Shown piece after piece: positions 1 to 64,000 of a stretch of 64,000 nt of DNA. The translations under genes and the position numbers were made by a program. How positions within the stretch are numbered: the stretch's first letter is position 1; every line of letters starts with the position of its first letter. Location: positions 806,001 to 870,000 of the forward strand of contig JARFXO010000001.1 of NCBI GenBank assembly GCA_029194665.1, written 5' to 3'. This DNA comes from Nitrospira sp. GTDB lineage: Bacteria; Nitrospirota; Nitrospiria; Nitrospirales; Nitrospiraceae. The notes below the pieces were generated by a model. The model saw only the letters and a program-made list of their open reading frames with translations, was not told the origin of the DNA and did no database searches.

Positions 1-139
1 CGTCGCCGCATCCCAGATCCAGCACCTTGAGTCCTCGCGTGATTCCGAGGGCTTTGATAAGTGCTTCTCCACTCTCCCTCATACTCGCCGCGATGCGCGT
101 AAAGTCGCCTTTTTCCCAGAGTGCCTTATTTGGATTCAC
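1..139 (-). CDS. Class I SAM-dependent methyltransferase, N-terminal part (cut by window edge)
   Basis: Read on the minus strand from a GTG at 139, with an AAGGGAG ribosome binding site about 7 bases upstream. The 46 visible residues begin MNPNKALWEKGDFTRIAASM and end in LKVLDLGCGD, the glycine-rich SAM-binding motif I of Rossmann-fold methyltransferases. The rest lies beyond the left edge, so the substrate cannot be told. The WEKGDFTRIA opening is common in UbiE/COQ5-like methyltransferases of unknown target. The family call is firm; a specific role is not supported. Confidence 0.75.
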   Translation of the reverse strand, partial: MNPNKALWEKGDFTRIAASMRESGEALIKALGITRGLKVLDLGCGD

Positions 140-243
140 GGACGTACTCCCTTGCCTACCCACAATCGTCGCAGGAATAGAGAGTAGGCAGTTCAGTGAG
201 AGCAGTCAAGAGAGGGGAGGGGAGGGCTACGGGATGAAAACTG

Positions 244-768
244 TCATGCCGCCAGTGAATCGGCTGTGGTGGCTTGGTTTCCCACCCTGTTCAGTCCATC
301 GAGTCGCTGAATATCCGGTTGATAGACACTCACTTTTCGCAGGATCATGGCTCGCAACCCTTCATCATCGATATGAGAGAGCGCGTCACGTACCCCTTCG
401 AGATCTCCGTCCTGCGCCAGATGCGCGGCGATGCCGATGAGCGGTAAGACTCCGGCATCGCCCATGGCTGTGGCAATTTCGATGGCTCCGGATCGGTCCC
501 CGGCCTTGACGAAGACTTGAGGCAGCTCAAGGTAAAAGTGGCTGGCCAAGAGCGACGGATCAGGGCATGAGCGGATCGTGTCTGTCACGGTCTGTACATC
601 CCCCCGCTCCGATTCGGCGAACAGCATCATCTGCCACGCCTCTCTCAGGTACCGTCTGTCAACGATGTCATTTGCAGTTTGTCGCGCTCCAGCGGTATCG
701 CCCGTCACAGCTTGCCTGATCGCCTGGTCCTTCAACTGTTCATCCGTCGGTGTTAGGGTTGGGATCAT
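244..768 (-). CDS. Hypothetical soluble helical-repeat protein
   Basis: A 174-residue protein starting MIPTLTPTDEQL. I chose the ATG at 768 because the minus strand has a GAGAGGAG Shine-Dalgarno sequence just upstream; the open frame continues further 5' but without coding character. The product is rich in Ala, Asp, Leu and Arg. It reads as a run of paired helices (GDTAGARQTANDI, GDVQTVTDTI, GDRSGAIEIATAM, GDLEGVRDALSHI), each unit opening with a Gly-Asp turn, like a degenerate TPR/HEAT-like solenoid. There is no signal peptide or membrane segment. No family was recognised, so the function is unknown; a scaffold role is only an inference from the repeat pattern. Confidence 0.65.
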   Translation of the reverse strand: MIPTLTPTDEQLKDQAIRQAVTGDTAGARQTANDIVDRRYLREAWQMMLFAESERGDVQTVTDTIRSCPDPSLLASHFYLELPQVFVKAGDRSGAIEIATAMGDAGVLPLIGIAAHLAQDGDLEGVRDALSHIDDEGLRAMILRKVSVYQPDIQRLDGLNRVGNQATTADSLAA

Positions 769-1361
769 GTCTTGGCTCCTCTCTCCACTCGGTCGGAGTA
801 GTAAAAGGGTTGCACAGGGCCTCATTCGAAATGTAACCGTGACATCGGTTCTTGTCGATCTTTTCACCACAAATTGACAGTCTCGTCCGCCGTCCAATCA
901 GCCTGACAACTCCGACCACACACCGTCATTTTACGTGTCGCGCGGTTTCCGAAAATGACGATATAGAATGAAAATCAATTTACTGCGAAGGAAACGTAGA
1001 GAAGATGCCGAAGGGACCTCAAAAATCACAGGCAGGCCACTGAATCATGGTTTAATAGGCTGCACGGATAGGAATCGCTCAAACACGCGAACTATCACTG
1101 CATGATTGCAAGATCTGATACGTACATTCTTAAAAGACGAACGTTCACTTCGACCCGGTGAACTTCAACTCTCACCCGATTCAACGCATCCTTTCAGGTG
1201 AACGAGCATGAGCCAAGCAGGCTATCCAAGATGGCTTAGCTGGATGGAGACAAGCGTCTTAACTCACAGGATCTCTTAATGCGTTGCGAATGTTGGAACA
1301 TAAATTGATTTGTTTTCTCCCTTCGCTTGCGCATCTGAAATGTCCAGCTATACTTTCCCTG
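769..1361. other. Intergenic stretch without a supported gene
   Basis: About 590 bases between the helical-repeat gene and the first HicB-like gene. The only long frames overlap the HicB-like gene in other frames and have no family resemblance. I see no tRNA, convincing promoter or repeat here. Confidence 0.5.
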
Positions 1362-1676
1362 ATGCATTCCACGAAATACATCATCATGCAGGATGGAAAC
1401 GGGTGGCGTGGCTATCTGCAGGGTTACCCGGAGCACGAGGCCCATGGGGAGTCGTTCGAGGACTTACAGATCAAGCTGTGGCAGCTGCACCAAGATCTTA
1501 TCGCCCAAGAATCAGAACAGGACCAATACGGGAGTGAAGAGTGCGACCGGCATCATAGTCACACATCCACGCGTTCCCGTCACACACCCACGAGGTCACG
1601 CACCATGTCGCGTGCCCAGATCAACCGCCGAGCCAGGGTGGAACAGCTCCTCTTCGCGATGATCAGTAATCGCTGA
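1362..1676 (+). CDS. HicB-like small protein (orphan antitoxin-type domain)
   Basis: About 104 residues from the ATG at 1362 (MHSTKYIIMQDGNGWRGYLQ). The first ~50 residues have the layout of the HicB antitoxin N-terminal domain: a strand, a QDG turn, GYLQGYPEHEAHGESFEDL, then a helix (LQIKLWQLHQDL). The C-terminal half is His/Thr/Arg-rich, low in complexity and unlike a DNA-binding HicB tail. No HicA toxin is found on either side. The ATG fits the family start better than upstream in-frame codons, although I see no strong Shine-Dalgarno. A stand-alone HicB-like protein or antitoxin remnant is most likely. Confidence 0.55.
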   Translation: MHSTKYIIMQDGNGWRGYLQGYPEHEAHGESFEDLQIKLWQLHQDLIAQESEQDQYGSEECDRHHSHTSTRSRHTPTRSRTMSRAQINRRARVEQLLFAMISNR

Positions 1677-1889
1677 ACGCAGCCGATCGCCGCCACGGAT
1701 CATTTCATGCCTCGACACAGGAGTTCGACTCAATCAAGACCAGGCCATCCTCCCTGAACGGCCACAGACCTTGGTTTCATTAGGAATCCTTGACCCATCG
1801 ACAAGGGCGTGTTGAAATGGACCTAGCACCCCTGGAGGCCGGGACGGCTCTTCGGCGGTCCAGGTCCATAGCCTAGAAACGAGGTGCCT

Positions 1890-2075
1890 ATGCAGACGTT
1901 CAAATGTTTCTATCTGGATAATGAGAAACAGTGGCTGGGCTCTTTGCCGAATTTTCCTGACCATTGGGCACAAGGAGAGACCTTCGAGGCGCTGCAACTC
2001 AACTTATCTCGTCTAAATTTTGACCTGACGTTACTCGAAGCGCTGCGAAAAGTTTCTGAACTCAGCCTTCCATAA
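1890..2075 (+). CDS. Second HicB-like small protein
   Basis: A 61-residue protein starting MQTFKCFYLDNEKQWLGSLP. The GAGG at 1881-1884 sits five bases before the ATG at 1890, which decides this start over the GTG at 1884. It follows the HicB N-terminal pattern (strand, turn, LPNFPDHWAQGETFEALQ, helix LNLSRLNFDL). It is a diverged paralogue of the protein ~200 bases upstream and lacks a C-terminal DNA-binding region. As with its neighbour, no HicA-type toxin is adjacent, so a toxin-antitoxin role is not shown. Confidence 0.55.
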   Translation: MQTFKCFYLDNEKQWLGSLPNFPDHWAQGETFEALQLNLSRLNFDLTLLEALRKVSELSLP

Positions 2076-2432
2076 ATTGCTGCAGAGGGCGCTCGGCGAC
2101 GCGAGACCAGCGGTTGCTGATACATCGACAGATGTGAACAGCCGATGCCGTGCTGACAGTAAGCCATCCTTTACGCTCCTGACCTCGATGTATCCCGGAT
2201 GTTCCTCCGCCCGTGCGAGGTCATCGCCAGCCTGCCGAAGTCGTCATCTCCTATCCGATTACTTGGACATACCTGTAAGACTTGTGTTCTGAAACCGACT
2301 CTGGAAGGCAAACGATCGGATGTTCTATTCACCGATCTTCTTCGTCCCCTGGGGAAGCTCTGATTGACCCGACGGGTGGAGTGTTGGTACACATATTTTG
2401 CAGTTTTTCTGACCAATTTTGCGAGGCCGACC
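2076..2432. other. Intergenic region upstream of the arsenic/phosphate cluster
   Basis: Roughly 355 bases without a credible gene. It must carry the promoter of arsM. A TTGACC at 2364 and a TACACA 18 bases later are a weak sigma-70 candidate. I see no clear ArsR-type operator here. Confidence 0.35.
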
Positions 2433-3620
2433 ATGCCCACTGATGAAATCACACAAAAAGTCAGCGACCGGTACGCCAAGGCCGCTACGACGGGCGAACA
2501 AATGTGTTGCCCCACCAGCTATGACATGGGAAACCTTAAAACCTTCATTCCCGAAGAGGTGCTAAAGGTCTCCTATGGTTGCGGCACACCGGCTGGGCTC
2601 AAGACGGTGCAGGCCGGAGAAACTGTCTTAGACATCGGGTCGGGCGGCGGCATCGATTGTTTTGAAGCCTCGCGTTTGGTGGGCCCCACAGGCCACGTGA
2701 TCGGGATCGACATGACCGATACGATGCTGGAAATCGCCCGCAAGAATGCGGCGAAGGTGGCAGCGAATCTCGGCTATCCCACATCGAACGTGGAATTTCG
2801 CAAAGGCCTGGCCGATGCGATGCCGGTGGAAGACGGCACGATCGACCTGATCATCTCGAATTGCGTGATCAACCTCGCGCCGGACAAGCGAAAGGTGTTC
2901 CAGGAAATGCATCGGGTCGCCAAGCCAGGGGGACGGTTCACTATCTCCGACATTGTATCGGACCAAACCGTCCCACAATACCTTGTCCACGATACCCAGA
3001 AATGGGGAGATTGTTTATCGGGCGCCTTGACGCTTACCGACTACATGAGCGGCATGAGGGCAGCAGGATTTCTTGGCATCCATCTCGTGGAGTTTTCACC
3101 CTGGCGGGTCATCGACGGCATTCATTTCTTTTCCGTCACGTTGACAGGTTACAAGTTGCCCATGGCCCTGACGGTCTCTTCGATCCACTACGCCACCCTT
3201 CGGGGTCCTTTCAGCTTCGTCGTGGATGAGCGAGGGAGGAAGTACCAGCGTGGTATTCCACAGCCAATTACCACGGATGATGTCAAACTGCTGAGCCATC
3301 CTCCATTCGCCGATCATTTTCTCCTGACTGCCGACCCTGTTGTGTTGGATGACCATGATCCACGCTGGACCACAGTGTTTCCGGCACAGACCCCATGCAC
3401 CTGGCAAGGCGATTATGCGCTCCTGGCCGGACCTTTCATCGAAGCTGCTGATGACGACCACCATCTCTATCGCCGTGGAGAGCCGCTGGAGATTTGCTCT
3501 AAAACAGTGGCTGTCCTAGAAACGGCAGGATACCAACCTCATTTCGTCATTCTGAATCGGGCCGGCGATCGTGTGAGCGGCGAAGCTGTGACCTGCTCAC
3601 CGGATGGAGGCTGTTGCTAG
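2433..3620 (+). CDS. arsM: Arsenite S-adenosylmethyltransferase ArsM
   Basis: A 395-residue protein from the ATG at 2433, preceded by GCGAGG. It methylates As(III) with SAM to mono- and dimethylated arsenicals. The N-terminal half is a Rossmann methyltransferase with motif [14 protein letters not shown]. The three arsenic-binding cysteines of the ArsM family appear at expected places: C50 in SYGCGTP, C144 in ISNCVINL and C194 in WGDCLSGAL. An extra CC pair (C25-C26) lies near the N-terminus. The last ~150 residues form an additional C-terminal domain ending in DGGCC, typical of longer ArsM proteins. The gene abuts arsS with no gap (stop 3618-3620, next ATG 3621), consistent with translational coupling and a shared pathway. 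Confidence 0.88.
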
Positions 3621-4658
3621 ATGACTCTCACGTTGCTTGGCCGAAGCAACCCTCTCGCCTCCGCAGCTGAACAACTTCGTCTCCTTGAGCAGTCAACCGT
3701 TTCACCACCGTTTGACTTTCGGCTCAATCAGGCAGGTATTTTCCCTCTTCGGGCAACCGGTATTACAGTCTTTCAGATCAATGTCGGAAAGCTCTGTAAT
3801 CAAACTTGCCGTCACTGTCATGTGGATGCCGGGCCTGATCGTACAGAAGCCATGTCCTTAGAAACGGCTGAACAGTGCGTTCGAGCTCTGGCCAAAACCG
3901 ACATTCCCACAGCCGATATTACGGGTGGGGCCCCGGAGCTCAATCCACACTTTCGTTGGTTGGTCGAACAGGTCCGTGGTCTCGGCCGGCATGTCATTGA
4001 TCGCTGCAACCTCTCCGTGTTGCTGCTGCCCTCGCAGGCGGACCTGGCGGGATTCCTGGCCGATCATCGTGTTGAGATCATCGCATCTCTTCCCTCGTAT
4101 CGTGCGGGTCAGACCGATGCGCAGCGAGGCGAGGGCGTCTTTGAGAAATCAATGGAGGCACTTCGGCTCTTAAATCGTTTCGGCTATGGACGACCGGACA
4201 GTGGGCTGGCCTTGAACCTCGTCCATAATCCTGTCGGCGCGTTTCTACCTCCCAAGCAAGAGGCCATTGAAGCGCAATTTAAGAAGGAACTCCGGACCAG
4301 GCACGGCATCGAATTTAACCAGCTCTATACGATCACCAACATGCCGATCAGCCGATTCCTGGAGTTCCTTATTGAAAGCGGCAACTACGAACAATACATG
4401 ACTCGCTTGGCCAATGCGTTCAACCCCGCTGCCGCAGCCGGAGTCATGTGCCGCTATACCCTGTCAGTCGGCTGGGACGGTCGATTGTACGATTGCGATT
4501 TCAATCAGATGCTCGATCTATCCCTCGATCATGGACTGCCGTCGCATATCCGAGACTTCGACCCGGCCAAGCTCCATCATCGCCAGATCGTCACACGCAA
4601 TCATTGTTTCGGCTGCACGGCCGGTTCAGGCTCATCTTGCGGTGGAGCGGTCGCTTGA
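3621..4658 (+). CDS. arsS: Arsenosugar biosynthesis radical SAM protein ArsS
   Basis: A 345-residue radical SAM enzyme. The cluster motif CNQTCRHC (C59, C63, C66) binds the [4Fe-4S] that cleaves SAM, and a Cys-rich C-terminus (HCFGCTAGSGSSCGG) matches the auxiliary-cluster tail of the ArsS (former DUF3641-type) family. Family members transfer the 5'-deoxyadenosyl moiety onto dimethylarsenite made by ArsM, a step toward arsenosugars. Many homologues have selenocysteine in the tail; here the codon is an ordinary Cys. Position immediately after arsM supports the assignment. The actual final product in this organism cannot be read from the sequence. Confidence 0.88.
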   Translation: MTLTLLGRSNPLASAAEQLRLLEQSTVSPPFDFRLNQAGIFPLRATGITVFQINVGKLCNQTCRHCHVDAGPDRTEAMSLETAEQCVRALAKTDIPTADITGGAPELNPHFRWLVEQVRGLGRHVIDRCNLSVLLLPSQADLAGFLADHRVEIIASLPSYRAGQTDAQRGEGVFEKSMEALRLLNRFGYGRPDSGLALNLVHNPVGAFLPPKQEAIEAQFKKELRTRHGIEFNQLYTITNMPISRFLEFLIESGNYEQYMTRLANAFNPAAAAGVMCRYTLSVGWDGRLYDCDFNQMLDLSLDHGLPSHIRDFDPAKLHHRQIVTRNHCFGCTAGSGSSCGGAVA

Positions 4659-4679
4659 AGAATTATCTACGACTAAGAT

Positions 4680-4695
4680 ATTGAGATATCTCAAT
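4680..4695. promoter_or_regulatory. Perfect 16-bp palindrome overlapping the pstS start codon
   Basis: ATTGAGATATCTCAAT is its own reverse complement and ends inside the ATG of the next gene (ATG at 4694). It lies in the 35-base gap between arsS and pstS. A dyad this exact is a candidate operator for a dimeric repressor or a small mRNA hairpin hiding the start. The cognate regulator is not identifiable in the window. Confidence 0.4.
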
Positions 4696-5560
4696 GCATC
4701 GATCTATCGATTTAATTCGGCAGAACATACCCGGTTCTCTTGCCGTGCTATGCATCGTGGCCCTCCTAGGGACTCCGGAATCCGTGACGCCCCAGACGAC
4801 CGCGACTGATCCCCTATCGGGCAAGCTGGCAATTACTGGTGCCAGCACCTTGGCTCCCTTGATAGCCGAGATCGGTAAACGATTCGAGAATCTCTATCCC
4901 AAAGTGCGGGTGGATGTCCAGACGGGCGGCTCCTCGCGCGGAGTCGCCGACACACGCCAGGGCCTCGCCGATATCGGCATGGTCTCGCGCGTGATGAAAG
5001 ACGAGGAGAAGGATCTGCATGCGTTTCCGGTGGCGCGCGACGGTGTTGCGATCATTTTGCACAAAGAAAATCCTGTCCAAGCACTCACCGACGAGCAAGT
5101 CGTCACGATCTACAAGGGCAAGATCACTGATTGGAAGGATGTCGGTGGAAAGCACGCTCCCATCACCGTCGTGAATAAAGCGGAGGGACGGTCTACGGTG
5201 GAAGTGTTCTTGCATTATTTCAGGTTGAAGAATACGGACGTGAGAGCTCATGTGGTCATTGGTGACAATGAACAGGGAATCAAAACCGTAGCCGGGAATC
5301 GTCATGCCATCGGGTATGTCTCCATCGGCACGGCAGAATATGATGAATCGCAAGGGGTACCGATTAAGCTACTCTCAGTCGGAGGGGTTGCCGCCTCCAC
5401 CGAAACCGTGCGGAACGGTACCTTTCCGATGTCTCGTCCATTACACCTCGTCACTCGTACTGTGCCGGTTGGATTGGCTAAAGCCTTTATCGAGTATGCA
5501 CAGTCTAAAGCCGTGCATGACATCATTAAGCAGCAATACTTTGTCCCGCTGGTCGACTGA
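4694..5560 (+). CDS. pstS: PstS-family phosphate (arsenate?) ABC transporter substrate-binding protein
   Basis: A 288-residue exported protein with a signal peptide in the first ~34 residues (hydrophobic LAVLCIVALLG). The mature part has the phosphate-binding family motifs ITGASTLAPLIAEI, TGGSSRGVADTRQG and EGRSTVEVFLHYF, whose Ser/Thr/Arg side chains hold the oxyanion. It delivers phosphate to PstCA. The 3' end overlaps the start of pstC by about 44 bases. Linkage to arsM-arsS suggests a high-affinity phosphate system tuned to discriminate against, or respond to, arsenate; that is an inference. Confidence 0.85.
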   Translation: MHRSIDLIRQNIPGSLAVLCIVALLGTPESVTPQTTATDPLSGKLAITGASTLAPLIAEIGKRFENLYPKVRVDVQTGGSSRGVADTRQGLADIGMVSRVMKDEEKDLHAFPVARDGVAIILHKENPVQALTDEQVVTIYKGKITDWKDVGGKHAPITVVNKAEGRSTVEVFLHYFRLKNTDVRAHVVIGDNEQGIKTVAGNRHAIGYVSIGTAEYDESQGVPIKLLSVGGVAASTETVRNGTFPMSRPLHLVTRTVPVGLAKAFIEYAQSKAVHDIIKQQYFVPLVD

Positions 5561-6395
5561 CGAGCTCCTGTGCTGGGTCTTGCGCGGCACCGCGGCCATC
5601 GTCGGCACAATCGTCCTGCTCATCGTAGTCTTCCTGATCCTGGAAGCGCTTCCCGCTCTCCATCACCTTGGTCTGCTCCGATTCTTTACCGATCCTTCCT
5701 GGCATCCAGCAGAGGGATTGTACAACCTCACCCCGATGTTGTGGGGAACGCTGTTCGCCATGACTGGTTCTGTGCTGATTGCCACCCCCTTGGGCATTCT
5801 CTCCGCCATCTTCTGCCACTACTATGCGCCGCTCGCGCTTGCCCGGCCCTATCGACGCCTGATCGAGTTGCTCGCAGGCATTCCTTCCGTGGTCTACGGA
5901 TTCTGGGGACTCGTCGTACTGGTCCCGTTGATTGCAGAGATACAACCGCCCGGACCCAGCCTGTTAGCGGGCATCCTCATCCTCACGATCATGATTCTCC
6001 CCACCATCGCGTTGATGGCCGATGCCAGCTTTGCCAATGTACCTCAACAATATTTACAGGGGGCTGCTGCATTGGGGATTCCGCGATGGGCGACTATCCG
6101 AAACATTGTGTTACCAGCGGCAAAATCGGGATTGTTCACCGGGGTGACCCTGGAAATCGGTCGAGCCATTGGGGAAACGATGGCGATTCTGATGGTCTCT
6201 GGAAACGTGGTGCAGACTCCTTCCAGCCTCTTCGACCCGATCCGGACGCTGACCGCCAATATCGCCCTGGAGATGGCCTATGCGCTCGGAGACCATCGCG
6301 CTGCGTTGTTCGTCAGTGGACTCGTCTTGATGGCCGTGATTATAGCGCTTGCCGTCTCGGCGGAATGGATTACTCGCGGGAGAATGTATGGCTGA
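5517..6395 (+). CDS. pstC: Phosphate ABC transporter permease PstC
   Basis: About 292 residues with six predicted membrane helices. The permease signature region IVLPAAKSGLFTGVTLEIG followed by RAIGETMAI (EAA-loop type) contacts the ATPase. The start at ATG 5517 lies inside the 3' end of pstS; an alternative is the TTG at 5541, and no clear Shine-Dalgarno decides between them. A longer upstream open frame only shadows pstS. It pairs with PstA to form the inner-membrane channel. Confidence 0.85.
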   Translation: MTSLSSNTLSRWSTDELLCWVLRGTAAIVGTIVLLIVVFLILEALPALHHLGLLRFFTDPSWHPAEGLYNLTPMLWGTLFAMTGSVLIATPLGILSAIFCHYYAPLALARPYRRLIELLAGIPSVVYGFWGLVVLVPLIAEIQPPGPSLLAGILILTIMILPTIALMADASFANVPQQYLQGAAALGIPRWATIRNIVLPAAKSGLFTGVTLEIGRAIGETMAILMVSGNVVQTPSSLFDPIRTLTANIALEMAYALGDHRAALFVSGLVLMAVIIALAVSAEWITRGRMYG

Positions 6396-7251
6396 GCCGT
6401 TGAGCCGGCCACAGGATCCCCGGGAATGGTTTGCGTTCGTGCTCGTCTGGGGCGCGGCGGCGCTCGTGACCGCTGTATTCTGCTGGCTGTTGGGGGACAT
6501 CGTTTGGCATGGGCTGAGTCATGTCTCCTGGACATTTCTGACAGCCTTCCCTGAAAACGCCGGACGCCGAGGCGGGATCGGCCCTATCCTTGTTTCGACA
6601 TTCTTGATTCTGGGCGTCTGTCTTGCGGTATCCCTTCCCATTGGTATCGGCACCTCCGTCCTCCTCGCCGAGTTCACATCGGACTACAGCCTGTTCGGAC
6701 GGATGACTCGCCGAAGTCTGGATGTCCTGGCTGGTGTGCCGTCGATCGTCTTTGGTCTGTTCGGCAACGCGTTTTTTTGCAAGACACTGGGGCTCGGCTT
6801 CTCGATTCTCTCCGGCGGGCTGACTCTGGCCTGCATGGTCTTGCCGATCTTGATCCGCTCGACGGAAGAAGGGTTTCGTGCTGTGCCGGCGAGCTATCGG
6901 CTTTCCGCAGCGGCAGTGGGACTGTCCCGTACCACGACCCTCGTTCATCTCTTGCTGCCGGCAGCGGTACCAGGTCTCCTGGTGGGTCTGGTACTTGGAG
7001 TCGGCCGTGCGATTGCCGAGACGGCCGCCCTCATCTTCACAAGCGGCTATGTGGATCGGATGCCGGGGTCGCTGCTCGATTCCGGCCGCTCATTGTCTAT
7101 CCACATCTTCGATCTCTCCATGAACGTGTCCGGCGGAGACGCGAATGCCTATGCCTCAGCGCTGGTCTTGGTCATCTTGTTGCTCGCCATCAACAGTGCC
7201 GCCTCTTGGCTGGCAACATACGGGCTCCACCGAAAGATCATGACCGTATGA
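6388..7251 (+). CDS. pstA: Phosphate ABC transporter permease PstA
   Basis: A 287-residue membrane protein starting MAEPLSRPQDPREWF at 6388, overlapping pstC by 8 bases. It has six hydrophobic segments and the coupling-loop motif LPAAVPGLLVGLVLGVGRAI followed by AETAAL, as expected for PstA. It forms the PstCA heterodimer in the inner membrane. The ATGA overlap with pstB indicates tight translational coupling. Confidence 0.87.
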   Translation: MAEPLSRPQDPREWFAFVLVWGAAALVTAVFCWLLGDIVWHGLSHVSWTFLTAFPENAGRRGGIGPILVSTFLILGVCLAVSLPIGIGTSVLLAEFTSDYSLFGRMTRRSLDVLAGVPSIVFGLFGNAFFCKTLGLGFSILSGGLTLACMVLPILIRSTEEGFRAVPASYRLSAAAVGLSRTTTLVHLLLPAAVPGLLVGLVLGVGRAIAETAALIFTSGYVDRMPGSLLDSGRSLSIHIFDLSMNVSGGDANAYASALVLVILLLAINSAASWLATYGLHRKIMTV

Positions 7252-8090
7252 GGCCGGTCGAACCGAGCAAAATAGAACCGCGCCCTCGACATCCGTTCGG
7301 AGATCGGTCTGCCTGCTGTGAACCCCAACCATTCGTTAAGGTCGATCAGCTCAGCTTGTATTACGGGGAAAAACCGGCGTTTCAGGACGTGACCTTGTCG
7401 ATCATCAAGGGATGCATTACGGCCCTCGTAGGACCGTCCGGGTGTGGAAAGACCAGCTTCCTCACTTGCCTGAACCGCCTCTCCGATCTGATCGCCGGGT
7501 GTCGTGTCTCGGGCAGGATCATGATCGATGCTCTCGATGTGTTGGCACCAGGCACCGATGTGATCCAGCTTCGCCGCCGCATCGGCATGATTTTTCAGAA
7601 ACCGAATCCCTTTCCGTTGTCTATCCGGAGAAACCTAGAGTTTCCCCTACGCGAGCATGGGTTACGAGATCGAACACAGATTGCGCAGACGATGGAGACC
7701 ACCTTACGCGATGTCGGCCTCTGGGACGAGGTCAAGGATCGGCTGGACTCGCCGGCTCTGGCCCTATCCGGGGGCCAGCAACAGCGCCTCTGTATCGCGA
7801 GGGCGTTAGCTCTTTTACCTGAGGTGCTGCTCATGGATGAACCGTGCAGCGCCCTCGATCCACTCTCCAGCGGAATGGTCGAGGATCTGATCGTCAGTCT
7901 GCGAGGCCGCTATACCATCTTGATCGTCACGCACAATCTGGCCCAGGCCCGTCGAATCGCGGACTATGTTGCCTTGTTCTGGGTCCAGAACGGAGCCGGT
8001 CGTTTGATCGAGGCCGGAGCCGCGAAACAGATATTCGAGAATCCTCGTGATCCACTGACCGCTGCATATGTCAGCGGCATGCGAGGATAG
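7248..8090 (+). CDS. pstB: Phosphate ABC transporter ATP-binding protein PstB
   Basis: A 280-residue ATPase starting at ATG 7248, which shares ATGA with the pstA stop; the frame is open further 5' but that part shadows pstA. Walker A is GPSGCGKT (residues 62-69), the ABC signature LSGGQQQR, Walker B LLMDEPCSALDP and the switch His lies in VTHNLAQA. All catalytic elements are intact. The ~30-residue N-terminal extension (EPRPRHPFGDRSACCEP) is slightly longer than usual. No phoU or phoBR follows, so regulation must be elsewhere. Confidence 0.9.
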   Translation: MRPVEPSKIEPRPRHPFGDRSACCEPQPFVKVDQLSLYYGEKPAFQDVTLSIIKGCITALVGPSGCGKTSFLTCLNRLSDLIAGCRVSGRIMIDALDVLAPGTDVIQLRRRIGMIFQKPNPFPLSIRRNLEFPLREHGLRDRTQIAQTMETTLRDVGLWDEVKDRLDSPALALSGGQQQRLCIARALALLPEVLLMDEPCSALDPLSSGMVEDLIVSLRGRYTILIVTHNLAQARRIADYVALFWVQNGAGRLIEAGAAKQIFENPRDPLTAAYVSGMRG

Positions 8091-8236
8091 TGATGTCATT
8101 AGCGGTACATGTGGAGCACTGATATTTACAGACTCCCGTTCGGCTGGCTTTGCTGGGCCACTTGCATTTTGTCATGAAGAGCATCCAGGATGAACGCAAT
8201 GATGGCCCGGCTGGTGAACCTGCCTCCTTCCCGTCC

Positions 8237-9241
8237 ATGAATACATCGCAGTACTATGGTGTGGACCACCACGTCGGCAATACTCCGCTGATCCGCCTAC
8301 GTCATCTTTCTGAGCTGACGAGCTGCGAAATCCTCGGCAAGGCGGAATTCATGAACCCAGGCGGATCGGTGAAGGACCGCACAGCGCTCGGGATTATCCA
8401 GGATGCCGAGGAGAAAGGGCTTCTCAGGCCAGGTGGCACCATCGTCGAAGGGACGGCCGGGAACACCGGCATTGGGCTCACTGTCATCGGCCATGCGAGG
8501 GGTTACCATTCCGTCATTGTGATTCCCGAAACTCAGTCGCGGGGAAAAATCGACCTGCTGCGCACACTCGGCGCGGAGGTACTTCCCGTGCCGGAGCAGC
8601 CGTATTCCCATCCAGACAACTACAACCACGTCGCTCGGCGAATGGCGGAGGACAAGGGGTGGTTCTGGGCCAACCAATTCGACAACCGCGCCAACCGTCT
8701 CGTGCATTACCGTACTACCGGTCCGGAGATCTGGAAACAGACCCATGGAGAAGTAACCGGCTTTGTGTCCGCCGTTGGTACCGGCGGGACGCTGGCAGGA
8801 ACGACGCTGTATCTCAAGGAACGCAATCCGAACATCGCGATTGGCTGCGCCGACCCCTACGGCGCGGCGATGTGGTCGTGGTTTACCAAGGGCAACACAG
8901 AGATCACGGACGGTGATTCGTTTGCCGAAGGGATCGGCCAAGGCCGCGTGACCAAGAACCTCGAGGGTCTTGCGGTCGATGCCGCGTGGCGCATTCCCGA
9001 CCAGGACGCACTCACCATTTTGTACCAACTACTGCGCGAAGAGGGGTTGTTTCTCGGCCTATCCTCCGGCATCAACGTCGCCGGCGCGGTTCGGATGGCC
9101 CTTGAGCACGGACGGGGCCAGACCATCGTGACGATCCTGTGCGACTCCGGCGCGAAGTATCAATCGAGGATCTTCAACCCGGAATGGCTTGCGGCCAATG
9201 GACTGAGAACGGATTTGTCCATCGAGACCCTTCTTGAGTAA
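8237..9241 (+). CDS. cysK: Cysteine synthase (O-acetylserine sulfhydrylase family, PLP enzyme)
   Basis: A 334-residue fold-type II PLP enzyme. The Schiff-base lysine is K46 in NPGGSVKDR, the substrate loop is EGTAGNTGIGL and the phosphate-binding loop is GTGGTLAG. Starting at ATG 8237 leaves about 20 residues before TPLIRL, as in E. coli CysK; the ATG at 8174 would add 21 residues of low similarity, and neither has a strong Shine-Dalgarno. It should make cysteine from O-acetylserine and sulfide. Cystathionine beta-synthase-like or other beta-replacement activity is possible from sequence alone, so the symbol is tentative. Confidence 0.8.
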   Translation: MNTSQYYGVDHHVGNTPLIRLRHLSELTSCEILGKAEFMNPGGSVKDRTALGIIQDAEEKGLLRPGGTIVEGTAGNTGIGLTVIGHARGYHSVIVIPETQSRGKIDLLRTLGAEVLPVPEQPYSHPDNYNHVARRMAEDKGWFWANQFDNRANRLVHYRTTGPEIWKQTHGEVTGFVSAVGTGGTLAGTTLYLKERNPNIAIGCADPYGAAMWSWFTKGNTEITDGDSFAEGIGQGRVTKNLEGLAVDAAWRIPDQDALTILYQLLREEGLFLGLSSGINVAGAVRMALEHGRGQTIVTILCDSGAKYQSRIFNPEWLAANGLRTDLSIETLLE

Positions 9242-9756
9242 TGCAGAGCCGTCGAGCCTCCCACGGAATCCGTCTCATACTGAATGCCCTTGAGCTGTCG
9301 TGCCCAGATCAAAAAATGCTTCTGTGCCGACGGGTCTGGATCTCGACAGACCACCGCGTACAAACAAGACGGAGAAAACCAGACGATCGCTAAGTCCTCT
9401 GGTCTCTGACGAGGCAACAGCGATGGCAAAAATCCCTTTCACTAAAAATATCGCTGTGCTGAGCTGCTGTGAAGCCCAGAGGGCAGGAGTTTCACCACAC
9501 CGCATGCGCCAGACGGTTTGGCGGCGCTGCGCAGAAAGCCGGGGTGGTAGAAAAAGAAAGGCTTCAGGAGATCCTACAGCGCTTAGCACAACGAATTTCT
9601 GAACTGGAACCGCATCTGCTCTCAAAACCGCCAAAGCAGATCACCGAATGAATCCTACCTTGGTCACGCATTTGCATGGCCATCTTGCTCCTGAGTCTGC
9701 ACTCTGTTAAGGTGTCGCTTCATCTTTACTTCTATATTGAACATCAATATCTCTGA
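9242..9756. other. Intergenic region, possibly a small gene remnant
   Basis: About 515 bases between the cysteine synthase and hflK. A GTG-initiated frame at 9469-9651 would encode 60 residues whose second half (VVEKERLQEILQRLAQRI) looks like a short amphipathic helix. It has no good ribosome binding site and no family match, so I do not call it as a gene. The hflK promoter should lie near the 3' end of this stretch. Confidence 0.3.
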
Positions 9757-10884
9757 ATGGTCTGGGACCCAAAAGATCCGTGGGGCAAGAAGTCTGATCC
9801 GCTTGAAGAGGCCTTCAAGCAGGCTCAATCACAATTCAAGGATATTTTCCCTCCCGGTGGATTGAAAAGTCTCCTGCCATCAGGCGGCATTGTGAACCTC
9901 GTCATCGCCGCTCTGCTGATCTTCTTGGTCTGGCAGAGCGTGTTTATCGTCGCACCGGATGAAGAAGGTGTCGTGAAACGGTTCGGTGTTCCAGTCCGTA
10001 CGGTGGAACCGGGGCCTCACTTCAAGATTCCGCTCGTTGAAACCGTCCTTCAGCCGAAGGTCGCCAAACTCTATCGCGTGGAGGTCGGCTTCCGCACCAA
10101 TCAACAAGGCCGTCAACAGACGGTGCCTCAGGAAGCCTTGATGCTGACCGGCGATATGAACATCCTTGCGATCGAATTCATCGTTCAGTATAAGATCAAA
10201 GAAGCCCGCAACTTCCTGTTCAACGTCGCTGATATCCATGAGACCATCGGCAAAGCTGCTGAGGCCTCCATGCGGGAAGTGGTCGGTAAGAGTAAGATCG
10301 ACGAAGCCTTGACCACCGGGAAAGCGGTGATTCAGCAAGATACCATGACGTTGCTTCAGTCGATTCTGGACCAGTATCACTCCGGCGTGCAGATCGCCGC
10401 TGTGCAACTCCAAGACGTCGATCCTCCCGAGGCCGTTGCTGCCGCCTTCAAAGACGTGACGAACGCCAAAGAAGACAGGGAAAAGCTCATCAACCAGGCG
10501 CAAGGGTACCGCAACGACATCATACCGAGAGCAAAGGGTGAAGCCGCTGAACTCGTCAACCGGGCAAGAGGGTTTGCTCAGGCGCGGGTCAATCGCGCTC
10601 AGGGCGAGACGAATCGGTTCCTGGCCACCTTGAAAGAGTACAACCAAGCGAAGGACGTCATCAGCAAGCGCATCTATATCGAAACCTTGGAAGAAATCCT
10701 TCCCCATATGGAGAAGATCATCATCGACGGGAAAGGCGGAGAGCGTCTCCTACCGTATCTCCCACTGGATCGCCTCTCCAAACCCGCGTCCACGCCCATT
10801 GCCAAACCTGTCCCGCAACTTGAGGGCGAGGAGTCCAGGCCGGACCAATCGCCGACCCTAAAGTCGAGGAACGCCAGGCCATGA
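9757..10884 (+). CDS. hflK: FtsH-associated SPFH protein HflK
   Basis: A 375-residue band-7/SPFH protein. A Gly/Pro-rich cytoplasmic N-terminus leads into one membrane helix near residues 46-66, followed by the SPFH domain beginning DEEGVVKRFGVPVRTVEPGP and a long coiled region (AKEDREKLINQAQGY, RARGFAQARVNRAQGE). HflK and HflC assemble a large periplasmic cage around the membrane protease FtsH and modulate its access to membrane substrates. It overlaps hflC by four bases (ATGA), the usual arrangement. Confidence 0.92.
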   Translation: MVWDPKDPWGKKSDPLEEAFKQAQSQFKDIFPPGGLKSLLPSGGIVNLVIAALLIFLVWQSVFIVAPDEEGVVKRFGVPVRTVEPGPHFKIPLVETVLQPKVAKLYRVEVGFRTNQQGRQQTVPQEALMLTGDMNILAIEFIVQYKIKEARNFLFNVADIHETIGKAAEASMREVVGKSKIDEALTTGKAVIQQDTMTLLQSILDQYHSGVQIAAVQLQDVDPPEAVAAAFKDVTNAKEDREKLINQAQGYRNDIIPRAKGEAAELVNRARGFAQARVNRAQGETNRFLATLKEYNQAKDVISKRIYIETLEEILPHMEKIIIDGKGGERLLPYLPLDRLSKPASTPIAKPVPQLEGEESRPDQSPTLKSRNARP

Positions 10885-11741
10885 CAAAACAAGGAATGGC
10901 GATCGCGTTACTCGCCGTAACGATTGCGCTGTTTGTGCTAGGAGCCTCCCCCCTCTTCGTCGTGGACGTGATCCAGACTGCGATCGTCGTGCAACTCGGA
11001 AAGCCCGTTCGAAACATCACTGAGCCAGGGCTGTACGTGAAGATGCCGTTTGTGCAGGAGGTCACGTACTTCGAGAAGCGACTGTTGGACTACGATTCAA
11101 GTGCACAGGATGTCATTACCCAAGACAAGAAAACGCTGCTCCTGGACAATTTCGCCAAATGGCGAATCACTGATCCCCTGAAGGTATATCAGGCGTTCCA
11201 AAGCCAGCGCGGTGCTCTCCAACGGCTGCACGACATCATCTATTCTGAGCTTCGCGTGGAGTTGGGCCGACACGACCTGATTGAGATCGTCTCAAGCACA
11301 AGGGCGGACATCATGAAAGTAGTCACCGCAAGGGCGAACGAAAAAGCTTCAGCGTACGGCATTGAAATTCAGGATGTGCGGATCAAGCGAGCCGACTTGC
11401 CGGAACAGAACGAGAAGGCGGTCTTTGCGCGCATGCAAGCGGAGCGAGAACGACAGGCCAAGCAATATCGAGCTGAGGGAGCGGAGGAAGCACAAAAAAT
11501 CCGATCGGAAGCCGAGAAAGACCGGGAAATTATCCTCGCCCAGGCCTATAAAGAAGCTGAAGAACTTCGCGGCAGCGGAGATGCCAAAGCGTTTCGGATT
11601 TATGCCGATGCCTACCGGCAAGATCAAAAGTTTTTCGAATTTACCCGCTCGATGGAAGCCTACAAAAGCGCCTTCAAAGACGGCTCAACGTTGGTGATGA
11701 GCCCGGACTCAGAATTCTTCCGTTACCTCAAGCAACGCTGA
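10881..11741 (+). CDS. hflC: FtsH-associated SPFH protein HflC
   Basis: A 286-residue partner of HflK. An N-terminal anchor (IALLAVTIALFVLGASPLFV) is followed by the SPFH domain (TAIVVQLGKPVRNITEPGLY) and an Ala/Glu/Arg-rich helix with RMQAERERQAKQYRAEGAEE, a hallmark of HflC. It forms alternating hetero-oligomers with HflK in the inner membrane. The gene ends three bases before the convergent formate-THF ligase gene, leaving no room for a dedicated terminator. Confidence 0.92.
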   Translation: MTKQGMAIALLAVTIALFVLGASPLFVVDVIQTAIVVQLGKPVRNITEPGLYVKMPFVQEVTYFEKRLLDYDSSAQDVITQDKKTLLLDNFAKWRITDPLKVYQAFQSQRGALQRLHDIIYSELRVELGRHDLIEIVSSTRADIMKVVTARANEKASAYGIEIQDVRIKRADLPEQNEKAVFARMQAERERQAKQYRAEGAEEAQKIRSEAEKDREIILAQAYKEAEELRGSGDAKAFRIYADAYRQDQKFFEFTRSMEAYKSAFKDGSTLVMSPDSEFFRYLKQR

Positions 11742-11744
11742 GTT

Positions 11745-13427
11745 TTAAGAAAGACCCACAATCTTTCCACTTTTTGGGTCGAGATTGATCCGTTCACCGG
11801 CCGGTTTCTTGGGTAATCCCGGCATGAGCTGAATTCCTGAACAGACGGCGGTCACAAATCCTGCTCCGCCCAGAATCCGCAACTCCCGGATCGGCACCAT
11901 AAATCCGGTTGGTCTCCCCTTCAGTCCAGGATCGTGTGATAGTGATAGAGGAGTTTTTGCCATGCAAACGGGTAAGCCGCCGTACCCCAACGCCTCCGCT
12001 GTTTCGATTTGACGTTCGGCCTCCGGTCCGAATGTGACTCCGGCCGCTCCATACATGCGGGTCGCAATGGTTTCGATCTTTTTTCTGATCGGCCATGACA
12101 ATTCGTAAAGATGTTTGAAGTGGGCCGGCCTTTCCGATGTCTTGACGACGGCGGCTGCCAACTGTTCGGCCCCTTTCCCACCGTCGACCCAATGGGTTGA
12201 GATTGCCGCACTTGCCGCTCCCATCTTGAGCGACTGTTCCCGAACCCAGTCCAATTCATCCTGTGGGTCATCTTTGAAAGCATTGACGGCGACAACGACC
12301 GGCACCCCATGCGCTCGAACGTTGGAGACATGTTGCTCCAGATTGGCCAATCCTTTCGAGAGGGCTTCCCGATTCGGACCCGTGAGACTCGAAGGCAAGG
12401 CAACGCCTGCCTTGGCAATGCCTCCGCCGCCATGGAGTTTCAGCGCCCGTAATGTAGCCACGACCACTGCCAGTGTCGGAGCCAATTCCGATGCGCGACA
12501 TTTGATATTGAAAAACTTTTCGGCCCCAAGATCGCTACCGAAACCCGCCTCCGTTATGACGAAGTCCGCGCATCTCAGCGCAATTGCGTCGGAAATGATC
12601 GAACAGTTGCCATGCGCGATGTTACCGAAAGGCCCCGTATGGACGAATGCCGGAGTCCCTTCAAGAGTTTGAACCAGATTCGGCATGAGGGCGTCTTTTA
12701 GGAGAACAGCCATCGATCCCACGCAACGGAGCTCTTCGGCCGTGACCGGCGTACCGGCCCTTGTCACCCCTACGAGTATTCGCCCGAGCCGCTCGCGGAG
12801 ATCGCGTTGGTCCTTCGCTAACGCCAGCACCGCCATCACTTCTGAAGCCTCGGTGATGACGAATTGCCCTGGACGTCTGTCCGGTTTTTCACCCAACATG
12901 ATCTTCCGGAGAGCGCGATCGCTAATACTCAAGGTCCGAGGCCACGTAATCTGTTGAGGATCGATTGAGAGAGTATTGCCATGGAACAGATGATTATCGA
13001 GGAAGGCGGAGAGCAGATTGTGGCTGACAACCACAGCATGGGCATCCCCAGTCAGGTGAAGGTTGATATCTTCCATCGGGGCGACTTGGGCACGTCCTCC
13101 ACCAGTCCCTCCTCCTTTCGCCCCAAAGACAGGACCGAGCGATGGCTGCCTGAGAGTAAGCGCGGCACGATACCCTAGCCGCGAGAGTCCCATGGCAAGA
13201 CCTATCGACGTCGTGGTCTTTCCCTCTCCCAAAGGTGTTGGGTTCATTGCTGTGACCAGAACATACCGCCCCTTCGGGGCAGTCATAAGCCGATCCAATA
13301 CCTGCGGTGAGACTTTCGCCTTATCCCGTCCGTAGAGGGTGAGCTCTTCGGCACGTATCCCAAGCAGAGAGCCGATTTCAACAATGGGGCGCAAGGTACC
13401 GGATTGGGCGATCTCGATATCGCTCAA
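11745..13427 (-). CDS. fhs: Formate--tetrahydrofolate ligase
   Basis: A 560-residue enzyme that makes 10-formyl-THF from formate, THF and ATP, feeding one-carbon metabolism. The P-loop-like ATP site NPTPLGEGKTTTSIGL and the family blocks GGGRAQVAPMEDINLHLTGD and EAGFGSDLGAEKFF are present and full length. The start is a TTG (LSDIEIAQSGTLRPIVEIG), which matches where the family usually begins; no upstream ATG fits in frame. It stands alone, without folD or gcv genes nearby. Confidence 0.92.
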   Translation of the reverse strand: MSDIEIAQSGTLRPIVEIGSLLGIRAEELTLYGRDKAKVSPQVLDRLMTAPKGRYVLVTAMNPTPLGEGKTTTSIGLAMGLSRLGYRAALTLRQPSLGPVFGAKGGGTGGGRAQVAPMEDINLHLTGDAHAVVVSHNLLSAFLDNHLFHGNTLSIDPQQITWPRTLSISDRALRKIMLGEKPDRRPGQFVITEASEVMAVLALAKDQRDLRERLGRILVGVTRAGTPVTAEELRCVGSMAVLLKDALMPNLVQTLEGTPAFVHTGPFGNIAHGNCSIISDAIALRCADFVITEAGFGSDLGAEKFFNIKCRASELAPTLAVVVATLRALKLHGGGGIAKAGVALPSSLTGPNREALSKGLANLEQHVSNVRAHGVPVVVAVNAFKDDPQDELDWVREQSLKMGAASAAISTHWVDGGKGAEQLAAAVVKTSERPAHFKHLYELSWPIRKKIETIATRMYGAAGVTFGPEAERQIETAEALGYGGLPVCMAKTPLSLSHDPGLKGRPTGFMVPIRELRILGGAGFVTAVCSGIQLMPGLPKKPAGERINLDPKSGKIVGLS

Positions 13428-13581
13428 GAGGCGCTCATCATGCTTTGTCTATGTGGTAGACAACAGCAGAGGCAGTTGGCAGCGATTGGAAGCAAGTTAT
13501 CGTGCTCAAAGTGAAGACGATTCAACTATCGAGAAGACAGAACCAAGTCTGTAGAACATCGATTAAGGTCTGAACTGCCCG

Positions 13582-14604
13582 CTACTCTAAGATGTACTTG
13601 GTTGGGTCAAGTGCCTGGCCGTTCAATTTCACCATGTAGTGCAGGTGGGGTCCGGTGGACAGTCCTGAGCTCCCAACAAGCGCAATGACATCGCCACGCT
13701 CGACCCTCTGGCCTTCCTTTACCAAGGCCTTCGCAAGGTGTCCGTAAAGCGTTTCAACTCCGAATCCGTGATCCAGTCGGACGATGTTCCCAAGCTTGGG
13801 ATCATAGCCTATGGACGTAATTCTTCCTTGGGCTGGAGCATGGACCGGAGTGTTCGGGGCGGCCCCGATGTCCAATCCATCATGCCACGCAGGCTTCTCC
13901 GTGAAAGGTGAAATTCGCGGGCCAAATCCCGACGTTATCCAGCCCTTCACCGGCCAAATTGAGGGCGTCGATGCCCAGCGAGACGAACGCTGCTCAGCCG
14001 CTTGTGACAATTCGTCAAGGATAAGTTCCTGTACAGTTGCTTGTCTTGAAAGCCATTCCAGACCTTCTTTCACTGATGCAACGGCCCGGAGGTTATCTCG
14101 AGATGACCCTAGGCCGACGGTAGAGGAGCGTTCCTGATCGCCTTCGGATATCTGCCTTGGGGAACTGGATGAAGGCCCTGGTTCGTTTCCACCGGAAATC
14201 GTGTTTCCTCCTCCTTCTGGGATCGGTACCTCTTCTCCACCTCTGCCGTTTGCCATATCACCCGTCTTAGGAACTTCTATACCCAGCATGACTCGAAGCC
14301 TTTGATTAACCTCATTCATCGCCCCAAGACGCTTCTTCAAATCATCAACGGCGGTTGAGAATGCCGCAGTCTGCTCTCGTGCACTCATGGCTTCAGTACG
14401 GAAAGCCGTTAGCTCCCAAACCTCTCCTGTTCTGATGACATAATGTGAAACCACGAGGAGATCGGCAAGGATGACCACACCCAGACAAACCAGCAATCGA
14501 CGAAGGAGTTTCCTCGAAAAGCTGAAGCGGATGGGCTTTGCGGTGGAACCTCGAAACACTACAACGGTAAAGGCGTCGTTGTCTTGAAGATTCGTTTGAC
14601 CCAT
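13582..14604 (-). CDS. M23 (LytM-type) peptidoglycan endopeptidase with membrane anchor and coiled coil
   Basis: A 340-residue protein: cytoplasmic N-terminus, one membrane helix near residues 34-55 (LLVCLGVVILADLLVV), a coiled coil with DDLKKRLGAMNEVNQRLRV, a disordered Gly/Ser/Pro linker, and a C-terminal LytM domain. The Zn ligands are visible as HDGLDIG (H..D) and HLHYMV (HxH), so the domain looks catalytically competent. It should cut peptide crosslinks in the periplasm. The architecture resembles MepM/NlpD-like or sporulation-type M23 proteins; the physiological substrate is not clear. Confidence 0.85.
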   Translation of the reverse strand: MGQTNLQDNDAFTVVVFRGSTAKPIRFSFSRKLLRRLLVCLGVVILADLLVVSHYVIRTGEVWELTAFRTEAMSAREQTAAFSTAVDDLKKRLGAMNEVNQRLRVMLGIEVPKTGDMANGRGGEEVPIPEGGGNTISGGNEPGPSSSSPRQISEGDQERSSTVGLGSSRDNLRAVASVKEGLEWLSRQATVQELILDELSQAAEQRSSRWASTPSIWPVKGWITSGFGPRISPFTEKPAWHDGLDIGAAPNTPVHAPAQGRITSIGYDPKLGNIVRLDHGFGVETLYGHLAKALVKEGQRVERGDVIALVGSSGLSTGPHLHYMVKLNGQALDPTKYILE

Positions 14605-14732
14605 GACCTTCGTCCCCCGTGCCTATGGTATCTGGTTAGGTATCTCTGAACCAGCCTTGGAAACTATTCGATTGATTCCTCTTGGTCGACCTTAAGGATA
14701 ATGTTTTGAAGAGATAGTTTCAACCACATCAT

Positions 14733-15062
14733 CTAGGATGTCTCTTGGTGAACCCACTCAAGATAAGGTGGAAACCCATTACTCACCGGAACCGCTATTA
14801 TTTCCGGGACCTTGTACGAATGAATCTTCCGTATTGTTTCTTCGAGCGCATTGAATTTATCAGAAGTTGTCTTGATCAGAAGCAGTGACTCCTGGTCATT
14901 CATTATCTTTCCTTCCCACCAGTAAGTTGAGCGCACTGTCGGAATCGTCGAAGCGCAAGCTGCGAGGCGGGAGCGTACCACTTGGTCGGCAATCTTACCC
15001 GCTTCATCTTGGCTTGCTGCTGTGACCATGACAACCAGCACCTGGATCGGTTCAGCCACCAT
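14733..15062 (-). CDS. cutA: Divalent-cation tolerance protein CutA
   Basis: A 109-residue protein starting MVAEPIQVLVVMVTAASQDE. The family motifs RLAACASTIPTVRSTYWWEG and SYKVPEIIAVPV are intact. CutA1 forms a very stable PII-like ferredoxin-fold trimer linked to copper and other divalent-metal tolerance; its exact biochemical role remains unsettled. I start at 15062 because the homology begins there, although the frame remains open upstream. Confidence 0.88.
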   Translation of the reverse strand: MVAEPIQVLVVMVTAASQDEAGKIADQVVRSRLAACASTIPTVRSTYWWEGKIMNDQESLLLIKTTSDKFNALEETIRKIHSYKVPEIIAVPVSNGFPPYLEWVHQETS

Positions 15063-15363
15063 AGGGTGACCAGAATACCCAAGCCTTTCTCTACAATTCA
15101 ACGTGATCCTTCCATCGGAACAACTAACTCCCAACCCACTGGGTTGATGCTGAGCAACATCCGTGCCTTATCAATTAAGGCCCATGAAGAACATTGTGTT
15201 TATTTACAATGACTTATGACTTCAACTTCGATTGAGGATGTTGGTCTGGGGCAAGCGATTGTATGGTAAACGTGGCGGTCAAACAATTTTTTGGACACGC
15301 TGTTCAAAACTGACCATTTCTAGCATTGCACGACCCGCCCACGAGGTGATCAAAGACCAACTC
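15063..15363. other. Intergenic region between cutA and the M20 peptidase gene
   Basis: About 300 bases with no supported gene; frames on either strand are short and unlike any family. A purely AT-richer patch near 15170-15230 could hold the cutA promoter. Confidence 0.35.
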
Positions 15364-16731
15364 TTATATCTTCCCCATCTTTGCTATCTCCAAGAAGTAA
15401 TGAGCAAATGTCTTCATTCCTCCCAAGGCCTGGCCCCAGTCGTAATATTCGTTGGGAGCGTGATATCCATGCTCGGGCAGACTCAGACCTATGAAAAGGA
15501 TCGGCACCTTCCAGGCTTTCTGCATGGCGACCACTGCACCGATTGATCCTCCTTCTCGCACAAAGGCGGGATCCCTGCCAAACCCAGCCGTTACGGCGCG
15601 TTTCACACAATCTACGTAAGATCCGTCAAAACTGCCCTTGAAGGGATGGAGCAAGCCCTCTCGCTCAACCTTCACGCTTGGATTGACCTTGGCAACATGC
15701 GCTTTGAACAGGGCAAACATTCTTTCGGGTACTTGGTTGGGAACCAGGCGCATGCTGACCTTGAGTTCCGCATGACCTGGCACAATCGTTTTAACACCCT
15801 GTCCGTGATATCCCCCGCTGAGTCCATGGATCTCGAAGGTGGGAGATGCCCAGATCCGTGTCATGATCTCCGCAGGATTCTGCGTACGAAGCGACCGAAA
15901 CCCATAAGCTTTCTTGAAACGTTCCACTTCGAAGCCAGACTTGAGGAAATTCTTGATCTCGCTCTTCGTGGGCCCGATCACATCGTCATAGAAACCCGGT
16001 ATCTTTACCCTGCCGGTCCTGGCATCAACGCAGGTGTTCGCCACTTCGATCAATTCAGCCAATGGATTGCGAGCCGCTCCTCCGGTCACACCTGAATGTG
16101 CGTCTTTGGCTCCGGTACGCAGGATGAGGCGTGCACCCACCAAGCCCCGCAAGCCGTATGGCACAGCAGGTCGCCCCTTGGCAATCCAGATCGTATCGGA
16201 CACAACCACGGAATCCGGTCGCGGAATCACGCTAGGGTGTCTAAGCCCGGCGGCAAAGTGTGGACTTCCAATCTCTTCTTCCAGTTCCCACAAGAATCGG
16301 ATGTTGATCGGCCAACCTTGTTCGATGGCAAATCGAGCGCCGAACATCGCCGTGAGAGCCGGCCCCTTGTCATCGGTCGCTCCGCGCCCTCGATAGATGC
16401 CGTTTTCATTCTTAAAGGTAAACGGCGCCTGCCTCCATTCCGGCTCCTGCGCCGGTTGCACGTCCAGATGGTTGTAGATGGTGACAGTCGGATACTGGCC
16501 GCCTGTGGTCCATCCTCCGGAGACAATTGGGTATCCTCCTGTCTCTACGACTTGCACCTTGGCATCCAGTCCGGCCAGGTACTGCCTCGCAAGGTCAGCC
16601 ATCCGTCGCATATCACCCGCACGGGATGATTCCATACTGATTGACGGCACCTCCACCATCTGTCCCAACAGATCCTCAAACCTGGGGCGTGACTCGCTTA
16701 CAAACTTCCTCAGTCGCCGCTCACTCACCAT
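15364..16731 (-). CDS. M20 family dipeptidase/carboxypeptidase-like metallopeptidase
   Basis: A 455-residue enzyme. The ATG at 16731 is preceded by AAGGAGG four bases away, which rejects a longer open frame. Metal-binding motifs of M20 are present: YNHLDVQPAQ (first His-x-Asp), GRGATDDKGP (bridging Asp), ELEEEIGSP (catalytic and ligand Glu) and PEHGYHAPNE near the C-terminus. The dimerisation domain occupies about residues 195-350 (KDAHSGVTGG). It is close to the cytosolic nonspecific dipeptidase group. No signal peptide, so it likely acts on cytoplasmic peptides. Confidence 0.87.
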   Translation of the reverse strand: MVSERRLRKFVSESRPRFEDLLGQMVEVPSISMESSRAGDMRRMADLARQYLAGLDAKVQVVETGGYPIVSGGWTTGGQYPTVTIYNHLDVQPAQEPEWRQAPFTFKNENGIYRGRGATDDKGPALTAMFGARFAIEQGWPINIRFLWELEEEIGSPHFAAGLRHPSVIPRPDSVVVSDTIWIAKGRPAVPYGLRGLVGARLILRTGAKDAHSGVTGGAARNPLAELIEVANTCVDARTGRVKIPGFYDDVIGPTKSEIKNFLKSGFEVERFKKAYGFRSLRTQNPAEIMTRIWASPTFEIHGLSGGYHGQGVKTIVPGHAELKVSMRLVPNQVPERMFALFKAHVAKVNPSVKVEREGLLHPFKGSFDGSYVDCVKRAVTAGFGRDPAFVREGGSIGAVVAMQKAWKVPILFIGLSLPEHGYHAPNEYYDWGQALGGMKTFAHYFLEIAKMGKI

Positions 16732-16838
16732 TGATCCTCCTTGGCTCAAAGACGGAGAATTATAGCGATCGTACCCCGCAAGAGGAAGCAGATACGGGTT
16801 ATTTAGTAAGAATGATGATAAGATGCCTTTCATCCACC

Positions 16839-17306
16839 ATGACCCCTTCGGCAAGAATCGTGATTCCGCTCGGTATCGTTCTGCTCATACTTCTAGGAGC
16901 TACCACAGGGACAGTGGTGCATGCAGAAGAAGCCACCAGCATCCAACAGATACTCGAGGAACCCCGGATCTATCATCTCCGACGTGCGACATTGCGAGGG
17001 ATTGTACGAGATGTGCAGCCGCTCGATCCCTACACAGTTCCAAATGGCGACAACTGTTATGGTGCGTACCTATTCCGCCTTGAAGACGATGAGGCCACCA
17101 TCCCAGTAGCAGTGCTGGGTATTTGTGGGAGACCAATTATCCGCGATCCGGAAGTCGAGGATGGAGATCGAGTCGAAGTGGGTGCCACGATTCAGGCACC
17201 GAGTCACGGGGGATACTATCTGAGTTTCAAAGGATTGAAAGTGGTGACCGAGCAGGAAGGAGTCGTTCAAGCAGTAGCCGATCGCATTCTCCCGATCGTG
17301 GAGTAG
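16839..17306 (+). CDS. Exported small protein with OB-fold-like domain, function unknown
   Basis: About 155 residues with a clear signal peptide (RIVIPLGIVLLILLGATTG, cleavage near VHA-EE). The mature part (RRATLRGIVRDVQPLDPY, then YLFRLEDDEATIPVAVLG and DRVEVGATIQAP) follows the beta pattern of exported OB-fold proteins that resemble nucleic-acid-binding folds but act in the envelope. A Cys pair could form a disulfide. The start could instead be ATG 16812, nine codons upstream; neither has a strong Shine-Dalgarno. It is divergent from the M20 gene with about 107 bases between. Confidence 0.65.
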   Translation: MTPSARIVIPLGIVLLILLGATTGTVVHAEEATSIQQILEEPRIYHLRRATLRGIVRDVQPLDPYTVPNGDNCYGAYLFRLEDDEATIPVAVLGICGRPIIRDPEVEDGDRVEVGATIQAPSHGGYYLSFKGLKVVTEQEGVVQAVADRILPIVE

Positions 17307-17432
17307 GTCTTTCCCTTCAATAGATTCACAGAAATGCTATGGAGCTGCCGCGTAACGAGATCGTGCGGCAGGAATCTTGTCAAGCTCATCGTCATTGGGT
17401 TCGGAGATCGGAGCGGAATCTGACGGCATGAG

Positions 17433-18191
17433 ATGATTCAACCGATGAGTATAGAGATGAGAGGGCAAGGCCTCACGATCGTCCTCGCGCTCATTTTGGC
17501 AACATTGGCCGGCTGTGCACGCAGCCAAGGATTTGATCGACCCGCCATCAGCGAAGCTCTTGCCGTAGATCCCACAGCTGACCAAGATCCCCAACTCACC
17601 GTAGACCGGATGTCCAACTTTTCCCTACCATTTCGTCTTGGTGTCTTTTTCGCGGAACACGATTTTCCGAATCGACAGTCCATTAAGAAAGTCGAGTGGC
17701 TGGGCGCGGATAGGGAGCAACTTCTCCGTTTGCTGACGACCTTACAAGATGAACGAATACTCACGGATACCGTCGTGTTGATGGATGCCACTCTGCGAGG
17801 AGAGGACTTTGGCGGAATCCGCCAGGCGGGTGCTCGACATGGAGCCGATATGCTCTTGGTCGTAGAGGGTGCGGCCGCCATCGATCGGTACAACAACCGC
17901 TCTGCGTGGTGGTATTCGACCTTGATCGGTGCCTATCTGGCGCCTGGTACCGAAAGCGACGCTCTTGTCATGACCACCGGCGTGTTGTGGGCTGTTCGAT
18001 CCGAATGGCACGCTCCCATCCAAACAGGTGAAGGAGTGTCGAAGGTTGTTGGGTCGGCGGTTTTAGTTGAAGACAGCACAGCCCTGCAAGAGGCGAAGGA
18101 GCGGGCAATCCAGGCCTTGGGCATACGCATCATCGATCAGCTGCGCCGCCTCAAAGAAGAGCTTCCAGCCACGAAGCTCCGTTCACGGTGA
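17433..18191 (+). CDS. Hypothetical lipoprotein
   Basis: About 250 residues. The N-terminus is a lipoprotein signal with lipobox LAGC (GLTIVLALILATLAGCARS), predicting attachment to the inner leaflet of the outer membrane. Three in-frame ATGs (17433, 17445, 17457) precede the hydrophobic stretch; the last gives the most typical short signal. The mature part (FRLGVFFAEHDFPNRQSIKK, ARHGADMLLVVEGAAAIDRY) resembles rhombosortase-independent cell-envelope stress lipoproteins in layout, but I recognise no family. Convergent with the beta-barrel gene downstream. Confidence 0.65.
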   Translation: MIQPMSIEMRGQGLTIVLALILATLAGCARSQGFDRPAISEALAVDPTADQDPQLTVDRMSNFSLPFRLGVFFAEHDFPNRQSIKKVEWLGADREQLLRLLTTLQDERILTDTVVLMDATLRGEDFGGIRQAGARHGADMLLVVEGAAAIDRYNNRSAWWYSTLIGAYLAPGTESDALVMTTGVLWAVRSEWHAPIQTGEGVSKVVGSAVLVEDSTALQEAKERAIQALGIRIIDQLRRLKEELPATKLRSR

Positions 18192-18240
18192 ATCGAATTG
18201 TGGGGAAGAAGCTGCTTGCCTCTTTCGAGAGGTCGCGCAA

Positions 18241-19119
18241 TTATCGGAAGACGTCGAATAGCACACGGAATCCCATCTGAATCGTACAGTTCCAACCCGG
18301 AGCAAACTCAGCTCCCGTCAGGGCTTCAGTTTCCAGCGAACCGTTCCGTAGGCCGCGAAAGACCAGATCGATCTGAGTCATGGGACTCTTGTACCAGCGG
18401 AAACCGGTTTGAAACGCGGGAAACTTTTCTTCGTAAGAAAAGGGATCGCCGTTGAAAACCTCTCCCAAGATCCGCAATTCGCGTGTCAGCGGTGTGACCA
18501 CCTCAAAACCGGCAGCCCAATACAATTTGCTCTGGAAAGTCGTAGGACCTGCATCATATCGGTATTTCATGCCGAGGTTGAAATGAAGGGCTAGATTGTT
18601 GTCATAGGGGTCGGTCTCGGGATCCGGTGTAAACAAGAACCAGCTGAGGTGGGCCATGGCGTAGCCGTCCCACTGCTGGCGATTGCCGCTGAGGGGAAAT
18701 AGCGTGGCGGCGGCAACGGAGAGCGAGGGAACCAGGCCGAGAGAACTATGCAGGACATACTTCGGTTGAATGAGCATATCGAGTGGACGGGCTTGATGGT
18801 CCTGATAGGTGAAACCGAATCCGCCAGCAGTCAGTTCGAATCGGTCCGTGAGGGACATGCCTTGCAGTGAACGCGCCTCGAAGGCCGGTTTATCTCCATT
18901 CACCACTGTCACACCGCCGTACGATTCAGTCACAAGCTGTCCCTTGTAGGCGATCCGGGCATCGTCCGTGACGAAGGGGCGAACAGCGAGCGCAGTATCT
19001 GGACAGAAGGAACCAACGATGGGACCGAGAAAGAAGAACGCGCAACGTATGAAACGAGTTCCTGGTGGATTTGTCTGCATCACGGGTCTTTCAATCCCCC
19101 CACTTTGTGGGAGGCCCAT
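18241..19119 (-). CDS. Outer-membrane beta-barrel protein, MetA/transporter-like
   Basis: A 292-residue protein with an N-terminal signal sequence (IRCAFFFLGPIVGSF) and a mature part that starts RPFVTDDARIAYKGQLVTES. The rest shows alternating amphipathic strands (PKYVLHSSLGLVPSLSVAAA, NNLALHFNLGMKYRYDAG) and ends in aromatic-rich strand GFRVLFDVFR, typical of a barrel assembled by BAM. A GGGGAG lies four bases upstream of ATG 19119; the ATG at 19080 would give a more standard signal length. The transported molecule, if any, is unknown. Confidence 0.65.
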   Translation of the reverse strand: MGLPQSGGIERPVMQTNPPGTRFIRCAFFFLGPIVGSFCPDTALAVRPFVTDDARIAYKGQLVTESYGGVTVVNGDKPAFEARSLQGMSLTDRFELTAGGFGFTYQDHQARPLDMLIQPKYVLHSSLGLVPSLSVAAATLFPLSGNRQQWDGYAMAHLSWFLFTPDPETDPYDNNLALHFNLGMKYRYDAGPTTFQSKLYWAAGFEVVTPLTRELRILGEVFNGDPFSYEEKFPAFQTGFRWYKSPMTQIDLVFRGLRNGSLETEALTGAEFAPGWNCTIQMGFRVLFDVFR

Positions 19120-19380
19120 AACGCTCCCCGGCGTGAGACCAAGATCAACAACTTACTTTGTACACGACAGAATCAAAATGAGTTGTAAATTCTTCATTCC
19201 AATCCTTCCTTTGCGGTGCCACATTTGCGCCGGACATGGAGCGGCGAGCGCGGTCGAATCGATGGGACGCTGCCGCCGGACTAGGCAGTGACGGTTTGGG
19301 CATCAAGCAAGGTCGGTCATGCGGACGTTCTCGCACCTTGCTGAAGATCGCTGTCAGTACTTAGCGGAGGCCGGAGTGGA

Positions 19381-20073
19381 TCATTCTGTTCGAAGCCGAT
19401 ATCCGACTCCCAACTCTGTCATAAGATAACGTGGGTGCGCCGGATTGCGTTCCAGCTTATTTCTCAATTGGCGCATATAGACCCGTAGGTAGTGTCCTTC
19501 ATCCACATGGAGCGGCCCCCAGACTTCTTTCAACAGCTGGCGGTGGGTCAACACTTTGCCTGCATAGCGGATCAACGTGATGAGCAGCTTGTATTCTATC
19601 GGGGTGAGGTGAACTTCCTTCCCTGAGAGAAACACCTGCCGCCGCCCGAGATCGACCTTCAGATCGTCGAGCACAAACACCGATTCCCCGCCATCACCGG
19701 TTCGGGCTGCATGGCGAAGCGCGGTTCGCATCCGTGCGAGAAGTTCGTTCACTCCGAACGGCTTGGTGACGTAGTCGTCGGCACCGAGGTCGAGCGCCGC
19801 CACTTTCACCTGCTCCTGATCTCGAGCCGACAGCACAATAATGGGAATCTGCGTCCACTCCCGTACCTGACGGATTATCTCGCCTCCGTCGAGATCAGGA
19901 AGGCCAAGGTCCAGGAGAATGAGATCGGGATTCCTCGCTTTTGCCTCTGTAAGCCCACCCTGTCCTGTCGCGGCTTCGTGGAGGCGAAAGCCATGGGCGG
20001 GCAATGATGTCCTAAGAAACCTCCGGATCTCAGGTTCATCTTCGATGAGCAGTATCGTGGCTTCCTGTGACAT
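19381..20073 (-). CDS. kdpE: Response regulator KdpE
   Basis: A 230-residue OmpR/PhoB-type regulator. The receiver has the acidic pair EDE at the start, the phospho-acceptor D55 in LILLDLGLPD and the conserved Lys in VTKPFG. The C-terminal winged helix (VHLTPIEYKLLITLIRYAGK, YLRVYMRQLRNKLE) matches KdpE. It is 27 bases downstream of kdpD on the same strand and should activate the kdp operon when K+ is limiting. Confidence 0.93.
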   Translation of the reverse strand: MSQEATILLIEDEPEIRRFLRTSLPAHGFRLHEAATGQGGLTEAKARNPDLILLDLGLPDLDGGEIIRQVREWTQIPIIVLSARDQEQVKVAALDLGADDYVTKPFGVNELLARMRTALRHAARTGDGGESVFVLDDLKVDLGRRQVFLSGKEVHLTPIEYKLLITLIRYAGKVLTHRQLLKEVWGPLHVDEGHYLRVYMRQLRNKLERNPAHPRYLMTELGVGYRLRTE

Positions 20074-20100
20074 AGGGCCTGCCGGCTCGCTTGAACAGAA

Positions 20101-22797
20101 TTACGCCTCCCGCGCCTGCTCGCTTTTTAAAGGCGGCTGCTGATCAGGCAACGGGATCGAGAAGCGAAAGAGAGCCCCGCCTCGGGAGCGATTCTCAGCC
20201 CAGATACGGCCGCCATGCGCTTCCACAATACCACGACAAATCGTCAACCCTAGGCCGACCCCTCTCTCTCTCGCATGTTGTGTGCGATAGAATTTTTCAA
20301 AGATGCGGGATTCCTCCCCAACGGGAATGCCTGGCCCTTGATCCGCGACTGCGACGATGACTTCGCGATCGCTTGCCGATGCGGAGAGATCAATCGAACT
20401 TCCGGGGGGTGCATACTTCACGGCATTCTCCACAAGATTGATCACCACTTGTTCCAGGAGAACCCCGTCGACCAGGACCAGCGGCAGGTCGGCCGGAACA
20501 GCCGTATGGACGGCATGATCGCGCAGCCATCTCTCCAGGCTAGCTAGGGCCGCACCGATAATCTCGTCTAAAGGATGCCATTGTTTGTTCAGTTGCACGG
20601 CGCCGGCTTCAAGCCGCATGATCTCAAGTAGGCTCTTCAGCAACCGATCAAGACGATCAGCCTCTCGATGGATGGATTGAGCGAGCTCGCCCCGTGCCAT
20701 GGGGTCGAGTTCCCCTCCTCCCACCGCCAAACTACTGGCGGCGCCGGTGATGATAGCGAGCGGGGTTCGTAAGTCGTGGGACACCGAGCTGAGGATGGCG
20801 TTGCGTGTACGTTCCGTTTCCGCGCGTACGTGCGCCTGTTCCGCTTCGTCGGATAAACAAGTCCTTTCGATTGCCAAGGCCACCTGGTTCACCAGGGATT
20901 CCAGCAGATGCAGCTGCTCTGGGTCTAGGAGGAGAGTGCTGTCTTTTGGCCGCAACGCCACGACACCAATGGCGCCGGCTGAAGCCACCAACGGCAAGTA
21001 CAGCGCGCTGGTACCCGAAAGCGTATCCGTCCCGAGTCCGGCTCGTTCGCTGTGGTCGTAGACCCATTGAGCCACACCCGACTCTTTCGGATCCAAATCA
21101 AAGACCAGGAGTTCCCCGCGCTGCAGGTGCACCTTTTTATCGGCATCCGCGAGGAAGACGGCAACCTGCGCGTCAAACGCGTCCCTGAGATGCTTGGCCG
21201 CAAGCTGGGCCAGCATGCCGGTTCCCCGATTGATGGCGAGGTCTCGGCTCATGGTGTAGAGCACTCCCGTGCGTTTTTCTCGATAACGGGCGAGCTCCGC
21301 TTGCTGCTGGAGACGTGCGGTAAGATTGCTGATGACCAGAGCCACAGCCAGCATCACGCCGGAGGTCAACAGATATTGCATATCGGAGAGGGCAAAAGAA
21401 AAATACGGCGGCTCGAAGAAGAAATCGAACGTCGCCACACTCAGCACTGAGGCCAGGACCGACGGACCACGTCCCCAGCTGATCGCGACGGCGACGACGG
21501 CGATCAGATATATCATGATCAAATTTGCCATCGCGAAATAGGGAAACATCAGCCAGTCGGCCGCCGTCGCGATCATGATCCCTGCGAAAGCATAGGCATA
21601 TCCTGAGACATCGCCGGCACTTCGGAGGGGACGGTGCGCAACGGGTTGTCCCTCGTCGGCCGTTCCCGTGATGACATAGATATCGATCTCTCCACTTTGA
21701 TTGACAAGATCCAAGACGACCGACCCGAACAGCCATTCCTTCCACCAGGCCCGCATCGGCTTGCCGACGATGAGCTTGGTGGCATTGCGACTGCGCGCGT
21801 AGGCCAGGATCTCCTGAGCGACGTCATCTCCGGTGAGAGTGACCGTCTCGGCCCCGAGTTGCTCAGCCAATCGAAGGGTATGGATGACACGGTCGCGCTC
21901 GGACTGTGACATGCGGAGATGTCGCGGGACCTGTACGTAGACGGCAATCCATTTGGCATGGAGTCCTGCCGCCATCTGGCGCGCAGCCCTGATCAGCCGG
22001 GGACCGCGGGGCTTCATGTTGACGCAGACCATGATGGTTTCCGCCGTTGGCCAGGTCCGCACCACCGCCTGGGCGCGCCGGTACACCTCCATCTGCTGAC
22101 CGACCCGCTCGGCCGTGCGGCGGAGGGCGAGTTCGCGGAGCGCGATCAGATTGCCCTTGGCGAAGAAATTGTGAATCGCATGCTGGATCTGTTCCGGGAC
22201 ATAGACCTTCCCTTCTTTGAGCCGTTGGAGGAGGTCGTCAGGGGAAAGATCGATCAACTCCACGTCGTCCGCCCGTTCGAGCACGGAATCCGGTACAGTT
22301 TCCCGTACGCGGACGTTCGTGATCTTGGCGACCACGTCGTTGAGACTTTCCAGGTGCTGCACGTTGAGCGTCGTGTAGACGTGAATGCCTGCGCGCAGCA
22401 GTTCCTGCACGTCCTGCCACCGTTTGGCATGACGAGTACCCGGGGCGTTGCTGTGCGCAAGTTCATCGATGAGAATGACGTCGGGTCGGCGCGCCAGCGC
22501 CGCGTCGAGATCGAACTCCAACAGCGTCGTGCCTCGGTACGCAACACGTTGGCGGGGGAGGATCTCAAGTCCCTCGACCAGCGCGTCGGTCTCGGTCCGT
22601 CCGTGGGTCTCGACGACGCCGATGACGACATCAAGCCCATCGCGTCGCTGCTCGTGCGCCGCTTGCAGCATGGCATAGGTCTTCCCTACGCCGGGATTGG
22701 CGCCGAAAAAGACCTTGAGTTTTCCTTCCTCCAGACGGGCTTCTTCGGCCTGTACACGCTTCAAGAGCGCATCGGGATCTGGTCGTTGTGGGTTCAT
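20101..22797 (-). CDS. kdpD: Sensor histidine kinase KdpD
   Basis: An 898-residue sensor. The N-terminal KdpD domain has Walker A GANPGVGKT (residues 32-40), then a UspA-like domain, four clustered membrane helices around residues 405-500, a GAF-like region, and a HisKA/HATPase_c kinase with phospho-acceptor H674 in SVSHDLRTPLAI. ATP-binding boxes (NLVENAVKYA, DQGPGIP, GVGLGLTICRGI) are intact. Starting at ATG 22797 gives the family's usual opening (PDALLKRVQAEEAR); an upstream extension of ~34 residues is not conserved in character. It phosphorylates KdpE. Confidence 0.93.
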   Translation of the reverse strand: MNPQRPDPDALLKRVQAEEARLEEGKLKVFFGANPGVGKTYAMLQAAHEQRRDGLDVVIGVVETHGRTETDALVEGLEILPRQRVAYRGTTLLEFDLDAALARRPDVILIDELAHSNAPGTRHAKRWQDVQELLRAGIHVYTTLNVQHLESLNDVVAKITNVRVRETVPDSVLERADDVELIDLSPDDLLQRLKEGKVYVPEQIQHAIHNFFAKGNLIALRELALRRTAERVGQQMEVYRRAQAVVRTWPTAETIMVCVNMKPRGPRLIRAARQMAAGLHAKWIAVYVQVPRHLRMSQSERDRVIHTLRLAEQLGAETVTLTGDDVAQEILAYARSRNATKLIVGKPMRAWWKEWLFGSVVLDLVNQSGEIDIYVITGTADEGQPVAHRPLRSAGDVSGYAYAFAGIMIATAADWLMFPYFAMANLIMIYLIAVVAVAISWGRGPSVLASVLSVATFDFFFEPPYFSFALSDMQYLLTSGVMLAVALVISNLTARLQQQAELARYREKRTGVLYTMSRDLAINRGTGMLAQLAAKHLRDAFDAQVAVFLADADKKVHLQRGELLVFDLDPKESGVAQWVYDHSERAGLGTDTLSGTSALYLPLVASAGAIGVVALRPKDSTLLLDPEQLHLLESLVNQVALAIERTCLSDEAEQAHVRAETERTRNAILSSVSHDLRTPLAIITGAASSLAVGGGELDPMARGELAQSIHREADRLDRLLKSLLEIMRLEAGAVQLNKQWHPLDEIIGAALASLERWLRDHAVHTAVPADLPLVLVDGVLLEQVVINLVENAVKYAPPGSSIDLSASASDREVIVAVADQGPGIPVGEESRIFEKFYRTQHARERGVGLGLTICRGIVEAHGGRIWAENRSRGGALFRFSIPLPDQQPPLKSEQAREA

Positions 22798-22906
22798 CGA
22801 ACGACTCACTTCAGGTCCGTTGATGGGGCTCGAACAACTTCCCCGGTTGAGGGTGGCAACAACGTCACACAATCCGCCGACCGGACCGGCAGTCGCCACA
22901 TGATTT

Positions 22907-22957
22907 TTACATCATCTTGATAACCTGACGCCGTCTTCTTACCACATCTTGATGTAA
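22907..22957. promoter_or_regulatory. Direct and inverted repeats in the gap upstream of kdpD
   Basis: CATCTTGAT occurs twice, at 22913-22921 and 22945-22953, 32 bp apart (about three helical turns). The outer ends also form an inverted pair, TTACATCA near 22907 and TGATGTAA near 22950. The site sits between the divergent kdpD and the 66-residue gene, so it could be an operator for either. The regulator is unknown; KdpE is one candidate. Confidence 0.45.
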
Positions 22958-22998
22958 TGAGGCCTATGCTGTTCCGAGTAGAACAGAGAGGAGTCGCT

Positions 22999-23199
22999 AT
23001 GGAACACACGGATCTCGGAACGCTAATTGTGGCAGGCCTGTGTGGCATCGGACTGATCCAGCTCATCATGTGGATTGTCGTGATGATTCGACACCCCGGA
23101 TTGGATGGCCTGCGACTCGACCTGGTTAAGGCCTCTTCCACTAGGCCTGGTGGAGACGCCAGTTCCCACGGAAGCCATCCGGCCCCTGTACAGCAATAG
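22999..23199 (+). CDS. Small single-pass membrane protein, hypothetical
   Basis: A 66-residue protein starting MEHTDLGTLIVAGLCGIG, with GAGAGGAG upstream that picks this ATG over one 14 codons earlier. One membrane helix spans about residues 8-30 (LIVAGLCGIGLIQLIMWIVV), followed by a polar tail. It is the only plus-strand gene inside the kdp region, between kdpA2 and kdpD. No family recognised; a link to potassium sensing is only positional. Confidence 0.6.
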   Translation: MEHTDLGTLIVAGLCGIGLIQLIMWIVVMIRHPGLDGLRLDLVKASSTRPGGDASSHGSHPAPVQQ

Positions 23200-23363
23200 G
23201 CGATCGACACCCTGCTCCTCGGAAACTTCTCTAGCAGATACCTATCCACCGCCCTTCCAGGCGTGGCACGCTCAGAGTTCAAGCTGCGCTTGTCCGGTGT
23301 CCTGCTGAACCCGATACGGGACCTGTATTCACGAACCTCATCTTCATACACCTTGCGCAGGGG

Positions 23364-25142
23364 TTAATCAGTCATCAACAGGTGCTCCGCAATCGGTCCC
23401 AGGGCAAGGGCGGGAAAGAACGACATGGCGCTGACCACGACCGTCACGATCATCAGCCAAACGACGAAGAGCGGCGTATGGGTCGGCAATGCCCCTTCGC
23501 TGACGTGGACGACCTTCTTAGCGGCAAAGGAACCGGCAAGGGCCAAGATCGGAATGGTGGTCCAAAAGCGTCCGAGTAGCATAACCACCGCGCCGCTCAC
23601 GTTGAATAAGAAGCTATTGGCGTTCAAGCCTGCAAAGGCACTTCCGTTGTTGTTCGCCATCGACGTAACGGCGTAGAGAACCTCGGTGAACCCATGGGGT
23701 CCAGGATTGGCCATCGCGCCCCTCCCGACCTCAGTCATGATGACAAGAGCTGTCGCGACCAGGGTTGCAATCGGCATAACCAAGACGGCAACCGAAGCGA
23801 TCTTGATCTCATAGGGTTCCAATTTCTTGCCTAAATATTCCGGCGTGCGACCGACCATCAGGCCTGAAATGAACATCGCGATGATGACCAAAACAATCAT
23901 CCCGCTGAATCCCGAGCCGATCCCGCCCAGGATCACCTCTCCAGATTGCATCATGACAAGCGGCACAAGTCCCCCGAGCGGGGAGAGGGAATCCTGCATG
24001 CCGTTTGGCGCTCCCGTGGAAGTGGCAGTCGTGGCGGATGCTGCCAAGGCCGTCTGGGCAATCCCAAACCGGACTTCCTTGCCTTCCATATTCCCACCGG
24101 GCTGATGGTCCGTGATGGACAGATCCAGGCCAAGGTCGAGGATTCGCGGGTTGCGGGCCGATTCCGCCCAGTAGGTAATGGCTGTGCCCACGGAGAGGAC
24201 GAGGAGCATGACCGACAGAATCGCCCATCCCTGGTATGTGTCACCCACCATCTTCCCGTAGGTATAGGCCAAGCCTGCCGCCACGACGGTCTGCAGGAGC
24301 AGCAGGAGAAGATCACTGAGCGGGGTGGGACTTTCAAAGGGATGAGCCGAATTCGCGCTGAAGAATCCTCCGCCCGACGTTCCAAGATCCCGCGCAATCA
24401 CCTGCGTTGCGGCTGGGCCGAGCGAGAGCACCTGCTCAGTCCCCGCACTGCGTGTACTCGAATTCGGTTGGTCGCCGGAAATCAGGGCCCGGCCAGAATT
24501 CACCGATTGCAACCAGGGAACCGTCACGGAATCTTCGAGCGACTGCACAGCCCCTTGAGAAATAAGTATCAGCGACGACACGATCGCCAGCGGCAGCAAG
24601 ATGTAGAGAATCGTGCGGACCAGGTCCACCCAAAAATTTCCTACGGTTTTCGTACCTCGTCGGACGAGTCCGCGAATCAGCGCCATCAGGGCGCCCATCG
24701 CGGCCGCGGACGACATGAAGTTTTGTGCGGTCAATCCAGCCATCTGGCTCAAATGGCTCATCGTCGATTCGCCGGCATAGGCCTGCCAATTCGTATTGCT
24801 GACGTAACTGGCCGCCGTATTGAAGGCCAAGTCAGGCGCGAGCGAACCAACGTGATTCGGATTCAGCGGCAAATCCTGTTGGCAGCGCAAGAGCACATAG
24901 AGGACTGCCATGCCGAACGCGCTGAACAGAAGGAGAGACTGGGCATAGCGCTTCCATGCCATTTCTTCTTCGCTGCGCACGCCGCATAGATGATAGATGC
25001 CCCGTTCAAGCGGTCCTAACAGGGTAGAAAGCGCCGACTGGTGTCCTTCATACACCCGGGCCATATACAGGCCCAACGGCTTGGTGACGAGGAGAAGGAC
25101 CCCGAAAAACAGCGCGACTTGGAGAAGCCCATGCAAGGTCAT
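23364..25142 (-). CDS. kdpA: Second, diverged potassium-transporting ATPase subunit KdpA
   Basis: A 592-residue KdpA (MTLHGLLQVALFFGVLLLVT...) of full length, with ten or so membrane helices and all four pore loops. I start at ATG 25142 since it aligns with the other KdpA; a GTG four codons earlier is possible. The pore loops differ from those of the first copy: SNTNWQAYAGE instead of TNTNWQAYGGE, GTSGGGFF instead of GTNGGGFF, and MQDSLSPLGG instead of MHDSFTPLGG. KdpA is the K+-channel-like subunit of KdpFABC, so these changes touch the selectivity filter. It follows the 42-residue membrane ORF by 18 bases, downstream of kdpC. Confidence 0.9.
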   Translation of the reverse strand: MTLHGLLQVALFFGVLLLVTKPLGLYMARVYEGHQSALSTLLGPLERGIYHLCGVRSEEEMAWKRYAQSLLLFSAFGMAVLYVLLRCQQDLPLNPNHVGSLAPDLAFNTAASYVSNTNWQAYAGESTMSHLSQMAGLTAQNFMSSAAAMGALMALIRGLVRRGTKTVGNFWVDLVRTILYILLPLAIVSSLILISQGAVQSLEDSVTVPWLQSVNSGRALISGDQPNSSTRSAGTEQVLSLGPAATQVIARDLGTSGGGFFSANSAHPFESPTPLSDLLLLLLQTVVAAGLAYTYGKMVGDTYQGWAILSVMLLVLSVGTAITYWAESARNPRILDLGLDLSITDHQPGGNMEGKEVRFGIAQTALAASATTATSTGAPNGMQDSLSPLGGLVPLVMMQSGEVILGGIGSGFSGMIVLVIIAMFISGLMVGRTPEYLGKKLEPYEIKIASVAVLVMPIATLVATALVIMTEVGRGAMANPGPHGFTEVLYAVTSMANNNGSAFAGLNANSFLFNVSGAVVMLLGRFWTTIPILALAGSFAAKKVVHVSEGALPTHTPLFVVWLMIVTVVVSAMSFFPALALGPIAEHLLMTD

Positions 25143-25160
25143 ATCAGACTGCACCAGATT

Positions 25161-25289
25161 CTACGACCTATCGACCGAGGTGTGAGGAGGACGGCGCACC
25201 TTGCCGCCTGGAGGCAGCCATTTCCACAATAGCCAGATCAAGAACGCTATCGTCCAGAGGGCAACTAAAAACAAGATGAGCAGTAACAC
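25161..25289 (-). CDS. 42-residue single-pass membrane protein, KdpF-like position
   Basis: Read from a GTG at 25289 with GGAGAAGG about 6 bases upstream. The product opens LLLILFLVALWTIAFLIWL (after the initiator), a single membrane helix, followed by a basic tail (WKWLPPGGKVRRPPH). It lies 22 bases after kdpC and 18 bases before kdpA2. Standard KdpF is ~29 residues and precedes kdpA, so this may be a second, longer KdpF-like stabiliser for the second KdpA. No clear sequence match to KdpF beyond being a short hydrophobic helix. Confidence 0.6.
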   Translation of the reverse strand: MLLLILFLVALWTIAFLIWLLWKWLPPGGKVRRPPHTSVDRS

Positions 25290-25311
25290 AGAGCACCTTC
25301 TCCTGTGCGTT

Positions 25312-25902
25312 TCAACGAGAAACCGGCTTAGTGGTTAACGCATCGAGCGCAAGATTCAGCATCAGCACGTTGACCCGCGACTCTCCCAGCAGGCCGAACT
25401 GGCGCCCTTCCGTATGTGTGCTCACCAGCGCCAGCACGCTGTTCTCATCCAGGCCACGAACCCGCGCCACACGTTTCGCCTGGTATAAGGCGGCCGCCGG
25501 ACTAATGTGGGGATCCAGTCCGCTTCCGGAGGCCGTGACCAAGTCCACAGGGATAGGCAAGTCGTTGCCAGGATCGGCTGCTCGTAAGGTGGTCACCCTC
25601 GTCTTGACCGCGTCGATCAGTACCGGGTTGCTCGGTCCAAGGTTCGACCCGCCCGACGCAGCGGCGTTGTAGGGAAACGGCGCAGTCGCAGACGGACGGC
25701 CCCAGAAGTACCCCGGTTTGTCAAAATGCTGCCCGATTAACTTGGACCCGATCACCTTGCCTTCACGCACTATTAGACTGCCGTTCGCCTGGTCTGGGAA
25801 AAACACTTGCGCGATCCCTGTGACCGTCAATGGATAGATTAGGCCGGTCAAAACGGTCAGCAGCAGCACCATGGTCAGGGCGGGTCTTATTTGTTCTTTC
25901 AT
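25312..25902 (-). CDS. kdpC: Potassium-transporting ATPase subunit KdpC
   Basis: A 196-residue subunit with one N-terminal membrane helix ([20 protein letters not shown]) and a periplasmic domain carrying the family blocks [37 protein letters not shown] and [17 protein letters not shown]. KdpC stabilises the KdpFABC complex and contributes to ATP binding affinity. It is 39 bases downstream of kdpB. Length is normal. Confidence 0.93.
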
Positions 25903-25941
25903 CGTTCTCTCCTCTCTGCTCGCGACCGGCTCGTGATCTGG

Positions 25942-28065
25942 TTAGGCAAGATGCAATGCGGTTAGGATCATATCGATCAGCTTGATGCCGACGAACGGCA
26001 CGAGCATGCCGCCCAATCCATAGATCAACAGATGACGCTGCAACAATGAACCGGCGCCGATCGGCCGGTACTTGATTCCTCTTAACGCAAGCGGAATGAG
26101 CGCGATGATGATCAGCGCGTTGAAGATGACTGCTGACAGGACCGCGCTTTGGGGCGTGGCCAGCCCCATCACGTTCAATGCGTTGAGCGCCGGATAGGTC
26201 GTGGCAAAGGCCGCTGGAATGATCGCGAAGTATTTCGCCACGTCGTTCGCGATACTGAACGTGGTCAACGCGCCGCGAGTCATGAGCAATTGTTTGCCGA
26301 TTTCTACGATCTCGATCAGTTTCGTCGGGTTGGAATCCAGATCGACCAGATTGCCCGCTTCTTTGGCGGCCTGTGTTCCGGTATTCATCGCTACGGCCAC
26401 ATCAGCTTGAGCCAGCGCAGGCGCATCGTTCGTACCGTCCCCCGTCATGGCCACAAGACGGCCTTCGGCCTGCATCTCGCGAATCAATTTCAGTTTGGCC
26501 TCCGGGGTGGCCTGCGCCAGAAAATCGTCGACTCCCGCCTCCGCCGCCACGGCCGCGGCTGTTTGTGGGTTGTCGCCTGTGATCATGACGGTCTTAATAC
26601 CCATCCGGCGCAGTTCAATAAACCGTTCCTTGATTCCTCCCTTGACAACATCTTGCAGCGTGATCACTCCGAGCACCCTGGCCTTCTCCGCCACCACGAG
26701 CGGTGTCGCGCCTTGTTTGGCAATCATGTCAACGTTTCGCCGAACAAACTGAGAAAAGTGTCCTCCCTGCGATGTCACATAGGCTTCGACAGAATCCGCC
26801 GATCCCTTACGAATCTCCCGTCCGTCAAGATTCACCCCGCTCATCTTTGTCTGGGCCGTAAAGGGAATAAACGTAGCACCGATCTCACGGATGTCCCGCG
26901 CGCGTAACCCATACTTTTCTTTAGCCAGGACGACGATGCTGCGGCCTTCCGGTGTTTCGTCAGCCAACGACGAGATCTGGGCTGCATCGGCCAGCGCCTG
27001 GGCCTCTATTCCTTCTGCGGGAGTGAAGGCGGTCGCCTGACGGTTGCCCAACGTAATGGTGCCGGTCTTATCAAGCAGCAGGACGTCCACGTCGCCTGCC
27101 GCTTCAACGGCTTTTCCCGACGTCGCAATGACGTTGGCTTGCACCATGCGATCCATCCCGGCAATGCCGATGGCCGAGAGGAGAGCCCCGATGGTAGTCG
27201 GAATCAGACAGACCAGGAGCGCGACCAAGACGGTGACGGTGACCGGTGTCCCTTGCCCCATGGCCTGCACACTGTAGAGAGAGAACGGCAAGAGCGTGAC
27301 AGTCGCCAATAAGAATATGATCGTCAACGCCGCCAGCAAGATCGTCAGGGCGATTTCATTCGGAGTCTTCTGGCGTCTGGCTCCTTCCACCATGGCGATC
27401 ATCCGGTCCAGAAAACTTTCCCCCGGGCTCGCCGTAACACGAACGATGAGCCAGTCCGACAGCACCTTTGTTCCGCCGGTGACAGCACTGCGATCGCCGC
27501 CGCTTTCTCGAATGACCGGCGCGCTCTCGCCAGTGATGGCGCTCTCGTTCACCGAGGCCACCCCCTCCACAATCTCGCCGTCGGCCGGGATGAAATCTCC
27601 TGCCTCCACCAGGAATATATCTCCTGGCTTCAGTTGATTCGCCGACACCACGCTGAAGGTATCGCCTCGCTCAAACTGTCGGTTCCACACGACATCATGC
27701 TCGCTCCCAGGATCGGCTGTACCCAGTTTCTTGGCCGTGAGTTCCCGACGCGCCCTCTTGAGCGAGTCGGCCTGTGCCTTGCCCCGACCTTCCGCCATCG
27801 CCTCCGCAAAGTTTGCAAACAGCACCGTGAACCAAAGCCAGATCGTGATGGAGAGAATGAACTGGGTAGGGGCCTCACCGGCGCCCGCCAGCGCCTGCAA
27901 CAATAGGATGGTGGAGACGACACAACCGACCCACACCACAAGCATCACCGGATTCTTGACTTGGTGGCGCGGGTTCAACTTACGAAAGGAATCGACCACT
28001 GCCTGGCGCACGATCGTCGGCTCGAATAAGGACCGGCTCTTTTCCTCTTGTGTCTGCTTCGTCAT
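25942..28065 (-). CDS. kdpB: Potassium-transporting ATPase ATP-binding subunit KdpB
   Basis: A 707-residue P-type ATPase. Starting at ATG 28065 ([16 protein letters not shown]) with CGAGGA upstream. Catalytic motifs are intact: actuator TGES, phosphorylation site DKTGTIT, N-domain KGSAD, and hinge TGDNPQTA and [11 protein letters not shown]. It hydrolyses ATP to drive K+ that enters through KdpA across the inner membrane. The gene begins 18 bases after kdpA1. Only one kdpB serves both kdpA copies. Confidence 0.95.
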
Positions 28066-28083
28066 GATGTTCCTCGGCAACAA

Positions 28084-29886
28084 TCAGCTCATCATCAACA
28101 CATGCTCGACGATCGGGCCCAACGCCAGCGCCGGCACGAACGTCAACCCGCCGACGAGGAGCACGACTCCAATCAGCAAGACAACGAACAGCGGCGTATG
28201 CGTCGGTAACGTTCCGGAACCGGTAGGCGCCGATGGCTTCCGCGCCAGGGCGCCGGCGAGCGCGAGGGTCGGCACCGCCAGCCAGAAGCGGGAGGCGAGC
28301 ATCGCTAAACCGCCTGTGGTGTTATAGAAGACCGTATTGGCATTCAACCCACCGAACGCGCTCCCGTTGTTGTTCGCCTGAGAGGTATAGGCATAGAGGA
28401 TCTCGCTCAGGCCGTGAGGGCCGGGATTGAGAATCGAGGCCGTGCCGGCAGTCGTGACCGACGCAACGGCCGTCAGGCCCAACACGACGATCGGCATGAT
28501 CAAAATAAGCAGGGAGGCCATTTTCATTTCATACGGCTCGATTTTCTTGCCGAGATATTCCGGCGTGCGCCCCACCATCAGCCCCGCGATGAACACGGCG
28601 ATGATCGCAAAGACCAGCATCCCGTAGAGGCCCGAGCCGGCGCCGCCAAGAATCACCTCGCCGAACTGCATCAGGAACAGCGGAACCAGACCGCCCAAGG
28701 GCGTGAATGAGTCATGCATCGAATCGACGGCGCCGGTCGACGTTGCCGTCGTCGCGGCGGCAAAGATCGCGCTGCGCGCGATGCCGAAGCGCGCCTCTTT
28801 GCCTTCCATGTTTCCGCCCGGCTGGACGTCGCTCGGGGTATGATCGACACCGAGCCTCGCAATCCTGGGATTCCCGGCTGATTCCGCTAGATAGCCGCCG
28901 AGCATGAAGCCGAGCAGCACCACCAGCATCGTCGCGAGAATCGCCCAGCCTTGCCGCGTATCGCCGACCATGACGCCGAACGTGTAGGTCAAAGAAGCGG
29001 CAAGCACGGTTTCGGCCAAGATCAACAGGAAATCGGTGAAGGGCGTGGGGCTCTCAAACGGATGCGCGGCGTTGGCGCTAAAGAAGCCGCCCCCGTTGGT
29101 GCCGAGGTGTTTAATGGCCACTTGCGAGGCGGCCGGACCGACGGCCAATAGCTGATGGTGCTCGATAGCCGGCTCCATCTTCGGCTTGTCCTCCTCATCC
29201 ACCGACGGCTGCCCGGTTCCATCGGTCACCGGTTTCTCATAGCGCACCGGTTGTGCGAAGCGCGCTGTGTGAGAGGCATCGAACGTTTGGACCGCTCCCT
29301 GTCCGACCAACAGCAAGGCGACGATCGTCGCGAGCGGGAGCAAGATGTACAGAGTGCTCCGAACGAGATCCACCCAGAAGTTGCCGATGGTCTGCGAACT
29401 GCGGCGAGCCAGCCCTCGGATGAAGGCGACGAGAATCGCTATGCCGGTGGCGGCGGAAACGAAGTTCTGAACGGTGAGGCCCATCATCTGAGTGAGATAG
29501 CTCATCGTCGATTCGCCGCCGTAGGCTTGCCAGTTCGTATTGGTGGTAAAGCTGGCCGCCGTATTGAAGGCCAGATCGGGTGCCACGGCGCCGAACGTCT
29601 GGGGATTGAGCGGCAGGACTCCCTGTATCCGTTGCAGTAGGTAGAGAGCCAGTAGTCCGACCCCGTTGAACAGGAGCATCGCGACGGCATAGGTCTTCCA
29701 AGTCATCTCTTCATCGGACCGGACACAGCAAAGTCGATAGAGGCTTCTCTCAACGGGACCCAGCAGGCGATCCAGGCCGCAGGGCTTGCCTTCATGCACG
29801 CGCGCCATGTACCAGCCGAGCGGCTTGACGAGCGCGATCAAAACTCCGAAAAAGAGGGCGATTTGCGCGAGGCCGTTGGTTGTCAT
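28084..29886 (-). CDS. kdpA: Potassium-transporting ATPase subunit KdpA (canonical copy)
   Basis: A 600-residue subunit (MTTNGLAQIALFFGVLIALV). The four pore loops keep the consensus: TNTNWQAYGGE (near residues 115-125), GTNGGGFFSANAAHPFESP, MHDSFTPLGGLVPL and QANNNGSAFGGL. It therefore looks like the working high-affinity K+ entry subunit. The start codon overlaps the kdpF stop (TGATG), and kdpB follows closely. A ~30-residue insertion with acidic character (SVDEEDKPKMEPAIEHH) lies in a loop before the second pore segment. Confidence 0.95.
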   Translation of the reverse strand: MTTNGLAQIALFFGVLIALVKPLGWYMARVHEGKPCGLDRLLGPVERSLYRLCCVRSDEEMTWKTYAVAMLLFNGVGLLALYLLQRIQGVLPLNPQTFGAVAPDLAFNTAASFTTNTNWQAYGGESTMSYLTQMMGLTVQNFVSAATGIAILVAFIRGLARRSSQTIGNFWVDLVRSTLYILLPLATIVALLLVGQGAVQTFDASHTARFAQPVRYEKPVTDGTGQPSVDEEDKPKMEPAIEHHQLLAVGPAASQVAIKHLGTNGGGFFSANAAHPFESPTPFTDFLLILAETVLAASLTYTFGVMVGDTRQGWAILATMLVVLLGFMLGGYLAESAGNPRIARLGVDHTPSDVQPGGNMEGKEARFGIARSAIFAAATTATSTGAVDSMHDSFTPLGGLVPLFLMQFGEVILGGAGSGLYGMLVFAIIAVFIAGLMVGRTPEYLGKKIEPYEMKMASLLILIMPIVVLGLTAVASVTTAGTASILNPGPHGLSEILYAYTSQANNNGSAFGGLNANTVFYNTTGGLAMLASRFWLAVPTLALAGALARKPSAPTGSGTLPTHTPLFVVLLIGVVLLVGGLTFVPALALGPIVEHVLMMS

Positions 29887-29975
29887 CAGAACCACTCCGC
29901 TTTCAACAACGCGACCATAAGATAGACGAGCAGGCCCAACGAGAGCATGCCGCCGAGCAGATACATACCGTTCAT
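29886..29975 (-). CDS. kdpF: KdpF, small stabilising subunit of the Kdp ATPase
   Basis: A 29-residue membrane peptide: MNGMYLLGGMLSLGLLVYLM followed by VALLKAEWF. The closing ALLKAEWF (usually ALLKPEWF or similar) is typical of KdpF. AGGGGG lies about 7 bases upstream of the ATG at 29975; an ATG two codons earlier is possible. Its TGA stop overlaps the kdpA1 ATG. KdpF binds KdpA and stabilises the complex. Confidence 0.85.
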   Translation of the reverse strand: MNGMYLLGGMLSLGLLVYLMVALLKAEWF

Positions 29976-30002
29976 GGCCATACCCCCTACAATCCTAAAG
30001 TC

Positions 30003-30083
30003 CTACAGCCGATCCAACGCCGAGATGAGCCAGCCAGACGCGAGAAAGAAACCGATTGCCAATCCGATGAACACGAGATCCAT
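30003..30083 (-). CDS. 26-residue membrane peptide at the head of the kdp operon
   Basis: ATG at 30083 with CGGAGG upstream, encoding MDLVFIGLAIGFFLASGWLI followed by SALDRL and a TAG. It is a single hydrophobic helix ending in a small polar tail. It lies 28 bases before kdpF on the same strand. Similar tiny ORFs precede kdpF in other bacterial kdp operons but have no settled function. I infer co-transcription with kdpFABC. Confidence 0.6.
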   Translation of the reverse strand: MDLVFIGLAIGFFLASGWLISALDRL

Positions 30084-30120
30084 ATTGCCTCCGTTCAGTC
30101 ACGGTGAAGAACCTAACAAA

Positions 30121-30145
30121 CGGCGCGTAAAAACGGTGTAAATAG
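30121..30145. promoter_or_regulatory. Candidate KdpE-binding site upstream of the kdp operon
   Basis: On the minus strand this reads TTTACACCG then TTTTTACGCGCCG, two T-rich TTTAC units followed by a GC-rich patch. It recalls the T-tract plus ACACCCCGCCC layout of the E. coli KdpE site. It lies about 40-60 bases upstream of the first small ORF. The match is by eye only. Confidence 0.35.
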
Positions 30146-30201
30146 TCCTGCTGTCGGTGACCCTTCTGACGTCGTATCGGGCTGCGCATCGTTGACCTCT
30201 T

Positions 30202-31401
30202 TCACGGAGAATCCAACGTCAAGATAATGCCGCCAATCACCATATGCTGCCCTGAAACCAGGACATTCTGAGGCCCTTTGAAGAAACCCCCACCCGGACC
30301 GGTTGATTCGTCATAGCGGTATTCGAGCCGCATAATCGTGTTCGTCCATTTGTAGCGAAAGGCATACTCGGCTGTCGTCGTGATCGCTTTGATGAACTGC
30401 TCGGATCCCGTCATCAGACCGTTCCGGTCCCAGTAGAACTCCGGCCTGACCGAAGCCGTCCAGGGCCCCGCGATGCGCCATCGCGTTTCCAAGGTCGCTC
30501 CGGTGTAGAAATCGCGAGGGTTCCCGGGCGCCGAGGCATTTCTTTGGGTCCCGATCTGGTAGTCAACACCCACGGTGAGGCGCTCGCCTTTCCATTCGAC
30601 GATGCTGTCGGAGAAGAAGCGCCAGAATTCCATCGAGGTGTCGGACTGGTCCGGCCCGTAATAGATGGTCTCTTTGATGGTCCAGGCCGACGTGGGCTTG
30701 TATTGGACTTGCCCGCCGTAACTCGGGACGCTGTTGGAATTTTCAAGGTGAAAGTAATCATTGATGATGAAAACGGCTCCGGTCCACCGGTCGTTGAATG
30801 AGTACACGGCGTTGACTCCGAACATCAGGTAGGGTGAATAGTCGGCGATCCAGGCGCGCGTATAATTCGCATTGTCCTTGGCATAGAGCGACTCGTAGCC
30901 GATGAAACTGTTGAACAATCCAGCTTGGACCGTGAGCCCGTTGCCGACGGGCGCCAGATAGGATACGTTCGCCCGTCCAAAGTGACGCCATACATCGGAA
31001 TCCTGCACATGCGGTAGGCCGACGGCGAATCCGAAGGCTTTGGAATCTTCGCCTGCCTGAAGCAACCATTCCGTTCCCCAGCGGGACGATTCCGTCGCAT
31101 CTTTCCGGACATAGCCTCCAATCATATTCAAATTGAACTCATTGACCATCGGCGTCGTGCTGCGGTCGCGGAAGAAATGGTTGGCCGGAAAATTGAAGTT
31201 CACGAGATATCCCAGATCCACGAACCCGCCGTAGTGAAACAATCTGGGCTTGTTCGGCGCGTCGACGGCTTCGGACTTCCGTTGCTGCACCGGCATGATC
31301 GGCCCGACGAGATCTTCACCAAAGGCCGGAACGGTCGTTGCCCATACCAGGCACGCTAGAAATATCGTTGACCGCCGAACAACCTGTGTGATCAGGTCCA
31401 A
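30202..31401 (-). CDS. Outer-membrane porin, OmpL-like beta-barrel (BBP2 family)
   Basis: A 399-residue protein with a signal peptide (STIFLACLVWATTVPAFG-ED) and a barrel. The first strand (LFHYGGFVDLGYLVNFNFPA) and later NEFNLNMIGGYVRKD and YLMFGVNAVYSFNDRW resemble the putative beta-barrel porin-2 family. The C-terminal strand ends GGIILTLDSP. It lies 118 bases upstream of the kdp operon on the same strand, so it may supply K+ entry through the outer membrane. That link is an inference from position; substrate selectivity is unknown. Confidence 0.7.
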   Translation of the reverse strand: MDLITQVVRRSTIFLACLVWATTVPAFGEDLVGPIMPVQQRKSEAVDAPNKPRLFHYGGFVDLGYLVNFNFPANHFFRDRSTTPMVNEFNLNMIGGYVRKDATESSRWGTEWLLQAGEDSKAFGFAVGLPHVQDSDVWRHFGRANVSYLAPVGNGLTVQAGLFNSFIGYESLYAKDNANYTRAWIADYSPYLMFGVNAVYSFNDRWTGAVFIINDYFHLENSNSVPSYGGQVQYKPTSAWTIKETIYYGPDQSDTSMEFWRFFSDSIVEWKGERLTVGVDYQIGTQRNASAPGNPRDFYTGATLETRWRIAGPWTASVRPEFYWDRNGLMTGSEQFIKAITTTAEYAFRYKWTNTIMRLEYRYDESTGPGGGFFKGPQNVLVSGQHMVIGGIILTLDSP

Positions 31402-31591
31402 CCTTTTTCTCCGTACTCAAGCTGCCTTGGTGCTTCGGCATGCCTTATCGAGACCCTATCATGATCGGTGTCAGAATCATGTTAAACCGAAGCCGGAATA
31501 TGTTAAGGCCGTATAAAAACGACTGTGAGAAACTGTGGGCTAGATGAAGTTCCCGCCGAAGGGGAAGTGACAGAGGCCGTGAAGGGGAGGA

Positions 31592-32344
31592 TTACGTTGA
31601 GAGACGCCGGTAGTGGCGCAGCAAAAGCCGGCCTCCCCAGGCAAGGGATACCAGCATCACCAGGATGCCCAGGTTGTAGGTGAGATGAGCCAATCGGTGA
31701 TCCCATTCCAACAAATCCAGCATCGTCAGAATGTTGTTCCAGTCATGACCGTCGGTTTCTTTTCCTGTCACTCCGCCGATCAGCATGAGGTCAAGCACTC
31801 GCGCATCGTTGATGTAGGGAGCGATATCCATCAGACTCTCTGCCGTCCACCACAAGGCCACTGAGGCTCCGAATGGATCACGAGTCTTCATAAGGAATGT
31901 CCCGAGACAGATGATCGGCATGAGAATTTGGCCGAGACTCCCGCCCAGGAACATCAGGAACCGGCCGAAGGGCATGAAAACCAAGTGCCCGGCTTCGTGA
32001 AAGGGCAGATTGATCAGGTGAAGAAATGACTCGCCGGTGTAGTTCGTTTCGAGCGGCGTGATGATGAACTTCCAACCCCACCAGATCAGCAGCAGGAACA
32101 GGACCACGCGGCCGTAGAACTTCATCGAATCGGTCGTCCGGTCCGATTCAATCAGCCATAGCTTGGCCGTCACCTGCCACTTCGATCTCGCAAACGATGA
32201 GGATGAGATCGAGAGACGAGTTTTTTCCGCGCCGGGTCGGTACTTGGCGAAGATGATGCCGCAGCCGTCACATTCCACCGCCTCATCAAGTCGTTCAGCG
32301 TGACATTTCGGACAGCGGGTCGTGGAGGCGCCGGCCGCGAGCAT
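31592..32344 (-). CDS. Zinc-ribbon membrane protein with HExxH motif (M50-like metalloprotease candidate)
   Basis: A 250-residue protein. An N-terminal zinc ribbon (CPKCHAERLDEAVECDGCG, residues ~11-29) is followed by a membrane domain with about four helices. The first luminal segment carries LPFHEAGHLVFMPFGR, an HEAGH metalloprotease-type motif placed at a membrane helix as in site-2 proteases. The downstream third ligand (NxxPxxxLDG in S2P) is not obvious, so activity is uncertain. It stands alone between the porin and a lipoprotein gene. Confidence 0.6.
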   Translation of the reverse strand: MLAAGASTTRCPKCHAERLDEAVECDGCGIIFAKYRPGAEKTRLSISSSSFARSKWQVTAKLWLIESDRTTDSMKFYGRVVLFLLLIWWGWKFIITPLETNYTGESFLHLINLPFHEAGHLVFMPFGRFLMFLGGSLGQILMPIICLGTFLMKTRDPFGASVALWWTAESLMDIAPYINDARVLDLMLIGGVTGKETDGHDWNNILTMLDLLEWDHRLAHLTYNLGILVMLVSLAWGGRLLLRHYRRLST

Positions 32345-32661
32345 GGCTCTACTTTAAGATCGTCTGCGGAATCGGACAAGAAAATCAGATGAACGGGACA
32401 AGAAAATAGCAGTAGGCCGGATTTTGTACTGGTGCATAGCCAACATACCGAACAACGGCTCCAATCCACAGAACAAGATGTGCCCCAGCATTGCCCATCA
32501 GAAAAAGGGCCTTGACAACCGTGGAACGGTAACAGTAAAAATTTGTCGTAGGCTCAAGCCTCTAGGTGAGGCAAGTACCGCTGGGAGACTTTTTCAATAT
32601 CCCGCCAGAGTCAATATCCCGCCAGAGTCGATATCCTGTTAGGAAAAGGAGACTAGTTACC
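32345..32661. other. Intergenic region with tandem repeat before the cadherin-like lipoprotein gene
   Basis: About 315 bases without a gene. The only structure noticed is the short tandem repeat near 32594-32636, just upstream of an AGGAGA ribosome binding site for the next gene. Confidence 0.4.
32594..32636. repeat. 17-bp tandem direct repeat (about 2.5 copies)
   Basis: The unit TCAATATCCCGCCAGAG occurs at 32594-32610 and again at 32611-32627, followed by a truncated third copy starting TCGATATCC. It sits 25-70 bases upstream of the lipoprotein start, so copy-number change could alter the leader. Confidence 0.7.
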
Positions 32662-33702
32662 ATGATGATGCGTACCACTACCGCTGTGAGACAGTATCTC
32701 TCTGCCGCCTTTCTCATCGCGCTCGGATTGATCGCCTCTGGCTGCGGTGGCGACTCAGAAACCGCGCCCCCTCCGAACCCCGTGCAGTCACAGTTACAGC
32801 TTGCCAGCTTATCCGTCGCGACTGACACGACTACGGCAACGTTGCAACCGCCCTTCAGCCCCACAACGACGGAGTACGAGGTTGATCTTTCCAGCGACGT
32901 CGCGAGCGTGACTGTGACCGCTCTGCCTGCCGTGCCAGGCCACAAGGTCGGCATTAATAGTTCCGTCACGACAAGCAGTTCCATTCCCCTGAATCCGCCT
33001 GGCGACGCTCCCACAGTGGTGAGAATCTCGGTTTCAGAATCAGACACCAATGCGCAATTCTACGACGTCACTATCACCAGAGCAGGCCCAACGGGGAACA
33101 ACTCGTTACAGAGCTTGACGGTTCCACCCGGAACCCTGGCACCGACGTTCGATCCGAACTTACAAGCCTATACAGCCAGCGTTCTCGACAATATCGGAAG
33201 TGTCACTGTGACCCCCACGCTGTCGGATCCGGCCGCGACGATGACGGTGAACGGGCCAACTGTCCTATCCGGGCAGGGTCTTCCAGTGGCCCTCAAGGGT
33301 GTCGGGCAAACCACTGCCATCACCGTAGCCGTGAAGGCCCAAAACGGCGCTCCGAAGAACTACCAGGTGGCTGTGAGTCGCGGAATCTCAAACAATGCCA
33401 ATCTGGGGAGTTTGACTGTTTCACAAGGCAGCCTATCTCCAACCTTTAGTCCCAGTATAGTGGACTACTCCGTCACTGTAGCGAGTAGCGTGGAAAACGT
33501 CACGATCACCGGGGCTCCTCAAGATAGCGCTGCACATAGCCTGACAATTAACGGAGTGCCCAGCCCGACCCTCATCGACCTTGGGGATCCTGGATCAACC
33601 ACGCTGGTGACTCTAGTCGTGACTGCGCAGAACAATCAGGTGAAACACTATGGCTTACAAATTATCCGCGCCGCAGCCCCACAGGCGGGAACAACAAGCT
33701 AA
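32662..33702 (+). CDS. Lipoprotein with three cadherin-like beta-sandwich repeats
   Basis: A 346-residue protein from the ATG at 32662 (AGGAGA about 9 bases upstream). The signal ends in lipobox IASGC. The mature part has three ~95-residue repeats of the cadherin-like beta-sandwich type: each has LxSLxVxxGxLxPxFxPxxxxYxVxV (for example LGSLTVSQGSLSPTFSPSIV) and closes with VAVKAQNGAPKNYQVAVSR or similar. Such domains occur in surface adhesion or scaffolding proteins. Likely surface-exposed; ligand unknown. Confidence 0.75.
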   Translation: MMMRTTTAVRQYLSAAFLIALGLIASGCGGDSETAPPPNPVQSQLQLASLSVATDTTTATLQPPFSPTTTEYEVDLSSDVASVTVTALPAVPGHKVGINSSVTTSSSIPLNPPGDAPTVVRISVSESDTNAQFYDVTITRAGPTGNNSLQSLTVPPGTLAPTFDPNLQAYTASVLDNIGSVTVTPTLSDPAATMTVNGPTVLSGQGLPVALKGVGQTTAITVAVKAQNGAPKNYQVAVSRGISNNANLGSLTVSQGSLSPTFSPSIVDYSVTVASSVENVTITGAPQDSAAHSLTINGVPSPTLIDLGDPGSTTLVTLVVTAQNNQVKHYGLQIIRAAAPQAGTTS

Positions 33703-33775
33703 CAACCTGCGCGCTAGGACCTAACAAGAAAATCAGAAAACGGAGCGAGTGAGGGCGGAAGAAGCCACGAATCGC

Positions 33776-33880
33776 TTAGTGGAAGGAGAACGGCACCGGC
33801 GGAAATGTGACGACAAGTACGGCAAACGCAATCCATCCGATAATCGTTCGGTTACGACCCAAGGGAACCTGAGGATCCAT
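33776..33880 (-). pseudogene. Possible C-terminal remnant of a membrane protein
   Basis: On the minus strand a 34-residue piece reads RTIIGWIAFAVLVVTFPPVP and then stops. This resembles the last helix of site-2-protease-like membrane proteins, but nothing upstream continues the gene. Treated as a fragment in a decayed stretch; low confidence. Confidence 0.25.
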
Positions 33881-33909
33881 GGTAGGAGAGTGCCCGATCC
33901 CCCACAGTC

Positions 33910-34187
33910 CCTCCATGAACGCCCACTCGAATGGTGCCCCGTCCGTCGTGTAGCGGTGGACATGGTGGATCGCATACTTCTGGTGCCGAGTGCTGGCCTT
34001 TGGACGTGAGGCCTTTCGGAAACGCTTGGCCTTTTACAAAGCGAGGTCCGACAAGGGGTACAGTTTGACCGATTGTTGGTCTACGGGCGTGATGCGGCAG
34101 CATCGAATCACGGAGGCATTGACCACCGACCGGCATTTCGAACAAGAGGGCTTCATCGCGCGCATGCGTGATCCCTCTCGGCACTGA
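33910..34187 (+). pseudogene. Broken partial copy of a VapC-like PIN toxin gene
   Basis: The sequence matches the 3' half of the downstream vapC (34945-35226) at about four bases in five. Reading needs at least two frame changes: RRVAVDMVDRILLVP in one frame and LAFGREAFRKRLAFYKARSD, then TEALTTDRHFEQEGFIA, in another. The N-terminal half with the first catalytic Asp is absent. So this is a non-functional duplicate or a relic of an older copy. It shares the first frame change with the downstream copy. Confidence 0.65.
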
Positions 34188-34254
34188 CACGCTTATCCAA
34201 CTCTCAGGCATCACCAGAAGAAGGGTTCCGTTCAGGCGGGACCGGAAAGCTTAA

Positions 34255-34385
34255 CAGGCTGCGGAACAACTCGATTCGCGTGCTTCGACATGCTCAGCAT
34301 GAACGAAAAATCTCAGCAAATTCAATGACCGCTCCGTTCGTCCTGAGGCTCTCGAAGGATGAACAGAAGGTTTTTCCGCAGCCTG
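34255..34385. repeat. MITE/REP-like palindromic element
   Basis: The element is bounded by a perfect 12-bp inverted repeat: CAGGCTGCGGAA at 34255-34266 and TTCCGCAGCCTG at 34374-34385. Inside is a second imperfect inverted pair, CTTCGACATGCTCAGCATGA... near 34283 and CGTTCGTCCTGAGGCTCTCG... near 34334. It encodes nothing. A related inner unit recurs at 38342-38420. Such nested dyads are typical of dispersed, possibly transposase-mobilised intergenic repeats. Confidence 0.7.
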
Positions 34386-34568
34386 CTGGATGTCCGATTG
34401 TTTCCTCTCTCAGACATTTCCTGGGAGACAATGGCCTTCCCGGTAGTCAGCGAAGCCCTAAGACGCTACGTGGTCGATGCAAAAAGCAGAGAGTTTCGAC
34501 TCCATCTCGCCAGCCTACCGGACATGCCGGGGTTCTAGCAGGGGCAACTTACCGGCTTAGCAGGAAAC

Positions 34569-34598
34569 TTGTCGGGTTCTCCAATTTTTGGCTATAAT
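34569..34598 (+). promoter_or_regulatory. Sigma-70-type promoter of the toxin-antitoxin pair, predicting a leaderless mRNA
   Basis: A perfect -10 TATAAT lies at 34593-34598 and TTGTCG, 18 bases upstream at 34569-34574, serves as -35. Transcription should begin about 7 bases after the -10, which is exactly the A of the ATG at 34605. There is no room for a Shine-Dalgarno, so the antitoxin mRNA is probably leaderless. Confidence 0.6.
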
Positions 34599-34604
34599 TC
34601 GAAC

Positions 34605-34805
34605 ATGCCTAGTTCATCCATAACCCGCAAACACACTCGCCGCCGAGGACGCCGCATTCCCAACAAACGCGCGTCTCGTAGCGAACCGATCTGGCAACAG
34701 ATTCTCAATATCGTCCGTCGTGTGCCGGAGTCTGATTTGCATAAGCTGCCGACCGATCTGGCTGAGCATCACGATCACTCCCTCTCGGGTCAGGCACGCT
34801 CTTGA
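34605..34805 (+). CDS. VapB-like antitoxin candidate
   Basis: A 66-residue basic protein (MPSSSITRKHTRRRGRRIPN). It has an Arg/Lys-rich start and a helix (EPIWQQILNIVRRVPESDLH) followed by LPTDLAEHHDHSL. Its stop overlaps the start of the PIN-domain toxin frame by four bases, the usual antitoxin-toxin layout. It has no ribbon-helix-helix motif I can recognise, so the assignment rests mainly on position. Confidence 0.6.
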   Translation: MPSSSITRKHTRRRGRRIPNKRASRSEPIWQQILNIVRRVPESDLHKLPTDLAEHHDHSLSGQARS

Positions 34806-35226
34806 GGATCATCTTTGCCGACACGGCCTACTGGCTCGCGTTGGCCAGCCCGTTTGATCGTCATCACAGTCTCGCTGTCGACCTGTCGACGACGTTGGAG
34901 AACAGCCGTCTTTTAACGACCGATGCGGTGTTGACCGAACTGCTCAATGCCCATTCGAATGGCGGCCCATCTATAGCCGTGCGGCAGTAGACATGGTGGA
35001 CCAAATACTCCTTGCCCCGAGCGTCCGTGTGCTGCCATTTGGGCGAGAGACCTTTCGGAAGAGCCTGGCTTTTTACAAAGGGAGACCAGACAAGGGGTAC
35101 AGCTTGACCGATTGTTGGTCCATGGTCGTGATGCTGCAGCATCGAATCACGGAGGCATTGACCACCGACCGGCATTTCGAACAAGAGGGCTTCATCGCCC
35201 TCATGCGTACTCCATCTCCCCGCTAA
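34802..35226 (+). pseudogene. VapC-type PIN-domain ribonuclease toxin gene with a -1 frameshift
   Basis: TTG start at 34802. The first frame (to a TAG at 34988-34990) gives IIFADTAYWLALASPFDRHH and TTDAVLTELLNA, holding the first PIN Asp and the Glu. The remainder continues in the -1 frame: AAVDMVDQILLAP, RPDKGYSLTDCW and TEALTTDRHFEQEGF, supplying the last acidic residues. Joined, they make a full ~140-residue PIN domain of the VapC family. The shift falls near 34960-34985. Either the toxin is dead, the assembly has an error, or expression uses frameshifting; no classic slippery heptamer is visible. Confidence 0.7.
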
Positions 35227-35564
35227 ATCGCTCTCACCCTCGCCTGCAATAGTCGGAATCTGGTGATCGCCTGGATCAAATGGATACATCCCGTCGTTCA
35301 TCTTGCTGGTCTACCGGATAGGCCGGCGTTTTGGAAAAAGTTCCCTGCCGTCGCATGTCATCTCTGCATTGAGACATTTGGATACACCTGAATCTGTTCG
35401 GATACAGGTACGTAGTCATTCGGATGTCATGGTCTTGTGGGGATCCGTTCGAAAATCGCCCACATTGGGATTGTTCGTCGGTAGGCAAGGTGATTGCTTA
35501 GCAGGTTCTTTCGGTATACAAAGGTGTCCGTCGAGCGCGGGTGAGCCGACATGAGGAGGAGACG
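35227..35564. other. Intergenic region upstream of the TPR-CHAT gene
   Basis: About 340 bases without a supported gene or a recognisable repeat. It should contain the promoter for the TPR-CHAT/TIR block. I see no clear -10/-35 pair. Confidence 0.35.
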
Positions 35565-38312
35565 ATGCCCAGGGGCACAAGAATCCTCAGATGGCTGAAA
35601 AAAGGAGTGGTCCTGATTTATCTGCTTGGAGTCACTTCAGCATCGGTTGCACAACAAAACTCGATCCAAGACGCGGAGGCACTCGACCAGCAAGCCGGTA
35701 GGCTTTATGGACAGGGCCGTTACAAAGAGGCCATTCCTCTGGTACGGGAGGCCCTGGCGATTCTGGAAAAGGCGCTGGGGCCGGATCATCCGGACAGGTT
35801 AAAGTCGCTCGACCATCTGGCCATGCTCTATCAGGATTCGGGGACTTATGAGGAGGCGGAGCCACTGTATAAGCAGGCACTGGCCATTCGGGAAAAGGCG
35901 TTGGGACCAGAGCATCTGGACACATCGGTGTCGGTCAATCATCTGGCAAGGCTCTATCATGACACCGGAGCCTACGGACAGGCGGAGCCGCTGTACAAGC
36001 GGGCGCTGGCGATCCGGGAGAAAGTGCTGGGGGCCGAGTATCCAGGTACTGCCATGTCGCTTAGCAATCTGGCGGGACTCTATATAGACACGGGAGCCTA
36101 TAGACAGGCGGAGCCGTTGCTGGAGCGAGCCTTGGCGATCCGTGAAAAGGTACTGGGTCCAGAGCATCCGGATACGGCTTATTCTCTCAGCAATTTGGGG
36201 CTGCTCTATTGGAACACCGGAGACAACGGACAAGCGGAGCTGCTGTACAAGCGGGCGCTGGCAATCATGGAAAAGGCACTGGGACCGGAACATCTGGTTA
36301 CGGCTAGATCCCTCAACAATCTGGCGGTGCTCTATGAGGAGACAGGGCGCTTTGAGCAGGCAGAGCCGTTGCTGGAGCGAGCCCTGGCGATCCGTGAAAA
36401 GGCACTGGGACCGGAACATCTGGATACGGCTAGATCCCTCAACAATTTAGCGGTGCTCTATTGGGTGACCGGGGCCTACGGACAGGCGGAGGCACTCCTT
36501 AAGCGGGCACTGGCGATCCAAGAGAAGGTCTTGGGGCCGCAGCACCAGGATACGGCCCGATCGCTCGACATTCTAGCAACCTTGTATTGGGCGACAGGCG
36601 ATCTGGCCAGAACAGGACCATTATATAGAAAGGCACAAGCCATTCACGAAAAAACCCTGGCGACTTTTCTTCTGACCGGATCGGAATCGCGCAAGCAAGC
36701 CTATCTCGCTCAGCTGAGTGGTCAAACATTCATGCGGGTCTCACTCTCGCTTACAACGCCGGACCATCAAGCCAAGGTATTAGGACTCCGGAGTGTGCTG
36801 ATGGTAAAAGGGCGTGTGTTGGATGTCATATCGGACAGTGCTGGACGTCTGCGGCGAAATGCAAAGCCAGAAGATCGGGGTCTATTCGAACAACTCAGCG
36901 AGGTCGCACAGAAATTATCAACTCTGACCCATCAGGCCCTTGGAAATCTTCAGCCCGAGGCTTATCGCCAGGAATTACAAGATCTCATGACTCGGCAGGA
37001 ACAACTCGAAGCGGATCTGTCTAAACGTAGTGCAGAATTTCGGCAGCAGATCGCTCCTATCGCCCTGGCAGCTACCCAGACCGCGATCCCTCAAAAGACA
37101 GCCCTCGTAGAATGGTATTGCTATAAGCCATTTGATCCCAACGCTAAGGATGCGCAATCGAGACTGGGTAAGCCGCGCTATGTGGCCTATGTGCTTAAGC
37201 GAATAGGTGAGCCGGCGGTGATGGATTTTGGTGATGCGGAAGCACTTGACCAGTTAATTAAAGATTTTCGAACGGGACTGGGCGATCCAACAAACACCTA
37301 TGTTCAAGAGTTGGCCAAGGAGTTATACGACAAACTGCTAAGACCCTTACAGCATCACTTAAGCAATATCGATCATCTACTCATTTCACCGGACGGCGCA
37401 TTGAATTTGGTGCCTTTTGCCGCGCTTCTTGATGAAACAGGAGCATACCTAGGCTCAAAGAAAGGAATCACCTACGTTACGAGTGGTCGGGACTTGGTAC
37501 GATATGGGACACCGTCTCTTGGGAAGGGTGATGCAATCATTGTCGCTGATCCGAACTATGGAGAAGTTGCTGGTGAAGTGGCAAAGGTGGAACCTTCCAA
37601 TCATATGAAGCGCTCAGTCGATTTGGATCGTGGTGCGATGAGCTTTACGTCACTGCCTGGAACGGCTGAAGAGGCCAAGACACTCAAAACGTTGCTTAAA
37701 GTTCCTGATGACCATGTGCTGACGCAAGCCAAGGCCACGGAGGAGCGGTTCAAACAGCTTCACGGGCCGCGCATTCTTCACGTGGCCACGCATGGGTTTT
37801 TCCTGAAAGACAGAGAGGTTTCGAACGCAGCGCTCAGACGCAATTTCATTCAAGACATAGCCCCTGTCCCATTAGGTGAGAATCCCTTGCTGCGGTCTGG
37901 GCTGGCTTTGGCCGGGGCTAATCAGCGACGCTCGGGAGAAAAGGATGACGGAATTTTAACTGCAGCGGAGGTCGCACAGATGGACCTCCGTGGGACCCAG
38001 CTCGTGGTGCTTTCGGCTTGTGAGACCGGTGTAGGCGATGTGCAGAACGGCGAAGGAGTCTACGGGCTGCGGCGAGCACTTGTGCTTGCTGGGGCAGAAT
38101 CCCAAGTCACATCGCTCTGGAAAGTGGCAGATGAGGCGACGAAGGATCTCATGGTGGACTACTACCAGCGACTCTTGAAAGGCGAGGGCCGCTCGGAGGC
38201 TTTGCGCAATGCGCAATTGGCCATGCTGAAGAGCAAGGATCGATCGCACCCCTATTACTGGGCGGCGTTTGTTCCCATTGGCAACTGGACGCCGCTGACG
38301 AAAAGTCGGTAG
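35565..38312 (+). CDS. Exported TPR-CHAT (caspase-like) protein
   Basis: A 915-residue protein from ATG 35565, with AGGAGG five bases upstream. A signal peptide (GVVLIYLLGVTSASVAQQ) is followed by eight 42-residue TPRs of the kinesin-light-chain kind (consensus LNNLAVLYxxTGxYxQAEPL, then ALAIREKxLGPEHxDTARS), a linker helix region, and a C-terminal CHAT domain. The CHAT cysteine-protease dyad is present: H743 in HVATHGFF and C819 in LSACETGVGD. CHAT proteases are caspase relatives and TPRs bind partners that may gate them. The signal peptide would send it outside the cytoplasm, unlike the cytosolic TPR-CHAT of type III-E CRISPR. It heads a block with TIR and Ig-like proteins. Confidence 0.85.
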   Translation: MPRGTRILRWLKKGVVLIYLLGVTSASVAQQNSIQDAEALDQQAGRLYGQGRYKEAIPLVREALAILEKALGPDHPDRLKSLDHLAMLYQDSGTYEEAEPLYKQALAIREKALGPEHLDTSVSVNHLARLYHDTGAYGQAEPLYKRALAIREKVLGAEYPGTAMSLSNLAGLYIDTGAYRQAEPLLERALAIREKVLGPEHPDTAYSLSNLGLLYWNTGDNGQAELLYKRALAIMEKALGPEHLVTARSLNNLAVLYEETGRFEQAEPLLERALAIREKALGPEHLDTARSLNNLAVLYWVTGAYGQAEALLKRALAIQEKVLGPQHQDTARSLDILATLYWATGDLARTGPLYRKAQAIHEKTLATFLLTGSESRKQAYLAQLSGQTFMRVSLSLTTPDHQAKVLGLRSVLMVKGRVLDVISDSAGRLRRNAKPEDRGLFEQLSEVAQKLSTLTHQALGNLQPEAYRQELQDLMTRQEQLEADLSKRSAEFRQQIAPIALAATQTAIPQKTALVEWYCYKPFDPNAKDAQSRLGKPRYVAYVLKRIGEPAVMDFGDAEALDQLIKDFRTGLGDPTNTYVQELAKELYDKLLRPLQHHLSNIDHLLISPDGALNLVPFAALLDETGAYLGSKKGITYVTSGRDLVRYGTPSLGKGDAIIVADPNYGEVAGEVAKVEPSNHMKRSVDLDRGAMSFTSLPGTAEEAKTLKTLLKVPDDHVLTQAKATEERFKQLHGPRILHVATHGFFLKDREVSNAALRRNFIQDIAPVPLGENPLLRSGLALAGANQRRSGEKDDGILTAAEVAQMDLRGTQLVVLSACETGVGDVQNGEGVYGLRRALVLAGAESQVTSLWKVADEATKDLMVDYYQRLLKGEGRSEALRNAQLAMLKSKDRSHPYYWAAFVPIGNWTPLTKSR
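35682..36660 (+). repeat. 126-bp in-gene tandem repeats (TPR units)
   Basis: About eight 126-bp units encode the TPRs. Neighbouring units share long runs of identical bases (for example GGAGCGAGCC and GGCGATCCGTGAAAAGG recur), so they appear recently expanded and prone to unequal recombination. Confidence 0.75.
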
Positions 38313-38341
38313 TGGAGTGTTCGGAAAATTCGTATCATAAT

Positions 38342-38420
38342 CCGTTCGCCCTGAGACCTGTCGAAGGGCGTGTGAATTTATGCAGTTCCGTTCATGGTTC
38401 GACATGCTCACCACGAACGT
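38342..38420. repeat. Second copy of the dispersed hairpin repeat
   Basis: CGTTCGCCCTGAGACCTGTC near 38343 and GGTTCGACATGCTCACCACG near 38397 form an imperfect inverted pair of the same type as the inner unit at 34283-34366, in the opposite arm order. It lies in the gap between the TPR-CHAT and TIR genes and could act as a terminator or processing site. Confidence 0.6.
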
Positions 38421-38462
38421 ATTCTGGGACTCTCTGCATTAGAGATAAGCAAGGCTATACCC

Positions 38463-39173
38463 ATGGCCGGTATCTTCATTAGTTATCGCCAAGCGGATGC
38501 GAAAGCCTGGGCGATCGGTTTACGCGATGATCTTGCCAAGGCGTTTGGTGACGATCAAGTTTTCCTCGACAAGGATGCCCTTGGTCCGGGGAACTGGCGG
38601 GACCAGTTGCAGCGGGCGCTGGCTAAATGCACGGTCGTTCTCGTGGTGATCGGGCGTCAGTGGTTGACCACTGCCGATGAGCAGCAACGGCCTCGGATCG
38701 GTTTGCCTGATGATGTGCATCGCCAAGAAATTGCCCTTGCCTTAAGTCATCGAGGCGTGACGGTTATTCCTGTCCTGGTCGATGATGCCGCAATGCCGAA
38801 AGGTGAACAGCTCTCGGAGGACATTCGCGTCCTAACCGATCAGCAGGCCTACAAGGTTGGCGATACCAAGGCCCGCCGTAAGGCGGATCTGGAGGTGCTG
38901 ATCAAGGGCATTGAATCAGTCGGTGGGCTCACTGCAAAGTCGGATGTGGCGGAAGGTGAGTCGGACAAGGGACAGTCCCCTTGGTACAAGTTGGATTACT
39001 CTGCGGTCGGAATTGCGTTTGTGCTCACGGTGGTCTTGGCCATGATCGGGTACAGTTCAGGAGGGTTTACCGAGAAAGAAATTCCTGTCCTGCTCGTCAT
39101 TTCCTATGGCCTCGCGCTCGGCGGCAAACGGATCTGGCGTCTCATCAGTAATCGGCGAAAGAGAGTGGCATGA
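38463..39173 (+). CDS. TIR-domain protein with C-terminal membrane anchor
   Basis: A 236-residue protein starting MAGIFISYRQADAKAW. The TIR domain (residues 1-140) has the box-1 strand GIFISYR, DQVFLDKDALGPGNWRDQL, and the region VHRQEIALAL whose E89 is a candidate NADase glutamate. Two membrane helices follow (VGIAFVLTVVLAMIGYSSG and PVLLVISYGLALGG), leaving a short basic tail. TIR domains either cleave NAD+ or act as adaptors in immune signalling. It overlaps the next gene by ATGA. Start at 38463 is the natural family start; the frame is open upstream but runs through the repeat. Confidence 0.8.
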   Translation: MAGIFISYRQADAKAWAIGLRDDLAKAFGDDQVFLDKDALGPGNWRDQLQRALAKCTVVLVVIGRQWLTTADEQQRPRIGLPDDVHRQEIALALSHRGVTVIPVLVDDAAMPKGEQLSEDIRVLTDQQAYKVGDTKARRKADLEVLIKGIESVGGLTAKSDVAEGESDKGQSPWYKLDYSAVGIAFVLTVVLAMIGYSSGGFTEKEIPVLLVISYGLALGGKRIWRLISNRRKRVA

Positions 39174-40207
39174 GGTGGCGGTTGTGCTGGAGGATTCTTG
39201 GAGGTCTGTCGCTTCTCGTCGTCCTTCTGGTTTCTGCAACAGCGTCAGCCCAGACTGACACCCAGAACGATGCAATGGATCTTATCTGCCTCACGGATCG
39301 TCCTACGATCGTTGAGGGAGAGAGCACCAGGCTGCAAGTGGTCGTTGGGACTCAGGATGGCAATCCGACTGCACGAGCGGTCTCATTTCAATGGCAAGTT
39401 AGCGATGGAACTGTCCAAGGCAGTGGTCCAGAGGTTGAATGGAATCTGAGCAAGGTCCGTATCAAGTCCGGCGAGTCGCATACAAAGGTGACGGCGACGG
39501 TCAAGGCGATGACGGCAGGCTGTACAGTAGAGGTGTTCATTGGCAAAAAGGAGCCAGCAGGTGGAGAGGACTCAACTGAGGGGACCCGCGGTGGACTGAT
39601 TACTGCCCGACGGTATCTATTGCCCAATCAAGAGGAAAAACCCAACTACGGTCTCTACAGCTACTTGCTTCTGAGTGCGGAGCCGCAAGGTGAAAAGGAA
39701 ACGGGGCGCGCTCTCCAGACGCTGGAGGCCTGCTTGCGGGTCATGCGCCAACTCGACAAGCTCGGTCGGTACGTCCGTCCGAGCCAGCTGAATGCGACGC
39801 ATATCCCGGTGACAGACCTGCCAAAGGGGAAGGAAGCCGATCCAGACTTCGCGAAGAAGGTGTTAGCTGTCTACGATTTTGATAGAGCAAAAGTACTGTT
39901 GAATAAATTCGAGAAAAGCTATGACCGAGGCCCCTACCTGATTTCAGTGAAACCTCCACTCACTCAAGCGCCTGAACCTGTTCCGGTCCATATCCTTCAA
40001 GACTTCACGGACGTCTCCCCCAGACTGGCAGCTAGAGTCGTGAGGGATTTTGAATATCTCGCCGCTCAGGAACGCACCTGGAGTGAGCAGGCAATGCGCA
40101 AGTTGCCCTCCAAGCTCCGGAACTACCTCGCAGTCGCGAGCGAGGTGACACCGGAGATCGCTGGCAGCCTGAAAACAATGATTCAGTTCATCAAGCTGGG
40201 TGAGTAG
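39170..40207 (+). CDS. Exported Ig-like protein of the TPR-CHAT/TIR block
   Basis: A 345-residue protein with a signal peptide (ILGGLSLLVVLLVSATASA-QT). Residues ~35-125 fold as a PKD/Ig-like domain (PTIVEGESTRLQVVVGTQDG, then VSFQWQVSDGTVQ), with two Cys that could pair. The C-terminal two-thirds is helical and unlike any family I know (LQTLEACLRVMRQLDKLG, ARVVRDFEYLAAQERTWSEQ). It is translationally coupled to the TIR gene. It may be the extracytoplasmic sensor or a substrate of the CHAT protease; both are guesses. Confidence 0.65.
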   Translation: MRWRLCWRILGGLSLLVVLLVSATASAQTDTQNDAMDLICLTDRPTIVEGESTRLQVVVGTQDGNPTARAVSFQWQVSDGTVQGSGPEVEWNLSKVRIKSGESHTKVTATVKAMTAGCTVEVFIGKKEPAGGEDSTEGTRGGLITARRYLLPNQEEKPNYGLYSYLLLSAEPQGEKETGRALQTLEACLRVMRQLDKLGRYVRPSQLNATHIPVTDLPKGKEADPDFAKKVLAVYDFDRAKVLLNKFEKSYDRGPYLISVKPPLTQAPEPVPVHILQDFTDVSPRLAARVVRDFEYLAAQERTWSEQAMRKLPSKLRNYLAVASEVTPEIAGSLKTMIQFIKLGE

Positions 40208-40261
40208 TCTGTGTTGTCAGCTAAGCTCAGGCCCTAATCCTGCGATATGGGTGGGAACGGT

Positions 40262-40621
40262 TTACGTCTTCGGCAGCTCGTCTTGGGGAACGATCAACGC
40301 CTGTCCTGCTGTAACGGAGGCTTGGTCGACTACCCGTTTGAGTCGTTCATGTTCGGTCGGTTCCATCGCGAGAAACTCCATGCCGATGCCCTGTGAACCG
40401 GCCCATCGGACGGTCGCTTTAATGACGTGGATTGGTGGGGATCCGTTTTCCAGTTGAAGAAACAGTTCCACCTGCATGCCGGTGAAGGGGCGGATCGTGC
40501 TCTCTAGCCGACAGCCCTTCAGCGACAGGTCCTTGACCGAAGCGTTGTATCGAAGTTTGTCTCTCTGAACCAACGTGCTTGAAATTGCAACAGGAAAGCG
40601 GGGGAATTTCCGAACAACCAT
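40262..40621 (-). CDS. PilZ-domain protein (cyclic-di-GMP receptor candidate)
   Basis: A 119-residue single-domain protein. The c-di-GMP-binding pattern is visible: RKFPRFPV (RxxxR) at the N-terminus and DLSLKGCRLES (D/NxSxxG) ~30 residues later. The ATG at 40621 has AAGGA upstream. It probably binds c-di-GMP and controls an unknown partner. Convergent with the block above. Confidence 0.75.
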   Translation of the reverse strand: MVVRKFPRFPVAISSTLVQRDKLRYNASVKDLSLKGCRLESTIRPFTGMQVELFLQLENGSPPIHVIKATVRWAGSQGIGMEFLAMEPTEHERLKRVVDQASVTAGQALIVPQDELPKT

Positions 40622-40804
40622 CGTGCATCCTTGTGTTGTGGGATGTGGGCTCACTGACTGCCGAGCCGACCACCGTTGTAGGTCATGAGCTACTCGGTAG
40701 CAGGCTATGTGGCAGGTGGAGACTTGTCAACGAAAAGACTGATCTGAGCAGGAATGGCTGAGTTCAGAACTAACGGATTGTTGCCGGCTACTTCATCTGG
40801 AACG

Positions 40805-41275
40805 TTACCAGCGATAACCCCAATACCCGTAATGTCGGTGGCCCCAAAATGGACCATAGTAGGGTGAGGCATAAATCCCAGCGCTACCAAATTGGAGTCC
40901 GAACCCAAGGCCGAGGGGATAGCCATAGGAGTAAGGATAGGAATATGGAATTGGGACAATGCTCGTGGAGGGGCGCTCCGCAAGTTGGCGCTGCAGATCA
41001 GCTGTCGTGGTCGCTTGCCGATCGAGCTGGCTTTTGAGTTGACCGACGGTCCCCTCTTGAGATTGAAGCTTCCCCTCGAGCTCCGCAATCTTCTTCTGTT
41101 GCGCTTCCATGAAGGCGTTCACGCAACGGATCTGCGCGTCGCCCGTGTAATTCGAACATTCCCATGGTACTTGGAGGGTTTCAGCTAGGGAGGGAAAGGG
41201 GGAAAGTGCGCAGACCAAGCTTCCAACCACAACCAAGCCTTGCAATAGCCGCTCTCGAAAGATCTCCACCTTCAT
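40805..41275 (-). CDS. Exported coiled-coil protein with Tyr/Gly-rich tail
   Basis: A 156-residue protein with a signal peptide (VVVGSLVCALSPFPSLAET), a Cys pair, then a coiled coil (AQQKKIAELEGKLQSQEGTV, GQLKSQLDRQ). The tail is rich in Tyr, Gly, Pro and His (SYPYSYGYPLGLGFGLQFG, HRHYGYWGYRW), suggesting an unstructured or surface-associated segment. No family recognised; likely envelope-located. Confidence 0.6.
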   Translation of the reverse strand: MKVEIFRERLLQGLVVVGSLVCALSPFPSLAETLQVPWECSNYTGDAQIRCVNAFMEAQQKKIAELEGKLQSQEGTVGQLKSQLDRQATTTADLQRQLAERPSTSIVPIPYSYPYSYGYPLGLGFGLQFGSAGIYASPYYGPFWGHRHYGYWGYRW

Positions 41276-41411
41276 AGTTCCCTCATGAGCTACCTAGAGG
41301 CTACCACGAGAATTGTTCCTTGGCCAGATAGTCCGTCGACGCTTGAGCATAGGTTCCTTTACTCAAGAGGGTGATGGGTGCATTTGATTTTGAAGGGGAG
41401 GGACTCCTACA

Positions 41412-42176
41412 ATGTCGTGGTCGAGAGACGGTGATCATAGGGCTCGGTGCATGCCTGCAAGACGACCTCCCAACAAGAAAAAGCCCGGCAAGACCGGTCT
41501 ACCCGACCGGTCTGCGAAGCGCCGATTCCAACTGCGTCTCCTGAAGTGGTATGAGGAATATGGCCGTGACTTGCCCTGGAGAAAGACGTCTGATCCTTAC
41601 CATATTCTTGTTTCTGAAGTGATGCTCCAGCAGACTCAAGTCGATCGGGTGATCCCCAAGTACCACGAGTTTCTGGAACGCTATCCAAGTTTCGAAGACT
41701 TGGCGGAAGCTCCGGTCGCTGATGTCAAGAAGACGTGGTATCCCCTTGGGTACAACATTCGCCCGGAGCGGCTCCACGGGATCGCTTGCGAAACGGTGGA
41801 ACGGTACGGAGGGAAGTTACCCAATGACGCTGACGAGTTGCTCTCATTCAAAGGGATCGGGCGTTATACTGCCGGGGCTATTCGCTCCTTCGCCTTCAAT
41901 GAAGATGCGCCCATTTTGGACACGAACGTGATCCGTGTCTTACACAGGGTGTTTGTCGCTGAGGGTGATCCCAAAGCACAGAAGACGATGCTCTGGGAAT
42001 TATCAGAAACCTTGATCCCGTCGGGGAAAGGGTACGACTTCAACCAGGCTCTCATGGACTTTGGAGCGACGGTCTGCACGGCGCGTGATCCTTATTGTCT
42101 GCTTTGTCCAATGAAGTCGTTCTGCAAGACGTATCCGTTCAAGGCGACGCCTCGGGAAAGGATCGGCCGATTATGA
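41412..42176 (+). CDS. mutY: A/G-specific adenine DNA glycosylase MutY (short form)
   Basis: A 254-residue DNA repair glycosylase that removes adenine opposite 8-oxoguanine. The helix-hairpin-helix catalytic core is complete: E69 in SEVMLQQTQV, FKGIGRYTAGAI, and D170 in ILDTNVIRVL. The [4Fe-4S] cluster ligands C222, C229, C232 and C238 keep the x6-x2-x5 spacing. The protein stops just after the cluster, so the C-terminal Nudix-like 8-oxoG-recognition domain of longer MutY proteins is missing. A Nudix protein is encoded next with an ATGA overlap. Start at 41412 has GGGGAGGGA upstream. Confidence 0.88.
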   Translation: MSWSRDGDHRARCMPARRPPNKKKPGKTGLPDRSAKRRFQLRLLKWYEEYGRDLPWRKTSDPYHILVSEVMLQQTQVDRVIPKYHEFLERYPSFEDLAEAPVADVKKTWYPLGYNIRPERLHGIACETVERYGGKLPNDADELLSFKGIGRYTAGAIRSFAFNEDAPILDTNVIRVLHRVFVAEGDPKAQKTMLWELSETLIPSGKGYDFNQALMDFGATVCTARDPYCLLCPMKSFCKTYPFKATPRERIGRL

Positions 42177-42577
42177 AAGTCATCGAAGTGGCAGCGGGCC
42201 TCATCCACCGTGACGGTCGTTATTTGATTGCCCGTCGAAAGCCCGGCGGTCACTTAGCCGGTTTCTGGGAGTTCCCTGGCGGAAAACGAGAACCGGGAGA
42301 ATCGTTAACAGACTGTTTGCAACGGGAGCTGTTTGAAGAGCTGAGCATTCGCGTCGACCTTGTTATTCCGTACCGGATCATCCAGCATGATTATCTCGAT
42401 CGCATCATAGAGTTGCATTTTATTCGATGTGCTATTGGACAGGGGGAGCCGCTGCCTATCGGCTGTGAAGAAATCCGATGGGTGTACCCCGAAGATCTTA
42501 CGCATTTTAAGTTCCCGCCGGCAGACTACGCGATTATCGAAGCCTTACGACGCGAGGCGCTCGGAGTTTCACGATGA
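42173..42577 (+). CDS. mutT: Nudix hydrolase, MutT family (8-oxo-dGTP diphosphatase)
   Basis: A 134-residue protein with a complete Nudix box, residues 37-59 (G-x5-E-x7-RELFEE-x-S-I). AGFWEFPGGKREPGES is typical of MutT. It should hydrolyse 8-oxo-dGTP. It overlaps mutY by four bases and the exonuclease gene by four, giving a three-gene DNA-repair unit. An active Nudix box shows it is not merely the detached MutY C-terminal domain, although it might also aid MutY. Confidence 0.85.
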   Translation: MKVIEVAAGLIHRDGRYLIARRKPGGHLAGFWEFPGGKREPGESLTDCLQRELFEELSIRVDLVIPYRIIQHDYLDRIIELHFIRCAIGQGEPLPIGCEEIRWVYPEDLTHFKFPPADYAIIEALRREALGVSR

Positions 42578-43290
42578 AGGTGGTGCTCGACATTGAAACC
42601 GTCCAGGCCACGCGCGATGAATGGGCCCGCCTATTGGGGAAGCCTCAGGCAAACGAATCGTCCTATCCGCCAGAAGGGGGCTTCGATCTCTTTGCGGCAG
42701 GAGCCGCTGAAGAGCAACGTCGTGCGGAGGACGAGTCCTACGCGAAGTCAGCGTTCGATGGGACCTTCAGCCGCATCGTCTGTATCGGTATGCTGGAGTT
42801 TTCCGATCAGCTGGAAGCGCGCAGCGCCGTCGCCTGGTTTGGGGCGAACGAACGGGAGCTGCTCCGTCAATTTTGGGCGAGATTGGCCCAGGACCGTCCT
42901 GCCTTGTACATCACGCATAACGGGCTTGGCTTTGATCTCCCTTTTATCAAGAAGCGGTCCACCATCAATCAAGTGAAACCAAGCCTCGACATCAACCTCG
43001 CAAAATTCCGTACCGAACCGGTCTATGACACGATGGCCGTCTGGAGTAATTGGGACATGAGGGGTTGGGTCAAGCTCGATGTATTGGCCCGCGCATTACA
43101 GGTCGACACGAAGTCGGGCAGTGGAGAACAAGTCGCCGAAATGTGGGAGAAGAGACAAGGTCGCGAGCTTGCACAATACTGTCTGCAAGATACCTATGTG
43201 ACCTATGCCTGCTATTGTCGCATGAACTTTCGTCAGCCGCTGTCCAGGGAGGTTGTGCTGCTGCAGCCTGAGCTCTACGATGTCGGTTGA
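42574..43290 (+). CDS. PolB-like 3'-5' exonuclease (RNase H-like fold)
   Basis: A 238-residue protein of the predicted 3'-5' exonuclease family related to the exonuclease domain of DNA polymerase B. DEDD residues: D6 and E8 in MKVVLDIET, Asp in THNGLGFDLPFI, and Asp in YCLQDTYVTY. No polymerase domain is attached. Coupling to mutY-mutT by ATGA suggests a role in DNA repair or proofreading. The biochemical substrate is not established by the sequence. Confidence 0.8.
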   Translation: MKVVLDIETVQATRDEWARLLGKPQANESSYPPEGGFDLFAAGAAEEQRRAEDESYAKSAFDGTFSRIVCIGMLEFSDQLEARSAVAWFGANERELLRQFWARLAQDRPALYITHNGLGFDLPFIKKRSTINQVKPSLDINLAKFRTEPVYDTMAVWSNWDMRGWVKLDVLARALQVDTKSGSGEQVAEMWEKRQGRELAQYCLQDTYVTYACYCRMNFRQPLSREVVLLQPELYDVG

Positions 43291-43306
43291 TCGATAGTCG
43301 ATCAAC
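43286..43306. terminator. 9-bp perfect hairpin between convergent genes
   Basis: GTTGATCGA at 43286-43294, loop TAG, and TCGATCAAC at 43298-43306. The stop codons of both convergent genes lie in its arms. It could terminate transcription from both sides, but there is no T-tract. Confidence 0.4.
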
Positions 43307-44321
43307 GGGTTGGATAGGCTTGCGCCGATTTCTTTTTCAGGGCTGAACGGGCGGCTGTCTTGTTGGCCTTTAAGGCTTTCAACTCTTCCGTCCGTTGACG
43401 GAGCTCCTTTTTCATCCACGTGGTTTCCTTCTTCAGCATCGCAATCTCAGAGTCTTTGAGCTTGCTGGCCTCGCGCGCTTCTCGGAGCTCATCCATTTTC
43501 CTGTTGAGGAGTTCATCGGTACTCAATGGAGGAATTTCTGAATCAGTCCGGGGATAGGTAGTGACTGGAAACTCTTGAGTGCCCAGCTGGGCGGAAGCGT
43601 CCTGCGACGACGCTGTTTCCATGGCCGATGCACGTTGCGTCCGTGCGGCGGTTGGTGTCATCGGAGCAGTCTGTGATGCAGAAGCAGAGACAGGTTTCTG
43701 CATCCCCGCTGCAAGAGGCGACCCCTGCGTCGGTCCATTGGCGAGGACTTGATAATCGATCACCATGGTCATCGCTCCGCTTCCCAGGGCGACGAAGGAA
43801 GGAGCTTTTTCAAGACGAGCGACGGAATTAGGAATGAATCCAGATACCGTCCTGTTTTGAGTAGGGGCAATTGTCAGATAAATCGACCCTTTATACATGT
43901 AGAGGGTGCCCGCTGTGGGTTCAGCGCCTGACCCTGCCGATGGAGACACCTTGAAACCGACAATCTGCTCCGGTTTCGCTTGCGATAAACCTTGGGCTAG
44001 CAGGGGAGCAAGGAACTCGGCGTCTTCATCGCTGAACACTCTCATCGGCTTGCTGCCACTGGCGGGCATGTTACCTTTCATTTTCTGGACGTCGTCGGTT
44101 ACAACGCCTTTGACTATTTTCAGCATCGTCATCTGGTCGATGGTGGCTGGATGGCTGGCTTCAAATGACCAATCGGCGATTTCCTTGAGATAGACGGAGC
44201 CGTTGGCGTTCTTGTGGAGCTTTGCCTCTCCGGAAAACATCGAGCATCCCGCCACGACTAGGCTGAGAGATATCAAGGCACCGATATAATGGGTACTGCT
44301 GACATTGAAATAGGCTTGCAT
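43302..44321 (-). CDS. Lipoprotein with C-terminal coiled coil
   Basis: A 339-residue protein with a lipobox VVAGC after a hydrophobic stretch (IGALISLSLVVAGC). Residues ~30-180 are an alpha/beta domain (SVYLKEIADWSFEASHPATI, FSDEDAEFLAPLLAQGL), then a Ser/Thr/Ala/Gln-rich linker, then a coiled coil (DELREAREASKLKDSEIAML) and a basic end. GAGGAG lies upstream of ATG 44321. The N-terminal domain resembles lipoproteins of the type VI / SrfA-like kind only vaguely; I do not assign a family. Confidence 0.7.
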   Translation of the reverse strand: MQAYFNVSSTHYIGALISLSLVVAGCSMFSGEAKLHKNANGSVYLKEIADWSFEASHPATIDQMTMLKIVKGVVTDDVQKMKGNMPASGSKPMRVFSDEDAEFLAPLLAQGLSQAKPEQIVGFKVSPSAGSGAEPTAGTLYMYKGSIYLTIAPTQNRTVSGFIPNSVARLEKAPSFVALGSGAMTMVIDYQVLANGPTQGSPLAAGMQKPVSASASQTAPMTPTAARTQRASAMETASSQDASAQLGTQEFPVTTYPRTDSEIPPLSTDELLNRKMDELREAREASKLKDSEIAMLKKETTWMKKELRQRTEELKALKANKTAARSALKKKSAQAYPTR

Positions 44322-44990
44322 ATTGCACTCCTCACATGTCGTCTTGTGGCTGAGGGGGCCCGGTTCGCATTTGTCGAAAGATCAGAAGCTTCTTGTGGTT
44401 TGGATATTGAACTACCAGATACCCAAGCCCATGAGCACCATGCCGATCGCCAACCATCCCACTACCCCGGCTGAAATGATTAGTTCGAGGGTGATGCGGG
44501 AGTCAGACGGGTTTGGGTTGGGCTTTGAATCGGAGTCGCTGGACTTCATAACCAGAAGCGAAATCCCTGGTTTCCGAACAGATGGACACCGGCATCTATA
44601 GCAAGGTTCATGCCTTCTCATTTTTATAAGTGACAGGCTGTATTGTCGCTCAAGGTGGGGAGGATGCTTTTGATGAAACTCGAGGCTAGAAATTCAGGAC
44701 GAGAAACCAAGCTCCAGAAATGAGACCGTGAAGGGTGCGTTGATAATCATAGGGATAGTGTCTAAGTGTTCAATCGAGTGGAGGGGGAGATTCGGGCAAT
44801 CGTCAACGAGTCTGTCATAAACGAGGCGAAATGGGAGGCGAAGCGAGGGAAAGTACAGTCGAGGAATCGTCCGAGGGTGGCTCATGGAGCTGTTCAGAGA
44901 ATGTTCGTTTCACCCGTTGAACGTGCAGAATTGTTCCGAAATCTTGAGACAGGTGTCTCAGAAAGAATACGACGTCAGTACTGGTGTGGG
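44322..44990. other. Long intergenic region, possible small membrane ORF
   Basis: About 670 bases between the lipoprotein and miaB. Apart from the possible 45-residue ORF at 44412-44549 I see no gene; other frames of 60-120 codons lack coding character or shadow miaB. Confidence 0.35.
44412..44549 (-). CDS. Possible small membrane protein
   Basis: A 45-residue frame from ATG 44549: a polar start (KSSDSDSKPNPNPSDSR) and one membrane helix (LIISAGVVGWLAIGMVLMGL). There is no convincing Shine-Dalgarno. The composition is plausible for a real small membrane protein but no family is recognised. Confidence 0.35.
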   Translation of the reverse strand: MKSSDSDSKPNPNPSDSRITLELIISAGVVGWLAIGMVLMGLGIW

Positions 44991-46322
44991 TCATTCGCCA
45001 TAAAGGGTCGCAGCCGAGGCATCAAAGATGAGTTTCGTCGTCAAAGTGCCTGGTTCGAAGTGGCCGGTGCTCTTATCCCATACGACCGTGATATTTCCGT
45101 CGGTTTTCCCCATTGCCTGGGTTGACGATCGGGTCGCATCACCTTCGACCAACACCTCCATGGCCTTTCCGATGTATCGGCGGTTGCGCTCCAAGGTAAT
45201 GCGGCGTTGAGTCTCTACGAGTTGAGCGACACGCATGCCTTTGACTTGATCAGGGACATCGTCGGTATATTTCCTAGCCGCGATCGTATGCTTCCGCTCT
45301 GAGTATTTGAAGATATAGGCTGAGTCGAACTGGGCTTGTTCTACCATAAGTGCTGTGGCTCGAAAGTCCTCATCCGACTCGGAACAGAAACCACAGATGA
45401 TATCTGTGGTCAGGACGACATCGGGGACGGTGCTTCGAATGCGATCGACCAACGTAAGATACTCGGCTCCTGTATAGGTTCGTCCCATCAGTTCCAGAAT
45501 CCGATCGCTTCCTGCTTGAAGAGGCAAATGAATGTGCTTACAGATTTTTGGGTGTGTAGCAATGGCTTCGATCAGCGCGGTGGGAAAGTCCTTTGGGTGC
45601 GGCGAGGTAAACCGTACCCGATCGATCCCTGATGTATCCGCCACGGCGGTGATCAGTCTGGCGAAGTCCCAGTCTTCATGGCGGTAGGAATTGACGTTCT
45701 GGCCGAGCAATGTGATTTGCCTGAATCCTCGTGCGGAAGCCTCGCGTGCTTCAAGCAGAATGGACCTCGGATCACGTGACCGCTCACGTCCCCTGGTATA
45801 GGGGACGACGCAGAAGGAACAAAAATTATCGCAGCCTCGCATCACGGTGATCCAGGCATTCACCCTGCCGTCGCGATCAGGCATGATCCCTTCATAGGTT
45901 TCATACTCCGACAGATCGAGCGCAAATCCTTTTTGGGAGAGTCCCTGTTCTTGGGCTTCAAGCGCAGTTGTCAGCAACGAAGGAAGTTGGCGGTAGGCAT
46001 CCGGACCGGCCAAGACGTCGATGAGCGGTTCCTTTTCGGTCAGGGTGCTTTTCAGATTCTGGGCCATACAGCCGAGGACGCCGACGACGAGCGGGCGCTG
46101 CTTTTTGAGTGCTTTCAACTCGGAGAGATGGGCGTAGATCTTGTTGTGCGCGTTCTCTCTGATGGCACAGGTGTTGACCAATATGACGTCGGCCCGTTCA
46201 CGTTCCTCAGTGAAGACAAACCCTTCTCGCTTGAGCATCGAACGAACGAGTTCGCTGTCGGACTCGTTCATCTGGCAGCCGAAGGTTTCGATATGAACTT
46301 GTGGAGCGATCTTTAGGATCAT
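44991..46322 (-). CDS. miaB: tRNA-2-methylthio-N6-dimethylallyladenosine synthase MiaB
   Basis: A 443-residue radical SAM methylthiotransferase. It has the N-terminal UPF0004 domain with auxiliary-cluster cysteines (TFGCQMNESDSE, NTCAIRENAHNK, GVLGCMAQ), the radical SAM triad in CDNFCSFCVVPYTRG, and a C-terminal TRAM domain (GKAMEVLVEGDA). It adds a methylthio group to i6A37 of tRNA. The start overlaps the mtaB stop by four bases; an upstream extension of 19 residues is not family-like. Confidence 0.93.
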   Translation of the reverse strand: MILKIAPQVHIETFGCQMNESDSELVRSMLKREGFVFTEERERADVILVNTCAIRENAHNKIYAHLSELKALKKQRPLVVGVLGCMAQNLKSTLTEKEPLIDVLAGPDAYRQLPSLLTTALEAQEQGLSQKGFALDLSEYETYEGIMPDRDGRVNAWITVMRGCDNFCSFCVVPYTRGRERSRDPRSILLEAREASARGFRQITLLGQNVNSYRHEDWDFARLITAVADTSGIDRVRFTSPHPKDFPTALIEAIATHPKICKHIHLPLQAGSDRILELMGRTYTGAEYLTLVDRIRSTVPDVVLTTDIICGFCSESDEDFRATALMVEQAQFDSAYIFKYSERKHTIAARKYTDDVPDQVKGMRVAQLVETQRRITLERNRRYIGKAMEVLVEGDATRSSTQAMGKTDGNITVVWDKSTGHFEPGTLTTKLIFDASAATLYGE

Positions 46323-47656
46323 AGCGATACTATGGAAGGTCGCGCTGTTTGAGCAGAAGCGACATGGCCAAACGTGCAACGGTCTGTTGCGGCTGTGATC
46401 AGGACCGGCAAGATTTGATTCTGGAAATCCTCGGAAACTGCGATTCCCACTCGTGTGAAGTTTGGGGTTGTGCCGAAATGATAGGCATCTCGACCCCCAG
46501 CTTCGAAAAGGACCGAGAGCGTCTTGCCGATCTGTTTGTTGTGATGGGCGAGTCGCTTGGCTCTGTCGAGAGCCACGAGGAGATCGGTGCGCTTCTTCAC
46601 CGATGCAGAGGGGACACGTTGTTTCAGGCGCATTGCAGCAGTTCCGGGACGTAGGGAGTATGGAAATACGTGGAGATAGGAGAATGGAACATCAGCGGCG
46701 ACGGCCATCGTATTTTGAAACGCGGTCTCAGATTCCCCGGGGAATCCTACCAGAAGATCAGTCCCAAGGCCGAGGCCGGGGATGGTTACGAGAGCCCTTT
46801 CAATCAGTTTGATATAGCTCTTGACCGTATGGCGGCGATTCATAGCCTGCAAAATCTGATCGTCACCGCTTTGCAAGGGGATGTGAAGATAAGGACAGAG
46901 TTTCTTCGACGAGGCGAGGAGGTCGAGTAATTCCTCGCTGACTGTTGTGGGTTCGATTGAAGAGATGCGGATACGTTCGAAGTCGGCCGCTTGATCGAGC
47001 CAACGAAGCAACGAACAAAAGTCCCGGCCTTGGTGCGCGTACTGCCCGATGTTTACTCCAGTCAACACGATTTCCCGGTATCCGCGAGCGGCTAAGGTCT
47101 CGACTTCTCGCTGGATGTCATCAAAAGTTCTGCTTCGCTCGTGACCCCGTGCAAACGGGATAATGCAGAAGCTGCACATCGCGCTGCAGCCGTCCTGTAC
47201 TTTGAGCAATGCACGGGTGGAGTCCGATTCCGCGAAATGCGGCAGCTCGAAGTCTCCACGCACAATCGTTTTGGTATGATGAATCTCTACGTTCGATCGT
47301 TTCCGTAGCTCATGGGCGGGAGGAAGATAGGTCGGCAGATCGAGCTTGAATTGGTGGCCCACGATGAGATCGATCCCCGTTTGCTGTCTGAGGCGGTCCA
47401 TGCCCGTTTGGGCGTAGCACCCTGTCACCGCGATAAAGGCATGGGGAGAGTGTTTCAAGGTCTTCCGGATCAGATATCGCGATGTCCGTTCGGCGTCTTC
47501 CGTGACCGCACAGGTGTTGAGAACAAGGAGATCCGTCGGTTGGCCGAACTCGACGAGCTTAAACCCTTTTCGTCTGAGCCCTTCCCCAAGGATCGAGGTT
47601 TCAGCTTGATTCAAGCGGCAGCCGAGCGTATGAAGAGATGCACGGGTCGTCACCAT
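46319..47656 (-). CDS. mtaB: tRNA (t6A37)-C2-methylthiotransferase MtaB
   Basis: A 445-residue paralogue of MiaB that makes ms2t6A37. UPF0004 cysteines (LGCRLNQAE, NTCAVTEDAE, VTGCYAQTG) and radical SAM triad CSAMCSFCIIPFARG are intact, and LHIPLQSGDD is the family motif. A TRAM-like end follows. It lies upstream of and overlaps miaB, so the two paralogues are co-expressed. Confidence 0.9.
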   Translation of the reverse strand: MVTTRASLHTLGCRLNQAETSILGEGLRRKGFKLVEFGQPTDLLVLNTCAVTEDAERTSRYLIRKTLKHSPHAFIAVTGCYAQTGMDRLRQQTGIDLIVGHQFKLDLPTYLPPAHELRKRSNVEIHHTKTIVRGDFELPHFAESDSTRALLKVQDGCSAMCSFCIIPFARGHERSRTFDDIQREVETLAARGYREIVLTGVNIGQYAHQGRDFCSLLRWLDQAADFERIRISSIEPTTVSEELLDLLASSKKLCPYLHIPLQSGDDQILQAMNRRHTVKSYIKLIERALVTIPGLGLGTDLLVGFPGESETAFQNTMAVAADVPFSYLHVFPYSLRPGTAAMRLKQRVPSASVKKRTDLLVALDRAKRLAHHNKQIGKTLSVLFEAGGRDAYHFGTTPNFTRVGIAVSEDFQNQILPVLITAATDRCTFGHVASAQTARPSIVSL

Positions 47657-47792
47657 AGGGATGGCATTATAGGAAGATCATGCCGGTTCCGGCAAGGCGG
47701 TCTATTGCGGCGGAGGTCTCAGGGAGTAGTAACTCCTTGTCGGCAAGATCGTTGATAGGATCATATTCGAGTGGTCGGAGAGCGTAAGGATC

Positions 47793-48197
47793 ATGCGTCC
47801 GCGTGCCCTCATTGTTTTTGTTTTTACAGGGATGCTCTGGAGCCATCCTGTGACGGGATGGAGCACGGATTCGCTTCCCGCCGAGCCGGATCTCAATACT
47901 CGCGTCGATGAGCTGTATGACCATGAGGCCCGTCTCTTTATCATGCTGTATTCCCTCGGCGGAAACGGCAAAGTCGACTATGTGACGGCCCGGCTGGTTC
48001 AGGAGCATTCTCGCAGTACTTATGGTAATCCCATCTACCAGACGGAGGCCCAACCGCTGTTCTATTGGTGGAACCACACCATGTGGAACGATCCGGAGCA
48101 GGACGGGGTCAACGGCAACGAAAAGGTCTACCAGGAAAATACTGACTTCGATATCTCGCGATACAAGCCCTGTGTGTTCAATGGACAGCCTTGTTAG
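47793..48197 (+). CDS. Exported hypothetical protein
   Basis: A 134-residue protein with a signal peptide (ALIVFVFTGMLWSHPVTG). The mature part contains acidic YDHEARLFIMLYSLGGNGK and many aromatic residues (PLFYWWNHTMWNDPEQDG), with two cysteines near the end (CVFNGQPC). I recognise no family. Divergent from mtaB with ~135 bases between. Confidence 0.6.
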   Translation: MRPRALIVFVFTGMLWSHPVTGWSTDSLPAEPDLNTRVDELYDHEARLFIMLYSLGGNGKVDYVTARLVQEHSRSTYGNPIYQTEAQPLFYWWNHTMWNDPEQDGVNGNEKVYQENTDFDISRYKPCVFNGQPC

Positions 48198-48350
48198 CTT
48201 CTGCGCCGGCCGGTGAGGCTACTCTCGCATGTTTTGTGATTCTGCTGAACACCCCTGGAAGGCGATGGTATTCTGCCTTGCGGCGGAAGGTTGCTCCGGT
48301 CTGTGTGTAGGTCCTGACTGATTCGCTCACGTTCGTACGAGAGAGTCTTC

Positions 48351-49643
48351 GTGAAACAAGGAGCGTTCGATCTTGCCGGTCTCATGAATCGGCGCATCTT
48401 GGTGATGCTGCCCTTGGGTTTTGCGTCAGGTCTCCCTCTTGCGCTCACGTCCGGGACCTTACAGGCCTGGCTTACAGTGGAAGGAGTCGACCTTAAGACC
48501 ATCGGTATTTTCACCATGGTCGGCCTTCCCTATACGCTCAAGTTCCTTTGGGCTCCCGTGATGGACCGTGTGATCCCTCCCTGGTTCGGCCGGCGGCGCG
48601 GCTGGATGGTCCTAACACAACTCTGTGTCGCGATCGGCTTGGTGTTTATGGCCGTGACCAATCCACGGATTCACCCTGGATGGATGGCGGCCTATGCCCT
48701 GCTCGTCGCGTTTCTTGCCGCTTCATTGGACATTGTGTTTGATGCTTATCGAACGGAAACGCTTCGTCCTCACGAGCGTGGATTGGGTGCCGCCGTGTGG
48801 GTGAACGGCTATCGAATCGCTTTGTTGGCCTCCGGAGCCGGCGCGTTGGTCCTTGCCGATCATGTGGGCTGGCAGATGACGTATCTGGCAATGGCAGCCG
48901 TCATGCTGGCTGGGTTGGTTATCGTATTGATCAGCCCGGACCCCACACTTGTCGCTGAGGCTCCAAAAAGTATGAGAGAGGCGGTCGGTGCGCCGCTTGC
49001 GGAATTCTTTGCTCGGCCTCATGCGCTTGGCTTCTTGGCCGTGATTATCCTCTATAAACTTGGAGACGCCTTTGCGTCTACGCTCCAGACGGCCTTCCTG
49101 ATCGGGGGACTCGGCTTTTCCGCGACGGAGGTAGGCGCCGTGAAGGGGTTAGGGGTTTTTGCGACATTGTTGGGAGCTTTTTTCGGCGGACTCTTGATGA
49201 CCAGAGCCGGCCTCGTGCGCTCCCTCTTGATCTTCGGAGTTTTGCAAGCGGTCTCAAACCTGGGATTTGTCGCATTGGCCTTGGTAGGTAAGGATTCGAC
49301 TGTGCTAACGGCAGCAGTGGTGATCGAAAATGTGACGGGAGGAATGGGCACAGCTGCATTCGTGGCGCTGGTGATGTCGCTTTGCGATCCTCGGTATACG
49401 GCGACTCAGTTCGCGCTACTATCTTCGTTAGAGGCGTTGGGAAGGGTTTTTGCCGGTCGCCCGTCGGCGGATGTCGTGGCCCTCGTCGGCTGGACGCAGT
49501 TTTTTATCTTGACGGTGGTGGTGGCACTCCCAGGTCTCTGGGCCGTCTGGCGGATCCGGCGTGTGCTTGAACCAGAACCGGAGACGGTCCTGCGCCACTC
49601 AGTCACGAAGCCTGCAGGCTCGCCGGTTTCCGATCGTCTATGA
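48351..49643 (+). CDS. MFS transporter, AmpG-like muropeptide permease
   Basis: A 430-residue membrane protein with 12 predicted helices. The opening (RILVMLPLGFASGLPLALTS) and the block GLPYTLKFLWAPVMDR match AmpG permeases, which import anhydromuropeptides for cell-wall recycling. GRRRGWM is the loop 2-3 basic motif. It starts with GTG at 48351; a later ATG (residue 13) is possible. The exact substrate is inferred from family only. Confidence 0.82.
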   Translation: MKQGAFDLAGLMNRRILVMLPLGFASGLPLALTSGTLQAWLTVEGVDLKTIGIFTMVGLPYTLKFLWAPVMDRVIPPWFGRRRGWMVLTQLCVAIGLVFMAVTNPRIHPGWMAAYALLVAFLAASLDIVFDAYRTETLRPHERGLGAAVWVNGYRIALLASGAGALVLADHVGWQMTYLAMAAVMLAGLVIVLISPDPTLVAEAPKSMREAVGAPLAEFFARPHALGFLAVIILYKLGDAFASTLQTAFLIGGLGFSATEVGAVKGLGVFATLLGAFFGGLLMTRAGLVRSLLIFGVLQAVSNLGFVALALVGKDSTVLTAAVVIENVTGGMGTAAFVALVMSLCDPRYTATQFALLSSLEALGRVFAGRPSADVVALVGWTQFFILTVVVALPGLWAVWRIRRVLEPEPETVLRHSVTKPAGSPVSDRL

Positions 49644-49931
49644 GGACAGTCGTCGTTGAAGGAAGAGTACGAAGATCATGAGAGTGGGAAGTGGCGCTAG
49701 GATAAATGGAACCAGCCATAACCAGACATTCTTACCGCGGACTCGCGCTTGGTCGATCATCCAAACAAAAAGCCAGACCAATAGACATGCATAGTTCAAT
49801 ATGATCCATTGGGTCGTGTGAATCTTCAGACCGCTCGTGCTCTCCGACGGGCCTTGAAGGAGGAAGATTCCTAACAGCAGAACAAAGGCACTTAACAGGG
49901 CGCCGACGAGTTTCTTGCTCCAGACGAACAT
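49638..49931 (-). CDS. Small three-helix membrane protein, hypothetical
   Basis: A 97-residue protein from ATG 49931 with CAGGAGGAG upstream. Three hydrophobic segments (LLSAFVLLLGIFLLQG, WIILNYACLLVWLFVWMI, LWLVPFILAPLPTLMIFVLF) fill most of it. The layout resembles small phospholipase D N-terminal-like membrane proteins. Its stop overlaps the AmpG stop tail to tail by six bases. Confidence 0.6.
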   Translation of the reverse strand: MFVWSKKLVGALLSAFVLLLGIFLLQGPSESTSGLKIHTTQWIILNYACLLVWLFVWMIDQARVRGKNVWLWLVPFILAPLPTLMIFVLFLQRRLSS

Positions 49932-50058
49932 AGGCTCCTCCTGATTCAAGAAGAATGTGAACGGAGTTCGGCTAAGCTAATTGGGGCGCTCTTCCTTTGT
50001 CAAATGAGATGAAGCCAGTCGGTATCCTGTTGCCTTGAAAGGTCGCTACGAGAACACC

Positions 50059-50430
50059 ATGAGCCTCCTTCGTTTGAGCGTGATCGTCGTTGCACTCGCA
50101 GGCGCGATCGGTCTGGCGTTATCGAATCCGACCACGGATGATTATTTACGCTTCGTTGAACAGGAATTGAGCAAAGCGATAGACCGAATGGACCGGGGTG
50201 CACCGACTCGAGAACAACAATTTATTCGACAGGTGTTTCAGTCGCAAAGTAAGAAGCTTCTCGAATCCATCGTGAGGCCCAATACGGCGCGACAGAACTG
50301 GGGAATTGCGAGCCGGTATGAAACACAGGTGGCGGATACCAAAGTCGTCGTTCTGGGTCTCGGCGGTCGATTCATTCCCCTTCAAGGTGTCGAGGAAGCG
50401 ACGCTGAAAATCGGACGAATGGCCTTCTAA
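50059..50430 (+). CDS. DUF4359-like exported protein
   Basis: A 123-residue protein with an N-terminal signal or anchor (LLRLSVIVVALAGAIGLALS) followed by NPTTDDYLRFVEQELSKAI, which matches the start of the DUF4359 family, and a short beta end (TKVVVLGLGGRFIPLQG). Function unknown. Start at ATG 50059 is preferred over the TTG eight codons upstream, without a strong ribosome binding site for either. Confidence 0.65.
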   Translation: MSLLRLSVIVVALAGAIGLALSNPTTDDYLRFVEQELSKAIDRMDRGAPTREQQFIRQVFQSQSKKLLESIVRPNTARQNWGIASRYETQVADTKVVVLGLGGRFIPLQGVEEATLKIGRMAF

Positions 50431-50571
50431 AAAGAAAAATGGCCAGGGTAATTTGGAGGGACCTGATTTCTGCGATTATTTCTGTGGATAACTCCGTTGA
50501 TAAGTGATCAGAATCGGCTATGAGATTCGCGTTGCGACTATTCACAGCCTTTCCTCTCATTTCCTCAATAT

Positions 50572-50619
50572 CCACAATACTTGGTGTTGACAAAAATTTA
50601 TGATAGCTATATGTAGCTA
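50572..50619 (+). promoter_or_regulatory. Two NrdR boxes overlapping the nrdJ promoter
   Basis: Box 1 at 50572-50587 (CCACAATACTTGGTGT) and box 2 at 50604-50619 (TAGCTATATGTAGCTA) follow the NrdR consensus ACACWATATATWGTGT in the core. Their starts are 32 bp apart, three helical turns, the spacing known for NrdR tetramer sites. A TTGACA (-35) at 50587-50592 overlaps box 1 and an AT-rich -10 falls within box 2. NrdR binding here would block RNA polymerase. Confidence 0.75.
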
Positions 50620-50709
50620 CTCGTTGAAGTTAAGTGACTCTGCCTTTCATGATGATGAAGCCTAATCGATGCATGGTCACAGTTTGTTCCCTCTCTCAGG
50701 AGGTCTACC

Positions 50710-53700
50710 GTGAAAATTGATCGAAGATTTACCCGTCGCGGGCAGAATCCCTACGAGGGGATTACGTTTGTGAAGCGTTCGTCGGAGATTCGGAATCCCG
50801 ACGGATCCACCGTATTTAAGCTCGAAAATATCGATGTTCCGGAGGCATGGTCTCAGCTTGCCGTCGACATATTGGCCCAGAAATACTTTCGGAAGGCCGG
50901 AGTCCCGCAGCGCGATCAGAATGGGCAGGCGGCCATCGACCCGGATGGCAAGCCGGTGTTGGGTGGTGAGCGAGACGCTCGCCAAGTCTTCGAACGCATG
51001 GCCGGGTGCTGGACCCATTGGGGCAAATCCTATGGGTATTTCAAGACGCCGGAAGATGCCGAGTCTTTTCACGATGAAATGTGCTGCATGCTGGCGCGCC
51101 AAATGGCCGCGCCGAATTCTCCTCAATGGTTCAATACAGGCCTTCATTTTGCCTATGGGTTATCGGGACCGGCACAAGGACATTATTACGTCGATCCCCA
51201 GACTCGCGAAATTGTGAAAGCCACCAATGCCTTCGAACACCCTCAGCCTCATGCCTGTTTCATTCAATCAATCGAGGATGATCTGGTGAATGAAAACGGG
51301 ATCATGGATCTTTGGGTCCGGGAGGCGAGGTTGTTCAAATATGGTTCCGGGACCGGGACTAATTTTTCGAGACTGCGCGGGGATGGCGAAAAGCTTTCCG
51401 GTGGCGGGCGGTCTTCAGGCCTCATGTCTTTCCTGAAGATCGGGGATCGAGCCGCCGGAGCGATCAAGTCCGGAGGGACGACGCGCCGCGCCGCCAAGAT
51501 GGTCTGTTTGGACCTCGATCATCCGGACATCGAAGAATTCATCGATTGGAAAGTCATCGAAGAACAAAAAGTCGCGGCGATGGTGACGGGCTCAAGGATT
51601 TGTGCACAGCGCCTCAACGCCGTGCTGAAAGCTTGTCATACGGTCGATGGCGAGGGTGCTCTCAGGTTGGACCTCGATCAGAAGACCAACCCGGTCTTGC
51701 GTGAGGCCTTGATCTCGGCCCGTCGGGATATGGTGCCCGAGGCGTATGTCCAACGAATGTTTTCCTATGCACAGCAAGGCTTCACACATTTTGTGTTTCA
51801 TGAGTATGACACGAATTGGGACGGGAAGGCCTATCAGACCGTCTCCGGGCAAAATTCGAACAACAGTGTCAGAATCCCCAATGAGTTTTTCACCGTTCTC
51901 GAAACCGACGGCGATTGGCAGCTCAAACGCCGAACGGACGGCAAAGTCTGTAAGACCGTCAGGGCGCGGGAGCTGTGGGACCGGATCGCTTGGGCGGCCT
52001 GGATTTGTGCTGATCCTGGCACTCAATACGATACCACCATCAACGAGTGGCATACCTGTCCGGAAGACGGCCGCATCAACGCCTCGAACCCCTGTTCCGA
52101 ATACATGTTTTTGGATGATACAGCCTGCAATCTCGCCTCCCTCAATCTCACAAAGTTTTACACCGCCGACGGGCAGTTCGAACTGGAACATTTCCGCCAT
52201 GCCGTTCGGTTGTGGACGATTGCACTGGAAATCAGCGTGTTGATGGCTTCCTTCCCGAGCCGGTCCATCGCTGAAAAGAGCTATCGGTTCCGGACGCTCG
52301 GGTTGGGGTACGCGAATGTGGGGACCGTGCTCATGCGACAAGGGATCCCTTATGATTCACCCAAGGCCCTGGCGATTTGTGGAGCCATCACGGCCATCAT
52401 GACCGGGGAAGCATACGGGACGTCGGCTGAAATGGCTGCCGAATTGTCGCCCTTCCCGGGGTACGCAAAAAATCGAGAGTCCATGCTGCGTGTTATTCGT
52501 AATCACCGTCGGGCGGCTTACCAGGTGCCTCATGGGGAATATGAAGGTCTGACGATCGCTCCTGCGGGAATCCGTCCCGAGCATTGTCCTCCCGACATGC
52601 TTCTTGCTGCCAGACGAGCGTGGGATCACGCGCTTGAATTAGGAACGGCGTATGGATACCGCAATGCACAAGTGACAGTCATCGCTCCGACCGGCACAAT
52701 TGGGTTGGTCATGGACTGTGATACCACAGGGATTGAACCGGATTTCGCTCTGGTGAAGTTTAAGAAACTGGCCGGTGGTGGGTACTTCAAGATCATCAAT
52801 CAAAGTTTGCCGATTGCGCTGGCCAACCTCGGGTATACGGACCAGCAAGCACAGGATATTGTCCGGTACTGTGTCGGTGCCCAGACGCTCAAAGGTGCAC
52901 CGTTCATCAATCACGACACGCTGCGTCAGAAGGGATTCGATGACACAGCCTTGGGCCGTTTGGAGAACAGTTTGGGGCAGGCGTTCGAAATTCAGTTCGC
53001 GTTCAATAAGTTTACGCTGGGAGACACGTTCTGTCTCGAAAAGCTTGGCTTGACCGAGGCCCAGCTGAATGAAACGAACTTCAACATGCTGAAGACGCTC
53101 GGTTTTACGCAAGAAGAGATCGCCGCTGCAAACGATTTCTGCTGCGGGACGATGACGGTAGAGGGCGCGCCGCATTTGAAGGCTGAACACCTTGCGGTAT
53201 TCGACTGTGCCAATCGGTGCGGACGAATCGGACAACGCTCCATCGCCGTCGATGCGCATATCCGCATGATGGCCGCAGCACAGCCGTTCATCAGCGGCGC
53301 GATCAGCAAGACCATCAACATGCCGGCCGACGCCACGCTCGAAGCCGTCAAGGCTGCCTATTTGCTTGCTTGGAAGAGCATGGTCAAAGCGGTCGCACTG
53401 TATCGTGACGGGTCAAAGCTGAGTCAGCCATTGAGTGCCTCGACAGACAATGGAAAGACCGTGGAGGCGGCTGCCGGCGTGATGGAGCTGGCGGAGAGAG
53501 TCACCGAACGGGTGCTCGTTCGGTACCTCGCCAAGCGACGCCCACTACCGAGTCGCCGAAGTGGATACACTCAAAAAGCAATTGTCGGAGGACATAAGCT
53601 CTACCTGCGCACCGGTGAGTATGAGGATGGGACGGTCGGGGAAATCTTTTTGGACATGCACAAGGAGGGGGCGGCATTCAGAAGCCTGATGAATTGTTTT

Positions 53701-54246
53701 GCCATCGCCATCTCTCTGGGACTTCAGCACGGCGTGCCATTGGAAGAATTCGTCGAGGCGTTCGTCTTTACACGGTTTGAGCCGAACGGTCCTGTCAAAA
53801 TGAACGATCGAATCAAGATGTCGACCTCGATCATCGATTATATCTTCCGTGAATTGGCCGTTACGTATCTCGATCGGTATGACCTCGCCCAGGTGAAAGA
53901 AGAAGATCTACGCATGGATGCCGTGAAGAAAGACAATATGGATCCCGAATGCTTCGATGAAGAAGCGGATCTTGATGCACTGGCTCAATCCTCCATTATT
54001 ACGGAACATCTTCCCATCCGCCGGAACGGTGGAAAAGGAAATGGCCATGGAAACGGACACGGTGTTGCCAGACACGTGGAGATCATGCGCGAGACGCTCA
54101 CCCTGACGGAGGTCCAAAGCGCGAAAGAGGCCAAAGTCAAGGGCTACGAAGGGGACCCCTGCCAAGAATGCAAGCAATTTACCATGGTTCGTAACGGTAC
54201 TTGTCTCAAATGTGTGACGTGCGGCGCAACGAGCGGATGTTCATAA
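50710..54246 (+). CDS. nrdJ: Adenosylcobalamin-dependent (class II) ribonucleoside-diphosphate reductase
   Basis: A 1178-residue enzyme from a GTG at 50710 with AGGAGG seven bases upstream. It reduces ribonucleotides to deoxyribonucleotides using a thiyl radical generated with coenzyme B12. The active-site block [17 protein letters not shown] contains the radical Cys region, [13 protein letters not shown] the substrate-binding loop, and the C-terminus carries redox cysteines ([20 protein letters not shown]) that deliver electrons. The protein belongs to the large vitamin-B12-dependent NrdJ type. The upstream operator predicts repression by NrdR when ATP/dATP is high. No nrdAB in the window. 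Confidence 0.93.
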
Positions 54247-54493
54247 GAGGAGTGTGAGGATGCAGAGCAAGCGGCCGTCATCGTGTCTCCGCTGTAGGAA
54301 GCGGCGGTTTATCAGAATTCGATCGGGTGCCGATGTGTTCTTGTCTCCACGGTTACGGGCTCGAAAACCTTGCGTGAGCCCGGCGTTTCCTCGCACCCTA
54401 TTGTATCATTACGGGTCTTGGTCTCCGTTGCGAGTTGCTCGTTCAGCGAGGCGAAAAAGGTTTTGAGACCGGAGAGCCACGAGGAGTACCGAT

Positions 54494-54904
54494 ATGCCGA
54501 CTACGACGCAGCTTGTTATCAAAGGGCAGAGTAAGCCTGGTGCCCTTGCCAGGGTGACGGCAGTCCTCGGCGAAGCCGGGGTCAATATCAAGGCTTTCTC
54601 TGCTCCGGAAGCGATGGGGCCTGGCAAGTTGCGTCTGCTAGTCGCAGATCTGGAACGTGCTCGCGAGGCCCTTAAGGCGGCGAAGATTAAGTCCGGCGAA
54701 GAAACCACACTCCTGTCGAGTCTCGAAAATAAGCCTGGAGCATTGCGGAAAGTGGCAGATATCTTGATGAAGAGCCGGATCAACATCAAATGCGGCTATT
54801 GCACACCTTCTCGTGAAGGGAAGCGAGCGATCGTTGTTCTAACCGTTTCCAACATTGACAAGGCCCTGGCTATTCTGCGCAATCAATCGCTCGACGAGTT
54901 TTGA
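54494..54904 (+). CDS. Double ACT-domain protein
   Basis: A 136-residue protein consisting of two ACT-type ligand-binding domains: LVIKGQSKPGALARVTAVLG and, after a linker, LLSSLENKPGALRKVADILM. There is no catalytic domain. ACT domains sense amino acids or similar ligands, so this is probably a small regulatory subunit. A GAGG-type site (CACGAGGAG) precedes ATG 54494. The ~247 bases upstream contain only an unconvincing Arg/Cys-rich frame. Confidence 0.8.
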   Translation: MPTTTQLVIKGQSKPGALARVTAVLGEAGVNIKAFSAPEAMGPGKLRLLVADLERAREALKAAKIKSGEETTLLSSLENKPGALRKVADILMKSRINIKCGYCTPSREGKRAIVVLTVSNIDKALAILRNQSLDEF

Positions 54905-54949
54905 CCGATGCGGCCTATGCCGCTCATGAAACCCACCCTTTCCGCGCAT

Positions 54950-55382
54950 CGGTATAGTCGGTATAAATGGTCGACCCTGGCGCGACGCAGCTGATGCAGG
55001 ATCACCCACGCTGTCTTGTAGCGCCGAATGCCCAGTTGTCGTTGCCGCAGCAATGCCGAAATTCCACGCTTGTCGGTCGTCGTCAAGGACGCCGCTCAAA
55101 ACCGCGTCGTCAATGGCGTCCGGGTTCGATGAAAACGGTGCCCGCCGTCAGCGACACCTGGTGTCGATGCTGGGCGCATTCGCAGCGCTGCCATTCAAGC
55201 AGCAGGTACGTGCGCGCTCCGCCGCACCGTGGACAGCGATAGCCCTCGGGCCACCGACAGGCCGCCTCGTCGGCGAACTGCCGCTGGAATGCTCGGAGAC
55301 TGGTCGGGAACGGAGGATGCGATACAGCCATACACGACCCATCGTGGTCTCCTGAATCAAGCTGATAAGCAGCTGTAGTCAT
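54950..55382 (-). pseudogene. Eroded IS1595-family transposase
   Basis: On the minus strand from 55382: AFQRQFADEAACRWPEGYRC then PRCGG, the zinc-ribbon N-terminus of IS1595/ISXO2-type transposases, ending near VSLTAGTVF. After an apparent frame change the family resumes downstream with GISALLRQRQLGIRRYKTAW and VILHQLRRARV. The catalytic DDE-type domain is missing. No terminal inverted repeats were found, so the IS boundaries are unknown. A dead relic. Confidence 0.7.
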
Positions 55383-55564
55383 GGCTCAGCGAATTACGAC
55401 CTAGAGTTTGATTCAGGTCGCCAACCACCCAATTGTTCTGCCCGCCTTTCCTGTCGGCCCCATTCCGATATAACTTAGTAAACTGAGGTCACGTATGCGG
55501 GAGCTAATCCAGGATACGCATACTGTCAGGCTGGTCACCCACGATGGATCAGGAGAAAGCGGAG

Positions 55565-56830
55565 ATGCCTCGTTTGGCGGAATATCCGATCCTCCGTCGC
55601 AGACAATGGCTCCTCACGCGCGATTTCAGCCTCGTGTGGTGGAGTCAGGTGCTGTCGCAGGTGGCCGACGGAGTCAGCAAGCTGGCTCTCTTGTGGTTTG
55701 TCTATTCCATCACCGGTTCGGCGCTGAAGACCACGGTCATCGGTCTTCTGCAAACATTGCCCCCGATTGTCCTCGGACCCGTGATCGGCGTGGTGGTCGA
55801 TCGATTACCCAAGAAGGCCATCCTGATCTGCAGCGACCTGACCCGGGCCCTATTGATCGGCCTGATCCCCTGCTGGGTATCTGTAGAATCGTTTACAATA
55901 GAAGCGCTCTACTTGTTGACCTTTCTCTACGGGATTGCAACCGCCATGTTCGTCCCGACGCTGTCCTCGTCGGTGCCGCTTATGGTGGAAAAAGAACAGT
56001 TGACCGCCGCCAATGCCCTTCTCCAAGGCACAACGAGCCTCGGCATCATCATCGGCCCGGTCATCAGCGGACTGGGGATTGCCTTTTCCGGTTCCCAGGA
56101 CGTGCTCTGTATCAATGCGGTGACCTACGTGGCCTCCGCAGTCTTCTTGTTCCCCCTCCGGCTGTCGGCCGGATTGACGACCCCTCCGCCGGAGAGCCGT
56201 CGGACAACGGCAATCGAGGATCTGTTCGACGGGATTCGCTATACGTTGATTGCTCGGCGCACAATTCTGATGTTGATCATGTTGGCCTCGCTCTATACGT
56301 TCGGCAGCGGAGCCTTTACCACGCTGTTTCCTGTGTTCGGAAAAAAGCTCCTCTCTCTCGGTCCGGTCGAGGTGGGATATCTCTGGTCATGGCTCGGTGT
56401 GGGCCTACTCCTCGTATCGCTCTGTCTCGTGCGACTCTCCGAATGGGAGCTTCGGCGTCGGGTATCGGTTATCGCGTGGTCGAGCGCCGTCGGCGGGTTG
56501 GCTTTGTGCGGGCTGGTCTGGACATCGAACATCATGGTGGCAACTCTACTTGTGATGTTGATCGGCATGGGGTTGGGGACCTGGACACCGATCGCCTGGG
56601 GGATTATCCAGGAAATCTCGCCCGCCCACATGGTGGGGCGTGTCATGGCGCTCTACACGGCCATTGCCACGGCGACTTCAATGGCCGGCATGACCTTCTT
56701 CGGGTGGCTCATCGAAGTATCCAGCGAGTCTGCGAGTCTGATCGGCATCGGTGCAGTCCTGCTCGCCCTTGCAATGTGCAGCCTGTGGTTCAGGCGCTTC
56801 GTCGCGTGTGAGCACCTTTCGGTCGGGTAG
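55565..56830 (+). CDS. MFS exporter (EntS/MFS_3-like)
   Basis: A 421-residue membrane protein with about 12 helices (WWSQVLSQVADGVSKLALLW, GLLQTLPPIVLGPVIGVVVD, LLQGTTSLGIIIGPVISGLG). The layout fits the MFS_3 group of multidrug or siderophore exporters such as EntS. The ATG at 55565 has AGGAG about nine bases upstream; a 7-codon longer version from 55544 is possible. Substrate unknown. Confidence 0.8.
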   Translation: MPRLAEYPILRRRQWLLTRDFSLVWWSQVLSQVADGVSKLALLWFVYSITGSALKTTVIGLLQTLPPIVLGPVIGVVVDRLPKKAILICSDLTRALLIGLIPCWVSVESFTIEALYLLTFLYGIATAMFVPTLSSSVPLMVEKEQLTAANALLQGTTSLGIIIGPVISGLGIAFSGSQDVLCINAVTYVASAVFLFPLRLSAGLTTPPPESRRTTAIEDLFDGIRYTLIARRTILMLIMLASLYTFGSGAFTTLFPVFGKKLLSLGPVEVGYLWSWLGVGLLLVSLCLVRLSEWELRRRVSVIAWSSAVGGLALCGLVWTSNIMVATLLVMLIGMGLGTWTPIAWGIIQEISPAHMVGRVMALYTAIATATSMAGMTFFGWLIEVSSESASLIGIGAVLLALAMCSLWFRRFVACEHLSVG

Positions 56831-56897
56831 AAGGTCTTATCTCCAGTCCATTTTCTCAACTTGGATTTCGCAGGTGACGTATTCCGTCCGTTCCCTC

Positions 56898-56975
56898 AAA
56901 AACCCGCTTGGAATATGCCGCCGATGTGAGTACCATCGGCGGCAATGGGAAGAAGCACCTCACGGAACAGGGCCA
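56898..56975 (+). repeat. Shared leader copy A with a 10-bp inverted repeat
   Basis: About 78 bases that resemble 59101-59179. They centre on GCCGCCGATG (56917-56926), loop TGAGTAC, CATCGGCGGC (56934-56943), a perfect dyad. It sits just upstream of the 66-residue gene. A shared operator or a copied promoter-start segment are both possible. Confidence 0.65.
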
Positions 56976-56993
56976 GTGTAATGGCGAGGTGCG

Positions 56994-57194
56994 ATGAGAT
57001 ACGACCCCGAATCGCGCCTGGTGGTGAGCACAGGGATTAAGGTGGAGCTGTCATTGGACCAGATTGAGGAAATTCAAGGCTACGTGGCTATCGAGGCCAA
57101 CCACACGAAGAATGCCAAACGACGGAAGGAACTTGATCAGCTCTTCGACAAGCTTCAGGTGTTCCTGGACACCTATGATGACCAGAGTGAGTAA
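56994..57194 (+). CDS. Small hypothetical protein
   Basis: A 66-residue soluble protein (MRYDPESRLVVSTGIKVELS). It has a short beta start and a long C-terminal helix (NAKRRKELDQLFDKLQVFLD). GAGGTG lies immediately upstream of ATG 56994. No family recognised. It follows leader copy A, so it may share control with the SWIM gene. Confidence 0.5.
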   Translation: MRYDPESRLVVSTGIKVELSLDQIEEIQGYVAIEANHTKNAKRRKELDQLFDKLQVFLDTYDDQSE

Positions 57195-57348
57195 GATAGC
57201 CGACACCATGAACGGAATCGAACCAGGCTGAATGAAAGCCAGCCGATCTTTTTACGTTCCTTGGTGTCATTGATGAAACAGCTATGCACGATACAAGGGC
57301 CGACCTCATTTCCGTGGGCGCTGTGCGCGCCTCCGACGACGCTCTCTC

Positions 57349-58374
57349 TTACTGTGATACTGCCGGGCTGGTTTCGACCTGGTCGGCGATTTCTTTGAGG
57401 TCCTTGGGGTACAGTACGATTTCAATCCTGCGGTTGGCCGATCGTCCCTCCTCGGTATCGTTCGAGGCGACGGGTTGCGTGTCCGCATGCCCGACTGCGG
57501 AGAGATGCCGCGGGTCTACACCGCCCTGATCGATCAAATAGCGTACGACCGCCGTGGCCCGCGCCGTCGAGAGTTCCCAATTCGTCCTGTAACGGCTCTG
57601 CAGTTTGGCGCTGATCGGCACATTGTCCGTGTGGCCTTCGATTCGGATCTGCTTGTCCGTGACGGTTTTCAAAAGGTCGCTGACCTGCTTCAGCACATGC
57701 TGACCGGTCGGTTTCACCTCCGCTTGGCCGGAGTCGAACAAGACCCGGTCCACCAGGTTGATGGTGAGGCTGTCGCGTACTTGCTGGACGGTGATATTGC
57801 CCTTGGAAATTTCCTCTTGGAGCGACTTGGATAACTCTTCCTGCGTTCGCGTCAGCCGTTTGATCTCCGCTTCCTTCGCTTCCTTGGCAGCACGTTCCTG
57901 ATCGAGTTTCGTGGCCAATCGAGCCTGTTCTTGACGGAGCTGTTCACGCTCCTTTGCGATTTGGGCTGCCTCGGCTTCCATCGATGCAGCCTGTTGCTGG
58001 AGCTTCGCGATGTCTTCCTGCGCGGAAGCACTGTCGCTGGCATGTTTCTGTTCGAGATCCGTCAGCTGGCTGCGCGCGGCGGCGAGTTCGCCGGTCAACT
58101 GTTCGGATCGACCCTTGAGGTCTTCCCGTTCCTTCAACAACGAGGCGGCCTGGTCCTCAGCAGCTTTCCGCTGAGCTGCTTCCATGTCGAGTGACTCTCG
58201 CATCCCGCCCAGTTGGGCTTCCTGTTCCGCCGATCGTTTCTTGGCCGCCTGGAGTTCGCCAAGAGTCCGCTGGTGACTTTTCGCACTTACGCAGCCTCCT
58301 AGGGCCAACGCGCACAGCAGAGTTAACGCGGCGCTCCGGATCGGTATGGTTCGATGGCTTGATGTGGATCGCAT
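57349..58374 (-). CDS. OmpA-family peptidoglycan-binding lipoprotein with coiled coil
   Basis: A 341-residue protein from ATG 58374 (GGGAGGAG three bases upstream). Lipobox ALGGC, then a ~150-residue coiled coil (QEAQLGGMRESLDMEAAQRK, AQIAKEREQLRQEQARLATK), then a C-terminal OmpA/MotB domain. The latter has VLFDSGQAEVKPTG, EGHTDNVPIS and SANRRIEIVL, whose Asp/Arg bind diaminopimelate. It should tether the outer membrane to peptidoglycan. It resembles the OmpA-like lipoproteins of unknown partner rather than Pal. Confidence 0.85.
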   Translation of the reverse strand: MRSTSSHRTIPIRSAALTLLCALALGGCVSAKSHQRTLGELQAAKKRSAEQEAQLGGMRESLDMEAAQRKAAEDQAASLLKEREDLKGRSEQLTGELAAARSQLTDLEQKHASDSASAQEDIAKLQQQAASMEAEAAQIAKEREQLRQEQARLATKLDQERAAKEAKEAEIKRLTRTQEELSKSLQEEISKGNITVQQVRDSLTINLVDRVLFDSGQAEVKPTGQHVLKQVSDLLKTVTDKQIRIEGHTDNVPISAKLQSRYRTNWELSTARATAVVRYLIDQGGVDPRHLSAVGHADTQPVASNDTEEGRSANRRIEIVLYPKDLKEIADQVETSPAVSQ

Positions 58375-59146
58375 AGTCTCCTCCCGTGAATGAAGGCACA
58401 AGGAATAAATCAAACGGAATAAGCTTGATACCAGACGACTCGAGCACTCGACTGAAGAGAAGTGCGTATCTCTCATCGAGTCGAGGATGGAATTATAGTC
58501 AGATCGGTGTCGTCGTCAAGAGAATTGGACCATGGAGCTACAGGCACTGGAAGAGTCGCGTGCAAGATAGGATTGCGAAGAGAAAGGGGCAAGACGCTTA
58601 ACAGGTTGCCGTCTCCTCGGCGTGGTTCCAAGATCGGTGATTGTACCGTACCTCGGTGGTGCGTCGCGCTTTCGGAAAGGTCGTTGATCACAGGCAGGAG
58701 CAGCGAAATACATCAAGCCGTTTGCTTGACTATAGGGAGGGTCTTCACCTCAGTGGAGAGTTCCAGTGCATCCTGGTCCCACCCTGATTGCTTGTACCCC
58801 CGTAAACGGCAGCACCGGGGCAAGCAATGGTGCCAAGAACCGTTCTTGGTCACATCCCCGTGGGAACGAGCTTCGGTGATGACTCAGCTATTCCTCAGAA
58901 AAAGACTCCCGGCACCTTTACAAGTCACTCTTCAGCACTGACGTGCTTATCGACATGCTTGCTCGTCTTGGTGCGAAGGTGCGTCCGACCGTCAAGGTTT
59001 GGCGGGTAGCGTGAGGCTACATGGATTGCGCGTAACCGTTTCCCAAAGCGTGATGTGCGGTCTGCTCTCTTGCGGATCAAGCGCTTCTCTCATTCCTCCC
59101 AAAACCATCTTGGAATATGATGCCGATGTGAGTACCATCGACGACA
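58375..59146. other. Long intergenic region before the SWIM gene
   Basis: About 770 bases without a gene I can support. It contains a near-perfect dyad CCAAGAAC-C-GTTCTTGG at 58833-58849 and, at its end, leader copy B (59101-59179). Open frames here lack family resemblance. Confidence 0.45.
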
Positions 59147-59179
59147 ATGGGGAAACATAACTCACAGAACGGGACCCAG
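59101..59179 (+). repeat. Shared leader copy B upstream of the SWIM gene
   Basis: Matches copy A at 56898-56975 (TTGGAATATG, CCGATGTGAGTACCATCG, CAATGGG and ACAGAACGGGACC are shared or nearly so). The dyad is weaker here: only CGATG-TGAGTAC-CATCG is perfect. It includes the start codon of the SWIM gene at 59147. Confidence 0.65.
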
Positions 59180-60868
59180 AGCAAGCAGTCACAGGCTGAT
59201 CCGTTCAATTCTCTCACGTGGGATGAGCTCCAGGACTGGGCCGGGCCGATCATCGTATCGCGAGGGCGGCGCTACCAGCGCAGCCGCCAGGTTCAGGACC
59301 CCGCCCGAACCTCAAGCGGTGGCCTGGTCGCGTGGGTGCTGGGTTCGAACCGATACGCCACCAGGATCGAGACGGAAGATGACGAACTGGTTGCGGCCTG
59401 TACCTGCCCCTAAGGAGGCATCTGCAAACATGCTGTTGCCGTGGTGCTCGATTATCAGGAGCAGGTGAAGCGCAATCGTACGATCCCGACCGTGACCGAG
59501 CAGGACCAGCGGCTTCAGTTGTTGGAGCGTGATGAGGACGAAGGGGAATGGGACGAGGAGGACGAGGGGGATGAGGAAGGTGTTACGACCGAAGATCTCA
59601 TTCCTGTTTCGGCGCGACCAACGCGAAAAGCCGGGAAGGCTGCCACCGGCGCATGGATGTCTTTCCTGGAACAGCAGACACAACCGCAGCTTCTCGCGCT
59701 CCTGAAGGAATTAGTTCAGCGTTATCCAGGTGTCCGGCAATTCTTGCAGGATCGTCACAATGTGTCGGCGGGCGCGGTGCCGAAGCTGGTCAAAGCCCTG
59801 CGGGCTGAGCTTGCCCAGCTCAGCGCAGAGCCGGGCTGGCGCAACCACCCGAGCGGCGCGGGCTCGATCCCAGACTACTCACGGGTGCGGGATCGCCTGG
59901 AAGCGCTGTTGGCGCAAGGGCATGCGGATGCAGTGGTGGAGGTGGGAGCACAATTGTTGGGAGACGGTACGAGGCAGGTGGAGATGAGCGACGACGAAGG
60001 AGAGACGGCAGAGGAAATTGCATCCTGTTTAGATATTGCTTTCCGGGCATTACCGCAGTCGTCTCATCTATCCACCGAGCAGATGCGTTGGGCGGTGGCG
60101 GCGGACTTGGCGGACCAGTACGAACTCTGTCGCGGAGCCAAGACCTTCTGGGACCGGAGCCATCCGGTGGGGGCGTGGAACGAGCTTGCCGAGCAACTTG
60201 CCCAGCGGCTCGCACATGATCGATGGAAAAAGAGTCAGGACGCATTCTCAGAAAAGTTCCAACGCGATCGCCTGAGCAACTGGCTGATTGTGGCGCTGGA
60301 ACGGGCCGGCCGGCGTGAAGAGATCATCCCGCTGTGCCGGCAAGAAGCTGAGCGGACAGGCAGTTACCTCCGTTTGGTGGAGCCCCTCAAGAAAGCCAAG
60401 CAGTGGGAAGAAGCGGAAGAATGGATCCGGAAGGGAATCATTGCGACCGAGAAGCCATGGCCTGGTATTGCCGTCGAATTGCGGATATCGTTTCGCGGGA
60501 TGCGGGAGCGACAGAAGAAGTGGGATTCCGCCGCAGCGTTGCAGGCCGACGATTTCTTCCTGGAGCCAAGTGTGCAAACGTTTCAAGAGTTGGAGAAAGC
60601 AGCGCAGCGAGCCTGGGTCGGGCCGGAAGTTCGACCCGCCGCCTTGCAGTATCTGGGAATCGGGATACGCCCCCAACCCTCAACCCAGCTCTGGCCGTTG
60701 TCAGAGAGCGAACTGAAGACGACGACCGGACGCCGTCCGATCCAGCCACCCATGCCCGATGTCCTCATCGAGATCGCGGCGGTGTTCAAACTCGTGAAAG
60801 GCGCGCTGCTGCTGCTCTTCGTTCGTCCGTTGGGATGGGGAGGGGGGATCGGTGAGCTAGGAAGATGA
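59147..60868 (+). pseudogene. SWIM zinc-finger protein gene with an in-frame TAA in the zinc motif
   Basis: One frame runs from ATG 59147 to 60868 and is broken only by TAA at 59411-59413. Around it the protein reads AACTCP-stop-GGICKHAVAVVL, the SWIM motif CxCPxGGxCKH, where the stop replaces what is normally an aromatic residue such as Tyr (TAC/TAT). The N-terminal part (88 residues) holds SLTWDELQDWAGPIIVSRGR. After the stop come an acidic linker (DEEDEGDEEG) and ~450 residues of helical repeat-like sequence. A GTG at 59441 could start a truncated 475-residue protein. SWIM proteins bind DNA or proteins. Dead gene, sequencing error, or readthrough are the options. Confidence 0.75.
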
Positions 60869-62173
60869 GAGGACTCCCGCAATACAACCGGTCAGCAACG
60901 TCGTCAAATAGGCGGTCCACAACGCGCGCAGTCCCAGGAGCGAGATGTCTTTTGCCCTATGCGGCACCAATGCGGAGATGCCGCCGACAAAGATGCCCAT
61001 GCTCGCGACATGCACGAACCCACAGAGGGCATAGGTCAAGGCCGTGAGGGACCGTGGAGAGAGCGGCGGCGGAGTCGCAGATTGCACCGCGGCCAACTTG
61101 AAATAGGCCGCCACTTCCGTCTCGATAAACCGCGACCCCAGCAAGTCCGCGCCGATCTGCCATTCTTCAGGACGGAGACCGAGGAGAATGGCGAACGGCC
61201 AAGTCAGCCAGGCGAGGACCCGTGTGACGGAGAGAGACGCTCCACCAATCGTAGGAAGCTGCGCCAGCGCCAAATCCACAAGAGCTTCCAATCCGAGAAA
61301 CACGATCAGCAATGCAGCAATGCCGACAGCCATTTTCATCCCCTGTCCTGCCCCATCGATTAAGGCGACAACGAGGTTGGAGGGCGGCGGAATCGCTTCA
61401 CTATCGGCTGAAGGCGATGGGTTCCGGTCGGTAGAGGGCACGCCGCCCAGCGTCATGGGCTGTCCATCTTCGGGAAATGTGAGTTTGCTGATGAGCACCG
61501 CGCAAGGAATCGAAATCACCGACGCAGAAATCAAATGCCCGGCGATCTGAGGCACCACATGTTGCAGAGCCGACACGTAGATGCCCATGACCGTGCTCGC
61601 CACGGTCGCCATCATGCAAGTCAGCACCAAGAGCAGTTCCGATCGCGTCATGGCAGCGAGGTAGGGACGGACAATCAAGCCCGCCTCGATGCCGACGAAG
61701 ATGTTCGCGGCGCCGGACAGGGACTCGGCCCCCGATAAGCCCATAGTCCGGTAAAAGAGTCGGGAGAACAGACCTACGATCGCTTGCATAACGCCCACAT
61801 AGTACAGACCCGCCATCAATGCGGCAAAGAACACGACGGCCGGCAGCGCTTGCGCTGCCAGGATAAAGCCCACCGAGACGGTTCCATCCGGGAGTCTCTG
61901 GCCCGGGTCGAGCGCGAGAGGACCGAGCAGGAAGAGCGTGCCCTTTTGCGAGGCGGTGAGCACGGCGACTACCATGTCGTTAGTAACGCTCCAGAGCCAG
62001 CGGGAGCCCGGAAACCAAAAGGACAGGATACCGAGTCCCCAGGCCAAAGCCGCGCTGCCCACAATGGTCGTCCAGTTCAGCCGACTGCGATTTCCCGTCA
62101 CCCAGGCCAGCAACGCGATCGTAACGAAACCGACGCAGGCAAGCAGGCGATAGGGCCATTCCTCCACCGTCAT
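60857..62173 (-). CDS. nupC: Concentrative nucleoside transporter (CNT/NupC family)
   Basis: A 438-residue inner-membrane protein. The N-terminal three helices are followed by the CNT core with LPAVVFFAALMAGLYYVGVM, GAESLSGAANIFVGIEAGLI and YALCGFVHVASMGIFVGGIS, which form the nucleoside-binding and ion-coupling hairpins. It imports nucleosides with H+ or Na+. An internal linker (PSTDRNPSPSADSEAIPPPS) is longer than usual. Its stop overlaps the SWIM gene tail to tail by 12 bases. Confidence 0.88.
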   Translation of the reverse strand: MTVEEWPYRLLACVGFVTIALLAWVTGNRSRLNWTTIVGSAALAWGLGILSFWFPGSRWLWSVTNDMVVAVLTASQKGTLFLLGPLALDPGQRLPDGTVSVGFILAAQALPAVVFFAALMAGLYYVGVMQAIVGLFSRLFYRTMGLSGAESLSGAANIFVGIEAGLIVRPYLAAMTRSELLLVLTCMMATVASTVMGIYVSALQHVVPQIAGHLISASVISIPCAVLISKLTFPEDGQPMTLGGVPSTDRNPSPSADSEAIPPPSNLVVALIDGAGQGMKMAVGIAALLIVFLGLEALVDLALAQLPTIGGASLSVTRVLAWLTWPFAILLGLRPEEWQIGADLLGSRFIETEVAAYFKLAAVQSATPPPLSPRSLTALTYALCGFVHVASMGIFVGGISALVPHRAKDISLLGLRALWTAYLTTLLTGCIAGVLSSS

Positions 62174-62225
62174 GTCCTCCTTCCGCGGAAGCCCGGCGGG
62201 AGGCTACGCTGAGAACCGACTGTCG

Positions 62226-62450
62226 TCAAGAAAGAAAATAGGGGTTTGCAGTTACACGGAGAGACAAGGGACAGAGGGTCGGATCTTGAACCGTGCACTC
62301 AATTGCACGATAGGATTCGACATTCAAGCTGGCATGCTCCCTCGTCGCTTCGTCTGCAAGCGTGCGCACTTCTTCAAAATATCGTGCGCCGACATATTCG
62401 TAAATGACTTGAGAACAGGTCTTGACCATCGTCCAGCCCGATCTTGGCAC
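62226..62450 (-). CDS. Possible small protein downstream of cydB
   Basis: A 74-residue frame from GTG 62450, or ATG 62429 (MVKTCSQVIYEYVGARYFEE). It is helical with two or three cysteines, ending LCPLSLRVTANPYFLS. It begins 3 bases after cydB, so it could be translated with it. It is not a CydX-type peptide: no membrane helix is seen. No family recognised. Confidence 0.4.
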   Translation of the reverse strand: MPRSGWTMVKTCSQVIYEYVGARYFEEVRTLADEATREHASLNVESYRAIECTVQDPTLCPLSLRVTANPYFLS

Positions 62451-62453
62451 ATA

Positions 62454-63491
62454 TCAATGTGCGTCATCCGAGCGCGGTTTACCCGAGAACAGGGAATAGA
62501 CGTAACTCTGGTAGGCCACTACAAGCAGGAAGCCGACTCCGAACCAGGCAAACCCGGCTGTTAATCCATAGGAGTCGGTGGCTGCATTGAACACCGTGAG
62601 GCTGAGCGCTGGATCAGTTGTTGAAACTAAGATGTAGGGATACATGCCGAACATGACGCTGGCGAGCATCAGCAAAATAAATGCACTGGAAGACAGAAAG
62701 GCGGCGGTGTCACGCTGTCGCTGGCGGAGGTACAGACTGGATCCGAGCGCGAATATCCCACTGAATGGTACAAGATATTCCATCGGATGGCCAGCGAAGT
62801 TGAGCCGCAAGCTTGGCTGGACGAAAGGGACCGCAGTCACGGTAAGCACCGTGCATCCAGCCGAAACCCGCCCCATGACCCAGGCGGTCGAGACGGCTCG
62901 TTTATACAGGGCGCCTTCTGTTTTCATCGCGAGATAATTTGCCCCGTGGAAGGCTAGGATCGACACAGTCGTCAGCCCCAGCAGCACCGTGAACCAGTCC
63001 AGGATGCCTGGCTCCGGCCCAGGCTGAAAGTCTGTCCAAAACGGGACGAAGAAATATCCGTCACGGTTTAAGGGCACACCGCGAATCAGATTGCCCAGCG
63101 CCGCGCCAAAGACAAACGCCAAGAGTAAACTGGCCGTTGTAAAGGCCGTATCCCAGGCCTGTTTCCACAACACATGATCCACCTGCGATCGCAATTCCAG
63201 CGCGAGACCGCGAAAGATCAGCAGCCACAGCACAAGGATCAACGCCAGATAGAACCCGCTGAATCCGGCGGCATAGGCCTTGGGATAGGCAAAGAAGAGG
63301 ACAGCGCCGGCGGCGATCAACCAGACTTCGTTTGCGTTCCACAGTGGGCCGATGGAGGCGAGCACCGTTCGACGGTCCGCTTCGGTCCGAACGACGAACG
63401 GATAGACCATGCCGACCCCAAAGTCGAAACCGTCCAGGACGATGAAGATGGCGAGCATCAGTGTGACGACGATAAACCACAGGGTTTCCAT
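62454..63491 (-). CDS. cydB: Cytochrome bd oxidase subunit II
   Basis: A 345-residue membrane protein with about nine helices. The N-terminus (LDGFDFGVGMVYPFV) and IGPLWNANEVWLIAAGAVLF are diagnostic of CydB. It pairs with CydA to form a quinol-oxidising, high-oxygen-affinity terminal oxidase. It follows cydA by 15 bases. Full length. Confidence 0.92.
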   Translation of the reverse strand: METLWFIVVTLMLAIFIVLDGFDFGVGMVYPFVVRTEADRRTVLASIGPLWNANEVWLIAAGAVLFFAYPKAYAAGFSGFYLALILVLWLLIFRGLALELRSQVDHVLWKQAWDTAFTTASLLLAFVFGAALGNLIRGVPLNRDGYFFVPFWTDFQPGPEPGILDWFTVLLGLTTVSILAFHGANYLAMKTEGALYKRAVSTAWVMGRVSAGCTVLTVTAVPFVQPSLRLNFAGHPMEYLVPFSGIFALGSSLYLRQRQRDTAAFLSSSAFILLMLASVMFGMYPYILVSTTDPALSLTVFNAATDSYGLTAGFAWFGVGFLLVVAYQSYVYSLFSGKPRSDDAH

Positions 63492-63506
63492 TAACCGTCC
63501 CTTCGT

Positions 63507-64000
63507 TCAGGCGGTATACGGCGCTTGTGAGCTGATCGAGCCGGGTCCGTGCTGAATCGTTTTGCCGAGAAGAAACACAAACAGCAACCCGAGCAGCAGA
63601 TACAGTCCCAAGAATCCAATCAAGGTAAATAAGGCGTTCCCTGAATGAACCAATGGAGATGTGCCATGGGCGGTGCGCAACAAGCCGTACACGAGCCAGG
63701 GCTGCCGTCCCAGTTCGGCGGTCATCCAGCCGGCCGACGTAGCGATGTATGGGAATGGAGCTGAGAGCATCACTAGCCACAACAGCCACTTCATGTTGAA
63801 CAGGCGGCCATGCCAAAGCGAGAACAAGGCCAGGCCAAGGATGGCGGCAAGGATGGTTCCTAATCCGGCCATGATGTGATAGGCATAGTAGAGGAGGGGA
63901 AGATTATCCGGCCACTCGTCGCGAGGAAACGCGTCGAGCCCCTTGACCTTGGCGTAGAGGTCTTTGTACACGAGAAAACTGAGCGCATTAGGAATCTCAA
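63507..64000 (-). CDS. cydA: Cytochrome bd oxidase subunit I, C-terminal part (cut by window edge)
   Basis: At least 164 residues visible, running off the right edge (frame continues EIPNALSFLVYKDLYAKVKG). The conserved GWMTAELGRQPWLVYGLLRT segment of CydA is present, followed by the last hydrophobic helix (LGLYLLLGLLFVFLLG). The heme-binding N-terminal half and Q-loop are outside the window, so the bd versus CIO (cyanide-insensitive) type cannot be judged. Confidence 0.88.
   Translation of the reverse strand, partial: EIPNALSFLVYKDLYAKVKGLDAFPRDEWPDNLPLLYYAYHIMAGLGTILAAILGLALFSLWHGRLFNMKWLLWLVMLSAPFPYIATSAGWMTAELGRQPWLVYGLLRTAHGTSPLVHSGNALFTLIGFLGLYLLLGLLFVFLLGKTIQHGPGSISSQAPYTA

Follow-up and report, generated by a model that had tools for sequence, protein, structure and literature searches.

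What could join a caspase-fold peptidase and an Ig-like protein, both predicted to be exported, to a membrane-anchored TIR domain, and which parts of such a block belong together? The question is raised by three same-strand genes in the window, a 64,000-nucleotide stretch of Nitrospira sp. DNA (contig JARFXO010000001.1), which the original prediction described as a signal-bearing TPR-CHAT protein, a TIR domain on two membrane helices and a secreted Ig-like protein, in a layout not nameable as a defence system. The gene order, coordinates and residues H743, C819 and E89 given there are all correct (Table 1), and PADLOC likewise names no system; PADLOC and NCBIfam scans of the block return only partial TIR or TPR matches. 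Our analysis indicates that the core of the locus is a transmembrane (TM) hairpin together with an exported protein carrying a domain designated GLYSY, an architecture well supported by the sequences, and that the CHAT peptidase is its variable part.

Table 1. Features of the CHAT-TIR-GLYSY locus, in window coordinates
Feature	Coordinates	Strand	Basis
Exported TPR-CHAT protein, predicted peptidase, 915 aa (signal sequence, TPR array, CHAT domain)	35565..38312	+	Pfam, residues checked
CHAT catalytic domain, residues 581-907	37305..38285	+	Pfam PF12770, E=1.4e-88
CHAT-TIR gap, 150 bp, with REP-like palindrome half	38313..38462		Repeat copy 38395-38419
TIR-hairpin protein, 236 aa	38463..39173	+	ATG at 38463
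TIR domain, SARM1-like, about residues 1-155	38463..38927	+	PF13676 (TIR_2), E=2e-13
Conserved TM hairpin, about residues 175-236	38985..39170	+	HMM E=2.6e-5; helices 179-199 and 204-235 in model
Exported Ig-GLYSY protein, 345 aa, signal sequence	39170..40207	+	Start overlaps TIR stop by 4 nt (ATGA)
Ig/PKD-like domain, residues 34-128	39269..39553	+	VIA-align Z 9.6, 88 residues, rmsd 2.4
GLYSY domain, residues 144-342	39599..40195	+	26-sequence alignment

The first gene, with AGGAGG lying 5' of its ATG (35565), encodes a protein whose N-terminus is a hydrophobic signal sequence (MPRGTRILRWLKKGVVLIYLLGVTSASVAQ). In a Pfam scan, TPR_12 matches this protein with E=6e-114, and PF12770 scores 297.5 bits against a curated cut-off of 24. 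Specifically, the His-Cys dyad is formed by H743 (37791-37793) in LHVATHGFF and C819 (38019-38021) in VVLSACETG, and dyad motifs of the same type occur in the CHAT proteins of two other Nitrospira genomes (L036 and L037). By its domain and its dyad the protein is thus a predicted peptidase, as originally described. A second copy of the REP-like palindrome half found in the gap lies at 34281-34305, and a search for a terminator-like site in the 150-bp gap found none; co-transcription of the CHAT gene with the TIR-GLYSY pair is likely. The front half of CHAT shows 45-66% identity with saturated dS, whereas TIR and GLYSY show about 90%, indicating that the front half of CHAT has had a different history from that of TIR and GLYSY. 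The flanks consist mainly of housekeeping genes (Pfam, ten neighbouring proteins), so that the proposed check for a defence-island position turned out negative at this locus. No GC-skew-associated replication origin was recognized either, as a search for a DnaA-box cluster near the skew change found none.

The second gene, for which a longer in-frame ORF begins at 38394, encodes a TIR domain whose closest fold is that of SARM1 (Foldseek E=6e-9, TM 0.82-0.86 of target). Its residue E89 (38727-38729) is aligned by hmmsearch to the Glu of SARM1 WVHKEIVTAL and is invariant among seven aligned relatives, and a dN/dS of 0.07-0.12 signifies strong purifying selection. The fold and the catalytic-position Glu together suggest that the domain may have an NADase output. 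The two predicted membrane helices are borne out by the structural model. They are connected by a periplasmic loop of only about 5-10 residues, and therefore any transfer of a signal would need to run via the helices.

The description of the third gene as Ig-like was accurate in part. Its signal sequence, the ATGA overlap and a real Ig fold (VIA-align Z up to 9.6) stand, and Cys40 and Cys118 are kept in most Ig-bearing GLYSY relatives. The Ig fold accounts, however, for residues 34-128 only, and many relatives lack it altogether while conserving the C-terminal domain, so we rejected 'Ig-like' as a sufficient name. The conserved part of the protein is instead a C-terminal domain of about 200 residues with no Pfam family. 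This GLYSY domain has eight invariant positions (G161, L162, S164, Y165, L167, Y235, G254 and P263 in the alignment of Table 1), the window protein containing the invariant G-L-x-S-Y core, and it matched nothing in Pfam or among PDB sequences. It is modelled with pLDDT mostly of 77-98, one block being at 66. Whole-protein fold searches with Foldseek and VIA-align gave match lists filled by the Ig domain; B4GALNT1 matches, at an rmsd of about 23, were discarded.

The TIR protein's two helices are a member of a separate family of small hairpins, homologous to stand-alone hairpin proteins of 60-80 aa that adjoin GLYSY genes. An HMM trained solely on TIR-less hairpin proteins, searched against 7,442 reading frames, of which 102 contain two or more TM-like segments, recovers the hairpin of the window TIR protein as well as that of a Methylococcaceae TIR protein (E=3.7e-4), and none of 1000 class-preserving shuffles of the window hairpin reaches its score. 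All 27 matches with E<1 adjoin GLYSY genes or are fused to them, and in four loci (Hymenobacter, L054, L114 and L115) hairpin and GLYSY form a single polypeptide. These results bear on the simplest alternative, that three unrelated genes are neighbours by chance. The 150-bp gap with its repeat separating CHAT from TIR would suit such an accident, as would a paralogous locus without CHAT, but the HMM result, the fusions and a recurrence across phyla render it highly improbable for the block, and for the hairpin-GLYSY pair it is already contradicted.

The order CHAT-TIR-GLYSY was found again at L036 and L037 (a further locus, L035, is cut at a contig end), and TIR-hairpin, GLYSY and CHAT also occur together in a Methylococcaceae genome, so the preset check for co-occurrence elsewhere came out in favour of the block. 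Paired TIR-hairpin and GLYSY genes were found at three Nitrospira loci orthologous to that of the window and at three paralogous ones, one of them in the window's own genome. This last locus lacks CHAT, and together with loci that carry C14 or M48 peptidases it rules out CHAT as an obligatory partner. The association originally proposed is therefore real and conserved, but its conserved part is the hairpin with GLYSY, CHAT being replaceable. CHAT adjoins GLYSY in Nitrospira, Methylococcaceae, Acetobacteraceae and Acidobacteria; C14 caspases do so in Halomonas, Rokubacteria and Terriglobia, and the sole C14 gene detected in Halomonas cerina is the GLYSY neighbour. Of the 19 lineages outside Nitrospira, 6 have a CHAT or C14 gene beside GLYSY; given the gene densities measured, the P value for this is about 2e-7 to 2e-5. 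The GLYSY-adjacent peptidases with a readable N-terminus, as read by eye, all begin with a signal or lipoprotein sequence, one CHAT bears a two-partner-secretion domain, and the accompanying part is TPR here and Sel1, WD40 or Ig elsewhere. Thus a peptidase (CHAT, C14 or M48) is a recurrent addition to the core, as is the TIR fused to the hairpin in Nitrospira and Methylococcaceae. What the sequences themselves show is the architecture, the signals for export, the residues of the catalytic sites, the repeated co-occurrence and the fusions. Weak Acidobacteria matches confined to positions 24-113 were set aside as probable carboxypeptidase-regulatory-like N-termini, brought in via L057.

The tight pairing of GLYSY with interchangeable peptidases could also be read as toxin and immunity, with GLYSY inhibiting a periplasmic toxin-like peptidase and the hairpin anchoring the inhibitor. 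This is very unlikely, given that hairpin and GLYSY occur at several loci where there is no peptidase and that GLYSY, unlike specific inhibitors, is conserved across partners of unrelated clans (CD and M48).

M48 peptidases, a type with a known part in quality control at the outer membrane, adjoin GLYSY in several further lineages, which raises the reading that the locus is a platform for envelope quality control or assembly. The hairpin-GLYSY pair would then be a membrane scaffold or activator that keeps exported peptidases (M48, C14, CHAT) close by, where they would serve proteostasis or the maturation of surface proteins, and the TIR a scaffold or regulator without NADase activity. An OmpA-GLYSY fusion (L064), the autotransporter barrels that adjoin the paralogous Nitrospira loci and the housekeeping flanks also fit. 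The GLYSY domain is, however, sparse across several phyla, with 12 of 197 relatives and 1 of 385 Alphaproteobacteria, a patchy spread unlike that of housekeeping genes, and the SARM1 catalytic Glu is kept in every aligned TIR relative; we consider this reading rather unlikely. GLYSY occurs on one plasmid, in Hymenobacter, and a search of phages and viral contigs found none.

Among known systems, bacterial gasdermins have C14 or CHAT caspase-fold peptidases as gene neighbours (PMC9612521), and the window locus similarly has a membrane-associated partner gene beside a CHAT peptidase, as other GLYSY loci have beside CHAT or C14. The locus differs in that its membrane part is a two-helix hairpin and that its peptidase and GLYSY protein are exported. 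Bacterial gasdermins and their proteases are cytosolic. An executioner of similar logic is nonetheless conceivable, in which the hairpin would be a membrane-damaging effector held by GLYSY, the peptidase would cut GLYSY, and the freed hairpin would open the inner membrane, TIR being an extra effector in some versions. Besides the shared C14 and CHAT partners, the tight ATGA overlap between the gene of a small two-helix protein and a GLYSY gene would fit this proposal. The hairpins, with conserved polar loop residues and basic tails, show no evident pore-forming design, however, and Pfam finds no gasdermin domain in the three window proteins, which leaves it improbable.

The TIR fold and catalytic-position Glu are shared with SARM1-type NADases, including the TIR effectors of SPARTA, Thoeris and CBASS, but the window TIR continues into a TM hairpin whose partner is an exported protein. 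A search for a ThsA, CD-NTase/SAVED, short Argonaute or STING partner in the block and its ten neighbours (Pfam; PADLOC on the block) found none. In animal Toll-like receptors the membrane separates a cytosolic TIR from the extracytoplasmic sensor to which it is joined, and an exported protease acts upstream in the Toll pathway. The window TIR would likewise be linked through the membrane to an outside part. It differs in consisting of separate polypeptides, in having a two-helix hairpin instead of one helix, and in having a SARM1-like instead of an adaptor-type TIR; the extracytoplasmic parts are not homologous, and the comparison is an analogy only. Furthermore, NTP-dependent and TRADD-N/Death-domain conflict systems mix TIR, caspase and TM modules variably (PMC7159879; PMC8195603), but the window locus has no STAND, MoxR or GAP1 component; by text search, the former source mentions no CHAT, signal peptides or TM hairpins, and the latter no signal peptides or periplasm. 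Closer at hand, other Nitrospira clusters (L042-L046; M48-GLYSY, TIR-STAND, Ras-like GTPase and OmpA) also place a GLYSY lipoprotein by an exported peptidase and a TIR protein, but there the TIR belongs to a STAND-TPR protein encoded on the opposite strand, and the hairpin HMM found no hairpin. The core pair and its layout appear to be new, as searches of Pfam, PADLOC, PDB sequences and open literature gave no match for them, a scope that does not extend to Burroughs and Aravind 2020 (PMC7685563).

A transmembrane relay, one of the possibilities originally raised, is the best reading of the locus, because members of the TIR hairpin's family partner an exported protein, with which four loci encode them as a single chain. 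We therefore propose, with a probability of roughly 45%, that the locus represents one variant of a cell-envelope system built from modules, with a peptidase and GLYSY outside, a hairpin relay, and a TIR destroying NAD inside. The inner-membrane hairpin and the exported GLYSY protein would form one complex, sharing a compartment with the exported peptidase. The peptidase may sense envelope damage or an invader via its TPR part (elsewhere Sel1, WD40 or Ig) and then cut or rearrange the hairpin-held GLYSY protein. The altered state of GLYSY would be passed through the hairpin, upon which the TIR domains would assemble and hydrolyse NAD, and the cell would be stopped or killed. Where the TIR is missing, the complex of hairpin and GLYSY might act itself or via another partner. 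For this scheme we infer the physical complex, the cleavage, the signalling direction, the NADase output and the defence role. Against it speak the M48 partners, which also fit ordinary envelope quality control, the lack of an adjacent CHAT, C14 or M48 gene at roughly half of the 20 hairpin-GLYSY loci outside Nitrospira, the separate history of the CHAT front half, the short periplasmic loop and the housekeeping flanks. More tentatively still, the locus could be a two-chain bacterial Toll-like receptor, in which a periplasmic caspase-fold peptidase controls how an exported Ig-GLYSY sensor, carried by a conserved membrane hairpin, switches a cytosolic TIR NADase; other phyla would employ the same hairpin-GLYSY core with other exported peptidases.

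To our knowledge, the bacterial caspase-fold peptidases and TIR NADases described so far act as immune effectors in the cytosol. If the proposed relay is true, a peptidase outside the inner membrane, linked by a hairpin to a cytosolic TIR, would give bacteria a death or defence signal running from the outside inwards, and a function would be assigned to two protein families now without one. The hairpin-GLYSY pair is thereby a candidate partner for the exported CHAT and C14 proteins of soil and sediment bacteria.

The three genes of the block, coding for an exported TPR-CHAT protein (P0001), a TIR-hairpin protein (P0002) and an exported Ig-GLYSY protein (P0003), lie where the original prediction had placed them. 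The P0001 CHAT domain scores well beyond the Pfam cut-off; the proposed catalytic dyad H743/C819 and the P0002 residue E89 are all present, and the coupling of the TIR and Ig-like genes by ATGA is confirmed. The CHAT and TIR genes are 150 bp apart, with a repeat half within the gap, so that inside this locus the CHAT tie is weaker than the TIR-P0003 tie. A reading frame through the palindrome in this gap is retained in the congener locus L037. GC skew switches from negative to positive within the window, distant from its only strict DnaA box.

Coordinates of the block and of features in the window, its genome and its relatives
Feature	Position	Content
P0001	35565-38312	915 residues: N-terminal signal sequence, TPR array, CHAT domain
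P0002	38463-39173	236-residue TIR protein, E89 in catalytic position, two C-terminal helices
P0003	39170-40207	start within TIR stop (ATGA); signal sequence; Ig-like domain, residues 34-128
Slot 5′ of CHAT, window	33986-35232	208-nt duplication (86%); remnants reminiscent of a toxin-antitoxin pair
Slot 5′ of CHAT, L036	L036:12779-13498	HEPN + nucleotidyltransferase pair
Slot 5′ of CHAT, L037	L037:11255-11626	HepT gene
REP-like palindromes	34255-34385; 38340-38420	one in CHAT-TIR gap
GC-skew change	about 34000-36000	negative to positive
Strict DnaA box	50483	
Own-genome cluster (L018, L019)	C7:168000-186000	two TIR_2-like genes, another TIR/SEFIR-like gene, C14 caspase gene, 1884-residue CHAT protein, patatin-like gene
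Own-genome locus L020	C9:46000-56000	further CHAT gene adjoining large secreted filamentous-type proteins

The three families had been expected to co-occur elsewhere, and the CHAT-bearing block does recur in two congeners (L036 and L037) with identical genes downstream; a third copy (L035) is interrupted by a contig end. The closest named relatives having the locus are Nitrospira MAGs, and a P0003 relative is present in 12 of the 197 genomes of the relatives search. The window genome (4.8 Mb, 17 contigs) holds a second TIR+P0003 pair, at 46-58% identity and without CHAT. Elsewhere in this genome, the compact C7 cluster, in which no GLYSY match was found, looks like a conflict island, while the layout of L020 resembles the TPS-CHAT layout of locus L063, yet without GLYSY.

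The P0002 model (pLDDT 70, at which the fold is trustworthy and details less so) groups with SARM1 TIR structures (Foldseek E=6e-9, TM 0.82-0.86 by target length). E89 aligns with the SARM1 catalytic Glu and is invariant in 7/7 relatives, and dN/dS among orthologues is 0.07-0.12 for the TIR and 0.17-0.30 for P0003. That the TIR stays conserved, catalytic Glu included, argues that it is in use. Over the front half of CHAT, identity is 45-66% and dS is saturated, against 88-96% identity to L036 and L037 over the last ~150 residues. Such a mosaic suggests that the sensor half was exchanged repeatedly, and CHAT thus behaves as the variable component. One congener has an additional CHAT C-terminal fragment, and the slot 5′ of CHAT varies among orthologous loci.

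A profile of P0003 relatives finds the C-terminal domain, here named GLYSY, in Halomonas, Acetobacteraceae, Methylococcaceae, Rhodopseudomonas, Acidobacteria/Terriglobia, Rokubacteria, Calditrichaeota, FCPU426 and Nitrospiria, and on a Hymenobacter plasmid. Nine residues (L150, G161, L162, S164, Y165, L167, Y235, G254 and P263) are invariant in 26 aligned sequences, none of which matches a Pfam family over this domain; a PDB sequence search likewise gave no match. The alignment contains no conserved His/Cys/Asp set, which suggests that GLYSY serves in binding rather than in catalysis.

Directly 5′ of GLYSY, most loci encode a protein of 60-80 residues that has two TM helices, a basic tail and a short loop, which often reads P-L-x-x-x-E-T; the two genes frequently overlap by 4 nt. 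An HMM built from stand-alone hairpins, TIR proteins excluded, was searched against 7,442 stop-to-stop frames (529 kb), and 27/27 matches at E<1, including two duplicate DNA copies (L041/L061, L067/L120), adjoin or are fused to GLYSY. The training hairpins were bound to match. Independent tests come from L054, L058, L114, L115, L117 and L118 and from the TIR proteins, among them those of the window (E=2.6e-5, at its C-terminus) and of Methylococcaceae (E=3.7e-4), neither of them part of the training set. Shuffles keeping the hydrophobic/basic/polar pattern attained the observed score in 0/1000 cases each for the window, L054 and L125 (the Hymenobacter plasmid locus), 1/1000 for L066 and 2/1000 for L038. 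By the HMM matches and shuffles, the two P0002 helices are members of the GLYSY-partner hairpin family, and the TIR is a domain added N-terminally. Hairpin and GLYSY form one polypeptide in L054, L114, L115 and the Hymenobacter plasmid protein (E=7.9e-10). The fusions, TIR-hairpin in some lineages and hairpin-GLYSY in others, are the main argument that hairpin, GLYSY and TIR would make up one transmembrane complex.

Three peptidase types lie beside GLYSY. CHAT occurs in Nitrospira, Methylococcaceae (convergent, at a contig edge), Acetobacteraceae (TPR-CHAT, 1366 aa) and Acidobacteria SZAS-9 (TPS-TPR-CHAT, 1732 aa, adjoining a gene resembling its outer-membrane TPS partner). C14 occurs in Halomonas (Sel1-C14), two Rokubacteria (Ig-C14) and Terriglobia (WD40-C14); L118 has no Pfam C14 match, yet matches the L051 caspase by BLAST (E=4e-15). 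M48 occurs in L056, L061, the Nitrospira L042-L046 group and, as a weak match (E=3e-4), the Hymenobacter plasmid. Over the caspase domain, the Halomonas Sel1-C14 protein has 40-43% identity to Nitrospira Sel1-C14 proteins, and another stretch, within the N-terminal region, matches as well; the genes of these Nitrospira proteins lie about 2-15 kb from each of the three paralogous TIR+GLYSY loci. CHAT or C14 lies ≤5 kb from GLYSY in 6/19 non-Nitrospira lineages (P 2e-7 at mean to 2e-5 at highest density, from measured CHAT+C14 counts per genome, the C14 counts being lower bounds since the L055 caspase was overlooked in the first count); at 5% density P is still 2e-4. By eye, peptidases with a readable N-terminus start with a signal or lipoprotein sequence.

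Several of these loci have further features. The five Nitrospira-family genomes of L042, L043, L044, L045 and L046 have M48 and GLYSY lipoprotein genes in common, opposite which lie genes for a TIR-STAND-TPR protein, a Ras-like GTPase and an OmpA-type membrane protein. L056 and L060 are seemingly identical DNA, yet one MAG assigns it to Betaproteobacteria and the other to Acidobacteria, which leaves the host of this M48-GLYSY locus uncertain. In L125 (NZ_CP141190.1), the single-chain hairpin-Ig-GLYSY gene adjoins the M48-like gene, with a Tle1-like phospholipase gene about 5.6 kb upstream.

The partner genes of Thoeris, CBASS, SPARTA and bGSDM are missing at the window locus, which thus belongs to none of these systems, and its layout was not found in the searched passages of conflict-system surveys. 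Judged by absence from the literature and databases searched, the layout would be new. In bGSDM operons, too, C14/CHAT peptidases accompany a membrane effector (PMC9612521), but that effector is a gasdermin, unlike in the window block. A gasdermin-like hairpin is one rival explanation of the block; a quality-control platform and an inhibitor pair are others. The original prediction of a transmembrane relay fits the simplest reading, although the outside-in direction, cleavage of GLYSY and any anti-phage role are inferred. GLYSY and the peptidase would share the extracytoplasmic side, the hairpin would cross the inner membrane with the TIR on the inside, and a peptidase-controlled complex would signal outside-in to the TIR NADase.
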